A DNA stretch of 48,243 nt from Mesoaciditoga sp. (GTDB taxonomy: Bacteria; Thermotogota; Thermotogae; Mesoaciditogales; Mesoaciditogaceae). The notes below the pieces were generated by a model. The model had not been told where the DNA came from. It worked only from the letters and a program-made list of their open reading frames with translations, and did no database searches. The position numbers were made by a program, and so were the translations under genes. The stretch covers positions 1 to 48,243 of the forward strand of contig PNIW01000033.1 of the NCBI GenBank assembly GCA_002878315.1. The letters run 5' to 3'. Each line of letters opens with the position of its first letter. Position 1 is the first letter of the stretch. Shown piece by piece: positions 1-48,243 of the stretch.

Positions 1-14
1 CTTTATCAAATTTC

Positions 15-71
15 AATTGTGCATTTTCAATTCTTTTACTTGCCACCTGCCACCTGCCACCCACTACCCGC
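15..71 (-). repeat. Dispersed intergenic repeat, copy A, with a TGCCACC heptamer triplet
   Basis: On the plus strand the heptamer TGCCACC occurs three times in perfect tandem at 41-61. It is followed by CTACCCGC (64-71) and preceded by AT-rich words at 15-33. Read on the minus strand the order is GCGGGTAG, then GGTGGCA repeats, then GAATTGAAAAT, then GAAAATGCACAATT. The same words in the same order recur near 28006-28056, so this looks like one copy of a small dispersed element. The rest of 1-129 carries only an AT-rich presumed dnaE promoter without a clear -35. Confidence 0.5.
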
Positions 72-129
72 CATTATCTTATTTTACTTTGAGAAAAATT
101 TATTATAAAATTGATTTAGAGGTGTTTTG

Positions 130-3100
130 ATGGACAAATTTGTGCACTTACATCTTCACACCGAATACAGTGCCGGAGATTCGATAGTAAGAATAAATGA
201 ACTTATGGATGAAGCCAAAGCGCTTGGGATGGATGCTTTGGCCATAACTGATCACGGCACAATGGGTGGCGTACACAAATTCTGGTCTGCGGCGCGCGAG
301 CACGGAATAAAGCCGATAATAGGATGCGAACTTTACGTAAAGGACGATAAAACGAGAACTCATCTTACCGTCCTTGCCAAAAACAAGAATGGCTATCTTT
401 CGCTTGTTAAAGCGGTCAATCTCGCAAATTCAAGGGGTCTTGAGGATCGCGATATTTTTGAGTTGAAAGATGTCATAGTCCTTTCAGGATGTATGAGCGG
501 TAAGATACCCCGTCTTATTCTTGGTAACGAGATCGAGAAAGCGAGAGAGGTTGCCCGGGCTTACAAAGAAAGATTTGGAGAGGATTTTTACATAGAGCTT
601 ATGAGAACGGGCCTTAAAGAACAGATAGCGCTTAACGAGACGCTCGTTGATATAGCAAAAAGCCTTAATATAAAGACCGTCGCAACTAACGATGTTCATT
701 TCTTAAAAAAAGAGGATGCTCTCACCCACGGTCTTTTTGTCTCGATGAATAGAAATATGAAATGGGACGGAAATGTCGCATACGGAAGCGATCATTACTA
801 TTTGAAATCTGCCGGAGAGATGCGAAAACTCTTTGAAGATCTTCCGCAAAGTGTTGAAAACACGAATGAAATATCTGAAAAATGTGAAGAATACGATCTT
901 TTCGTTGATATAAAGTTGCCCTTTTCTTCGGACAGGGATTGTGAAACGCTCAAGGAAAAGATCGGGAATGTATCTGACGATCGGAAAAAAAGACTCGATC
1001 GCGAATTGAAGTTGATAGAATCCAAAAACTTTTGCAGATATTTTCTTACCGTCTCCGAGATAATAGATTACGCCCAAAAGGCCGGGATCCTCATAGGCCC
1101 CGGAAGAGGCTCCTCTGTTTCTTCTTTAGTTGCATACCTACTCGGAATTACAACGATAGATCCTCTAAAACACGATCTGATCTTTGAGAGGTTTTTGAAT
1201 GAATCGAGAACTGAGGATCCGGACATAGACATAGATGTCGAAGACAATGCGAGAGACGATCTTATCCTTGGCCTTGCCCAGAAGTACGGTACAAACAATC
1301 TGGCCCAGGTCGGATCGTATGGAACCTTAGGTTCAAAGGCCGTCATAAGATTTACCGGGAAATCTTTGGGTGTGAATGAAAGAGTTATAGAGGATCTTGC
1401 ATGGAGAGTATCGGGATACGATTCCATCGGAAAGGCAATCGTTGAGAATCAGGAATTTCGAAGGATTTCAAAAAGCGATGAGGTAAAGGCCCTTGTCAGT
1501 TATGCCTTAAAACTTGAAGGGCTTATCCATCACAAAACGATCCATGCGGCCGGAATAGTTCTCTCTGACGGAGACCTTACAAACCTTATTCCGATGACCT
1601 TTGATGGAAAGAGATGGATAACCGAATTTGATATGGAATCTCTTGCAGATCTCGGGATAACGAAGATAGATCTTCTCGGTCTTAAGACGCTTACGAATAT
1701 AAAGGAAACTCTCGGTGGAAAGGCAAAAAGAGAAGACCTTATGAATATTCCCATTGATGATGAAAGGATATACGAAATCCTCAAAAGCGGAAATACGTCG
1801 GGCATCTTTCAACTTGAGAGCGCCTCGGCAAGCGCTTTGACAAAAAAATTAGCGCCAGAGAATTTCAACGATATAATCGCTCTTTTAAGCCTCAACAGGC
1901 CAGGTCCGATATATTCCGGAATAGCGGACGAGTACATAAGGCGCCGTCACGGCGGCGCGGTAATGAAGGACGAGTTCGGCCTCGATAAAATCCTTGGCGA
2001 GACCTACGGAATGATAATATATCAGGAACAGATCATGAAGATCGCGATGGAGATAGCGAATTTTTCGGAAAGCCAGGCAGATCTTTTCAGAAAGGCAATA
2101 TCAAAAAAGGATCCTGCCATTATGCGGGATTTGAAGGAAAAGTTTGTGAATGGAGCCATCTCAAAAGGATACAGCGAGAATATGGCGCTAAAGTTGTTCG
2201 ATAGCATAAGCAATTTTGCGTCCTACGGGTTCAACAAGTCTCACAGCGTCGCTTATGCCTACATAACGGCGTGGACTGCCTATCTGAAGGCCACAATGCC
2301 CGCTAATTTTATGGTGTCTTTGATGAATTCCAACATTTCCGATCCGGCGAAATTGTCCATTTACAAAAAAGAACTCGAAAGGTTGCATGTAAAGGTCCTT
2401 CCGCCGGATATAAATGAATCGAGAGCCCTTTTTTATTCGGAAGGAAAAAATGTAAGGACAGGCTTTGCCGCTATAAAGGGCATCGGCATAAACCTCGGTC
2501 GCATGATCGAAGAAGAAAGGATGCGTGGAAAGTTTGAGAATTTTTTGGATTTCCTTTCAAGAATGAAGAAAAAGGTCAATTCTAAATCCCTTGAGATTCT
2601 AATTTTAAGTGGCGCTTTTGATTCAACGGATCCCAACAGAAAGTACCTTATCGACAACATGGAAGGACTTATAGATCTTTCCGAGGGTGGCCTTAAGATG
2701 ATCCAGCAACAGTTGTTCGGAAGCGAGGAAAGAAAAGCATTGCCTCCCATCGAGAATTATCCCGATTATTCTCCTTCAGAAAAGATAAAACTTCAGAGGC
2801 AGTACGTTGACCTTTTGTTCGATCTGGAAGGAGATGACTTTGAAAAAGTCATGGAGAGAGGTCACGGCCGGGTTGCCTTTCAAATCTTTGAAAGAGACGG
2901 TCTTATCTTTGCCACCGATGGTAAAAATGAACTTCCATTTTCTTACGAAAGACCTTTGCGGGAAGGAGAAATGTATGAAGGGGAATTTGTTGTCAAAAAC
3001 GGGAATGTCATTCTATCAAGGCTGATAAGTTCTTCGAATGAGACGTATATTTATCTAAAGGATCCGTCTGAGATAGATTCATACATATCCCGCATTTCAG

Positions 3101-3186
3101 ATATGAAAGATCATAGATTGATCTTTAAGATAAGCAATTTTTACATAATACTTGAGGATAAAACTTTTAAAGAGGAGGAAGGATGA
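130..3186 (+). CDS. dnaE: DNA polymerase III alpha subunit (DnaE), with intact PHP domain
   Basis: Replicative C-family DNA polymerase. The ATG at 130 is chosen because GAGGTG lies 5 nt upstream; the in-frame TTG at 127 is too close to it. Residues 1 to about 200 are a PHP domain with the full set of expected metal ligands: H8, H10, D17, H42, E67, H78, C121, D188, H190. The palm begins near residue 320 (GPGRGSS). It continues with the PDIDIDVED aspartate pair near 363-370 and a third aspartate in the [10 protein letters not shown] motif near 515; the fingers carry LNRPGPI and FNKSHSVAY. At 1018 residues it is shorter than the E. coli protein, mainly at the C terminus, where a normal OB/tau-binding region is not obvious. 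It is coupled by ATGA to the methylmalonyl-CoA mutase gene, an unusual partner. Confidence 0.97.
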
Positions 3187-4835
3187 TGGACGAATCGATA
3201 AAGAAATCCTACGAAGAATGGGAAAAGCAAACGGAGTCTTTGATAAAGAAATATCCCGAAGAAGGCAATTTCAAAACGACGTGGTCTGATGAGGTAAAGA
3301 GACTCTATACTCCGTTAGACGTAGGAGATTATTCCCAGATAGGCTTTCCCGGCGAATTTCCCTACACGCGCGGCGTTCAAAACACGATGTACAGGGGAAA
3401 GTTATGGACGATGAGACAGTACGCGGGCTTCGGAACGGCAGAGGAGTCTAACAAAAGATACAAATACCTGCTCGAGCAGGGACAGAGCGGGTTATCGATA
3501 GCCTTTGATCTTCCCACGCAGATAGGGTACGATTCAGACGATCCTCATTCTTTGGGCGAGGTCGGAAAGGTTGGCGTTGCCATAGATTCCCTTGCCGACA
3601 TGGAAACTCTCTTTGACGGAATACCGCTCGATAAGGTGAGCACCTCGATGACAATAAACGCTACTGCCTCTATTTTATTGGCGATGTACATAGCGGTCGG
3701 GGAAAAACAAGGTGTCAAAAGGGACAAACTTCGCGGGACAATTCAAAACGATATTCTCAAAGAGTACATCGCAAGGGGTACATATATATATCCTCCAAAG
3801 CCATCGATGAGGATAATAAACAACATATTCGAATTTTGCTCTAAAGAGATGCCGCTTTGGAACACGATAAGTGTCAGCGGCTATCACATAAGAGAGGCGG
3901 GGGCCAACGCCGTTCAGGAAGTGGCATTTACGATAGCAGATGGCATCGAGTACGTCAAAACGGCTATAGAAGCTGGCCTTGATCCTAATGTTTTTGGAAA
4001 GAGGCTGTCATTTTTCTTCGCCTCGCACAACAATCTACTCGAAGAGGTTGCCAAATTCAGGGCCGCAAGAAGAATGTGGGCCAAGATCATGAAGGAAAGG
4101 TTCAATGTCAAAGATCCTGATGCGCTTAAATTAAGGTTCCACACCCAAACTTCAGGATCAACTCTCACGGCCCAACAACCCGAAAATAACATAATAAGGG
4201 TTACGATTCAGGCCCTTGCGGCAGTGCTCGGTGGAACACAGTCTTTGCACACAAATTCGATGGACGAGGCGCTCTCCCTGCCAACAGAGGATTCTGTAAG
4301 GATAGCCTTGAGAACACAGCAGATAATAGCCTATGAATCGGGAGTTGCAAAAACCGTAGATCCTCTTGGCGGCTCCTATTACGTTGAAGCACTCACGGAC
4401 GAGATAGAGAGAAGAGCCTTTGATTACATAAAGCGCATAGACGAGATCGGTGGCATGATAAATGCCATAGAGTCAGGATATGTCCAGCAGGAGATCTCGA
4501 ATAGCGCTTACGAGTATCAAAAGGCAGTCGAATCGAAAGAACAGATAATCGTCGGGGTTAACGATTTCGTGATAGAGGAAAAGAATCCCCGCAAGACTTT
4601 GAAAATAGACGACGCTCTCGAAATAAAACAGATAGAAAAATTGAGAAGCATGAAATCTAAAAGAGATAATGACGCTGTCAGAGAAAAACTTGAAAATTTG
4701 GAGAGAGCGGCAAGAACTTCGGAGAATTTGATGTATCCTATAATAGATGCCGTAAAAGTTTACGCAACTGTGGGAGAGATTTCGAACACTTTGAGGAAGG
4801 TTTTTGGCGAATACAAAGAATCGGTGATCTTTTAA
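3186..4835 (+). CDS. mcmA: Methylmalonyl-CoA mutase, catalytic (TIM-barrel) subunit
   Basis: Interconverts (R)-methylmalonyl-CoA and succinyl-CoA with adenosylcobalamin. This ORF is the substrate-binding TIM-barrel half only (549 residues); the B12-binding half is the next gene. Diagnostic motifs are [12 protein letters not shown] near residue 60, [13 protein letters not shown], the [12 protein letters not shown] stretch near 110, and [10 protein letters not shown] near 235 with the active-site histidine. Two adjacent ATGs (3183 and 3186) fit; the second has the better 7-nt gap to AGGAGG at 3173-3178. It forms an operon with mcmB and meaB, pointing to propionate/succinate interconversion. No epimerase gene is seen in the window. 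Confidence 0.96.
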
Positions 4836-4848
4836 AGGAGGAATTTAA

Positions 4849-5241
4849 ATGATAAAGGTGCTCATTGCAAAGCCCGGTCTCGACGGTCACGATAGAGGTG
4901 CAAAAGTCATAGCGAGGGCCTTAAGGGATGCTGGCATGGAAGTCATATACACCGGCATAAGGCAGACACCGGAGCAGATAGTCCAAACTGCTATCGATGA
5001 GGATGTTGATATACTCGGAGTCTCGATCCTTTCGGGCGCTCACATGAAACTTGTGCCAAGGATTCTCGAACTTCTGAAGGAGAAGGGATCAAGAATACCG
5101 GTTTTTGTCGGTGGAATAATACCCGAAGACGATGCGACCGAGTTAAAAAGACTTGGCGTTATAGAAGTTTACGGGCCGGGAACATCTACATCCGAGATAA
5201 TCGAGAAGATAAAGGGATACTTCGAAAATGCAAATATCTGA
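4849..5241 (+). CDS. mcmB: Methylmalonyl-CoA mutase, cobalamin-binding subunit
   Basis: Separate B12-binding domain of about 130 residues, partner of the upstream catalytic subunit. It opens almost directly with the signature DGHDRG (the DxHxxG motif whose histidine is the lower axial cobalt ligand). The typical VSILSGAHM and [11 protein letters not shown] segments of the Rossmann-like cobalamin fold follow. AAAGGAGG lies just upstream of the ATG. The two-subunit arrangement (large catalytic chain plus small B12 chain) is common in archaea and in Firmicutes/Thermotogota-type anaerobes. It overlaps meaB by 14 nt. Confidence 0.95.
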
Positions 5242-6112
5242 ATCTCAGATCGTAAATGGCGTCTCTTCAAGGGACAGAAAATCTTTTGCAAAGTTGCTAT
5301 CCATTTGCGAAGATAATCCTGTCATGGCGAATAAAATAATATCACGTCTTCAAAGAAAAGAGGCCCATGTTGTTGGAATAACGGGAAGCCCAGGCGTCGG
5401 AAAATCCAGCATCATAAATGCTTTGCTTTCGAAATTATCGAGAAGGGTTGGAGTTATAGCCATAGATCCTTCGAGTCCTTTTAGCGGCGGCGCGCTTTTG
5501 GGAGACAGGATAAGAATGCAATCCCACGCAACGGATCAAAATGTGTTTATAAGAAGTTTTTCAAGCCGCGGTGCGCTCGGAGGATTGTCTCCTTCGATCT
5601 TCGAAGTTTGCGACGCATTTGAAACCTTCGATATGGACATGATTTTGATTGAAACCGTTGGCGTTGGCCAGTCCGATACGGAAATTGCCAACATTGCCGA
5701 TACGGTCGTCCTTTTGCTTTCTCCAGACGGCGGAGATGAAATTCAGATGATGAAAGCCGGCATCATGGAGATAGCCGATATCTTTGTTGTCAACAAATCG
5801 GACAATCCGGCATCGATAGGCCTCAAGACAAAACTCGAAGGAATAATAAAATTCGGCGGGAAAAATATTCCCGTCATTCTGGTAAATTCCATAACCGGCG
5901 ATGGAGTGGACAATTTAATAAAGGAACTCGATTCAAGGTTTGAAAGGATAAGGGTCGATGGCACATTCGCATCAAAAAGAAAAAAGAGAGTCTTTTTCCA
6001 CGCTCAGTCTTTTTTAAGAAGAAAGATAGACACGATAATGCAAAGTATCGAGTCAGACGAGACAGACATTGAAAAGATAGAAAAAGAACTGATTAAAAAA
6101 CTTTGCTCTTGA
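5228..6112 (+). CDS. meaB: MeaB/ArgK-type G-protein chaperone of methylmalonyl-CoA mutase
   Basis: P-loop GTPase of the SIMIBI class that gates cobalamin loading and protects methylmalonyl-CoA mutase from inactivation. Visible motifs are Walker [10 protein letters not shown] near residue 54, the base-2-like ETVGVGQSD near 143, and the guanine-specificity motif NKSD near 190. The C-terminal arm used for dimerisation is present. The length of 294 residues is slightly under the family norm. The start overlaps the end of mcmB, so the three genes are probably translated together. Older annotations call this family LAO/AO transport ATPase, which is misleading here. Confidence 0.95.
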
Positions 6113-6159
6113 AAGTTTCCGGCGGCCCAAAAGCGTCCTTCGTTTAAGATAAATGAAGA

Positions 6160-6188
6160 TTGGATAAACAGATTCGGTATAGTATAAT
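6160..6188 (+). promoter_or_regulatory. Sigma-A-type promoter for the 6211-12905 operon
   Basis: TTGGAT at 6160-6165 and a perfect TATAAT at 6183-6188 are separated by 17 nt, predicting transcription from about 6195. This lies after the meaB stop and before the PLP enzyme, so it divides the mcm operon from the next gene run. It also argues that the TTG at 6160 is not the start of the downstream protein. Confidence 0.7.
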
Positions 6189-6210
6189 TGAACAGGAAGG
6201 GGATAGAAAG

Positions 6211-7434
6211 ATGAATTATTTTTTGAGATGTCTCAATTGCGGTTCCACTTACAGTCCAGATGAGAATATCTACACATGCCCCAAATGCGGCCCAAGGCTT
6301 GGCACGTTAGAGACAGTGCTTGAGAGATATCCAAAAATAAATATTTCTTTTGAAGATCTCAGATCCAAAGGCATCTGGGCTTTCAAGGAACTTTTGCCCC
6401 TTGATCGGAATGATTACGAAGTCCCTCTTTTTATAGGAAATACCCCAATTTACGAAAAAAAGGAAATGGCAAAAAAATTTGGCCTTTCGAATTTATGGAT
6501 AAAGGATGACGGAAGGAATCCCACAGCCTCTTACAAAGACAGGGCGACGGCCGTGGCAATATCTAAGGCAAAGGCTTTAAAGAAGGAGATCATCTATTGC
6601 GCCTCTACTGGAAATGCCGCCTCCTCTCTTGCCGGATTAAGTGCCGCTTCGGGAATGAAAAGTGTCATCTTTGTGCCCAAAACCGCTCCGGAGGCCAAGA
6701 TAACACAACTTTTAGTCTACGGATCGACCGTTATGGCTGTCGATGGAAGTTACGATGAGGCCTTCGATCTTTCAATGGAAATAGGAGAGGAATTTGGCTG
6801 GTATACGAGAAACTCCGCGATAAATCCATACCTTCTCGAGGGTAAAAAGACAGGAGCAATGGAGGTGCCAATCCAGATCGGTAAGGTACCTGATGTTGCG
6901 ATTGTAAGTGTTGGAGATGGAACTGTGGTGAGTTCTATATACAAAGGATTTAAGGACATGAAGATGGCAGGATTCACGGACAAAATTCCCCAAATAATCG
7001 GTGTGCAGGCCGAAGGAGCGAATGCCGTCATGAGAACCTTTGAATCCGGCCATTTCGATAAACCCGTCGATATGGAGGCCCACTCGATTGCAGACAGTAT
7101 AAGTGTTGGGAAACCGCGGGACGTTTTGAAGGCATGCAAATGGGTCAAAGAATCGGGAGGTTACTTTGTCTCTGTGACTGATGAGGAAATAGGACGCGCT
7201 ATAATCGAACTCGCGCGCGAAAGTGGCGTTTTTGCCGAACCTGCCGGTGCGACCGCATACGCGGGACTTAAAAAGATAGCCAAAGATCTTCATGAAAAGA
7301 GTGTCGTGGTTTTTATTACAGGAAATGGTCTTAAAGATATAAAATCGGCAAGAAATTTCACCGGTCAGGTTAATTACGTCAAAGCAGATCCATCGAGCGT
7401 TAAGGACGCTCTTAGGAGGAGCGGGATAATATAG
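6211..7434 (+). CDS. thrC: Threonine-synthase-family PLP enzyme
   Basis: Fold-type II PLP enzyme, most like threonine synthase (O-phosphohomoserine to threonine). An N-terminal zinc-ribbon-like pair of CxxC motifs (C7/C10 and C23/C26) precedes the catalytic domain. The PLP lysine is K109 in TASYKDR, and a phosphate-binding STGNAASS loop follows. The start is taken at ATG 6211 because the promoter at 6160-6188 removes the longer reading and GGAAGGGG lies upstream. The gene leads a cluster of molybdenum hydroxylase and pantothenate genes rather than other threonine genes. A related beta-replacing enzyme with another substrate is therefore possible, and the exact reaction is inferred. Confidence 0.8.
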   Translation: MNYFLRCLNCGSTYSPDENIYTCPKCGPRLGTLETVLERYPKINISFEDLRSKGIWAFKELLPLDRNDYEVPLFIGNTPIYEKKEMAKKFGLSNLWIKDDGRNPTASYKDRATAVAISKAKALKKEIIYCASTGNAASSLAGLSAASGMKSVIFVPKTAPEAKITQLLVYGSTVMAVDGSYDEAFDLSMEIGEEFGWYTRNSAINPYLLEGKKTGAMEVPIQIGKVPDVAIVSVGDGTVVSSIYKGFKDMKMAGFTDKIPQIIGVQAEGANAVMRTFESGHFDKPVDMEAHSIADSISVGKPRDVLKACKWVKESGGYFVSVTDEEIGRAIIELARESGVFAEPAGATAYAGLKKIAKDLHEKSVVVFITGNGLKDIKSARNFTGQVNYVKADPSSVKDALRRSGII

Positions 7435-7443
7435 GAGGCTTCA

Positions 7444-7896
7444 ATGATAATAAAGTTCAGATTGAACGGTGAAGAAAGAGAAGAAAGTGTTGAGGAAGAC
7501 GAGAGGGCTCTTGATTTTCTAAGAAGAATAGGAATGAAAAGCGTTAAAGAAGGATGCGGAGAGGGAGAGTGCGGAGCTTGCACGATCATCGTCAACGGTA
7601 AAAATGTCGTTTCGTGCCTCATGTTAGCGCCAGAACTCGACGGAACGGATGTTTTGACTACCGAAGGTCTTGGACAAGATAAACTCGATCCTGTCCAGGA
7701 GGCATTTGCAGAGATAGGAGCCGTTCAGTGCGGCTTTTGTACGCCAGGAATGGAAATGTCAGCGAAGGCTTTGCTTATGAAAAATCCTCATCCGTCTGAA
7801 GAAGATATCAAAAAAGGACTTGAAGGGAACCTTTGCAGATGCACTGGGTACTTTAGAATAATCGAGGCTGTAAAGAAGGCGGCAGGAAAGATTTGA
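7444..7896 (+). CDS. Molybdenum hydroxylase small subunit, two [2Fe-2S] clusters
   Basis: Iron-sulfur subunit of the xanthine dehydrogenase/CO dehydrogenase (CoxS-type) family, passing electrons from the molybdenum site to FAD. The plant-ferredoxin-like N-terminal domain has GCGEGECGACT plus a further cysteine in VVSCL. The C-terminal helical domain has QCGFCTPG and GNLCRCTGY. All eight expected cysteines are present in about 150 residues, the normal size. It sits with the FAD subunit and a MocA-like protein, but no molybdopterin-binding catalytic subunit is found in this window, so the substrate cannot be named. Confidence 0.95.
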   Translation: MIIKFRLNGEEREESVEEDERALDFLRRIGMKSVKEGCGEGECGACTIIVNGKNVVSCLMLAPELDGTDVLTTEGLGQDKLDPVQEAFAEIGAVQCGFCTPGMEMSAKALLMKNPHPSEEDIKKGLEGNLCRCTGYFRIIEAVKKAAGKI

Positions 7897-8441
7897 TCCC
7901 CATTATTCTTGCGGCTGGAGAGAGCAAGAGATTTGGCCTTCAGAAGTTGAATTATCCGTACAGAGGTAAGCCTTTAATTCAGTGGGCTATAGACGTTGTT
8001 GAGGAGAATTTTTCAGAAGGGCTTTTGATCATTTCCCAAACACTGGATCTTTCGAAAGCAAGAGTGAGAAAATTAAAGTTGATTTTGAATAAAAACCCCG
8101 AACTCGGCCTTTCAAATTCGATAAAGTTAGGACTTATGGCCGCAGGCGGAAAAGATGTTATCATATTTTTGGGAGATATGCCCGAAATAGATTCTGAACT
8201 CGTTCAAAAAGTTATGAGTTTTTCAAAAGACAAAATAGTCTTTCCAAATTTCAACGGTGTAAAGGGTTTTCCCGTTTTTATACCCGCAGGCTATCTAAAA
8301 AGCGCCTGCGAAATAGAAGGGGACAGAGGTTTAAGGGATTTAATAATGAGAAGCGAATATATAACCTTCGAATGGACAAGATCCTGTATTTTTGATGTTG
8401 ATCTTCCCGAAGATTTGGAAGGGGCTGGTGAGGATGGCTAA
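7893..8441 (+). CDS. MocA/MobA-like molybdenum cofactor nucleotidyltransferase
   Basis: GT-A-fold nucleotidyltransferase of 182 residues. The N-terminal LAAGESKRFG loop with a downstream lysine is the NTP-binding signature, and LGDMPEID near residue 95 holds the metal-binding aspartate. Between two subunits of a molybdenum hydroxylase the likely role is adding CMP to molybdopterin (MocA-type) to give the cytosine dinucleotide cofactor. A GMP-transferring MobA role cannot be excluded. It starts at a TTG that overlaps the stop of the previous gene (TTGA), with AGGAAAG just upstream. Confidence 0.85.
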   Translation: MIPIILAAGESKRFGLQKLNYPYRGKPLIQWAIDVVEENFSEGLLIISQTLDLSKARVRKLKLILNKNPELGLSNSIKLGLMAAGGKDVIIFLGDMPEIDSELVQKVMSFSKDKIVFPNFNGVKGFPVFIPAGYLKSACEIEGDRGLRDLIMRSEYITFEWTRSCIFDVDLPEDLEGAGEDG

Positions 8442-9264
8442 ATTTGTGATGCCCAAAAATGAAAGAGAATTCAGAGATGAGATATACGATGAAAAGAGTG
8501 TAATAATGGCAGGAGGAACGGATCTCCTCGTAAAAATGCGAATTGGAAAGATAAATCCTTCGAAAATAGTAAGCACATTGAGGGTTCCTACCTTTCATGC
8601 GCTTGGTTTTGACGGTAAAGAATTGATAATCGGCGCAAATGTCACCTATTCAGAACTTTTGGATTTTGAGCCGATAAAAAAAGAATTTCCTATCCTTTAC
8701 GATGCGATTTATTCAATAGGATCTCCGCAGATAAGAAATAGGGCAACGCTTGCCGGAAATCTAATCAATGCCTCTCCTGCGGGAGACGGCCTGCTCGCGC
8801 TCTATCTTTTGGATGCTGAGGTGGAATTGTCAAACGGGAAAAGATATTCAGTCGGAGAGTTTGTTCGTGGACCGGGCCAGACCATTTTAGAGCATAAAGA
8901 ATATGTAAAGAGCATTATAATAAGAAAGGAAGAATGGACGCACAGGTACTTTGAAAAGGTTGGTCAGAGAAATTCTATGACGATCTCGATTGCGAGTATG
9001 GGATCGTTGTTCAAAATTGATAATGGTAAAATAAGAGAGATGAGAATTGCCTTTGGATCTGTAGGACCGACTGTTTTAAGAATGCGCGAAATAGAAGAAT
9101 TTGCCCGTGATAAAGAGTTAGACGAAAATTTAATAAGAGAAATTTCTATAATGGCCTACAATGACGTGAGGCCAATAGACGATGTGCGCGGAAGTGCCGA
9201 ATACAGAAGAAGGCTTTGTCGTAATTTAATATACAGGTTCAATTATATTCTTGAAAGGAGTTAA
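8434..9264 (+). CDS. Molybdenum hydroxylase FAD-binding subunit (CoxM/XdhB type)
   Basis: Medium subunit of the xanthine dehydrogenase family. The FAD pyrophosphate-binding motif AGGTDLLVKM is near residue 30, and a second motif with RNRATLAGNLINASPAGD lies near 100-120. The CO dehydrogenase flavoprotein C-terminal domain follows, with normal length (276 residues). The start is taken at ATG 8434, because residues from a more upstream in-frame start would lie inside the nucleotidyltransferase gene. The 8-nt overlap suggests coupled translation. The catalytic molybdopterin partner must be encoded elsewhere or absent. Confidence 0.93.
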   Translation: MAKFVMPKNEREFRDEIYDEKSVIMAGGTDLLVKMRIGKINPSKIVSTLRVPTFHALGFDGKELIIGANVTYSELLDFEPIKKEFPILYDAIYSIGSPQIRNRATLAGNLINASPAGDGLLALYLLDAEVELSNGKRYSVGEFVRGPGQTILEHKEYVKSIIIRKEEWTHRYFEKVGQRNSMTISIASMGSLFKIDNGKIREMRIAFGSVGPTVLRMREIEEFARDKELDENLIREISIMAYNDVRPIDDVRGSAEYRRRLCRNLIYRFNYILERS

Positions 9265-9267
9265 GAG

Positions 9268-10098
9268 TTGGTATTTGATATCATCGGAGCGGGAAGGGTC
9301 GGCAAGACCTTTGGAAAGTACCTATCAAGTAAGGGTCACAAAATAAATCATGTTGTCAATTCCTCTTTGGATTCTTCAAAAAAGGCAGTTGAGTTCATCG
9401 GAGATGGAGTTCCATCTTCGATCGATGAAATTGGTGGATGCGATGTACTTTTGATAGGTGTCAACGATGACAGAATAAGGCAGATTTTTTTGGGAGTAAA
9501 AGATAAAATCAGCGGCGTTAAAGCCGTTGGACATTTCAGCGGTGCGTATCCTTCTTCGATATTGAGAGAGTGCGATGAGATGGAAATAGGAAGATTCTCG
9601 ATCCATCCAAATGCTTCATTCGCAAATCCACGTATATGGGAAAAAATGAATGAAATCCATTTTGTCATGGATGGAAACAGAAAGGGAAAAGAGATAATCC
9701 GCGAACTTTTTGGAAGTCTTGGAATAAGATTTAGCGAGATTGCCGAAGAGAAGAAGATATTTTACCATGTTGCGGCCGTCTTTGCCTCGAATTTCGTGGT
9801 TGGCATTCAGGAAATATCAAATGAGTTGTATTCAATGGCTGGTTTAGACAGCGAGACTGCGCGCGAAATATCAATCTTTCTTTCTAAACAGGCGATTGAA
9901 AACGTTCAATCTCTTGGAATAAAAGGGGCACTTACGGGTCCGGTGGTACGTGGGGATCGTCAACTTGTTGAAGCAGAAAGAATGACTTTGATGGATCTTG
10001 ATCCCGACATAGGTATACTCTACGGTAAATTTGCCCAGATTCTCAGAGAAAGGGTGATTAAAACTGAACATTCTCAAAATTCTTCAGATGAAGGGTAA
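9268..10098 (+). CDS. Rossmann-fold dehydrogenase with DUF2520 domain; candidate ketopantoate reductase
   Basis: The N terminus is a clear NAD(P)-binding Rossmann motif (IGAGRVGKTFGKYL). A GVNDDRI stretch and the HFSGAYPSSIL motif typical of this family follow, then an all-helical C-terminal DUF2520 region, as in 6-phosphogluconate-dehydrogenase-like proteins. It starts at TTG 9268 with AAAGGAG 7 nt upstream. It overlaps panB, the enzyme that makes ketopantoate. The inference is that it reduces ketopantoate to pantoate in place of PanE, as reported for PanG-type reductases in some bacteria. The family assignment is seen; the reaction is inferred from the neighbour. Confidence 0.8.
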   Translation: MVFDIIGAGRVGKTFGKYLSSKGHKINHVVNSSLDSSKKAVEFIGDGVPSSIDEIGGCDVLLIGVNDDRIRQIFLGVKDKISGVKAVGHFSGAYPSSILRECDEMEIGRFSIHPNASFANPRIWEKMNEIHFVMDGNRKGKEIIRELFGSLGIRFSEIAEEKKIFYHVAAVFASNFVVGIQEISNELYSMAGLDSETAREISIFLSKQAIENVQSLGIKGALTGPVVRGDRQLVEAERMTLMDLDPDIGILYGKFAQILRERVIKTEHSQNSSDEG

Positions 10099-10855
10099 GG
10101 AGCCAATAGCAGTTGTCACGGCTTACGATTATTTCAGTGCAAAGGTATGCGAGCGCGCTGGAATAGACATGATTCTTGTCGGGGATTCTCTTGGAAATGT
10201 CGTCTTAGGATATCAATCTACCCTCAACGTTGAGATGGAAGATATGGAACGTCATATCATGGCTGTAAGGCGTGGAGCGCCCAATTCATTCATAATTGGC
10301 GATATGCCGTTTATGTCCTACCAGATCTCTGATGAGGAAGGAATAAAGAATGCTGGAAAGCTTATGAAGGCTGGTGCGAATGCCGTTAAGATTGAGGGTG
10401 GTGAAAGAGTCTCTTCTCTTGTAAGAAAGCTCGTCGATGCCGGCATACCTGTTATGGGTCATATAGGCCTTACTCCCCAGTCTGTGAACCAGATCGGAGG
10501 ATACAGGGTTCAGGGAAAGGGCCCGGATAAAGAGAGAATGATGAGATCTGCAAAATCTCTCGAGAATGCCGGGGTTTTTTCGATAGTCCTTGAACTGACG
10601 GTCGAAGAGACTGCAAAGTTGATAACCGAGAGCCTTTCAATACCAACCATAGGAATAGGTGCCGGGAGATACTGTGACGGTCAGGTACTTGTCTGGCACG
10701 ATCTGCTTGGAATAAATGATGGTAAAGTGCCGAAATTCGTAAAAAAATACGCAAATCTGAATGAGATCATTGAAAGTGCCCTCAAAACTTATATTCAGGA
10801 TGTGAAGGGAAAAACATTCCCGGATGAGAGGAATATTTTTAAGGAGGATGAATGA
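10064..10855 (+). CDS. panB: 3-methyl-2-oxobutanoate hydroxymethyltransferase (PanB)
   Basis: Makes ketopantoate from 2-oxoisovalerate and methylene-tetrahydrofolate, the first committed step of pantothenate synthesis. Motifs are TAYDYFSAK, the metal-site VGDSLGN, VRRGAP, KIEGGE and the HIGLTPQS loop. The first ATG (10088) has no Shine-Dalgarno and would remove a conserved N-terminal helix. The in-frame CTG at 10064 sits 6 nt after AGGGTGA and adds NILKILQ before MKGKEP, which lines up with the usual start of PanB proteins. I therefore place the start at CTG; ATG 10088 is the conservative alternative. It overlaps the DUF2520 gene. Confidence 0.93.
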   Translation: MNILKILQMKGKEPIAVVTAYDYFSAKVCERAGIDMILVGDSLGNVVLGYQSTLNVEMEDMERHIMAVRRGAPNSFIIGDMPFMSYQISDEEGIKNAGKLMKAGANAVKIEGGERVSSLVRKLVDAGIPVMGHIGLTPQSVNQIGGYRVQGKGPDKERMMRSAKSLENAGVFSIVLELTVEETAKLITESLSIPTIGIGAGRYCDGQVLVWHDLLGINDGKVPKFVKKYANLNEIIESALKTYIQDVKGKTFPDERNIFKEDE

Positions 10856-11736
10856 TGGCCACTCCCACCGTTTCTGCCGGCTTTGAAAGCTCAGCCTGGT
10901 TCTATTATACTATTCGTATATTAATCGGAGTTGCCGTCATTGTCATCGCTTATTATTTTGGAGATTTCACCGCCAAACTTATAAACAAGGCGGCCCACAT
11001 AACTGGCAAAAACCTCAGAGCTCCAAACACTACGCGAACGCTCGTTAAATCCGTTTTCATTTTTATAGCCATTATAGTGATAATAGGTGAATTCAACATC
11101 GACCTCTGGCCGTTGTTAACAAGTTTGGGTATAGCCGGAATCATAATAGGTCTTGCGCTTCAGACACCTTTGAGCAATTTTTTCAGCGGTCTTATGGTCA
11201 TAATAACTGATGCCATTAACGAAGGAGATGCCGTTGATATAAATGGCGTAATGGGAAATGTCTACGAGGTAAGGTTCAATCACACTCTCATAGACACGTG
11301 GGATGGGAAGAGAATTCACATACCTAATTCTTCAGTATGGTCCTCGAAGGTCACAAAACTATGGCCAAAATTATCGAGAAGGATCGATATGCCCGTAGGA
11401 ATTCCATATTCCATCGAACCGGAGAAAATTGATATGATACCTAAATTGCTAAAAAAGGTAATGGATGAAGAGCCGCTTGTTTATAAAGGCCCTCTTGTTA
11501 AGAATGATCCATCTTCAATCGTTCCAAATTATATTACATTCGATGGCTTTGGAAGTTCGTCCATTAATTTTTCGGTCCATTTTTGGGTTTTAAGTAAAGA
11601 TTTCTTTGATGCTCAAGTTGCCGTAGGGATCGATATCTTTAAAGAATTCAAGAAGAATGGAATTTCAATACCATACAATCAATTAGACGTTCATTTAGAC
11701 GGAAAGATCAAAGTTGGCGATAAATTAAATGATTGA
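10855..11736 (+). CDS. mscS: Small-conductance mechanosensitive channel (MscS family)
   Basis: Inner-membrane channel that opens under membrane tension to release solutes on osmotic downshock. Three transmembrane helices are visible: about residues 16-38, 60-80, and the pore-lining TM3 near 85-110 with the Gly/Ala-rich GIAGIIIGLALQ pattern and FFSGL at its end. The beta domain then carries GDAVDINGVMGNV and the R-x-HIPNS motif. The C-terminal alpha/beta vestibule domain completes the 293 residues. The second ATG (10855) is preferred because AAGGAGG is 7 nt away; it overlaps the panB stop. Confidence 0.92.
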   Translation: MATPTVSAGFESSAWFYYTIRILIGVAVIVIAYYFGDFTAKLINKAAHITGKNLRAPNTTRTLVKSVFIFIAIIVIIGEFNIDLWPLLTSLGIAGIIIGLALQTPLSNFFSGLMVIITDAINEGDAVDINGVMGNVYEVRFNHTLIDTWDGKRIHIPNSSVWSSKVTKLWPKLSRRIDMPVGIPYSIEPEKIDMIPKLLKKVMDEEPLVYKGPLVKNDPSSIVPNYITFDGFGSSSINFSVHFWVLSKDFFDAQVAVGIDIFKEFKKNGISIPYNQLDVHLDGKIKVGDKLND

Positions 11737-12454
11737 ACACCTTTACTCCTACGACGAGGTAGATTCCACAAACCAGGTTGCCAAAAGAATAATAAATGTC
11801 CTAAACAGCGGAGATATGATATGGTCAATTAAACAGAGCGCGGGCCGTGGCAAAGGTGAAAGAGTATGGTACTCGCCGGAAGGTGGTTTATGGTTTTCTA
11901 TCATTTTTAAGCCATCGGTTCTTCCAAAAGATCCCAATATATACACAAAACTTATGGCCGTTTCAATCGTAAGGGTACTTGGCAAATCGAAAGTTGAGAG
12001 CATAGGAATAAAATGGCCAAATGATATTTATTACCAGCATAAAAAACTCGGAGGAATTTTGACAGAGATAATCCATCACGGATCAAAAAAAATAATCATA
12101 GTAGGTGTCGGACTGAATGTCAACAACGATCCGCCATCTGAGGTTGAGAATGCGATTTCTTTAAAGCAGATCACGGGCAAAGAATGGGAACTTTCGCGTT
12201 TGCTTAAGAAAATTCATTCGGAATCGATGAAACTTTACAATTACATAACTAAAGGCCAGAGAAATTTGATAACCAATCTCTGGAGAAATTACATCATCTT
12301 TAAAAAAGGTACAAAGGTGAAGTTGATATATCCGTCAGGCACACAGACTGGCACAGTTATCAACGTCTTTTCCGATTACTTAGTGGTCGAAAGAAATGGA
12401 ATAAAGGAGAGAGTAAAGCCATCGGAGGTAGATTTTATTGAAAATTCGCAGTGA
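11729..12454 (+). CDS. birA: Biotin--[acetyl-CoA-carboxylase] ligase (BirA, monofunctional)
   Basis: Activates biotin as biotinyl-AMP and transfers it to the biotin carrier domain of carboxylases. The catalytic domain starts at once, with GRGKGERVWYSP near residue 38 (the biotinyl-adenylate loop) and KWPNDIYYQ with the conserved lysine near 98. GGILTEI follows, and a small C-terminal SH3-like domain ends the protein. There is no N-terminal helix-turn-helix, so it is a ligase without repressor function. The start overlaps the mscS end by 8 nt. With panB and the CoA-dependent genes nearby it belongs to cofactor supply for acyl-CoA metabolism. Confidence 0.94.
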   Translation: MIEHLYSYDEVDSTNQVAKRIINVLNSGDMIWSIKQSAGRGKGERVWYSPEGGLWFSIIFKPSVLPKDPNIYTKLMAVSIVRVLGKSKVESIGIKWPNDIYYQHKKLGGILTEIIHHGSKKIIIVGVGLNVNNDPPSEVENAISLKQITGKEWELSRLLKKIHSESMKLYNYITKGQRNLITNLWRNYIIFKKGTKVKLIYPSGTQTGTVINVFSDYLVVERNGIKERVKPSEVDFIENSQ

Positions 12455-12905
12455 TTTTAAAGATGTGATAACGGCCGTGTACGATTCTCCCATAGGTAGA
12501 ATTAAGATATCTGCGTCAAATGGCAGAATCTTTGAGATTGATTTCACCGATTCAGATGTAATTACGGATCCGCGCCTTGAATATTTCACGTCCCAACTTG
12601 ACGAATATTTCTATGGAAATAGAAAGATTTTTTCGGCTGAGTATGATCTTCATGTAAGTGATTTTCAAAAGAAAGTCTACGAAATCGTATCGCGAATACC
12701 TTTTGGTGAAGTTATTACTTATTCAGATGTTGCAAATATGCTCGGGAACAAGTACTTATCGAGAAGCGTCGGAAACGCCCTTGCATCAAATCCTCTAATA
12801 TTGGTAATTCCATGCCATAGAGTCGTGCGCACCGATGGAATCGGCGGTTATACCGGAGGAGTATGGAGAAAAAGATGGCTTTTGTCCCATGAAATGGCAA
12901 TTTGA
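12438..12905 (+). CDS. ogt: Methylated-DNA--protein-cysteine methyltransferase
   Basis: Suicidal repair enzyme that takes the alkyl group from O6-alkylguanine. The PCHRVVRTDG motif near residue 120 carries the acceptor cysteine, and GGYTGG follows. The helix-turn-helix DNA-binding segment is YSDVANMLGNK. The N-terminal domain is short (about 60 residues), giving 155 residues in all, common in thermophiles. It starts at TTG 12438 inside the end of birA, with GGAGGT 7 nt upstream. It ends 3 nt from the convergent rpe gene, leaving no room for a terminator. Confidence 0.95.
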   Translation: MKIRSDFKDVITAVYDSPIGRIKISASNGRIFEIDFTDSDVITDPRLEYFTSQLDEYFYGNRKIFSAEYDLHVSDFQKKVYEIVSRIPFGEVITYSDVANMLGNKYLSRSVGNALASNPLILVIPCHRVVRTDGIGGYTGGVWRKRWLLSHEMAI

Positions 12906-12908
12906 TAA

Positions 12909-13568
12909 TTAATCCGGGACGAATTCCTTTATTTTTCTTAAAGCCTCGAGCGGATCCTCGGCCGAAAAGGCGTAATTTCCAGTTACGATTATATCGGCTC
13001 CTGCTTTTATGACGGATTTGAATGTTTCTTCGTTTATTCCACCGTCAATCTCTATCTCAAAGGTTAATCCGAGTTCCTTTCTCATCTCGTCGAGAGATCT
13101 TATTTTGTTGAGAGTATTCGGAATGAATTTCTGGCCTCCAAAGCCCGGATTTACGCTCATGACAAGCACACCGTCTATGTCCATTATCACATCTTTGATA
13201 AGTTCGACTATCGTGTGGGGATTTATCGCCACAAAGGCTTTTTTATCGTGATCTTTGATTCTGTTTATCAGTCTGTTAAGATGGCGCGTGGATTCGTAAT
13301 GCACCGAGACGATATCGGATATCTCGCAAAAATCGTCGACGAACATTTCAGGGTTTTCGATCATCAAATGCGTGTCTATAGGCACATTTGTGACTCTCTT
13401 TATCGCCTCACCAATTATGAGACCGTATGTTATATTCGGTACAAAATGCCCGTCCATTACGTCTAAATGTATGTAATCGGACAAAGGTTCTACTTTTTTA
13501 ATCTCTTCGCCAAGTTTTGTGAAATCCGCGGAAAGGACCGATGGCGATAATTTAACGTTTCTTTTCAA
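12909..13568 (-). CDS. rpe: Ribulose-phosphate 3-epimerase
   Basis: Converts ribulose 5-phosphate and xylulose 5-phosphate in the pentose phosphate pathway. TIM barrel with LSPSVLSADF, HLDVMDGHFVPN (metal histidine and aspartate), MVNPG-type MSVNPGFGGQKF, and EIDGGIN with the second catalytic aspartate. I place the start at TTG 13568, because AGGAGGG lies about 7 nt before it; a longer in-frame ATG at 13586 would put that Shine-Dalgarno inside the gene. It overlaps the end of rsgA, a pairing (rsgA-rpe) seen in many bacteria. Confidence 0.96.
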   Translation of the reverse strand: MKRNVKLSPSVLSADFTKLGEEIKKVEPLSDYIHLDVMDGHFVPNITYGLIIGEAIKRVTNVPIDTHLMIENPEMFVDDFCEISDIVSVHYESTRHLNRLINRIKDHDKKAFVAINPHTIVELIKDVIMDIDGVLVMSVNPGFGGQKFIPNTLNKIRSLDEMRKELGLTFEIEIDGGINEETFKSVIKAGADIIVTGNYAFSAEDPLEALRKIKEFVPD

Positions 13569-14433
13569 ATTTGCCCTCCTTTTCATCTCTCACTTCACGA
13601 AGTATCGAAAGATAATTTTCATAACGGCTTTTGGGTATCATGCCACTTTGAACCAGTTCTTTGACATGGCAGCCCGGTTCTAAATCATGAACGCAATCAT
13701 CAAAAAGACATTTTTTTGAGGCATTGAATATTTCAGGAAAGAGTTTTTGAACCTCTTCCGGTCTTATATCACCAAATTCAACGGTTGTAAAACCAGGTGT
13801 GTCTAAGACAAAGCCCCCACCTTCTATTTTAAGCAATGAAACGGCCGTTGTTGTATGCTTCCCAAAGTTTGTTTTCGAAAGATCGCCGGTTTTCAAATTC
13901 GCGCTCAAAAGAGAATTTATGATCGAAGATTTTCCAACTCCTGAAGGACCGGCAAAGACCGAAATCTTGTTTGCCAAATGTTTTCTGAGATCTTCTATTC
14001 CCGTTCCTAAATGTGCGCTGACCGGAAATACCTTGTAGATCGAGTATATTTTCTTGAATTCCTCTACTTTTGAATCTTCAGTTATGTCTATTTTGTTCAA
14101 AACGACCAAAATATCCGTAAGTGTTTTGGATATGTTCGCTATCGTTCTATCTACAATGGATAAAGGCACCATCGGTGTTGAAATCGAAAACACCGCGACT
14201 GCCTGATCAACATTTGAGACTCTTGGCCTTTCGAGTACATTGTGCCTTGGGAGAATCGACTCAACCCTTCCCCTGTCTCCTTCAATTATGTACTCAACCC
14301 TGTCTCCAACAAGAGGTTTCGTTCCGGTTATCTTAAACCTTCCCCTTAAAGAGCAAAGAATCTCTTTTCCATCCGACTCATCGACAACTGTTACAAAGCC
14401 CGAATTGAAGGATACTATGATTCCATGCTTCAA
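13552..14433 (-). CDS. rsgA: Ribosome small-subunit-dependent GTPase A
   Basis: Late 30S subunit maturation GTPase with a circularly permuted G domain. It has an N-terminal OB fold (about residues 1-70), then NKID (G4), then GPSGVGKSS (G1), then DTPGF (G3). The C-terminal zinc site reads CLFDDCVHDLEPGC. The start is placed at TTG 14433, with AAGGAG upstream and a TTGA overlap with the rlmN stop; the longer ATG at 14460 would swallow that signal. It stands in a translation-linked minus-strand operon with rlmN and rsmB. Confidence 0.95.
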   Translation of the reverse strand: MKHGIIVSFNSGFVTVVDESDGKEILCSLRGRFKITGTKPLVGDRVEYIIEGDRGRVESILPRHNVLERPRVSNVDQAVAVFSISTPMVPLSIVDRTIANISKTLTDILVVLNKIDITEDSKVEEFKKIYSIYKVFPVSAHLGTGIEDLRKHLANKISVFAGPSGVGKSSIINSLLSANLKTGDLSKTNFGKHTTTAVSLLKIEGGGFVLDTPGFTTVEFGDIRPEEVQKLFPEIFNASKKCLFDDCVHDLEPGCHVKELVQSGMIPKSRYENYLSILREVRDEKEGKFEKKR

Positions 14434-15446
14434 AGTGTCTGTCTCCTTAACTGGCCACATGCCGCATCTATGTCTGCACCTTTTTCTGCCCTTATAACTG
14501 CCTCGATCCCATTTTCTTTGAGAAATTTTTCAAATTCGCTGGCCCTTTGCTCTGTCGATTTCAAAAAACCCGATCCAGTGTCATTGTATTTTATGAGATT
14601 AACGTTGCACTTTATGCCTTCAAGAAGTTTTATTAGATTTTTCGCATCTTCTATAGTATCGTTGAAGTGATCGAACAGTATGTATTCAAAGGTCACACGT
14701 CTATTTTTATTTCGCTGGTATATCTTTACGCTATCGATAAGTGATTTAAGATTGTACTTTTTGTTTATCGGCATGATTGAAGATCTTTTTTCGTCTGTCG
14801 AAGCATGTAAAGAGATCGAGAGAACTATATCGAGAGGTTCTTCGGCCATCTTTATTATTCCTTCGACTATGCCGGCCGTCGAGACAGAAACCTTCCTTTG
14901 GCTTATTTTAAAAGCCTTTGGATCCGTGATAACCCTTATGGCTCTCATGACCTCATCGTAGTTGAGCATAGGTTCTCCCATACCCATGAAAACGATGTTG
15001 TTTATCTTCTCATCTTCTTCGATTTCCATTCCGAGTATCTGGGCAATTATCTCTCCGGACGTAAGGTTTCTGATATATCCAGACATACCGGTGGCGCAAA
15101 AAGCGCAATTCAGAGGGCACCCAACCTGAGAGGATATACATCCAGTTGTCCTATCCGGATATCTCAAGATAACCGATTCGATGGTATTTCCATCTCTGTA
15201 TTTCCACAAAAATTTAACGGTTCCGTCTGCAGACTTTGATTTCTTAACAAGTTCGGGCAGATCTATTGAAAATTTCAAACTCAAAGATTCTCTTAATGAT
15301 TTTGAAATATTTGTCATGGATGCAAATGACGTGACGCGTTTTTGGTATATCCAGTCAAAGATCTGGGTAGCCCTGTAAGATTCGAAGCCTTCAGATTCTA
15401 ATTTGTTTTTTAAACCGTTAAAATCGTAATCGAGAATATTTTCCAT
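14430..15446 (-). CDS. rlmN: Dual-specificity RNA methyltransferase RlmN
   Basis: Radical SAM enzyme that methylates C2 of A2503 in 23S rRNA (and A37 in some tRNAs). The [4Fe-4S] cysteines are C110, C114 and C117 in the motif GCPLNCAFCATG. The methyl-carrying cysteine near the C terminus (about C330, in AACGQLRRQ) is present, and GMGEPMLNYD is clear. The length of 338 residues is normal. It starts at ATG 15446, 3 nt after the rsmB stop, with GAAGGAAGG upstream. Confidence 0.97.
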   Translation of the reverse strand: MENILDYDFNGLKNKLESEGFESYRATQIFDWIYQKRVTSFASMTNISKSLRESLSLKFSIDLPELVKKSKSADGTVKFLWKYRDGNTIESVILRYPDRTTGCISSQVGCPLNCAFCATGMSGYIRNLTSGEIIAQILGMEIEEDEKINNIVFMGMGEPMLNYDEVMRAIRVITDPKAFKISQRKVSVSTAGIVEGIIKMAEEPLDIVLSISLHASTDEKRSSIMPINKKYNLKSLIDSVKIYQRNKNRRVTFEYILFDHFNDTIEDAKNLIKLLEGIKCNVNLIKYNDTGSGFLKSTEQRASEFEKFLKENGIEAVIRAEKGADIDAACGQLRRQTL

Positions 15447-15449
15447 CTT

Positions 15450-16682
15450 TCAACCTTCCTTGATGATTTTGGAAATGTAAAAACCTTCCATCCATTTCAA
15501 AAGTTGAACTCCAAAACCGTTAAAATCAAAATCAAAAATTCCATCAAAGGGATCTACGCATCTTCCACTGTGTGAGGATAGAAACTTTTCGATCACACCG
15601 TCCGTTTCCTCCTTTGTTACCGTGCATACCGAATAGATCAAAGTTCCGCCAGTTGAAAGGTTATTCCACAATTTATCTATCATCCTTAACTGCATCTCTG
15701 AATTTTCTTCTATATCGCTTTCCGTGATTCTCAAAAGAAGGTCAGGATGTTTCCCTATCGTTCCAAGTGCCGTACAAGGTGCATCAACAAGTATTTTATC
15801 AAATTTTTCATCTATCTCGTCATTTAAAATGTCCAAATTCATTATCTTAGAAGGCATCTTTCGTAATCTTTTGAAATTATCCATCGCGATCGAAGTTTTA
15901 GATCTGCTGAGATCATTGTAAAAGATCAAAGATTCAGGCTCCATTTGAATAAGGTGCGTGGTCTTTGTTCCAACGCCTCCGAAGGCATCTAAAATTCTTT
16001 CTCCTTTTTGGGGGTTGACAACAATGCCGACGAGTTGTGAAGACTCATCCTGAAATGTGAAATCACCGTTTTCGAATTGCTTGAAAGTGTTAAGATCAAC
16101 CCCGTCCGAACATTTGATCCCCCAAGGAGAAAATTTCATCGGATATGTTCCTATGCCATTCAACGCAAAATCTTTGATTATCTTGTCTCGTGTCTTGTTA
16201 ACGGCCCTTAGAGAAATTTCGTGTGATTCTATGCTTTTTAAGAATAATTCAAGATCTTCTCCCAATTGGGATTTTAACCTGTCATAAAGCCATTGGGGAA
16301 GGCCCGTTCCGAGATCTATCTCTTCTGCCACCTCGGATATCCTTCTTAAAATTGCGTTGACAAGGCCTTTGAATTTTGGAGGGGAGATCTTTGTGTATTC
16401 GTTGACGACGGCATAAGACGGCGTTTTCATCTCTATCAATTCATAGGCGCCCATTATGAGTATATTTTTGATGTATGGTGGAGTGTTTTTGGGATTTTTC
16501 AAAAAAGTGTCTACCCTTTTGCTTAACTCAAAGTAATATCTTAAAGTTCCGTATACTATCTTTCTTATGAATGCCCTGTCCTCATCCTTAAATCTTACTG
16601 TCTTTTCCCATGAAGTTCTTGATATAAAAAAATTCGAGATCCCTTCTTTCAGGATCTCAAGCGCTACAACTCGAGAATTCAT
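15450..16682 (-). CDS. rsmB: 16S rRNA (cytosine-967-C5)-methyltransferase RsmB
   Basis: NusB-like RNA-binding domain (residues 1 to about 130) fused to a SAM-dependent Nol1/Nop2/Sun-type methyltransferase domain. SAM-binding is around LDAFGGVGTKTTHL, the motif IV cysteine lies in VDAPCTALGT, and the catalytic motif VI cysteine is in YSVCTVTKEE. At 410 residues it is near normal length. The ATG overlaps the preceding protease stop by 4 nt, so it is probably translated from the same message as the zinc protease. Confidence 0.93.
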   Translation of the reverse strand: MNSRVVALEILKEGISNFFISRTSWEKTVRFKDEDRAFIRKIVYGTLRYYFELSKRVDTFLKNPKNTPPYIKNILIMGAYELIEMKTPSYAVVNEYTKISPPKFKGLVNAILRRISEVAEEIDLGTGLPQWLYDRLKSQLGEDLELFLKSIESHEISLRAVNKTRDKIIKDFALNGIGTYPMKFSPWGIKCSDGVDLNTFKQFENGDFTFQDESSQLVGIVVNPQKGERILDAFGGVGTKTTHLIQMEPESLIFYNDLSRSKTSIAMDNFKRLRKMPSKIMNLDILNDEIDEKFDKILVDAPCTALGTIGKHPDLLLRITESDIEENSEMQLRMIDKLWNNLSTGGTLIYSVCTVTKEETDGVIEKFLSSHSGRCVDPFDGIFDFDFNGFGVQLLKWMEGFYISKIIKEG

Positions 16683-17362
16683 CTTCTTACCATATTCGAT
16701 ATGAGTATAAGTCTAAGCAATTGCAATGCAGCCATCGCGACACTCGCAACGTATGTCATGGCAGCGGCATTAAGAACCTTTCTTGCCATTGATACCTCTC
16801 CTTCGGGAATCGCCATGACATTCTTCAGCATGACAAGTGCCCTGTGAGATGCGTCGAGTTCGACTGGAAGCGTCACAAGCGTGAAAATCACAAAGAAACT
16901 GAACAGAATTATTCCTATCTGCATCAAGAACTGACTGTAGAATATGAGACCAAGAAAGAATATTATCCAAGAAAGGCTCGATCCTATATTCGCGGTCGGC
17001 ACTATCGCGTCTCTGAGTATCAGTGGTACGTAATGATGAGCATGCTGAACGGCATGGCCCGTTTCATGGGCTACCACACCGAGCGCCGCGATTGAGTCGC
17101 TCGAATAAGTTACGTCGGACAGCCTTATAACTTTAGATCGCGGATCGTAATGATCTGTAAGTTGGCCCGGCGTTCTTTCAACTTTTATATCGTAAAGGCC
17201 ATTGGCGTCGAGTAACATGCGCGCAAGTTTTGATCCTGTGACATTTGCAGAGGATCTTACCTGAGAATATTTTTTGAATGTTGATGTAACCTTTACCTGT
17301 GCCCATATGGCAAGAATTATGGCCGGAATCAAAAGCACCATTGAAGCAAACCACAAAATCAT
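16679..17362 (-). CDS. Membrane zinc metallopeptidase (YugP-like)
   Basis: Integral-membrane protein of the neutral zinc peptidase (YugP/DUF-type) family. One hydrophobic segment lies at the N terminus, the zinc motif HETGH is at H99-E100-H103 just after VVAH, and three further hydrophobic helices follow in the C-terminal half. The physiological substrate is unknown for the family. The start is taken at ATG 17362: the GAGGTG at 17372-17377 and a TATAAT on this strand at 17384-17389 both fall inside the longer reading that begins at TTG 17392. First gene of the protease-rsmB-rlmN-rsgA-rpe run. Confidence 0.85.
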   Translation of the reverse strand: MILWFASMVLLIPAIILAIWAQVKVTSTFKKYSQVRSSANVTGSKLARMLLDANGLYDIKVERTPGQLTDHYDPRSKVIRLSDVTYSSDSIAALGVVAHETGHAVQHAHHYVPLILRDAIVPTANIGSSLSWIIFFLGLIFYSQFLMQIGIILFSFFVIFTLVTLPVELDASHRALVMLKNVMAIPEGEVSMARKVLNAAAMTYVASVAMAALQLLRLILISNMVRR

Positions 17363-17383
17363 ATTTTTCATCACCTCACGGGT

Positions 17384-17389
17384 ATTATA
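17384..17389 (-). promoter_or_regulatory. Possible -10 element before the zinc protease operon
   Basis: Perfect TATAAT on the minus strand, about 22 nt upstream of the chosen ATG. No convincing -35 is seen 16-18 nt further upstream, so the promoter call is weak. Confidence 0.35.
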
Positions 17390-17488
17390 CAACTTTTAAT
17401 CATACTTAGAACAGCCACTCCGACATTATGCCCGGGTGAACCCTTTTCATTATTAAGACATCTTTTCTTTTGATTTTGTTTAAATAGA

Positions 17489-18040
17489 TTACTTTGCAAG
17501 TCCTTTTATTATTATAAGTTCGATGGTATCGGGAGACATTTGTCCCTCCGGAAGAAGAGCAGAAGATCCCACTATATCAGTTATGGCGCGCGCGTATTCT
17601 TTTGAATTTGTGTCGATCTCGGTCGAAAGCACATCGGCTACTCTGTTGACAAAACCGTCGTACTCAGTTTTGATATGCTCCCAACTTGATCCTGTCTCGG
17701 AATAGAATCTTGTCTTTTCTCTTTCTATGAGTCTAAGAGATTGTCTATCATTTCTCAGAAAATCTATGTACGCTCTCAAGAAAGCCTTCGCCTTCCTGAC
17801 GTATTTATTGTCATTTTCCGATATTCCAAAAACTTTGTCTTCAAGTTTGTGGAAAGCCTCATCCCACGTAGCCTTGAAGAGTTCTTCCTTGCTGGGGAAG
17901 TAATAATATATCAAAGGCTTTTTGACATTGGCGAGTTTTGCTATATCTTCCATTGAAACATCGGCGTAAGACTTTGAAGAAAAGGCCATCTTTGCGGCTT
18001 CTAATATGCTTTCTCTGACTCCATTCTGTCTTACCGTCAT
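17489..18040 (-). CDS. TetR/AcrR-family transcriptional regulator
   Basis: The N-terminal helix-turn-helix spans about residues 8-55 (SILEAAKMAF ... VSMEDIAKLANVKKPLIYYYFPSKEELF), textbook TetR. The C-terminal ligand-binding domain is helical and not recognisable by ligand. ATG 18040 is preferred over GTG 18046, because AAAGAGG sits 8 nt upstream of the former. The gene is divergent from prmA across a compact control region that contains an 18-bp inverted repeat overlapping its own predicted transcription start, so autorepression is likely. A similar site precedes the radical SAM gene at 30783. Confidence 0.93.
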   Translation of the reverse strand: MTVRQNGVRESILEAAKMAFSSKSYADVSMEDIAKLANVKKPLIYYYFPSKEELFKATWDEAFHKLEDKVFGISENDNKYVRKAKAFLRAYIDFLRNDRQSLRLIEREKTRFYSETGSSWEHIKTEYDGFVNRVADVLSTEIDTNSKEYARAITDIVGSSALLPEGQMSPDTIELIIIKGLAK

Positions 18041-18060
18041 ATTCACAACCTCTTTCTGAC

Positions 18061-18078
18061 TTTGACCTTCCAGTCAAA
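18061..18078. promoter_or_regulatory. Inverted repeat TTTGAC-N6-GTCAAA, candidate TetR operator
   Basis: Perfect 6-bp arms at 18061-18066 and 18073-18078 with a 6-nt spacer, the usual size of a TetR-family site. It covers the -35 of the prmA promoter and the predicted start of the tetR transcript, so a bound repressor would block both directions. Confidence 0.6.
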
Positions 18079-18091
18079 AAAATGATATCAT
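18062..18091 (+). promoter_or_regulatory. prmA promoter with extended -10
   Basis: TTGACC at 18062-18067, an 18-nt spacer, and TGA-TATCAT with the hexamer at 18086-18091. Predicted start is near 18098. The -10 lies in the palindrome ATGATATCAT (18082-18091) shared with the opposite promoter. Confidence 0.6.
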
Positions 18092-18110
18092 ATTTATTGT
18101 AAAAATTCAA
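18082..18110 (-). promoter_or_regulatory. tetR promoter with extended -10
   Basis: Read on the minus strand: TTGAAT (18110-18105), a 17-nt spacer, and TGA-TATCAT with the hexamer at 18087-18082. Predicted start is near 18075, inside the inverted repeat. It shares the palindromic -10 with the prmA promoter. Confidence 0.6.
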
Positions 18111-18131
18111 CTGGGAAATAAGGAGCGCAAA

Positions 18132-18929
18132 TTGGAAAGAAGGGCTCTTAAGTTCAGAGTAAAGAAAAATGAATCAGACCAGATCGCCGAATACTTGTAC
18201 GCAAAGGGATACTTCAATTTTTACTCCGAGTCGTTACCGGATGGAGAGGAAGAATATTTTCATCTTTTTTGTGACGAAGGAATCGATCTGTCTGAAATCG
18301 GCGTAGAATATGAGATTGAACTAATAAAGGATGAAGATTGGATAAAGAAATGGGCTGACAGTCTAAAGATAGTCGATATTGGAGAAGGACTTTACGTTAA
18401 TCCAAATCCAGATAAATTCAAAGATCCGGATGGCATAACTGTCAGGGTAATACCCGGAATGGCCTTTGGAACAGGAGAGCATGAGAGTACAAAGATAGCG
18501 ATAAGATTTCTCAAAAAAGTTGTGAAGCCCGGATCGAGTGTATGCGACGTTGGATGCGGAAGCGGTATCCTTTCGGCCTTTGCAGTAAAACTCGGTGCCA
18601 CAAGGGTGTTGGCATTAGATGTGGACAGGCTCGCAATCTCTCAGGCACTGGAAACTGCCCGGATAAATGATGTTTATTACGAGGTAAGACAAAACGATCT
18701 TTTAAATGGCATCGATGAAAAGTTTGACGTTATCGTCGCGAATCTTTATTACGATCTTGTCATAAAGATGATTGATTCCATTCCGGCCGGTACATATTTT
18801 GTGGTTTCTGGCATAGACAAATCTCACGAAAAAGCACTCGAGGATTTTTACATTAAGAAGGGATTCAAGATGGTGGGTAAAGATTGTGAAAATTCATGGT
18901 GCGGTTTTATCTGGAGGAGGGAAGCATGA
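18132..18929 (+). CDS. prmA: Ribosomal protein L11 methyltransferase
   Basis: SAM-dependent trimethylation of ribosomal protein L11. The N-terminal substrate-recognition domain (about 1-75) precedes the methyltransferase fold. Signatures are GMAFGTGEHEST (conserved in PrmA), SAM-binding CDVGCGSGILS, and VIVANLYYDL in place of the usual NI(L) motif. At 265 residues it is slightly short. It starts at TTG 18132, with AAGGAG 6 nt upstream, and its stop overlaps the next gene by ATGA. Confidence 0.93.
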   Translation: MERRALKFRVKKNESDQIAEYLYAKGYFNFYSESLPDGEEEYFHLFCDEGIDLSEIGVEYEIELIKDEDWIKKWADSLKIVDIGEGLYVNPNPDKFKDPDGITVRVIPGMAFGTGEHESTKIAIRFLKKVVKPGSSVCDVGCGSGILSAFAVKLGATRVLALDVDRLAISQALETARINDVYYEVRQNDLLNGIDEKFDVIVANLYYDLVIKMIDSIPAGTYFVVSGIDKSHEKALEDFYIKKGFKMVGKDCENSWCGFIWRREA

Positions 18930-19729
18930 AAAAGTTTATCGTGATTTTGATTTTTGGGTTAACAGGAGTAATAGCCTTCGCATCTAATTCTTTAAAAATC
19001 TTCCCGTTTTTTGGCACACAATGGACGACTTCTTATTCTCAGGAGATGGGAAACGTTATTTTTCTCGAATCAATCGGAACAACGGGTGTCTTTGGGGCAG
19101 TTGGCTTTTCAAAGACGTTTATAGATAGACAAAAGGTCGGTTTTATAGATTTGATGGTCGGTAAAACTAAATACGTTGCCGCTTTGGGATTCGATCTTAG
19201 CCCTCTCGAGCCGGTCGGATATTTTCAATACGAGACAATGAGAACGATGGCACCGATCTTTTACGATCTGAATTTAGAACTCGGAAATTATGCACTCGGT
19301 AATTTTGGTGTGGATTTGACCGGCAGAACGCAGTTTGTCTTTTCTAATTTTTCATTCTACGCGCAAACACATTTTTATCTTGTTTTTCAATCTGATTTTC
19401 AGGGTATGGCAAATATCGATCTTTCCTATAATCCATTGAAGATGTCTTTCCTGACGACAAATGAGATTGGAAATCTATATTTTCTTACAGGCGGATTAGA
19501 ACTCAGAAATCTTGGGGTATCTTTAGATGCCGGGGCCTCGTACAATGAAAAAGGATTTGCTCCAGCGATAGGATTATCCTCTTCATCTTCAACTATGGGA
19601 AGCAACTGGTTTTTGAAGGCTTCATTTTCGCAATACGGTCCTTCGCTTTACACGATCTTTGTGAATGGAGAAAATGAATTGACTTTTGGGTACAATCAGG
19701 GGGCGGTATATTTATCCGTTGAAAACTAA
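18926..19729 (+). CDS. Secreted beta-rich protein, possible outer-membrane (toga) component
   Basis: I do not recognise a named family. The start at ATG 18926 follows GGAGGAGG. A Sec-type signal is visible (MKKFIVILIFG then a hydrophobic run to AFASN near residue 22). The mature part is rich in aromatic and alternating polar/hydrophobic residues with many glycines and serines and no cysteines, as expected for amphipathic beta strands. It shares the strand motif NELTFGYNQGAVY with NELSFAYDRGTYF in the protein at 38016, so the two may be distant relatives. It lies between prmA and hemW, which gives no functional hint. Confidence 0.6.
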   Translation: MKKFIVILIFGLTGVIAFASNSLKIFPFFGTQWTTSYSQEMGNVIFLESIGTTGVFGAVGFSKTFIDRQKVGFIDLMVGKTKYVAALGFDLSPLEPVGYFQYETMRTMAPIFYDLNLELGNYALGNFGVDLTGRTQFVFSNFSFYAQTHFYLVFQSDFQGMANIDLSYNPLKMSFLTTNEIGNLYFLTGGLELRNLGVSLDAGASYNEKGFAPAIGLSSSSSTMGSNWFLKASFSQYGPSLYTIFVNGENELTFGYNQGAVYLSVEN

Positions 19730-20837
19730 AACCTCTTTGTATGTTCATGTACCGTTTTGTTCGAGAAAGTGCGTGTATTGTGATTTCACGTCCGTTGTGA
19801 ACGACAAGCTCATTTCCTCCTACTTTGAGGCGATTGAAAAGGAGGTAGATCTTATCTCCTCTTACACGGAGCCTGTGATCTTTACCATATATTTTGGAGG
19901 GGGTACTCCAAGCCATGTGAATGTTGATTATATTTCAAAATTGATGAAAAAAATAGAATCAGCCTTTGAAATAAATGCGCAGGAGATAACCTTAGAAATG
20001 AATCCAGAAGATGTAACAGATGAAAAATGCCGTCAGTTGAAATTCTTCGGCGTTAACAGAATAAGCCTTGGACTTCAGAGCAGTTCAAATGAAATTTTGA
20101 GAGTTATAGGAAGACCCTATACTCTCGAGAATTTTTTGAAAAGATATGATACCGTCAGAAAGCACTTTGACAACGTCAATATCGATCTTATTTACAATCT
20201 TCCGTTTGAAAGACTTTCAGATGTTGAATCAGATTTGAGAATAATAGAAAAGACGAAACCGGACCATGTCTCGTTTTACGAACTTGAATTGCACGAAGAA
20301 ACTCCGCTCTATTCCATGGTAAATGCCGGTGTTGCTAAATTACCGTCTGAAGAAGTATCTGAAATGATGTATGATACCATAATCGACGGCCTTGAAGATC
20401 TTGGCTACAAAAGGTACGAATTGAGTTCGTGGACTTTAGAAAAGCCATCGATCCACAACATCAACTACTGGCAAAACGGTCAATATATTGGCATAGGCGT
20501 CTCTGCCGGAAGTCATATCGGAACGGAAAGGTCGGTAAATCTTTCAGATATAAATGAATATCTTTCAAAGATAAGATCGAATTTGCTCCCGCGAGAATAT
20601 CATAAAAACAACACTCTCGAAGAAGAGATAGCCGAAACTATTTTTATGGGCTTAAGGCTTGCCATCGGGATAAATGAGAAAGATTTAAGGGCAAAATTTG
20701 GATCTGAACTTACTGAGATCTACCTCGGAAAATTAGATAAATTCAAAGAATACTTTCTTGAAAACAAGGATGGTTTTCTGAGATTCACAAAAGATGGGAT
20801 GAAATTTTCTGCTCTTGTCCTTTCGGAATTAGTTTGA
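19722..20837 (+). CDS. hemW: HemW-like radical SAM protein (heme chaperone)
   Basis: HemN-family radical SAM protein. The cluster motif CSRKCVYCDF lies near residue 12, with GGGTPSH and an NPEDVTDEKC stretch after it. The HNINYWQNG(Q)YIGIGVSAGSH region is typical of HemW rather than true coproporphyrinogen dehydrogenase HemN, and the longer HemN N-terminal region is absent. HemW proteins bind and deliver heme; which acceptor is used here is unknown. The start codon is uncertain: TTG 19722 fits the family but has a distant GGGGG; an upstream TTG at 19686 lacks a Shine-Dalgarno. It overlaps the convergent cyclase gene by 9 nt. Confidence 0.85.
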   Translation, partial: KTKTSLYVHVPFCSRKCVYCDFTSVVNDKLISSYFEAIEKEVDLISSYTEPVIFTIYFGGGTPSHVNVDYISKLMKKIESAFEINAQEITLEMNPEDVTDEKCRQLKFFGVNRISLGLQSSSNEILRVIGRPYTLENFLKRYDTVRKHFDNVNIDLIYNLPFERLSDVESDLRIIEKTKPDHVSFYELELHEETPLYSMVNAGVAKLPSEEVSEMMYDTIIDGLEDLGYKRYELSSWTLEKPSIHNINYWQNGQYIGIGVSAGSHIGTERSVNLSDINEYLSKIRSNLLPREYHKNNTLEEEIAETIFMGLRLAIGINEKDLRAKFGSELTEIYLGKLDKFKEYFLENKDGFLRFTKDGMKFSALVLSELV

Positions 20838-22514
20838 AAAGGAGACTTGATTTTTCCCTCGCATTTTGGCCAGATAAAGTGCTCTGTCGGCAGAGGCCAC
20901 TATACCGTTAGAACTCAACGAATCTACAGGATACGCGGCGATGCCTATGCTTATGGTTATCTTGACCGGAGGATTTCCTTGCGCTACAGATATGCGCAAA
21001 CGCTCGGCTATAGTTCTCGCGGTTGTCTTGTCTATGTCATTCAATATAACTGAAAATTCGTCTCCTCCGTATCTCGCCGCAATATCGCCATGTCTTATCG
21101 AATTTTTTATCTTGTCGGCAAGGTATTCTATGATTAAGTCTCCCATCTGGTGGCCGTAAGAATCATTTATAAGTTTAAAATCGTCTATGTCCATCATAAG
21201 AAGCGCGAATTTTCCATTGCTTTTAACGAATTTATCGAGTCTATTGTAAAATTCGGTGTGATTGTAAAGGCCCGTTTGCTGATCGCGAATGGCTTTCTCC
21301 TGAAGTATTTCGAATTCGCTCGAATTTTCGAGCGCTATCAATACCTGATTGGCAAAGATCTCGAGGATCGTTACGTCCTCTATCTTTGGCCTTTTACCGC
21401 TTACAGGCTTATCCGGGGAGATATAGGCTATCATCCTTCCTGATTTATCGTATATCGGGACCCATAGGAGATCCCTGTCTTTCCAACTATCTATATCTTT
21501 TACGTCGTACTTTCCGACATAGACCATCTCGTCTGGAAGACTTACATTTGCCTCTTCAGGGATAAAATACGAGTGCGAGATCTTGAATTCATCTCTCATA
21601 AGGCTTTTGACAAATGAAAGTGTTGGCGGATTTTGACGGAGCCGTTGAAAATCTTTTTCAGAAATTCCAGCGTAGGCTATCCTGTCGATACTCCCATCGG
21701 GCTTTACAAGGCTTACAAGTGCGTATTCCCACCCAAGATCTTTCTGAATTATGGATGCAACCTTCATCATGAGATCTACAAGTGGAACATTCGATTTGAG
21801 CATTTCAGAAACTTCGAGTACGCGCTTGAGTTGATTCACATTTTTAGAAAGCGCGTCTCTTTCTCTTTCGAGTTCTATCCTCGCATTGCTCTCGACAGAT
21901 AACAAATATGTTAGAAGAATTGGAAAGAGAAGGGTGTATATAATGAAATATGTGATATAACCGCTTGAAAAGTAAATAAAATATGTCATCGGAAGGGCAA
22001 GCGAGAAAACGCCACTTTCTAACGAAAGATATTTCAAAGATGTTTTTAAGTCTTTGTATCTGCCGTAGTAATAATAGAGAAAGAGATCGACAAGGATGAA
22101 ATTTATGATTTTAAAGACAAAAAAGGCAAGTATTATTCCCCAAACGCTGATGCCGAGATAATTTAGAGCAAAGCCAGCAGTCGAATACGCGATCGCGTAC
22201 TGGACCCCGCCATAAATTCTGCGCGGTATGTCCACATTTGCATACTGAAAGAGGACAATCAAATAGACCATGATAGACGTAATAATGGGCCCGAAAAGGA
22301 CAAGCATCGGAAAAAGAAAGAAAAAACTCAAAGACACAGAAAATTTTCCAAATCTTATTACACCGAAAGAATGGCTTACGTAAGAGGCCGCAAGCAGAAT
22401 GAAGAAGATCAAAAGATCGTCTTTTCTGCTTACCGACCCGTTAATCAAAAGGAGGATATAGAAAAGATTGAGAATTAAAATCGAGAAAATGAGGAAGTCT
22501 CTTTTATCCTTCAT
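20829..22514 (-). CDS. Membrane-bound diguanylate cyclase (7TM-like, GAF, GGDEF)
   Basis: Synthesises cyclic di-GMP. The first roughly 200 residues hold six or more hydrophobic helices, followed by a coiled-coil-like linker (ERERDALSKNVNQLKR). A GAF domain spans about 230-385, and a GGDEF domain reaches the C terminus. The active-site motif RYGGDEF is intact (GGDEF at about 483-487). The inhibitory I-site is present as RHGD, five residues upstream, so product feedback is expected. The start is taken at ATG 22514, overlapping the pepC stop; the longer reading from 22547 is unlikely. A complementary HD-GYP enzyme is encoded at 41755. Confidence 0.93.
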   Translation of the reverse strand: MKDKRDFLIFSILILNLFYILLLINGSVSRKDDLLIFFILLAASYVSHSFGVIRFGKFSVSLSFFFLFPMLVLFGPIITSIMVYLIVLFQYANVDIPRRIYGGVQYAIAYSTAGFALNYLGISVWGIILAFFVFKIINFILVDLFLYYYYGRYKDLKTSLKYLSLESGVFSLALPMTYFIYFSSGYITYFIIYTLLFPILLTYLLSVESNARIELERERDALSKNVNQLKRVLEVSEMLKSNVPLVDLMMKVASIIQKDLGWEYALVSLVKPDGSIDRIAYAGISEKDFQRLRQNPPTLSFVKSLMRDEFKISHSYFIPEEANVSLPDEMVYVGKYDVKDIDSWKDRDLLWVPIYDKSGRMIAYISPDKPVSGKRPKIEDVTILEIFANQVLIALENSSEFEILQEKAIRDQQTGLYNHTEFYNRLDKFVKSNGKFALLMMDIDDFKLINDSYGHQMGDLIIEYLADKIKNSIRHGDIAARYGGDEFSVILNDIDKTTARTIAERLRISVAQGNPPVKITISIGIAAYPVDSLSSNGIVASADRALYLAKMRGKNQVSFSN

Positions 22515-23845
22515 CTTGCAAATGCAACGGATCCCATCGGATCCCATGGAGGAAGGACGACTGGCTTTTCCTTTAGAGATTGCTTCATCTCTTTGGAAAG
22601 GTATTTTTTGTCGACGACTATTTCGTAGACGTATTGATCAAACCAGGAGTCGCTCATTATGAAATATCCCTTGTCTCCTATCTGATCGCCCCAACTGTTT
22701 TCAACTTTCCATTTCATGATCCTGCCTTCGCTGTTTATATCGATTCCCGTAAAAACCATCGCGTGCGTCATGAGGCTATCGCCATAATCCAGACGGCTTG
22801 CCTTATCGAATACGAATTTTGTCCCGTAAAGTTTTTCGAAGTCATATATCTCTGTGTCGAGGATTCCTTTTTCTCTTTCCATCATCTTTCCAACGTCAGC
22901 GGTGAACCATGTAAGGTTCCCATCCAAAATAGCCTTTTTTGCCATCTCTTTGAAGTCTTTAAGATCAAGGTTCAGATACGTTATACCCTTCCCTCCGATG
23001 ACATTTCCAAGGTACTGAACTGTATATGTTTTCATAAATTGTTTGTCAGGCGTCGGGCAATTTATTATGCTTACGGTATCCTCGAGTGGGAATCCGAATT
23101 CTTTGTAAAATTCTACCGGCGTTATATTCTCTATTCTGTGGAAATTTCCATCTCTGTCTTTATACTCGTAATCAAAAGTTTGAGGAGGAAGGCCCATATT
23201 TATCGAAAGAATCCTGTATATCTCATCAAGCATTTCGATTTTCTTCGACTGGATACGCTTTTCAGTCTCTTTTTTCTCAACCATCGTTCTCAAAACCATC
23301 GCATCTTCTCTCAACTTTGTGTTGAGCAATTTGTTCATGGTTTCCGAATCACTCGTCTGGAAACTCTCATCCATCAATTCTTTTGGAAGGATTCCATACT
23401 TCTCTACGAGATCGACAAACATTCCCCACTGTCCGCCATCTTCGACAGGTTTTGAAAGAAGCCACATTACAAGTCGACCATGAAGATCTTCCTTTGCGGT
23501 CTCGATTATGCTTTCGAGAAAGTAATTCGCTTTTTCAAGTTTATCGTAAAACATCTGGTAACTCTGAGAAAGTTCAAAATTTTCAAGATTCAATTTATCC
23601 GCGACGCTCTCTCTTAAAAGATTAAGGCCTGCGAACATCCAGCATCTTCCACTCTTCTTTTGATTTGTAACGCCTCTTGTCTTTATCTCATTCGAAAAGA
23701 CCCTGTTCATGCTTTGAACATGAAGCCTGTTAAGGGCCGCGGTGTTGATAGCGCAGTTCGAAGCCGCATTCATTGCGACCATGTTCTTTTCGGAAGATTC
23801 AAAATTTTCTCTGAACTGTTTTAAGTGTTCAAGACTTATTTTCAA
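22511..23845 (-). CDS. pepC: Aminopeptidase C (bleomycin hydrolase family, C1B)
   Basis: Cytosolic papain-fold aminopeptidase that usually forms a hexameric barrel. The catalytic cysteine is C68 in KKSGRCWMFAGLN, the histidine is in DSLMTHAMVFTG, and the asparagine is in KVENSWGDQ. The C-terminal extension that enters the active site and gives aminopeptidase action is present. Length of 444 residues is normal. It starts at TTG 23845 after AAAGGAGAGG. The start of the downstream cyclase overlaps its stop (ATGA), so protease and cyclase are probably co-expressed. Confidence 0.95.
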   Translation of the reverse strand: MKISLEHLKQFRENFESSEKNMVAMNAASNCAINTAALNRLHVQSMNRVFSNEIKTRGVTNQKKSGRCWMFAGLNLLRESVADKLNLENFELSQSYQMFYDKLEKANYFLESIIETAKEDLHGRLVMWLLSKPVEDGGQWGMFVDLVEKYGILPKELMDESFQTSDSETMNKLLNTKLREDAMVLRTMVEKKETEKRIQSKKIEMLDEIYRILSINMGLPPQTFDYEYKDRDGNFHRIENITPVEFYKEFGFPLEDTVSIINCPTPDKQFMKTYTVQYLGNVIGGKGITYLNLDLKDFKEMAKKAILDGNLTWFTADVGKMMEREKGILDTEIYDFEKLYGTKFVFDKASRLDYGDSLMTHAMVFTGIDINSEGRIMKWKVENSWGDQIGDKGYFIMSDSWFDQYVYEIVVDKKYLSKEMKQSLKEKPVVLPPWDPMGSVAFAR

Positions 23846-23910
23846 ATCGATCCTCTCCTTTCAGGTTTACTTTTATTCTATAACAAATTCATTGTAAATC
23901 GAATAAGTAT

Positions 23911-24561
23911 TTATACTTCCATTACCTTGAGATCTTTGGAAATTATCAAAGAGGCCTCCGTTGATTTCAATACATCCTCGAGTGTTACCTCAGGAGATAT
24001 CTCTTTCAAAATGAGTCCTTCCTTTGACGGCTCTATGACGGCCATCTCTGTAACGATTAGATCGACTCTTCTTATAGACGTTAAAGGCAGAGTACATCTT
24101 TTGACTATCTTTGGCTCTCCCTTTGTCGTGTGAGTCATAGCGACGATGACACGTTTTGCACCTGTTACAAGATCCATCGCGCCACCCATCCCTGGAATCA
24201 TCTTTCCGGGAACCATCCAGTTTGCAAGATGACCCTCCTCGTCGACCTGCAAACCTCCAAGAACTGTGAGATCGAGGTGCCCTCCCCTTATTATCCCAAA
24301 AGAAAGAGCGCTATCAAAGCAAGCCGCGCCGGGAATCGCACCCACATAATTCGCGCCTGCATTTGTAAGGTCGGGGTGTTCGAGTCCTTCTTCTGGAAGT
24401 GGACTCATTCCTATTATTCCGTTTTCTGACTGAAAAAGTACTTTTATATCCTTCGGAATGTAATCTACAACAAGTGTAGGGATTCCTATTCCGAGATTTA
24501 CAAGTTGGCCATTTTTAAGTTCTTTTGCGACTCTTTTGGCTATTATGAACTTTGGATCCAT
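23911..24561 (-). CDS. 3-oxoacid-type CoA transferase subunit B
   Basis: Beta subunit of a class I CoA transferase (ScoB/AtoA family). The catalytic glutamate is E46 in QSENGIIGM, after the GIGIPT nucleotide loop. It carries the usual GGHLDLTVLGGLQVD and MVPGKMIPGMGGAMDL segments. Two in-frame ATGs (24564, 24561) follow AGGTGA; I use 24561, which gives the usual MDPK start. It works with the neighbouring A subunit. The acyl substrate (acetoacetate, butyrate, succinate) cannot be read from sequence. Confidence 0.93.
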   Translation of the reverse strand: MDPKFIIAKRVAKELKNGQLVNLGIGIPTLVVDYIPKDIKVLFQSENGIIGMSPLPEEGLEHPDLTNAGANYVGAIPGAACFDSALSFGIIRGGHLDLTVLGGLQVDEEGHLANWMVPGKMIPGMGGAMDLVTGAKRVIVAMTHTTKGEPKIVKRCTLPLTSIRRVDLIVTEMAVIEPSKEGLILKEISPEVTLEDVLKSTEASLIISKDLKVMEV

Positions 24562-24566
24562 CATTC

Positions 24567-25214
24567 TCACCTGCTCTTTACTATGTAATCTATAAAAATG
24601 CCCGGTGTGTGAACCTCGTCCGGGGATATAGTTCCAACTGGCAATATTTCTTCTACTTCTGCGATCACTGTTGAGGCGGCCGTTGCCATTATAGGATTGA
24701 AATTTCTTGCCGTCAAAGAATAGACAAGATTTCCGTTACAATCAGACCTTTTGGCTTTTATGATCGCGAAATCGGCCTTCAATGGAAGTTCAAGCATGTA
24801 ATCTTTTCCTTCTATGTTCATTATTTGCTTGCCTTCTGCGATTATCGTTCCTACGCCAGTCGGGGTCAAAATTCCTCCAAGTCCAAGTCCTCCCGCTCTT
24901 ATCTTTTCAACAAGCGTTCCCTGTGGAACGAGTTCTACCTCGAGAAATCTTTCTATCATCTGCTTTTGTGTTTCTGGATTTGTCCCGATGTGGGAAACGA
25001 TAACTTTCTTTGCGAGTTTATTCACGATAATTTTTCCCACTCCTTTATCGGGAAAGGCCGTGTCGTTGGCTATAATCGTCAGATTAGATCTTTTCTGCTT
25101 TATGATTTCATCTATCAATGTATTCGGAGAGCCAACCCCTAAAAATCCTCCAATCATCACAATTGCACCGTCAGGAATCATTTTAATGGCCTCTTCAACG
25201 TTTAAAAGGCGCAC
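24567..25214 (-). CDS. 3-oxoacid-type CoA transferase subunit A
   Basis: Alpha subunit of the same class I CoA transferase (ScoA/AtoD family). Motifs are [15 protein letters not shown] near residue 15 and the [16 protein letters not shown] segment near 110. It starts at GTG 25214, with GGAGGAG 6 nt upstream, giving 215 residues, the usual size. A longer reading from 25301 adds an atypical 29-residue leader that also contains a TATAAT. With the B subunit it forms a two-gene minus-strand operon, divergent from htrA. Confidence 0.93.
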
Positions 25215-25266
25215 CGCGATCTCCTCCTCTTTGTTTTTTGAAGTTTCGTTTTCTGAATTTTTAAAT

Positions 25267-25272
25267 ATTATA
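25267..25272 (-). promoter_or_regulatory. Possible -10 element for the CoA transferase operon
   Basis: TATAAT on the minus strand about 53 nt upstream of the chosen GTG. No good -35 is seen at 16-18 nt, so this is tentative. Confidence 0.35.
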
Positions 25273-25383
25273 TACCGAATGAAGTCTAAATTCCGAATCA
25301 TAATTTCAACAAAGTCTTATCCTTGAACAAGTAAATTCGTTTTTCGTCTAAAAAGTGAAAGAGTCTTTAGGAGGTGCGTAGAT

Positions 25384-26808
25384 GTGAAAAAGTTTAAAGT
25401 TTTAGTTGTGATGACCCTAATGATCGCAATCGTAAGTGCCTTTGCCTATGCGGCAGATACTTCAGCCGCAACATCAACAGCGCAGCCTTACGGTTACTTG
25501 AATCCTGACGTTGTAAGTCCAGTGATAGCAGTGGCAAAGGCAGTATCGCCGGCAGTCGTAAGAATAGTTGCCACTCAGACGGTGGCCATTTCGAATCCGC
25601 TTGACCCGTTCTTCAGACAATTCTTTGGCATAACACCGCAACCTCAGCAACAACAAGAGGAAAGCGATCTTGGATCGGGAATAATATTTAATTCTGAAGG
25701 TTACGTAGTGACGAATTATCACGTTGTTGGAAATGCCAAAACAGTCCAGGTAACACTGCTTAGCGGTAAAACTTACACCGGTAAGGTAATCGGTGGCGAT
25801 CCTACAAATGATCTTGCCGTCGTTAAAATAGAAGCACCTGCAGGAACGGTTTTCCCGACGGCGGTGCTTGGAAATTCAGATGATATTCAGGTTGGCGAAT
25901 ATGTAGTTGCGATAGGCAATCCATTTGGTCTTGATTATACCGTAACATCCGGCATAGTAAGCGCAATAAACAGAAAGGTTCCGAAACCAAATCCTTCCGG
26001 TAATGGATACAGTGGATATTACTACAACATGATTCAAACAGATGCTCCGATAAATCCAGGTAACAGTGGTGGCCCTCTCGTTGACATCCATGGCAGGGTT
26101 ATAGGTATAAATACGGCCATAATCTCTCCTTCTCAGGGACAAGGCGTTGGATTTGCCATACCTATAAATACCGTTAAAACTCTTATAAATAGACTTATTC
26201 AGGGCAAAGGTCCCGGTTATTTGGGAATTCAGGTTACCGATCTGACACCAGCGCTTGCGCAAAGCCTCGGAATAAACATAGATTCTGGAGCCCTTGTGGT
26301 AAGTGTTTATCCAAATTCTGGAGCGGCTAAGGCCGGTCTTAAGATAAAGGATGTCATAGTAGAGGTAAACGGAGTTAAGATAACTGGAGCAGACAAACTC
26401 GTGAGCGTTATAAGTGAGTATGCTCCTGGAGATACCGTCAATCTTAAAGTGTACAGAGATGGAAAGTATATCAATTTTAACGTTACACTTTCATCCCAAA
26501 GCGTATTTGAAAACACGAATGTTTACAACGCAAATGGTTTCACAGTTGCGAATATAACTCCAGCCTACGCGGCCCAGTATTCAATTCCATCAGGAGTCAC
26601 TGGAGTGGTAGTTACATCTGTCGATCCGAATAGCAACGCGGCGATGGCAGGGCTTGAAGTTGGCGATGTTATAACTTCTGTAAACAATCAGAAGATAAAT
26701 TCTGTTCAGGACTTCTCGAAAGTTTATCAGAGCATACCATCTGGCGGAACTGTAACCATGGTTATTTATTCTCAGGGTATGGAAATGCTTGCGATATTTG
26801 GAAAGTGA
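25384..26808 (+). CDS. HtrA/DegP-like periplasmic serine protease with two PDZ domains
   Basis: Envelope protein-quality protease. It has a Sec signal peptide (residues 1 to about 23, ending AYA). A trypsin-like domain follows with the triad H113 (TNYHVV), D143 (NDLAVV) and S228 (NPGNSGGP). Two PDZ domains come next, at about 275-375 and 385-470. The linker after the signal is Gln/Pro-rich. It starts at GTG 25384, 7 nt after AGGAGGTG; the overlapping ATG at 25382 is followed directly by a stop. A weak promoter (TTGAAC 25323-25328, 18 nt, TCTAAA) is possible. Monocistronic, closed by a strong hairpin. Confidence 0.96.
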   Translation: MKKFKVLVVMTLMIAIVSAFAYAADTSAATSTAQPYGYLNPDVVSPVIAVAKAVSPAVVRIVATQTVAISNPLDPFFRQFFGITPQPQQQQEESDLGSGIIFNSEGYVVTNYHVVGNAKTVQVTLLSGKTYTGKVIGGDPTNDLAVVKIEAPAGTVFPTAVLGNSDDIQVGEYVVAIGNPFGLDYTVTSGIVSAINRKVPKPNPSGNGYSGYYYNMIQTDAPINPGNSGGPLVDIHGRVIGINTAIISPSQGQGVGFAIPINTVKTLINRLIQGKGPGYLGIQVTDLTPALAQSLGINIDSGALVVSVYPNSGAAKAGLKIKDVIVEVNGVKITGADKLVSVISEYAPGDTVNLKVYRDGKYINFNVTLSSQSVFENTNVYNANGFTVANITPAYAAQYSIPSGVTGVVVTSVDPNSNAAMAGLEVGDVITSVNNQKINSVQDFSKVYQSIPSGGTVTMVIYSQGMEMLAIFGK

Positions 26809-26830
26809 TCTTCCAATCCCTCCCCCTAAA

Positions 26831-26858
26831 AAATAACTCCACGAAAGTGGAGTTATTT
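26831..26858. terminator. Bidirectional intrinsic terminator
   Basis: Perfect 12-bp stem (AAATAACTCCAC and its complement) closed by a GAAA tetraloop. There is an A tract on the left and a T tract on the right, so it can stop transcription of htrA (plus) and of the rubredoxin operon (minus). Confidence 0.9.
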
Positions 26859-26864
26859 TATATT

Positions 26865-27038
26865 TCAATCTATTGGTTCAAAGGCGTCCTTTGGAGCACC
26901 GCAATCTGGACAAACCCAGTCGTCAGGCAACTTTGAAAAAGGTGTCCCCGGTTTGATGCCGTTATCTGGATCTCCTTTTTTTGGATCATAAACATACCCA
27001 CAAACCGTGCAAACATAACTTCTCATATCTTCTGCCAT
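26865..27038 (-). CDS. Rubredoxin
   Basis: Small mononuclear iron electron carrier. Two knuckles, [10 protein letters not shown] near residue 12 and [12 protein letters not shown] near 45, supply the four cysteine ligands, with the usual DDWVCP aromatic core. ATG 27038 is preferred because GAGGGAG is 9 nt upstream; ATG 27047 overlaps the previous stop but sits against the Shine-Dalgarno. Third gene of an Rrf2-regulator operon. In anaerobes rubredoxin feeds peroxide and oxygen reductases, which fits the regulator. Confidence 0.96.
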
Positions 27039-27043
27039 TAGGA

Positions 27044-27484
27044 TCATCTCCCTCTTATTTTTTCAAAAACCAATTTTTCTAAATTTTCAAAACCTTCTCT
27101 AAATAGAGAAAGCACATCTATCATTATGTTATTTTCGTCAATCTTAGTAACGGGCTCTATGTCGAGGGCGCCTACGATATAAAAATGAAAATCGGCAGGA
27201 TCGAGTCCCAATTCATTTGATCTTGCCACAAAGGATCTTGCCACTTCGTATTTGTAAGGACCTAAATAAGAAAGATTTTGAAAGGCTTTATCCACAAATC
27301 TTCTTTCAAAGTGCCTTACGCGTTCAGATATCTTCTCACTGTCGAGATTGAGAATCTTATGATACTGTGAAAAGATATATGGTGCATTTTTAATATACTC
27401 AAAATAAAAAGCGGGCCAATTTGATTTGTCCCTCTCGAGTATAAGAAAAAAATCCTGACTTCTGTCTATTAAAAGTTCCTTCAT
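27044..27484 (-). CDS. Hypothetical protein between Rrf2 regulator and rubredoxin
   Basis: I do not recognise this family. It has 146 residues, mostly predicted helix, rich in Phe, Tyr and charged residues, with no cysteines, no signal peptide and no membrane segment. Notable stretches are the aromatic [19 protein letters not shown] near 23-41 and [15 protein letters not shown] near 97. ATGA overlap with the Rrf2 gene and with rubredoxin shows it is a translated operon member, so a cytosolic redox or stress role with rubredoxin is a fair inference. Confidence 0.75.
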
Positions 27485-27921
27485 GATCTTGCCGAATATT
27501 TGCTTTCCATGTCAATTAAATCTTGAAAGGTATATTTGGAAAGGGCCTTTGTCATGGCCATATAAGCATCATTCCAGACGTATTTTATCATGCAGTAATC
27601 GAATATATCACACTTTTTTCCACTATCTCTTTCAAGACAATTAAGCCTTTTGGTAGGATTTTCCATTAAAGTAACAATATCAGAAACTCTTATCTCTGAT
27701 GGTTTCTTCGCGAGTGCATATCCTCCATTTTTTCCCCTTATAGTGATAACTATCCCGGCCTTTTTTAACTGGAAAAGCAACTTCTCCATATAATCAGTTG
27801 GAACATCCTGTTTAGAGACAATTTCTTTCAAAGTTAATTTTTCGAGTCCTTTGTTCCAGGCCCTTGCAAGTTCATAAACAGCGCGGGTTGCATAGGAACT
27901 TTTTGTAGATAAATCAAGCAT
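27481..27921 (-). CDS. Rrf2-family transcriptional regulator with cluster-ligand cysteines
   Basis: Winged-helix regulator of the IscR/NsrR group. The DNA-binding domain covers residues 1 to about 75 (YATRAVYELA, VPTDYMEKLLFQLKKAG, IRGKNGGYAL). A dimer helix follows with three cysteines, C95, C104 and C110, close to the IscR spacing that ligates an iron-sulfur cluster. It is therefore likely to sense redox state, nitric oxide or iron-sulfur status. First gene of its operon; the promoter lies just upstream and may be autoregulated. Confidence 0.93.
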   Translation of the reverse strand: MLDLSTKSSYATRAVYELARAWNKGLEKLTLKEIVSKQDVPTDYMEKLLFQLKKAGIVITIRGKNGGYALAKKPSEIRVSDIVTLMENPTKRLNCLERDSGKKCDIFDYCMIKYVWNDAYMAMTKALSKYTFQDLIDMESKYSARS

Positions 27922-27942
27922 TCAATTAATCACCTCAAAAAA

Positions 27943-27971
27943 ATTATATCACAAATTAAGTAGACAAATAA
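27943..27971 (-). promoter_or_regulatory. Promoter of the Rrf2-rubredoxin operon
   Basis: On the minus strand a perfect TATAAT (27948-27943) is preceded by TGA, giving an extended -10. The -35 is poor (TTATTT at a 17-nt gap), which fits a regulated promoter. GAGGTG then precedes the ATG. The words TTATTTGT and TTAATTTGT just upstream repeat at close spacing and could be regulator half-sites. Confidence 0.5.
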
Positions 27972-28005
27972 AATTGGTTTTAAAGCATAACAACTTGAGC
28001 GCGTA

Positions 28006-28056
28006 GCGGGTAGAGTTGAGAATTGAAAATTGAAAATTGAAAATGGACAATTAAAA
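28006..28056 (+). repeat. Dispersed intergenic repeat, copy B, with an ATTGAAA heptamer triplet
   Basis: GCGGGTAG at 28006-28013, then GAATTGAAAAT, three tandem ATTGAAA heptamers (28022-28042), then GAAAATGGACAATT. The same words in the same order occur on the minus strand at 15-71. Confidence 0.5.
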
Positions 28057-28228
28057 CTCCTTATTCTTTATCAATCACTTCTCGTTGATTCTATTGGCTA
28101 TAAGCCATACACCAATTCATTCCTCTTCTGCCGCTCGTCATCGATCCCCGGGGGTTTTCGAGTATCGTGGGTTGACGACGATGGTAAATGGGATATGAAG
28201 GATGTTAAGACAAAAGGAGGAAATGGAA

Positions 28229-28291
28229 ATGATCTGTGGGAACACGCGAATGTGTTCAATAGATTTAAATCTTTTCATCGTTTTGACGTGA
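28229..28291 (+). CDS. Possible 20-residue small ORF with strong ribosome binding site
   Basis: ATG 28229 lies 8 nt after AAAGGAGG (28213-28220) and runs 20 codons to a TGA. The peptide (two cysteines, hydrophobic end LNLFIVLT) is not recognised. No clear promoter precedes it, so it may be a remnant or a chance match. Reported because the Shine-Dalgarno is as good as any in the window. Confidence 0.25.
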   Translation: MICGNTRMCSIDLNLFIVLT

Positions 28292-28308
28292 AAAAATAAA
28301 CATGGTAT

Positions 28309-28338
28309 TTTACAATCAAAGTTAGATTGTTATATACT
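28309..28338 (+). promoter_or_regulatory. Lipoprotein operon promoter with repeated ACAATC half-sites
   Basis: TTTACA (28309-28314), 18 nt, TATACT (28333-28338). The hexamer ACAATC (28312-28317) is mirrored by GATTGT (28325-28330) between the two elements. AGATTGT (28324-28330) is mirrored again by ACAATCT (28348-28354) across the -10. This symmetry suggests a regulator site. Confidence 0.5.
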
Positions 28339-28373
28339 CATGTAAATACAATCTGCATTTTGAGGTGTGTAAA

Positions 28374-29528
28374 TTGAAAAAGTTTGAAATTTTCCTTTTG
28401 CTCTCTTCATTTGTGGCCGTTGTTTTAATTCTTTCCGGATGTATGAAGGTTCAGTCGGGTTTCTCTTCGATAGACGCTGTAAAAAGTTTCGATCTTGTGA
28501 ATCCCCAAAATCCTATGTCATTCGGACAGATATATTCTTCTCCGGCTATTTTCAATGGAAAGATATTTATAGGCGGTCAGCGTGGGCTTTTTGTCATTTC
28601 ATCTACCGCTTCATGGTGCTATTCAAGCAATGCGGCAGTATATTCATCTCCTTCAATAGATGCGACGAATGATATTGTATTTGCCGGCAACAATGAAGGT
28701 CAATTGATTTACGCTTCATATCCGTTTACAAATTACAAAACAATGATGGTCTCGTATTATCCTTTGATATCATCGCCTCTTATCATCAATGGAAATATTT
28801 ATGTCATTGATAATTACGGTAACATCTTCAAAATAAGTGAAAGTGGAATGGAAAAGACCTATCTTTCCACTATCGGCGGAGGAGGAAGCGGCATATGGGC
28901 AAGTCCTGTGACGAATGGAGTCAATCTTTTTGTCGGTTCGGATAACGGTATCTTTTATGCCGTGAGCCTAAATTCAGGAAATGTAGTTTGGCAGTACCAG
29001 ACTGGGGGGCCGATTTACGGAACGGCAGCCATCGGAGTAAATGGCAATATTTATGTTGGGTCGGATGGGCTTTATTCTTTCACTCAAAATGGCGCTTTGA
29101 GATGGGAAAATCCTTTAGATGGATCTCAAATTTACGCAAGTCCTGTTATATCGCAAAATGGAATTATCTACGTTGGAACTACAATGGGTGAATTTTACGC
29201 CGTAAATTCTCAAAATGGTCAGACTATCTGGAGCATAAATCTCGGCACGCCAGAAGGCGGAATACTATCTTCGGCACTAATTGGAAATGATGAAATTTAC
29301 GTTGAGTCGGGATACAATTTTTATGAGATAGATCCATCAAATGGAGATATTTTAAGTTATGTAGATGTGGGTTATAACGTCGAATCAAATCCGGCTTTTT
29401 ACAACGGCAAGATATATTTTGGATGCGACAATGGGCGGTTTTACGAGATCTCGATATCTGGTTTTATGGCCGCAGGAGGATGGCCTATGTTCATGCACGA
29501 TATTTACCATACAGGGAGACAATCATGA
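28374..29528 (+). CDS. Beta-propeller (PQQ-like repeat) lipoprotein
   Basis: Secreted lipoprotein. The signal peptide ends in a lipobox LILSGC with the modified cysteine at residue 23. The mature protein is built of repeats of the form ASP-V--NG-IYVGS--G--YA(V)-NG---W, typical of PQQ-like eight-bladed propellers such as BamB. Each blade has the G-x-x-Y/F-A-ff-G-x-x-W tail. It starts at TTG 28374, 6 nt after GAGGTG. No enzyme residues are evident, so a binding or scaffold role at the cell surface is likely. It overlaps the next gene by ATGA, so the two lipoproteins are made together. Confidence 0.9.
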   Translation: MKKFEIFLLLSSFVAVVLILSGCMKVQSGFSSIDAVKSFDLVNPQNPMSFGQIYSSPAIFNGKIFIGGQRGLFVISSTASWCYSSNAAVYSSPSIDATNDIVFAGNNEGQLIYASYPFTNYKTMMVSYYPLISSPLIINGNIYVIDNYGNIFKISESGMEKTYLSTIGGGGSGIWASPVTNGVNLFVGSDNGIFYAVSLNSGNVVWQYQTGGPIYGTAAIGVNGNIYVGSDGLYSFTQNGALRWENPLDGSQIYASPVISQNGIIYVGTTMGEFYAVNSQNGQTIWSINLGTPEGGILSSALIGNDEIYVESGYNFYEIDPSNGDILSYVDVGYNVESNPAFYNGKIYFGCDNGRFYEISISGFMAAGGWPMFMHDIYHTGRQS

Positions 29529-30691
29529 AAAAATCAGTTCTTGCAATTTCAATTGTGATTTTGGCCATTTTGCTTTCGGGTTGCATGTTAAGAATGAATC
29601 CTATTCAAAATACCGCTCAAACTCGTCCAGCACTTGGAAACATATTCATGCCACGTGATTTTCTCGAACAATGGTTTAAGAGTGTAAGGGTCTTTCATTC
29701 AGATACAGTCCTGCCCCAATTCATCGCTTCTCAAAATGAAATAGCCTCGACCCAGCAGGTACTTCTCAGTCCGGTTCTTTCATCTTTGCCAAGCGATTAC
29801 AATTCAAATCTTTTGACGTTTTCTAATGGTGGAAATATACCGAACGTTGGAGATCAGGGATATAACAACACATGCTGGGCATTTGCAACCGTTGAATCTC
29901 TCGAAAGCGCTATGAAAGTCCAACTTGGAAACGCTGAAATTCAGTCGATCTATCCATTCATATCCAATCCTTCCTCTCCGACTCTTTCGACTCAGTTTGT
30001 CTCTTACAACGATGCTAACTGGAATATAACAGGCAATCAAAGTCTTTCTTATCAGGAAACAAACGAAGATGAAGGTGGAAATTTGTTCTTTTCCTTTTAT
30101 AACCTTATAAGACGCGGTGTCCCTCTTTCTACCGACTTTCCTTATTACGGATATTATTTGAATTCTCAAAAAGATAAAGTTCCATATCCTTTCATTTTAT
30201 GGGATCCGGCAAATGATTCATGGCCATACCATCTTGTAAAGCCTGTTTCAACGATTGTGATAAACCCATGGCAATTTTCAAGTTATACAACCTTTATAAA
30301 CACGATAAAAAGTGCCATAATTGAATATGGTGGACTTGCGGTCCAGTTGGATGTCTATTCAGATTTTGATACATTTCAGTTGAATGAGCCGGCCGGTCCC
30401 AATGGCTGGGTATATCCAGGTCCATCTCCTTCGGCACAATTTGAAGGGGGACATGCCGTTCTTCTTGTAGGATGGGATGATAACTGGACATATGACGGCA
30501 TTGACTACGGGCCAGTTTGGATTCTCGAAAACTCATGGGGATCTTCGTGGGGAGATAATGGCTTCTGGAGACAGCCAATGATAACAAAGACCGAATTTGA
30601 AAATTTAAGTGCCGCTCCATTGTGGAAAATAGAGGTAAACAGCATGTATGTCCCGTACTTTGGATCGATCAGTTCTAACTTTGCCTATTGA
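29525..30691 (+). CDS. Papain-like (C1A) cysteine protease lipoprotein
   Basis: Secreted peptidase. The signal peptide ends in the lipobox LLSGC (C20), so the protein is anchored outside the cytoplasmic membrane. The catalytic set is complete: Q111 in VGDQGYNN, C117 in TCWAFATVESLE, H310 in GGHAVLLVGWDD, N336 in LENSWGSSWGDNGFW. About 80 residues between the anchor and the catalytic domain could be a propeptide or spacer. It starts at ATG 29525 after GGGAGAC. Partner of the upstream propeller lipoprotein. Distinct from the cytosolic PepC. Confidence 0.92.
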   Translation: MKKSVLAISIVILAILLSGCMLRMNPIQNTAQTRPALGNIFMPRDFLEQWFKSVRVFHSDTVLPQFIASQNEIASTQQVLLSPVLSSLPSDYNSNLLTFSNGGNIPNVGDQGYNNTCWAFATVESLESAMKVQLGNAEIQSIYPFISNPSSPTLSTQFVSYNDANWNITGNQSLSYQETNEDEGGNLFFSFYNLIRRGVPLSTDFPYYGYYLNSQKDKVPYPFILWDPANDSWPYHLVKPVSTIVINPWQFSSYTTFINTIKSAIIEYGGLAVQLDVYSDFDTFQLNEPAGPNGWVYPGPSPSAQFEGGHAVLLVGWDDNWTYDGIDYGPVWILENSWGSSWGDNGFWRQPMITKTEFENLSAAPLWKIEVNSMYVPYFGSISSNFAY

Positions 30692-30716
30692 CAAAAGGGA
30701 AAAATTTTTGTACAAT
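30688..30716 (+). promoter_or_regulatory. Strong promoter of the radical SAM gene
   Basis: Consensus TTGACA (30688-30693), 17 nt, TACAAT (30711-30716); start predicted near 30723. The TGA stop of the protease gene is inside the -35. Confidence 0.8.
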
Positions 30717-30731
30717 GAACTTGAGTTTAAT

Positions 30732-30749
30732 TTTGACCGGTCGGTAAAA
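30732..30749. promoter_or_regulatory. Candidate TetR-type operator downstream of the promoter
   Basis: TTTGACCGGTCGGTAAAA holds the near-palindrome TTT-n-ACCG-GT-CGGT-n-AAA at about +10 to +27. It matches the 18-bp inverted repeat at 18061-18078 in 13 of 18 positions when aligned end to end, including TTTGACC and the GT-n-AAA end. Confidence 0.5.
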
Positions 30750-30782
30750 TTTTCGGCTGACAGGGAAAGGAGTATGATCTGA

Positions 30783-32336
30783 ATGGGAATAGGCAGTGAA
30801 ATCAAGGATAAGGCTACAAAGATGGCTATCAATGCAGTTCTTGGAGGGTATATAGATTATATAATCAAAGATCCGGAAGCCAATTTCGACAAAGCCATTG
30901 AGTCTCTAAAAAAATTAGAGCATACTATAGGAGGAACAGATAATCTTTCCAAATTCGCAGACTGGGTTCAGAAGAATCCGGGATCAAGGCAATGGCTTAT
31001 AAACCTTTTTAAGAAAGATAAGCATGTAGTCAAGACATTCTTTACAAACTTCCTCGTAAATGTAAACCTCGGATGGCTTAAATACAATAAAGAGGAAACG
31101 ATAAAAAAGAACGGATTTGCCGCTCCCTACACGATTCTCATAAGCCCTACGATGAGGTGTAACCTTAACTGCATAGGCTGTTATGCAAGCGAGTATTCAC
31201 GGCAGGATGATATGCCAATCGAACTTGTGGACAGTATAATAACACAAGGAAAGGCCATAGGAACGTACTTTTACACTATTCTTGGTGGAGAACCATTTGT
31301 TAGATGGGCAGAACTTTATCCTCTTATAAAAAAACATAATGACGCCCTTTTCATGATCTTCACAAATTCAACCTTTATAACTGATAAAGTTGCCGATCAG
31401 ATCAGAGAACTTGGAAATGTTTATCCTGTTCTTAGCGTAAATGGCTGGGAAGAAGAGACCGATTACATAAGAGGAAAGGGTGTCTATGCAAAAGTTCTCG
31501 CGGCAGCAGATAGGTTAAGGGAAAGAGGAATCATCTTCGGAAATTCGTTTGTCTTCATGAGGACGAATTTTGAACAGTTAACTTCTGACGAACTTTACGA
31601 TTTCTGGATAGAGAAAGGTGCCTTCTTCTCGTGGCTATTCCTCTTCATGCCGGTCGGGAGAGATCCGGAAGTCGATCTTATGCCTCTTCCTTCTCAAAGA
31701 AAAGCGATGGGCGATTTTGTAAGATCTCTGAGAGCAAGAAAGCCGTACTTCCTTATGGATTTCTGGAATGACGCTCCTTCTGTAGGTGGATGTATAGCCG
31801 GAGGAAGAAGATATCTCCACATAAACAGTGAAGGATATGCCGAACCCTGTATATTTACACATTTCGCAACAGATAACATAAAGGAAAAATCTCTCGTTGA
31901 GATTTTGCAGTCTCCGTTCCTTGCAGATATAAGATTCCACCAGCCGCATTCAGATAATCTTCTTACACCGTGTATGATAATAGACAATCCATGGATTTTA
32001 AGAGAAGTTGTCGCAAAACACCATGCGAAGTCCACAGATAAAGGCGCGTCTGAACTGGTTGTTACAAAACTTGTGCCTGCGCTCGATGAATATTCGAAAG
32101 GAATTCACAAAGAACTCGATCCTGTCTGGGAAAAGGAGTTTACGAAGAATATAGAAGAGATAAAGCAAAAAGGATCCTCCCATGGAGAAGGACTTGACAG
32201 ATTGTGGTTCCAGAATAATCCCGACAAGATCTTCGAATGGGCGAAAAAGTATCCATTCATTTTGGATTACGATTTCCTTCAGGCTGCAATAAAAGAAGTC
32301 AAAAACCTTGAAAAAACAAGCGCAGTAGGAAAGTAA
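30783..32336 (+). CDS. Radical SAM protein with SPASM-like auxiliary cysteines
   Basis: Radical SAM enzyme of 517 residues. About 110 helical N-terminal residues of unknown role precede the radical SAM core with C126-C130-C133 (CNLNCIGCY) and the GGEP motif. C-terminal cysteines C337 (GGCIAGG), C356 (AEPCIF) and C397 (TPCMI) could ligate an auxiliary cluster, as in SPASM/Twitch proteins. The substrate is unknown. ATG 30783 lies 10 nt after AAAGGAG. The gene has its own strong promoter and a TetR-like operator, and it stands alone before larE. A lipid or peptide substrate is possible; nothing in the sequence decides. Confidence 0.85.
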   Translation: MGIGSEIKDKATKMAINAVLGGYIDYIIKDPEANFDKAIESLKKLEHTIGGTDNLSKFADWVQKNPGSRQWLINLFKKDKHVVKTFFTNFLVNVNLGWLKYNKEETIKKNGFAAPYTILISPTMRCNLNCIGCYASEYSRQDDMPIELVDSIITQGKAIGTYFYTILGGEPFVRWAELYPLIKKHNDALFMIFTNSTFITDKVADQIRELGNVYPVLSVNGWEEETDYIRGKGVYAKVLAAADRLRERGIIFGNSFVFMRTNFEQLTSDELYDFWIEKGAFFSWLFLFMPVGRDPEVDLMPLPSQRKAMGDFVRSLRARKPYFLMDFWNDAPSVGGCIAGGRRYLHINSEGYAEPCIFTHFATDNIKEKSLVEILQSPFLADIRFHQPHSDNLLTPCMIIDNPWILREVVAKHHAKSTDKGASELVVTKLVPALDEYSKGIHKELDPVWEKEFTKNIEEIKQKGSSHGEGLDRLWFQNNPDKIFEWAKKYPFILDYDFLQAAIKEVKNLEKTSAVGK

Positions 32337-32405
32337 AAGACAATTTATAAAAATAAGGCCCAGTAAAAACGGGGCTTTAAAATATAATATAAAGGATGTG
32401 CTGAA

Positions 32406-33215
32406 ATGGAAAAAGAAGAGAAAATAGAGTATTTAAGATCTTCGCTGATAAAGATGAAAAGTGTTGTAGTGGCTTTTTCTGCTGGGGTCGATAGCACTTT
32501 TCTTCTTAAATTCGCGCTTGACACTCTTGGAAGAGACAATGTTCTGGCCGTTACGGTCTCTTCACCTATAAGGTTTGAAAATGAAAGTTCTCAGGCTGTC
32601 AAAATTGCAAAAGAGTTGAATGTGAGGCATGTAATAATAGATCTGGATGAAACAAAGGATGGGAACTTCGCTAAAAATGATCCTTTAAGATGTTATTATT
32701 GCAAATACCTGACCTTTTCAAAATTAAAGGAATTTGCGCGGAAAGATGGAATCGAGTTCGTAATCGATGGCACCAATTACGATGATGTATCGAAGGATTA
32801 CCGGCCCGGACTCAAAGCCCTTTCAGAGCTCGGCATCTTCAGTCCTCTCAAAGATGCGCAATTGACAAAAAAAGAGATAAGAGAACTTTCAAAGCAGATG
32901 AATCTTCCGACATGGGATAAATTTCCGCAGACATGTCTTGCGACACGTTTTCCTTATGGTATGGAAATAACTATGGAGAGACTTAAAAAAGTTTCAAAGA
33001 TAGAATCTTATCTTGAGACGTTGGGTCTTAAAGTTCACAGGGCAAGATATCACGATGACAGGACTTTGAGAATAGAGGTGCTGCCGGAAGACTTTTCAAA
33101 GTTAATGGATAGCAAGAATGAAATAATAATGATGGCAAAAGAAATGGGGTTTAATTACATCACTCTCGATCTTGAAGGATATAGGAGCGGAAGTTTAAAC
33201 GAGGTGTTAAAATGA
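32406..33215 (+). CDS. larE: LarE, sulfur insertion enzyme for the nickel-pincer nucleotide
   Basis: ATP-pyrophosphatase that adenylates the pyridinium biscarboxylate mononucleotide and inserts sulfur, making the thioacid cofactor precursor. The PP-loop is SAGVDS at 25-30. Three cysteines are present: C96 and C99 in RCYYCK and C177 in QTCLATRFPYG. The single-cysteine type sacrifices the equivalent of C177; three conserved cysteines suggest the variant that uses an iron-sulfur cluster as sulfur carrier. First gene of larE-larB-larC, with ATGA overlap to larB. Confidence 0.95.
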   Translation: MEKEEKIEYLRSSLIKMKSVVVAFSAGVDSTFLLKFALDTLGRDNVLAVTVSSPIRFENESSQAVKIAKELNVRHVIIDLDETKDGNFAKNDPLRCYYCKYLTFSKLKEFARKDGIEFVIDGTNYDDVSKDYRPGLKALSELGIFSPLKDAQLTKKEIRELSKQMNLPTWDKFPQTCLATRFPYGMEITMERLKKVSKIESYLETLGLKVHRARYHDDRTLRIEVLPEDFSKLMDSKNEIIMMAKEMGFNYITLDLEGYRSGSLNEVLK

Positions 33216-33964
33216 TAGGCAAGGATTTGAAAAACGTACTTGAGAATCTTAAATCTGGAAAGATAAGTGTTGAAAAGGCAATCGAGATTATCTTAGATCC
33301 CGGCTACGATGACATAGATTTTGCGCGTGTAGATGTTGATAGATCGAAAAGAAGAGATTTTCCAGAAGTCATCTTTTGCGAGGGTAAAAGCGATGAACAG
33401 GTCGTAAAAATCTTTGAAAAATTGGGAAAATATTCTCCGAATTTGCTCGGTACGAGAGCAAATCGATCAACATTTGAGATGGTAAAAGAAATCTTTCCTC
33501 AGGCCCAGTACAACCCCATTGGAAAGACCATAACCATAGAAAGGGAAAAACCTGCTGAAAAGGGTTCCATAATGGTAATCAGTGCTGGGACATCTGATCT
33601 TCCGGTTTTGGAAGAATGTTTTGAAACGGCACGCATTATGGGGAATAAAGTGTCAAGACTTGTGGATGTGGGAGTTGCAGGAATTCATAGAATTCTTTAC
33701 AATGTGGATCTTCTCGATAGTGCAAGGGTTATAATTGTAATAGCCGGAATGGATGGAGCATTGCCAAGCGTTGTTGCTGGCCTTGTTAAAAAACCTGTTA
33801 TAGCCGTTCCTACAAGCGTTGGGTATGGTGCCAACTTCAACGGTCTTGCACCGCTTTTGACCATGCTAAACAACTGCTCGGGTGGTATTGGTGTTGTAAA
33901 TATAGACAACGGTTTTGGGGCTGCCTACCTTGCAAATCTTATAAACAAAATCGGAGAGGAGTGA
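33212..33964 (+). CDS. larB: LarB, pyridinium-3,5-biscarboxylic acid mononucleotide synthase
   Basis: Carboxylates and hydrolyses nicotinic acid adenine dinucleotide, the first step to the nickel-pincer cofactor. An N-terminal helical region of about 100 residues (ARVDVDRSKRRDFPEVIFCEGKS region) precedes a C-terminal domain related to PurE (AIRC), with VISAGTSDLP, GVAGIHRI and VVAGMDGALPSV-type motifs (here IVIAGMDGALPS). The length of 250 residues is normal. It sits between larE and larC. Confidence 0.95.
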   Translation: MIGKDLKNVLENLKSGKISVEKAIEIILDPGYDDIDFARVDVDRSKRRDFPEVIFCEGKSDEQVVKIFEKLGKYSPNLLGTRANRSTFEMVKEIFPQAQYNPIGKTITIEREKPAEKGSIMVISAGTSDLPVLEECFETARIMGNKVSRLVDVGVAGIHRILYNVDLLDSARVIIVIAGMDGALPSVVAGLVKKPVIAVPTSVGYGANFNGLAPLLTMLNNCSGGIGVVNIDNGFGAAYLANLINKIGEE

Positions 33965-33969
33965 TCTTT

Positions 33970-35178
33970 GTGGACGCTTATTTTGAGATGTTTTCGGGCA
34001 TAAGCGGAAATATGACTCTTGGGGCTCTGATAGATCTCGGACTTGATCCCGAACTTTTGAAATCCGAACTTGGGAAATTACATTTAGAAGACGAGTACGA
34101 GATAATAACACAGAAAGTTTCAAGGTCTCACATAGGTGGAACTTACGTTGATGTGAAATTGCACCATCACGATCATGATAAAGATCACGAGCATCATGAT
34201 CACGATCATGAACATGAGCATCATGGAAGAAATTTGGAAGACATAAACAGAATAATAGATTCAAGTGCGCTGTCGAAAAATGTGAAGGAAAAAAGTAAGG
34301 CCATCTTTATGAACCTTGCGAAGGCCGAGGCAAAAGTTCACAGAACGGAGATCAACAAGATCCATTTCCACGAAGTGGGGGCAGTTGATGCGATCGTCGA
34401 CATAGTAGGTTCTGTCATAGGATTTGAACTCTTGGAAATTGATAGAATATACGCCTCCGCTATAAACACAGGTCAGGGATATGTAATGGCCGCGCACGGA
34501 AAGTTGCCCGTACCGGCGCCTGCTACGGCCGAGTTGCTAAAGAATGTTCCGATATATTCAAGTGGTACGGAAAAAGAACTTACAACACCAACGGGCGCTG
34601 CCATAATAACAACCTTAGCCTCTTATTTTGGTCCGAGACCTCTCATGAGCGTGGAGAAGATCGGGTACGGTGCAGGCACATATGAGATAGAGATACCGAA
34701 TCTCTTGAGAATAAGCCTTGGAAAAGTGGAAAGAATTTCCAGAAAAGTGAAGGTTATAGAAACGAATATCGACGATATGAATCCGCAGTTTTACGAATCA
34801 ATAATGGAAAGATTGTTTCACGAAGGCGCTTTAGACGTTTATTTTACACCCATTCAGATGAAAAAGAATCGCCCGGCCGTCAAGATAAGCGTTATTACCG
34901 AAGAACAGAACGTCGAAAGGATAAATGCCATACTTTTGAAGGAAACAACAACTTTAGGAGTCAGGATCTTTGACGTTGAAAGGGAAACTCTCGAAAGAGA
35001 GACAAAAGAGGTAAACACAAAATGGGGAAAGGTAAGGGTAAAGGTAGGATTGCTCAACGGGAAAGCGGTCAACTTTTCTCCAGAATATGAAGATTGTAAA
35101 AAGATATCATCTGATTTCGGCGTACCAATCAAAGAAGTTTATATGAACGTTTATTCGGCTCTTGAATTTAAAGAGTGA
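33970..35178 (+). CDS. larC: LarC, nickel insertion protein (single unsplit ORF)
   Basis: CTP-dependent nickel-inserting cyclometallase that completes the nickel-pincer nucleotide. The N-terminal domain has FSGISGNM; a histidine-rich metal-binding stretch follows at about residues 63-86 with alternating His and Asp. HFHEVGAVDAIVDIVG then comes, and the C-terminal half has ETNIDDMNPQ, the LarC2 signature. In some lactobacilli LarC needs a frameshift to make the full protein; here it is one open frame. The start at GTG 33970 fits AGGAGTGATC upstream; GTG 33961 is the alternative. No larA follows directly. Confidence 0.95.
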   Translation: MDAYFEMFSGISGNMTLGALIDLGLDPELLKSELGKLHLEDEYEIITQKVSRSHIGGTYVDVKLHHHDHDKDHEHHDHDHEHEHHGRNLEDINRIIDSSALSKNVKEKSKAIFMNLAKAEAKVHRTEINKIHFHEVGAVDAIVDIVGSVIGFELLEIDRIYASAINTGQGYVMAAHGKLPVPAPATAELLKNVPIYSSGTEKELTTPTGAAIITTLASYFGPRPLMSVEKIGYGAGTYEIEIPNLLRISLGKVERISRKVKVIETNIDDMNPQFYESIMERLFHEGALDVYFTPIQMKKNRPAVKISVITEEQNVERINAILLKETTTLGVRIFDVERETLERETKEVNTKWGKVRVKVGLLNGKAVNFSPEYEDCKKISSDFGVPIKEVYMNVYSALEFKE

Positions 35179-35259
35179 AGAACCTAAGAAATATTTGTGC
35201 CACATGCCAGATTGATGTCTGAAAGATGATTTTGTCATTATAAAAAAGGAGGAATTAAA

Positions 35260-36348
35260 ATGTCTGTTGTTTATTTTACGGATATGACGACAACGCCGGG
35301 AATGGGGCTTCTTGACAAATTGAGAATCCTTATAGATAAGGCCGGGATTTCTAAAATAATTAAAAAGGATGATCTCGTCGCGGTAAAGATTCACTTTGGA
35401 GAATACGGAAATATGGCTTACATAAGGCCCAATTACACGCGTGTTGTGGCGGACAGGATCAAGGCACTTGGAGGAAAGCCGTTTCTTACAGACGCGAATA
35501 CGCTCTACAAAGGAAGCAGAACGAATGCCGTGGATCATTTATGGACCGCAACCGTTAATGGCTTTGCTCAAGAAGTTACGGGAATGCCAGTAATAATAGC
35601 CGACGGTCTAAGAGGAAATGATGAGACAGAGATACCGGTCGATGGCGAATATGTAAAAAATGCGAAGATAGGTTCTGCGATAGCCCTTGCAGATGTTATC
35701 ATAGCCCTTACCCATTTCAAAGGCCATGAACAGACAGGCTTTGGTGGCACTTTGAAAAATCTTGGGATGGGATCGGCCTCGAGAGCGGGTAAACTCGAGC
35801 AACATTCGACATCAAAGCCCATTGTCAATGTTGATAATTGCACAGCCTGTGGAATGTGTGAAAGATACTGTCCGACCGGCGCTGTCAAAGTTGTCAAATT
35901 TGAGAACGGAAAAAGGTATGCTGTTATAGATTACGATACCTGTATAGGTTGCGGTCAGTGCGTTGCAATGTGCAATTATGGAGCCATGGTTCCGCAATGG
36001 AATGCTTCGTCAGAACTTTTGAGTATGAAAATTGCCGAGTATACAAAGGCTGTTCTTAAAGACAAAAAAGGATTGTTCGTCTCTTTTATAACAAATGTTT
36101 CTCCCGACTGCGATTGCTGGTCAATTAACCGCCCTCCTGTTGCTCCGGACATAGGGATCGCGGCAAGCACAGATCCTGTAGCCCTCGATCAGGCATGCAT
36201 AGATCTTGTGATAAAGAATGTCGGAAAAGATCCATTCAAGGAAGTTCACCCGGATGTATCGTGGGAAGCACAACTCGAGCATGCCGAAAAGATAGGACTT
36301 GGAAGCAGAAAGTATGAATTACAAACTGTCGGTATAGCGTTAAGGTAA
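35260..36348 (+). CDS. DUF362 iron-sulfur protein with two [4Fe-4S] motifs
   Basis: DUF362-family protein, function not established. The N-terminal DUF362 domain contains KIHFGEYGNMAYIRP near 45-60 and LTHFKGHEQTGFGGTLKN near 150. Two ferredoxin motifs follow: CTACGMCERYCP near 195 and CIGCGQCVAMC near 228. The C-terminal part has the family motif SPDCDCWS. Such proteins are often found as electron carriers or as ferredoxin-like adaptors. It begins after AAAGGAGG, 82 nt after larC, so it may be read with the lar genes; a link to nickel-pincer chemistry is only a guess. Confidence 0.9.
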   Translation: MSVVYFTDMTTTPGMGLLDKLRILIDKAGISKIIKKDDLVAVKIHFGEYGNMAYIRPNYTRVVADRIKALGGKPFLTDANTLYKGSRTNAVDHLWTATVNGFAQEVTGMPVIIADGLRGNDETEIPVDGEYVKNAKIGSAIALADVIIALTHFKGHEQTGFGGTLKNLGMGSASRAGKLEQHSTSKPIVNVDNCTACGMCERYCPTGAVKVVKFENGKRYAVIDYDTCIGCGQCVAMCNYGAMVPQWNASSELLSMKIAEYTKAVLKDKKGLFVSFITNVSPDCDCWSINRPPVAPDIGIAASTDPVALDQACIDLVIKNVGKDPFKEVHPDVSWEAQLEHAEKIGLGSRKYELQTVGIALR

Positions 36349-36352
36349 GATT

Positions 36353-36380
36353 TTGCTATAGTATTTGATTATGGTAAAAT
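36353..36380 (+). promoter_or_regulatory. yebC promoter with extended -10
   Basis: TTGCTA (36353-36358), 16 nt, and TGG-TAAAAT with the hexamer at 36375-36380. Confidence 0.55.
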
Positions 36381-36413
36381 ATTTTGAAAAGTTAAAAATC
36401 AGGAGGGATTTTA

Positions 36414-37172
36414 ATGTCTGGTCACAATAAGTGGGCCAATATAAAACACAGAAAAGAAGCGCAAGACAGCAAAAAGTCAGCCGAATTCACCAAGATAATA
36501 AGAGAGTTAACGGTTGCGGCACGTTCGGGTGGTGGAGATCCAGATATGAATCCACGCCTTAGGGTGGCGATTGAAAAGGCGAGAGAGGCTAATATGCCAA
36601 AAGACACCGTTGAAAGGGCTATAAAAAGAGGAACCGGCGAACTTGAAGGTGTGAATTATGAAGAAATAATGTACGAAGGATATGCGCCTGCCGGTGTCGC
36701 TCTTTACATAAGCACATTGACCGATAACAAAAATAGAACTATCGCGGATATCAGGCATGTGCTTACAAAGTACGGTGGCAGTATTGCCGAAGGTGGTAGC
36801 GTCTCATGGCAATTCGAAAGAAAGGGCGTCATAACAGTATCAAAGGAAAATGTCTCTGATCCGGACGAATTCATGATGAAAGCAATAGACGCTGGAGCCG
36901 AAGACATAAAGGAAGATGAAGACACATACACGATCATGACACAACCAGAGTCCCTTTACAAAGTTGTCGATGCTTTGAAGGATGAATACAAAATAGACTC
37001 GTATGAGCCCACCTTCGTGTCCAAGATGAACGTTCATGTAAGTGGAAAGGATGCCGAAAAAGTTCTCCAACTTATAAATGCCCTCGAAGAATTAGATGAT
37101 GTTCAGGAGGTTTATTCTAATTTCGATATTGATGACAAAGAACTCGAAGAAATAATGTCGAGAATCGGCTGA
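36414..37172 (+). CDS. yebC: YebC/PmpR-family protein (translation factor/regulator)
   Basis: Conserved 252-residue protein with the diagnostic start [14 protein letters not shown]. It continues with [28 protein letters not shown], and three domains complete the fold. Long annotated as a transcriptional regulator, the family is now also tied to relief of ribosome stalling on difficult peptide motifs. AGGAGGG lies just upstream of the ATG. It has its own promoter and leads the run of genes that follows. Confidence 0.96.
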
Positions 37173-37176
37173 TAAA

Positions 37177-38010
37177 ATGCTTCAGCGCGTAGATCTTCAC
37201 TTTCACAGTAATCATTCCGACGGCGTTTTTCCGGTAAGAGACGTGCTTGAGATTGTTGCCGGCGGCAATGTTGTTTTTGCCTCTCTGACCGATCACGATT
37301 CTATAAATGGTGTGAAAGAGGCTCTCGAAATAGCGCCGCGTTTGGGAATAAAATTAATCCCGGGCGTTGAAATTTCGACGATGTATGAAGATGGAGAGGT
37401 TCACATACTTGGATACGATTTTGACCCTGACGATAAAAACTTCAACGAATTTTTACGAGTTAGATTTGAAGAAAGAGTTGAAAAGGTACGTCAGACAGTT
37501 AAGAAATTGAATGATTTGGGTTATAACATAACTTTTGACGATGTGATGGAGCAATCACCTGGGCCATTTGTCGGAAGGCCAAATGTTGCAAGAGCTCTTT
37601 TGCAGAAGGGGTATATAAAGGCATTCAAAGATGCTTTTACCCCTGAACTTATAGGAGACAAAGGAAGAGCCTACGTTCCTCCAAGAGGACTCGATCCGCG
37701 TGAAGCCATTCACAGAATTCATCTTGCAGGTGGATGGGCAGTCCTTGCGCATCCAGGCCTTTACAAAAATAACATAAAGGCTGGCCTTGAAGAGGTTGAT
37801 ATAATGAAGATGATAGAATGGGGTCTCGATGGGATAGAGGCTTACCATTCACAGCATACCACAGCCCAGTCGAAATTTTATCATGAAATCGGAAGAATTC
37901 ACGGCTTGAGGATAACTGTGGGAACCGATTACCATGAAGGGACGTATCCGATAGAGATAATGAATGTTCCAAGAGAAGTTATTCTCGAACTTTTGAAGAT
38001 CGCAAGGTGA
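37177..38010 (+). CDS. PHP-domain phosphoesterase
   Basis: Metal-dependent phosphoesterase of the YciV/TrpH-like group, which includes nucleoside 3',5'-bisphosphate phosphatases and 5'-3' RNases. Metal ligands are visible in DLHFHSNHSDG, LTDHDS, GVEIST, AVLAHPGLY, YHSQHT and GTDYHEG. At 277 residues it has only the PHP domain and its usual helical insert. No strong Shine-Dalgarno precedes ATG 37177; it starts 4 nt after yebC and probably depends on that gene's translation. Confidence 0.92.
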   Translation: MLQRVDLHFHSNHSDGVFPVRDVLEIVAGGNVVFASLTDHDSINGVKEALEIAPRLGIKLIPGVEISTMYEDGEVHILGYDFDPDDKNFNEFLRVRFEERVEKVRQTVKKLNDLGYNITFDDVMEQSPGPFVGRPNVARALLQKGYIKAFKDAFTPELIGDKGRAYVPPRGLDPREAIHRIHLAGGWAVLAHPGLYKNNIKAGLEEVDIMKMIEWGLDGIEAYHSQHTTAQSKFYHEIGRIHGLRITVGTDYHEGTYPIEIMNVPREVILELLKIAR

Positions 38011-38015
38011 TCGAT

Positions 38016-38954
38016 TTGAAGAAGATGGTACTGTTTGGGTTGGCACTTTTGATAGTCTTTATTGCGTTTGGTGCTCCAAGAAGTACCATTTTTTTGTCCG
38101 TGGGTCCTTCGGTATCTTCAAAATTAACCATAAATTCATCCGTTCAAATGGATCTTGAATTCTGGGTTGCGAGGGTTGAAGGTTATTTTTCTACCTCTAT
38201 TTATGCTGGAAACAATACGATTTTCTTCACGCCTTACGCATCGCAACTTTTCAAGTACGTGGATTTTGACTGGGGTATCTTTAAAGTCGAATATGGTGCG
38301 ACTTCTACACATTCAGATTCATTTTTGACACCTTGGGATATAGGCACTCTTCCGAACGGATGGAGCGTTTTCTTAAATGGAAAAGCTGGAGATAACGAGC
38401 TTTCTTTCGCGTACGATAGAGGCACATATTTCGCAAGGCTGAAAAGTTTTATCTACCTTGATACTTTTTGGTACCAAAATGCCTTTTTAATTACAACGAA
38501 GGTAGGCTCTATCTTTTTTATGGCTGGTAAGAGCGGGAATGCTTATGGATTTGGAATTGCGGGAAATTACGGAGATTTTTCTAATACTCTTATGGCCTTT
38601 TCTGATCCTGTTAATCTTTTCCCAAATTTGAATTGTCAGATACCATCTCGATACGCATGGATATCATCTTACAAAACCGGTGATCTGTCTTTGATCTTTG
38701 CCATGACAGAAAAAGAATTTGAGATCGAAGGTAAAATTCCCTTTGAATTTTTGAATGGAAATATGTTAGTTTCATTTTCAGGATATTATGTAAGCCAGTA
38801 CCAACCTCTTTACGATATCGGAGGGTATATATCTTACACCAAGCCGATTTCGGACAATCTCGATCTTTTTGTTGATATCGCCTCGAACGGAAACCTTATC
38901 GGAATCCAACCATCTTCTCCGGTTCTGTGGGCTGGAGTGAAATGGAGGTTTTGA
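38016..38954 (+). CDS. Secreted beta-barrel-like protein, probable outer-membrane (toga) protein
   Basis: No named family recognised. It starts at TTG 38016 after AAGGTGATC. A Sec signal covers about residues 1-20 (MKKMVLFGLALL ... FGAP). The mature part is made of alternating amphipathic strands, rich in Tyr, Phe, Ser and Gly. It ends in GVKWRF, a terminal phenylalanine strand of the kind used as the signal for outer-membrane barrel insertion. No cysteine-based sites or enzyme motifs are seen. It shares NELSFAYDRG with NELTFGYNQG of the protein at 18926. Confidence 0.65.
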   Translation: MKKMVLFGLALLIVFIAFGAPRSTIFLSVGPSVSSKLTINSSVQMDLEFWVARVEGYFSTSIYAGNNTIFFTPYASQLFKYVDFDWGIFKVEYGATSTHSDSFLTPWDIGTLPNGWSVFLNGKAGDNELSFAYDRGTYFARLKSFIYLDTFWYQNAFLITTKVGSIFFMAGKSGNAYGFGIAGNYGDFSNTLMAFSDPVNLFPNLNCQIPSRYAWISSYKTGDLSLIFAMTEKEFEIEGKIPFEFLNGNMLVSFSGYYVSQYQPLYDIGGYISYTKPISDNLDLFVDIASNGNLIGIQPSSPVLWAGVKWRF

Positions 38955-38955
38955 A

Positions 38956-39735
38956 TTGTTAGACGATAAATCTTTCATGAAATTTGCCGAAGAGATAAGA
39001 AAATATCTCAATTTTGACATGTCAGGTTATAAAATAGAAAGAATGAAAAGAAGAGTAGACCTTTTAATGAAGAGATATGGTTTTGACGATTACGACAGTT
39101 ACATAAAAGTGCTGAAAGAAAATCCATCAAAAGAAAGAGAATTTTTTGATAGAATAACTATAAACGTTTCCGAATTTTTTAGAAATCCAGATAGATGGGA
39201 AAAATTCAAATCTTTTCTCTCTTCCGAAATCAAAAGATCGAGCACTGCGAAGATATGGAGCGCAGGCTGTGCGACTGGAGAAGAGCCATACACGGTTGGG
39301 ATAATACTTGAGGAGTTAAACGCCCCTTCAGGTTTTAGCGTTTTAGCGACGGACATAGACAATGATGCCTTGGAAATCGCAAGGGACGGCATCTATGAGT
39401 CAAAATCTCTCGTTAACGTTGACAAACCACTGCTTGCAAAGTATTTTACGCAGATAGACAGTTCGCACTGGAAAATTTCTGAAAGAGTAAAGCGGAGAAT
39501 AAATTTCAAAAGGCATAACATGCTGTCAGATCCCTTTGAAAAAGAGTTTTACGCGATAATATGCAGAAATGTCGTTATATACTTTGAGGCAGATATCAAA
39601 GACAAGTTGTATGCCAATTTTTCTAAATCTTTGAAAAGTGGCGGTATACTTTTCATAGGTGGAACAGAAAGGATCTTCAATGCTTTCCAAATCGGCCTTC
39701 AACCAATAGAGCCATTTTTCTACAGAAAAGTGTGA
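38956..39735 (+). CDS. cheR: Chemotaxis protein methyltransferase CheR
   Basis: SAM-dependent methylation of receptor glutamates. The N-terminal CheR domain has the basic helix YKIERMKRRVDLLMKR near 25-40 and DRITINVSEFFRNPDRW. The SAM domain has WSAGCATGEEPYTVG, DIDNDALEIAR and ICRNVVIYF. The length of 259 residues is normal. It starts at TTG 38956, 7 nt after GGAGGT. No receptors or other che genes are in the window, so the chemotaxis cluster is elsewhere. Confidence 0.94.
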   Translation: MLDDKSFMKFAEEIRKYLNFDMSGYKIERMKRRVDLLMKRYGFDDYDSYIKVLKENPSKEREFFDRITINVSEFFRNPDRWEKFKSFLSSEIKRSSTAKIWSAGCATGEEPYTVGIILEELNAPSGFSVLATDIDNDALEIARDGIYESKSLVNVDKPLLAKYFTQIDSSHWKISERVKRRINFKRHNMLSDPFEKEFYAIICRNVVIYFEADIKDKLYANFSKSLKSGGILFIGGTERIFNAFQIGLQPIEPFFYRKV

Positions 39736-39738
39736 ATC

Positions 39739-40191
39739 ATGATCTTTCAATGGATTGTGGCCGCGATTGTTATATTGCTCGATCAACTCACGAAATACAT
39801 TGTTTCTACGAGAATGTCCCTGTGGGAAAGTATTCCTGTCTTAGGGCATTTTGTTAATATATTTTACGTCAAAAATACCGGCGTCGGCTTTAGTCTTTTC
39901 GAATTTAAAAGTGAATTTGTCGAATATTTAACCATTACGATCATTGCCGGCGTGGTGCTCTTTTCATTTTTGTGGAAAGATAAATCGAGATTTTTTCGTC
40001 TTTCAATGGGGCTGTTAATAGGAGGAGCCATATCCAACAATTTGATAAGCAGACCTATTTTTGGGTACGTGGTGGATTTCATTCAGATAGGATGGTGGCC
40101 TGTTTTTAACGTGGCAGATTCATGTGTGGTTGCAGGCGCAATAGGACTTGGAATATATTTTTTGAGAAGAAGTTATGGAAGAAACTCTTAA
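39739..40191 (+). CDS. lspA: Lipoprotein signal peptidase (SPase II)
   Basis: Membrane aspartic peptidase that cuts prolipoproteins before the lipid-modified cysteine, as needed for the two lipoproteins at 28374 and 29525. Four transmembrane helices are visible. The catalytic aspartates are D113 (VVDFI) and D127 (FNVADS). The NxGAAF motif is here NTGVGF, a mild variation. It starts 3 nt after cheR and overlaps rluD by 17 nt. Confidence 0.94.
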   Translation: MIFQWIVAAIVILLDQLTKYIVSTRMSLWESIPVLGHFVNIFYVKNTGVGFSLFEFKSEFVEYLTITIIAGVVLFSFLWKDKSRFFRLSMGLLIGGAISNNLISRPIFGYVVDFIQIGWWPVFNVADSCVVAGAIGLGIYFLRRSYGRNS

Positions 40192-41086
40192 AATTACGAT
40201 CACAAACCGTGAGGCAAGAAATAGGATAGATCTTGCAATGATAGAGTTTGCCCCTTCAAAAACATCGAGGACTGTGATCCAAAATCTCATAAAGTCTGGA
40301 AAAATAAAGGTCAATTCGAGAATCGTAAAACCTTCGTACAAATTGAAGATAGGAGATGTTATCGAGGCGACCTTTCCTCCTCCCGAGATTCCACAAATAG
40401 ATCCAGAAGAAATTCCTCTTAAGATCATTTACGAAGATGATTCGATAATAGTCATTAACAAACAAAGCGGCCTTGTTACCCATCCGACGTTGAAAAAGAC
40501 AACGGGAACACTTGTAAATGCGCTTTTGTGGTACTCGAAGGGATCTTTTTTCCCGTATATAGTCCATAGACTTGATAAAGATACAACCGGTGTGATCGTT
40601 GTAGCCAAGAATCCAGATGTTCAAAGGATCCTCTCTGCCCAGTTCAAAGCAAGGCAAACTTCGAAGATGTACTTTGCAATAGTCAATGGAACTCCTGATC
40701 AGAAAGAAGGGGAAATACTCGCTCCCATAGCGAGAAATCCTCAGGTTAGAACAAGAATGGACGTTTTAAATTGGGGAAGACCATCACACACTATTTACAG
40801 GGTTATAAAAAAATTTGGGACGTCTTCACTTATAACCGTTAAAATCATGACGGGACGTACCCATCAGATAAGGGTTCACATGAGTTATTTGGGAAATCCT
40901 GTCTTAGGTGATAAAATATATGGTAAGAAAAATAACGATTTTGATTGTCAAAGGCAGATGCTTCACGCCGCGATTCTTGAGATAAATCATCCGATCAGCG
41001 GGGAACGTATGAGATTTGTTGCTCCTCTTCCTGAGGACTTTAAGCAGATGCTCATAAAATTGTCTGGAGGAAAACATGCTAAATGA
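40175..41086 (+). CDS. rluD: RluD-family ribosomal large-subunit pseudouridine synthase
   Basis: Isomerises uridines in 23S rRNA. The S4 RNA-binding domain lies in residues 1 to about 75 (RNRIDLAMIEF, LIKSGKIKVN). The synthase domain has the catalytic aspartate D134 in HRLDKDTTGVIVVAKN and the downstream TGRTHQIRVHM motif. At 303 residues it is typical. The lspA-rluD pair is common in bacteria. Confidence 0.95.
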   Translation: MEETLKITITNREARNRIDLAMIEFAPSKTSRTVIQNLIKSGKIKVNSRIVKPSYKLKIGDVIEATFPPPEIPQIDPEEIPLKIIYEDDSIIVINKQSGLVTHPTLKKTTGTLVNALLWYSKGSFFPYIVHRLDKDTTGVIVVAKNPDVQRILSAQFKARQTSKMYFAIVNGTPDQKEGEILAPIARNPQVRTRMDVLNWGRPSHTIYRVIKKFGTSSLITVKIMTGRTHQIRVHMSYLGNPVLGDKIYGKKNNDFDCQRQMLHAAILEINHPISGERMRFVAPLPEDFKQMLIKLSGGKHAK

Positions 41087-41750
41087 TGTAAGAGTCTTTC
41101 TTTTCGAAGCGCTTGAAACTGTTCCGGCGGTTTTAATGGCGATTGTCCTTCATGAATATTTCCATGGTCTTGCTGCTTACATGCTTGGAGATGACACGGC
41201 GAAAAGAGCCGGAAGGCTGACTTTAAATCCGTTAAAACATCTCGATCCGATCGGAACTCTTGCGCTAATATTTTTTCATTTTGGGTGGGCAAGGCCGGTG
41301 CCCATAAGTTTTTGGAAATTGAGAAACCCACGCAGAGATATGGTTATAGTCTCTCTTGCAGGACCTCTTGCGAATCTCATAACCGGCTTTATAGCCGAAT
41401 TTATATACATAAGATCAAACCTTTTCATTTACGCAAGATATGCGCCAATTCTTCCGCTTCCGACCATTGTGACAAACCCATACATGTCTTATTTCGCCGA
41501 TGCCTTTGGAATCTTCATTTACATAAGTTATGTGCTCTTTGTCTTTAACCTTATTCCGATACCTCCTCTCGATGGATCAAAGGTGCTCGATGCGTTTTTG
41601 CCGACGAAATATATGAACTGGATCTTGAAATACGAAATATATGGCACGATAATCCTTTTTGTTCTCATACTTTTAGGAGTTGTTTATATCATTCTCAATC
41701 CGGCAGTTAACTGGCTTGTTATAAATTCTGCCAGACTATTTGTATGGTGA
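41076..41750 (+). CDS. Site-2-protease-family membrane metallopeptidase (M50)
   Basis: Intramembrane zinc protease. The zinc motif is HEYFH near residue 24 in the first transmembrane helix; the third ligand motif is LIPIPPLDGSK near 165. GRLTLNPLKHLDPIG, a hallmark of the small S2P group, follows the first motif. Several hydrophobic helices and no PDZ domain make it the compact 224-residue type, whose substrates are mostly unknown. GGAGG lies just before the ATG; it overlaps rluD by 11 nt. Confidence 0.92.
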   Translation: MLNDVRVFLFEALETVPAVLMAIVLHEYFHGLAAYMLGDDTAKRAGRLTLNPLKHLDPIGTLALIFFHFGWARPVPISFWKLRNPRRDMVIVSLAGPLANLITGFIAEFIYIRSNLFIYARYAPILPLPTIVTNPYMSYFADAFGIFIYISYVLFVFNLIPIPPLDGSKVLDAFLPTKYMNWILKYEIYGTIILFVLILLGVVYIILNPAVNWLVINSARLFVW

Positions 41751-41754
41751 TAGA

Positions 41755-42606
41755 ATGGATTACAAAATAAAGGTTTACATAGATAACATAGATTTTGACA
41801 GGACGACGATCGAAGATTCAGTGGAATTTGTGGATCTTAAAAATGCTTCTGTTATCCTTTCGGATCATGTTATAAATGATGCGAGGCCGGTTTGTGTTAT
41901 GAAAAATGGCTCTTTTGATATCCATTACAAAGGCCGTGTATCTCATATCGAAAGTGACGATCTGTTTCTTGCCATAGGAATGGCCATATCTCTTTTGGAC
42001 AATTTCAAAAATACGTTCATTTACAGAAATAGGTTTAGAGTCCTTTTTGTAAGAATGTTAGAATCTTTCATAATAAATGAAGAAGTTGAAGATATAAATG
42101 GTATGAGCCATTCGGAAAGAGTTGCCAAACTCGCGAAAAGATTTGGAGAATATCTTGGAATAAAAGGCGATGATCTTGATAAACTCGTTGAATTTGCGAT
42201 GCTTCATGATATAGGAAAGATAGGTCTCGAGCAGATTTTACTTTATTCGCCAACGAGAATAAGGAACTGGCTTCACAACGGACGTGATCATACGGTCGTT
42301 GGCTCTATATTTTTAGCGACGACGGGAATTTTAATGGACGCGGCCCCCGTGGCGCGCAGCCATCACGAAAGATGGGATGGAAAAGGGTATCCTGACAAAC
42401 TTAAGGGAAAAGAAATTCCATATTACGCGCGAATAATAGGCATTTGTGATTTTTTCGATGAGGCTACCAACACGGTCTCTTCGGAAATCTCTACGAGACC
42501 TCTTGAAAAATACGAAGCACTTGAGATGATAAAGGCAAATGCAGGTACAATGTTCGATCCAGAATTGACAGAAAAGTTTGTTGAGATGATGGAGATGGAA
42601 GTATAG
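41755..42606 (+). CDS. HD-GYP domain phosphodiesterase (cyclic di-GMP)
   Basis: The N-terminal region (about 95 residues) is unrecognised. The HD-GYP domain holds HSERVAKLAKRFG, the metal pair H151-D152 in MLHDIGK, RDHTVVGS, and HHERWDGKGYP starting at 203, with ARIIGICDFFDEATN after it. All features of an active cyclic di-GMP hydrolase are present. ATG 41755 is preferred over TTG 41740 for family fit. It probably balances the GGDEF enzyme at 20829-22514. Confidence 0.92.
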   Translation: MDYKIKVYIDNIDFDRTTIEDSVEFVDLKNASVILSDHVINDARPVCVMKNGSFDIHYKGRVSHIESDDLFLAIGMAISLLDNFKNTFIYRNRFRVLFVRMLESFIINEEVEDINGMSHSERVAKLAKRFGEYLGIKGDDLDKLVEFAMLHDIGKIGLEQILLYSPTRIRNWLHNGRDHTVVGSIFLATTGILMDAAPVARSHHERWDGKGYPDKLKGKEIPYYARIIGICDFFDEATNTVSSEISTRPLEKYEALEMIKANAGTMFDPELTEKFVEMMEMEV

Positions 42607-42607
42607 A

Positions 42608-42890
42608 ATGAACACCATGCATCCGTCTTTGACTGGGCAGGAACAAGCGGTTACTTTTTCGAAGAACTCCGACAAAGCACTCCCGTGTCGCACGGAAAGC
42701 TCCACTTATGGCTGCTTCCTCTCGGACCTGACCAGGTTCGTGGGATTCCGTCGCACAGGACCTTGTCTTCAACGTTCTCGAAGAAAGTCCCATTTCTTAC
42801 CCCTGCCAGCCTCGGAACGGCTTTCAGCCCCGCATAAAGCGGATTTCGGGTTGAGGGAACCGCTAACTCCCCGCTTAGCATGGTGTTCAT
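42608..42890 (-). ncRNA. ffs: Large (Alu-domain) signal recognition particle RNA
   Basis: On the minus strand the 5' part matches the Alu domain of bacterial large SRP RNA (GCTAAGCGGGGAG, then TTAGCGGTTCCCT, AACCCGAAATCCGCTTTATGCGGGG). The helix 8 core reads CCTGGTCAGGTCCGAGAGG then AAGCAGCC, the site bound by Ffh. The two ends pair perfectly over 13 bp (ATGAACACCATGC with its complement), which sets the length at 283 nt. This is the long Firmicutes/Thermotogota-type RNA, not the short 4.5S form. It runs opposite to the flanking operon. No U-rich terminator follows. Confidence 0.96.
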
Positions 42891-42894
42891 AAAG

Positions 42895-42922
42895 ATTCTA
42901 ACATATAAAAGACGAAAAACAA
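42895..42922 (-). promoter_or_regulatory. Promoter of the SRP RNA
   Basis: On the minus strand TTGTTT (42922-42917), 16 nt, and TGT-TAGAAT with the hexamer at 42900-42895, an extended -10. Start predicted at about 42888-42890, matching the end of the 13-bp terminal helix. It overlaps the ribosome binding site of the opposite ROK gene. Confidence 0.65.
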
Positions 42923-42935
42923 AGAGGTGGATCTT

Positions 42936-43874
42936 GTGAAGGTGCTTGGAATCGATCTTGGCGGTACAAAGGTTGCGATGGGAATTGTCGATGAGAATGG
43001 TAATATCTCGAAGAAGAAAGTTATAGACACTAAAACGGAAGAAGGATTCGAATCAGTTACCCAAAGAATAGCACAGGCGATAAAAGAAATAAATGACAAA
43101 GAGATAAAGATGATAGGAATAGGATCGCCGGGATCCATAGATCATGAAAATGGAGTTGTAAGGTTCTCACCAAATTTTCCTGGATGGATAAATGTTCCTC
43201 TCGCTTCTGCTATCTCTTCAAAAGTGGGATTGAAAGTTGTCGTCGAAAATGACGCGAATGCCTTTGCGGTTGGAGAAAAATGGTTTGGAGTCGCGAAGGG
43301 ATACAGAAATGTTCTCGGGCTTACACTCGGTACCGGTGTTGGAGGAGGAATCATCTGCGATGACAAAGTTTTCAGGGGATCGACTGGTATAGGAGCGGAA
43401 CTCGGCCATGTCATAGTCGAGCCGAATGGATATCTGTGCGGTTGCGGAAATCACGGATGCCTTGAGACTATAGCATCGGCGACGGGAATTTCGAGACTTG
43501 CGCGCGAATGGAAAGAGAGATATCCAGATACGATAATAAAAGATTTCAGCGCAAAAGAGGTCATGGATGCTGCCAAAAAAGGAGATCCTCTCGGCATGAA
43601 GGTCTTCGAAAGGGTAACGGATGCCCTCGGGATAGCGATAGGATCATTTGTTCACATATTCAATCCAGAAATAATAGTAATCGGAGGAGGGGTGTCAAGG
43701 GCAGGTCAATTCTTGCTCGACGGCATAGAAAAGAAGACCCATGAAAATGTTATGAGATCTTTCTGGGGAACATACAAGATCGTTTTAAGCAACCTCGTCG
43801 ATGATGCAGGTATATATGGCGCTGCCTCAATGTGCTTTGAGGAATTAAGGAATGATAAAGGCATTACTCGTTGA
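42936..43874 (+). CDS. ROK-family sugar kinase (glucokinase-like)
   Basis: ATP-dependent kinase for glucose or a related sugar. The phosphate-binding motif is GIDLGGTKVAMG at the N terminus, NDANAFAVGE gives the catalytic aspartate, and ELGHVIVEPNG is followed by the ROK zinc motif CGCGNHGCLE. At 312 residues it is typical. The start at GTG 42936 follows AGAGGTG; GTG 42927 would put the Shine-Dalgarno too close. Its upstream region is shared with the SRP RNA promoter. Substrate inferred from family only. Confidence 0.92.
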   Translation: MKVLGIDLGGTKVAMGIVDENGNISKKKVIDTKTEEGFESVTQRIAQAIKEINDKEIKMIGIGSPGSIDHENGVVRFSPNFPGWINVPLASAISSKVGLKVVVENDANAFAVGEKWFGVAKGYRNVLGLTLGTGVGGGIICDDKVFRGSTGIGAELGHVIVEPNGYLCGCGNHGCLETIASATGISRLAREWKERYPDTIIKDFSAKEVMDAAKKGDPLGMKVFERVTDALGIAIGSFVHIFNPEIIVIGGGVSRAGQFLLDGIEKKTHENVMRSFWGTYKIVLSNLVDDAGIYGAASMCFEELRNDKGITR

Positions 43875-44772
43875 TTCGGAGTGGAAACTTAGCAGATTTT
43901 TAGAAGGTAAAGAATATTCTACGGTCAGGCCTGACACTCCTTCAAAGATAGAAAGATTAAAGTTGGAATTTTTTTCAAACTCTCTTTTTGGGAAAAAAGA
44001 TTTGCTTTTAAAGTCAATAGATAAGTGGGAGAAAGAGGAAAGAAACTGGCTGATGAAAAATCTTTCTTCCTATGACAGGAATATCTTTATAACATCAGAA
44101 GATCCGGATTTGATAAAAAAATTTGGCTTCGAAGATCTTTCGAGCCCAAAACAATGGGACATAAACGGATGGATGGAAGAAATAGAGAATATTTGCCGGT
44201 TCTTTGGTGTTAAAATAGATGAAAAGGGAAAAGAACTGATTTTAAATAGAACATGGAATATAGATTTGATGGCAAAGGAGATCGAAAAGATCTCCATATT
44301 CTCAAAAACGCCTTCTTATGAAGATATCGAAAAGATAGTGCCTTCTTATTCCGCGCCTTTTGCTTTTGACTTTTACAGGCGTTTTTTTGAAAGAGATCCA
44401 TCATCTTTGAAGCTTTTAAAGGATCTTATTCAGGATATACATCCGATGATAATACTCAGAGGTCTTGAAAAGACGGCGATCACGGTTGGAAAACTTTTAT
44501 CCGACGTTAAGACTGAGTACTCATGGGATGATGTAAAGCAGATTTCTAAATCTTTTTCGATTCCGGTACCACAAGTGGCAGATCTTGTAGGCTTCCCTTT
44601 GGGCGGAAAGAAGAGAAAGAATATTTTGCAGATCTGGGATTATGAGAAAATAAACGGATTGATCGAAGATTTTCAGGATGCCGAGATAAGAATAAAAAAT
44701 GGAAATGATCCTTTCTTTGAAATCATCAATCTTGTAAGCAAGTGGGTAAAAGGAGGGGTACTATCAATTTGA
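43852..44772 (+). CDS. holA: DNA polymerase III delta subunit-like protein (HolA)
   Basis: Clamp-loader delta subunit, which opens the sliding clamp. Similarity is weak but patterned. Domain II has ELILNRTWNIDLMAKEIEKI and YEDIEKIVPSY near 125-165, and domain III has FYRRFFERDPSSLKLLKDLIQDIHPMIILRGL. The C terminus has the family ending DAEIRIKNGNDPFFEIINLV. The N-terminal domain is diverged and short, as is usual for delta (306 residues). ATG 43852 lies inside the end of the ROK gene. Confidence 0.75.
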   Translation: MIKALLVDSEWKLSRFLEGKEYSTVRPDTPSKIERLKLEFFSNSLFGKKDLLLKSIDKWEKEERNWLMKNLSSYDRNIFITSEDPDLIKKFGFEDLSSPKQWDINGWMEEIENICRFFGVKIDEKGKELILNRTWNIDLMAKEIEKISIFSKTPSYEDIEKIVPSYSAPFAFDFYRRFFERDPSSLKLLKDLIQDIHPMIILRGLEKTAITVGKLLSDVKTEYSWDDVKQISKSFSIPVPQVADLVGFPLGGKKRKNILQIWDYEKINGLIEDFQDAEIRIKNGNDPFFEIINLVSKWVKGGVLSI

Positions 44773-45446
44773 GTTTATCTAATTTTTTTGTTACTTACTG
44801 GCCCGTTATTTTAATAGTGGGCTTTGTTTTAACCTTTTTCGGTTACTATCTTGTGAGAATATCTCTTGCTATTATAGGACTTATCGCAGGTCTGTATCTG
44901 GGTCAATACCTGTGGATCAATTACGTGATCAAAAATTTCACGATGTCTCTATCTAATGAGAAAATATTTCATATCGTTTTAGTCCTTATAATTGCTTTTC
45001 TTGTTACCTCTCTATTCGTCGCTCTTTACAAATTTGCGCTTTTCATGCTTGGTTTTATCGCAGGAGGAATGATATCATATTACATATACAACTGGATCGT
45101 ATCGGCGCTTAGTCTGAATATAAACCAAGGCCAATGGGTAAAGATTGGTGTTTTTATCGTTTTTGGGCTGATCTTTGGCCTTATAACGATATTCAACGAA
45201 AGAAGAACGGTTGGAACGGCAATGGCTGCGATAGGAGGACTTGTGACATCCTTTGCCATCCTCATTCCCCTTTCAGGTTATTTCAACGTGAAATCAACCG
45301 ATCTTCTTGAAGTCCTTGTAAGCGGAAAAAATCTTGCGATCTTGACAGTTTTTGTGGTGATATTTCTTGCTTTATCTATACTTTCTGTCGCAATACAAAT
45401 GGGGCTGAAAAGAGGTAAAAAGGGTGAAAGCAAAGATCAGGGGTAA
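44769..45446 (+). CDS. Multi-pass membrane protein (DUF4203/TMEM198-like)
   Basis: Seven hydrophobic helices over 225 residues with short loops and a basic C-terminal tail. Glycine-rich helices (IIGLIAGLYLGQYL, FMLGFIAGGMISYYIYNW) resemble the DUF4203/TMEM198-type fold. No catalytic residues seen; function unknown. The start at TTG 44769 overlaps the holA stop (TTGA), with AGGAGGGG upstream; a longer GTG start at 44742 would place that signal inside the gene. Confidence 0.7.
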   Translation: MSLSNFFVTYWPVILIVGFVLTFFGYYLVRISLAIIGLIAGLYLGQYLWINYVIKNFTMSLSNEKIFHIVLVLIIAFLVTSLFVALYKFALFMLGFIAGGMISYYIYNWIVSALSLNINQGQWVKIGVFIVFGLIFGLITIFNERRTVGTAMAAIGGLVTSFAILIPLSGYFNVKSTDLLEVLVSGKNLAILTVFVVIFLALSILSVAIQMGLKRGKKGESKDQG

Positions 45447-46680
45447 CTCAAAGATTGAAGGAGAGGTAAGTGTAGGAGGGGCAAAAAATTCTGCCCTTCC
45501 AGTTCTTGCGTCTTTAACTCTTATATCCAAAGAGGTTTTAGTCGAAAAGATACCAGATATATCTGATGTGGCTGAAATGATATCAATGATAAGAGCTGCG
45601 GGTATCAGCGTTAATTTTACAAAAAATATAGTCACTGCAAAACCATCGAATTTAAATGGAGAGATAAAAGGCCTTGGATCTAAAATAAGGGCTTCTATTC
45701 TTTTGCTTGGTCCTCTTGCTGTGAGGACGGGCCATTCGAGGATACTTTACCCCGGAGGATGTCCAATAGGCGAAAGGCCGATCGATATTCATCTTGAAGG
45801 GTTAAAAAAACTCGGCATCGATATAAAAGAAGAAGGAGATTTCATAGAAGCAAAATTTGTAAAATCTCCACGTGATGTAAAGATAGAGATGCGTTTTCCA
45901 AGTGTTGGAGCGACAGAGCATCTCATGATGACTTCAGTTTTGCTTAAAGGAACGACTGTTGAGATTTCAAATTGCGCAAGGGAACCTGAAGTTGTAGACC
46001 TTGGAAGATTCCTTGTTTCTATGGGCGCTAAAATATCTGGAATCGGGACTGACAGAATAAGAATCGAAGGAATAGAAAGTCTTGACAGCACAATTTATTC
46101 GATAATAGGAGATAGGATAGAGGCCGGTACCTATATGATAGGAGCCCTTTCAACCGGCGGCACGCTTAAGATAAATGGCATAGGAAATGAGATAGACAAC
46201 GTTGTGAATTTTTTGAAAATTATAGGATCAAAAATAGAGGTACTTCCGAACTCATTGATAGTTTATCCCTCAAATGTAAGAGGATTTCATTTTGTGACCG
46301 GTCCTTATCCTGAATTCCCGACCGATCTTCAGCCTCAAATGGCACTTCTCGGTTTTTCTGCCGACGGTCCCTCTGAGATAATCGAAAGAGTTTTTGAGAG
46401 CAGGTTCAAACACGTTGAAGAACTGAAAAAGATGGGAGCAGATATATCTGTCAGCGGAAACAGGATAAATATAAGACCATCGAAATTGCATGGCGCCGTT
46501 CTTGTCGGAAATGACTTGAGAGAAACAGCAACTGTAACTTTTGCGGCCGCAATTGCAGATGGCCCAAGCGAGATAGACAAATTTGAGATAATATTCAGAG
46601 GATATGAAAAATTTTTAGAAAAATTGAAAGATATGGGAATATTCGCGGAAATAATCCAAATAGATAGAGAGGTTTCATGA
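45424..46680 (+). CDS. murA: UDP-N-acetylglucosamine 1-carboxyvinyltransferase
   Basis: First committed step of peptidoglycan synthesis: adds enolpyruvate from PEP to UDP-GlcNAc. Conserved residues are K21 and N22 in GGAKNSALP and C113 in YPGGCPIGERPID, the cysteine alkylated by fosfomycin. The later RVFESRFKHVEELKKMG and RETATVTFAAAIADGPSEI motifs confirm MurA over AroA. It starts at GTG 45424 inside the end of the membrane protein gene and overlaps the next kinase by ATGA. Confidence 0.96.
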   Translation: MKAKIRGNSKIEGEVSVGGAKNSALPVLASLTLISKEVLVEKIPDISDVAEMISMIRAAGISVNFTKNIVTAKPSNLNGEIKGLGSKIRASILLLGPLAVRTGHSRILYPGGCPIGERPIDIHLEGLKKLGIDIKEEGDFIEAKFVKSPRDVKIEMRFPSVGATEHLMMTSVLLKGTTVEISNCAREPEVVDLGRFLVSMGAKISGIGTDRIRIEGIESLDSTIYSIIGDRIEAGTYMIGALSTGGTLKINGIGNEIDNVVNFLKIIGSKIEVLPNSLIVYPSNVRGFHFVTGPYPEFPTDLQPQMALLGFSADGPSEIIERVFESRFKHVEELKKMGADISVSGNRINIRPSKLHGAVLVGNDLRETATVTFAAAIADGPSEIDKFEIIFRGYEKFLEKLKDMGIFAEIIQIDREVS

Positions 46681-48236
46681 AGGATTTAATTCTTTCGGTC
46701 GATTGCGGAACCCAGAGTTTAAGAACTTTTCTTTTTGATTTTGCTGGAAAGATTTCTGCCTTTTCGAAAATTGAATATGAACCTTATGTGAGCGTTCAGC
46801 CGGGATGGGCAGAACAGGACGTAAGAGTTTATTGGAAAGCCTTTTTAGACGCTATAGGCGCTTTGAGAGATCAAATAAAAGATTTTGAAAAAAGAGTGGC
46901 AGCAATAACCGTTACAACGCTTAGCGATACGATGGTAAATGTGGACAAGAGTGGAAATCCGCTCAGGCCCGCCATTTTATGGCTTGATCAGAGGAAAAAT
47001 TTCTTGAATCTTAGAAAAAGACCTTTTTTGATGCATCTTTCTCACATCATTGCAGGGATGGATGAGCCTGTTAGAATCCTCCAGAGCGAAAGTAAGGTTG
47101 ACTGGATCAGAAATAATCAGCCAGAGATATGGAAAAACACACACAAATTTCTACAAATCTCCGGCTTTTTTAATTTCATGTTAACGGGAAAATTCGTCGA
47201 TTCCGTTTCATCTCAGGTTGGCCATCTTCCATTCGATTACAAAAATAGAAGATGGGCTACGCAAAAGGACATCTCCTCAATTCTTTTTTATGTAGAGCCT
47301 GAAAAACTGCCCGATCTTGTAGAACCATCTCAGGAAGTTGGAAAAGTTACTTCACAGGCCTCTAAAATCACCGGCCTTTTGGAAGGAACGCCTGTTATCG
47401 CCAGTGGATCTGACAAAAGTTGCGAGGCTCTTGGAAGCGGTTGCGTTAACAGCAAGAGATCCAACTTAAGTCTTGGTACTATGGCCTCGATACAGGTAAT
47501 ATCGAAAAAATATTTCGAGCCTGTAAGGTTTATGCCCGCATATCCGGCCGTTATTCCCGGCGCTTACAATCCATCTGTCTCTGTTTTCAGGGGTTTTTGG
47601 ATGGTCACGTGGTTTAAAAATGAATTCGGCTTTAAAGAAAGGTTAGACGCAGAAAGACTTGGTATCTTTGAAGAGGCATTGTTAGACGAGATGATTTCAA
47701 AGGTACCGACTGGATCATTAGGACTTATATCTCAGCCTTACTGGGGGCCTGGATTGAAGATGCCCGAGGCAAAGGGGTCCTTTATAGGTTTTGGAGAAAT
47801 TCACACGCGATCCCATATGTACAGGGCAATGATAGAAGGAATAGGATACGCGCTCTTTGAAGGCCTTCAGCATATAGAAAAGAATGGAAAAATAAAAATT
47901 GAGAATATTTCCGTATCTGGCGGAGGAGCCAAAAGCGATGATGTGTGCCAGATCATGGCAGATATCTTTGGCCGTCCAGTTCAAAAGAGCGAGACAAATG
48001 AAGCCTCCGGCTTGGGAGCGGCAATGGTCGCAGGTGTCGGTCTTGGAATTTACAGTGACTTTGGAAGTGCGACGGCTAACATGGTAAGGTTTCAAAAAGA
48101 ATTTCTGCCGGACATTAATAACAACGATCTTTACCAGAAGATCTTCAGAGAGGTTTATCTGCACATATATCCAAGGCTTAAAAAGTTGTACAAAAACATA
48201 AGAAGAATAACGAATTATCCTGAAATAAAAAGATAG
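46677..48236 (+). CDS. FGGY-family carbohydrate kinase
   Basis: Sugar or polyol kinase with two actin-like domains. N-terminal VDCGTQSLRTFLFD binds phosphate, TVTTLSDTMVNVDKSGNPLRPAILWLDQR follows, and the C-terminal signature GGGAKSDDVCQIMADIFGRPV lies near 415. At 519 residues it is slightly longer than xylulokinase or glycerol kinase. The substrate cannot be decided. The stop is at the right edge of the window, so an operon partner may follow. Confidence 0.9.
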   Translation: MKDLILSVDCGTQSLRTFLFDFAGKISAFSKIEYEPYVSVQPGWAEQDVRVYWKAFLDAIGALRDQIKDFEKRVAAITVTTLSDTMVNVDKSGNPLRPAILWLDQRKNFLNLRKRPFLMHLSHIIAGMDEPVRILQSESKVDWIRNNQPEIWKNTHKFLQISGFFNFMLTGKFVDSVSSQVGHLPFDYKNRRWATQKDISSILFYVEPEKLPDLVEPSQEVGKVTSQASKITGLLEGTPVIASGSDKSCEALGSGCVNSKRSNLSLGTMASIQVISKKYFEPVRFMPAYPAVIPGAYNPSVSVFRGFWMVTWFKNEFGFKERLDAERLGIFEEALLDEMISKVPTGSLGLISQPYWGPGLKMPEAKGSFIGFGEIHTRSHMYRAMIEGIGYALFEGLQHIEKNGKIKIENISVSGGGAKSDDVCQIMADIFGRPVQKSETNEASGLGAAMVAGVGLGIYSDFGSATANMVRFQKEFLPDINNNDLYQKIFREVYLHIYPRLKKLYKNIRRITNYPEIKR

Positions 48237-48243
48237 GCACTTA

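Follow-up and report, generated by a model that had tools for sequence, protein, structure and literature searches.

The closest described counterparts of the system considered here are local repressors such as TetR and QacR, with which it shares an autoregulated TetR-family protein (autoregulation being a prediction here), a palindrome placed 3' of the -10 element and one enzyme target. In those systems the target is usually adjacent to the regulator gene, whereas here the two loci are 13 kb apart on opposite strands, each has one operator of its own and the target encodes a radical SAM enzyme. A second point of comparison is the TetR-family protein FadR of Thermus thermophilus, also a thermophile, with the consensus TTRNACYNRGTNYAA (PMC5597230). 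Its half-site is like that of the operator in the window (the whole 48,243-nucleotide stretch of DNA that was analysed), with ACY/RGT flanked by TT/AA, but one base separates ACY from RGT in the FadR consensus and four separate them in the window operator. FadR acts on many fatty-acid degradation genes, whereas the window TetR is predicted to act on essentially two genes. The acyl-CoA-responsive regulators FasR and AibR are like the window TetR in fold, although the identity is only about 20%. A literature search, with RegPrecise and subscription journals outside its scope, found no account of a tetR/radical SAM regulon.

In the 1.77-Mb genome G000, from the family Mesoaciditogaceae (f1), the window makes up contig C80. 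Among named organisms Athalassotoga saccharophila NAS-01 (G003) is the closest, with 98% identity in both proteins. The features of the two loci are collected in Table 1.

Table 1. Features of the tetR and radical SAM loci in the window
Feature	Position	Strand	Details
TetR-family regulator	17489-18040	-	PF00440, E=1.7e-17, 63 bits (cut-off 24)
tetR operator (putative autoregulation)	18061-18078	.	TTTGACCTTCCAGTCAAA; same motif 5' of tetR in 10/10 family genomes
tetR promoter	18082-18110	-	-35 TTGAAT 18110-18105, -10 TATCAT 18087-18082
Radical SAM promoter	30688-30716	+	-35 TTGACA 30688-30693, 17-bp spacer, -10 TACAAT 30711-30716
Radical SAM operator	30732-30749	.	TTTgACCG-gt-CGGTaAAA palindrome, about +9 to +26
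Radical SAM/SPASM enzyme	30783-32336	+	517 aa; Pfam PF04055, PF13186
Terminator-like hairpin	32354-32379	+	Fold -12.4 kcal/mol, z -2.2; without a strong U tract

Two palindromic sites and their promoters in Mesoaciditogaceae

The 18-bp site 5' of the radical SAM gene reads TTTGACCGGTCGGTAAAA in the window and is to be compared with TTTGACCTTCCAGTCAAA 5' of tetR. The preliminary description had given the coordinates of both and an identity of 13 of 18 positions, and these are exact on re-reading. The differences lie mid-site, and the identity becomes 14 of 18 once one site is reverse-complemented. The inference of a shared operator that had been drawn from this identity is supported through the relatives described below, but not by the identity itself, which is insufficient as proof because it is at chance level: 12 places in the window reach at least 13/18 in either orientation, compared with 6.85 expected from Markov-simulated windows.

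The regions 5' of both genes were read in all ten available family genomes. The family consensus TTKACYGnnYGGTMAA was observed 5' of the radical SAM gene in every one of them and 5' of the unlinked tetR in every one as well. The respective sites are TTGACCGGTCGGTAAA and TTGACTGGAAGGTCAA in the genome of the window, TTGACCGAACGGTAAA and TTGACCGATCGGTAAA in G004, and TTGACCGAACGGTAAA and TTTACCGATCGGTAAA in G007. The sequence flanking the radical SAM operator diverges within the family while the palindrome stays. The tetR sites in the genus of the window are degenerate, agreeing with the consensus at 12-13 of its 14 positions, and only the two operators of Table 1 score at least 13/14 in 48 kb.

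The promoter that had been claimed 5' of the radical SAM gene is present there, and a TTGACA...TA(C/G/A)AAT promoter is kept at this gene in 10/10 family genomes. The TGATATCAT-type -10 element of tetR is likewise conserved across the family. The start of tetR is probably the ATG at 18040, which is the conserved start in G001-G003, and not the in-frame upstream GTG at 18046. The distance from the -10 element to the operator centre is 22-24 bp at the radical SAM gene (10/10 family genomes) and 8-12 bp at tetR (all ten), with 12 bp at tetR in the window.

If transcription starts about 7 bp after the -10 element, the radical SAM operator covers about +9 to +26, nearly identical to the +10 to +27 over which an elongation roadblock had previously been proposed. 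The roadblock is the less likely mode of action, because the operator would sit within the initiation footprint of the polymerase. Steric block of initiation or of promoter escape is the simplest and likelier reading, and the constant operator spacing in ten genomes agrees with it.

Gene linkage and motif occurrence across Thermotogae

In families f2, f4, f6, f8, f9, f10 and f11 the TetR orthologue comes immediately after the radical SAM orthologue and in the same orientation, a linkage that is read directly from the sequences and is commoner than the unlinked arrangement among Thermotogae families. The same palindrome, typically TTTACCGACCGGTAAGTAAA or TTGACTGAACGGTCAATAAA, lies just 5' of the radical SAM-tetR operon in these linked families; f4 and f8 have a weaker version, and in the f11 genome G050 this stretch is masked. 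Family f7 has the reverse gene order, with a more diverged TetR gene ahead of the radical SAM gene, and in most f7 genomes the operator stands at the head of that operon. In f3 the two genes lie on different contigs or at a distance of about 3 kb, and the site is again found at both; 5' of tetR it reads TTTACCGAACGGTCAA in G023, TTTACCAAACGGTCAA in G011 and TTGACCTTTCGGTAAA in G017. Taken over the orthologues, the site upstream of the radical SAM gene is present in 10/10 members of the Mesoaciditogaceae and in most of the class. Three genomes (G013, G019 and G024) have no close orthologue of either the radical SAM gene or tetR, a case of co-absence. No TetR of the same kind was found within 3 kb of the enzyme in 80 loci from f1 and f3 members and from outside Thermotogae.

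The f3 loci L015 and L016 show a different layout at the radical SAM promoter, which is flanked or overlapped by two palindromes, one of them over the -10 element; elsewhere there is a single downstream site.

The sites of the two genes predict each other. Matrix scans covered the 48-kb window, and genome-wide scans were made with patterns. When the matrix was derived from the radical SAM sites in other genera alone, the radical SAM operator of the window ranked first (23.3 bits) and the tetR operator second (14.3 bits), the third-best place scoring 10.3 bits. With a matrix derived only from tetR sites of other genera the order was the same (20.4 and 15.8 bits), followed by a third-best place at 14.1 bits. 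A degenerate 16-bp pattern matched only the radical SAM and tetR sites in G001 (96% complete), and the pattern scan of A. saccharophila returned the same two sites plus one place inside another gene. The 20-bp pattern TTKACYGNNYGGTMARTMAA has 29 exact matches in 61 genomes, and every one of them heads a radical SAM or tetR gene or operon. The near-absence of other sites is a direct observation. Other pattern matches in family genomes, for example in an ABC transporter gene, are mostly intragenic and unshared between species, and were rejected as targets.

Assignment of the regulator and extent of the regulon

In its recognition helix (NVKKPLIYYYF) the window TetR is nearly identical to the operon TetRs (GVRKALIYYYF), and V(K/R)K(P/S/A)LIYYYF is common to linked and unlinked TetRs. 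A PF00440 search of G004 (99% complete), which is blind to any non-TetR protein recognising the same palindrome, returned one TetR-family protein, the orthologue of the window TetR, in a genome where both sites are present. On the basis of the helix likeness and this single TetR, the site was assigned to the regulator at 17489-18040. A domain scan of the open reading frames in 28365-35178 found no regulator among the neighbours of the radical SAM gene. We take the site at 30732-30749 to be a true operator. The earlier proposal that this TetR regulates the radical SAM gene agrees with the cross-prediction, the linkage in relatives and the recognition helix, and the TetR very probably represses both itself and the radical SAM gene.

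Palindromes of the ACCG/CGGT type are common TetR targets, and the likeness of the two sites might be generic, with another TetR-family protein binding the radical SAM site. The genome of the window, which is only 84% complete, has two further TetR loci, one on C96 and one encoding a double-TetR protein on C21, and it could encode yet another regulator in the part not sequenced. We nevertheless consider a different regulator very unlikely: the other TetRs of this genome carry different recognition helices (KVGKGTLYTYF and NIGNASFYQYF), G004 has both sites yet a single TetR-family protein, the sites of the two genes predict each other across genera, and radical SAM-tetR operons elsewhere bear the same site. 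The probability is close to nil that the two sites are alike by chance, owing to an AT-rich leader, and that the match has no regulatory role. Identity of 13/18 alone is expected about seven times per window, but the site is kept in ten family genomes at a fixed 22-24 bp from the -10 element while its flanks have diverged, and exact matches of the class-wide pattern occur only at radical SAM and tetR genes.

The double-TetR protein on C21 (L003, 463-1686) has 407 residues and two complete TetR_N domains in one frame, and its gene lies directly 3' of a 3-oxoacyl-ACP synthase III-like gene. It is kept as a protein of 407-435 aa in G001-G003, of the same genus, and a similar domain pair is found at a contig end in G006.

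Binding of the window TetR would define a small regulon, as the preliminary description had suggested, and indeed a very small one, with tetR and the radical SAM gene as its only members plus one weak candidate; both genes carry the motif, which is conserved between species and seldom occurs at other places. It is unlikely that the regulon is larger and takes in the DUF2229/HGD-D pair (C36 of G000) or, through read-through from the radical SAM promoter, larE-larB-larC. The sequence TTGACTTTATGGTAAA lies just 5' of the DUF2229 gene, and perfect palindromes are found there in G004 and G007, but only the right half is kept across the family, where it coincides with the -10 element TAAAAT, and the left half-site is lost in G001, G005 and G008. 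As a third target this gene is therefore weak, and it was set aside. The start of larE is 70 bp past the radical SAM stop, yet a terminator-like hairpin lies between the two genes, with a cleaner one at the same place in A. saccharophila; read-through control of larE-larB-larC is possible.

Several features of these neighbourhoods may be recorded in their own right. The larE-larB-larC genes (nickel-pincer cofactor genes, 32406-35178) come after the radical SAM gene and in the same orientation. The DUF2229/HGD-D genes are in tandem at L069 452-1492 (C36), with a partial TetR-like palindrome 5' of the first. The ether-lipid enzymes PlsA/Ger belong to an activase/dehydratase group related to DUF2229/HGD-D, and by this analogy a lipid link of the DUF2229/HGD-D genes is possible. 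Papain-family (C1) cysteine peptidases are encoded in the window (29423-30691) and at L069 1595-2818, one of them with a weak dockerin-like match.

The proposed circuit and the radical SAM enzyme

The structural model of the window TetR (pLDDT 88) is all-helical and matches TetR structures. Its fold neighbours include AibR with isovaleryl-CoA, FasR, DesT and 6azh (a putative fatty acid regulator). Folds of the TetR family are all alike, and the acyl-CoA-binding neighbours of the model are a hint and no more as to the type of ligand. FasR is also the best NCBIfam match, although the scores are below the equivalog cut-offs for both FasR (54.9 of 330 bits) and FadR (28.8 of 200 bits).

From these analyses we infer protein-DNA binding, repression and a ligand, repression being taken from the common practice of the TetR family. 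The TetR would bind the radical SAM operator and its own operator as a dimer on TTKACYGnnYGGTMAA, repressing both genes. At the radical SAM promoter it would cover about +9 to +26 and block open-complex formation or promoter escape, and on its own operator it would cover roughly the tetR start site. A small molecule, plausibly an acyl-CoA or another hydrophobic ligand, would release it. In most Thermotogae families a single operator would control both genes as one operon; where the genes are apart with an operator at each, as in Mesoaciditogaceae and f3, the circuit would persist without linkage. On the sequence evidence we regard this joint model, with both genes repressed through both operators, ligand release and a circuit kept without linkage, as highly probable.

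In the radical SAM enzyme the radical SAM domain is preceded by a helical N-terminal region (about residues 1-110), and the protein reached no NCBIfam cut-off. The nearest folds to its model (pLDDT 87) are SuiB, anSME and SkfB, which are peptide-modifying enzymes. Of the Thermotogae families examined, only f5 lacks the enzyme, close relatives of which are found in Clostridium, Actinobacteria, Anaerolineae, Deltaproteobacteria and Woesearchaeota. This distribution is similar to the one reported for Mss, which synthesises membrane-spanning lipids in bacteria (PMC11868695, PMC13274423), and Thermotogales produce membrane-spanning lipids (PMC8788747). Mss is a relative of the archaeal radical SAM enzyme Tes, and the window enzyme is likened to Mss by distribution. 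The profile match to Tes (7TOL) is weak (E=3e-5) and confined to the radical SAM core, and Tes is absent from the 50 best folds of the enzyme model. The link to the membrane-spanning lipid synthase is only a lead, and that the enzyme is the Thermotogae Mss, with the TetR as its dedicated lipid-precursor-sensing repressor, is a tentative idea that we hold to be rather improbable.

The analysis assigns a predicted regulator and operator to a widespread and uncharacterised radical SAM/SPASM enzyme, and offers a clean case from nature in which a regulator has stayed connected with the one target that is clear, though the two are unlinked. Because the circuit appears to be class-wide, the ligand of the TetR would be a direct clue to the substrate of the enzyme. 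Should the enzyme prove to be the Thermotogae Mss, the TetR would be the first transcriptional regulator known for the formation of membrane-spanning lipids in bacteria, kept class-wide despite lost linkage, and were the enzyme to make such lipids, the circuit would reveal how these bacteria control their monolayer membranes.
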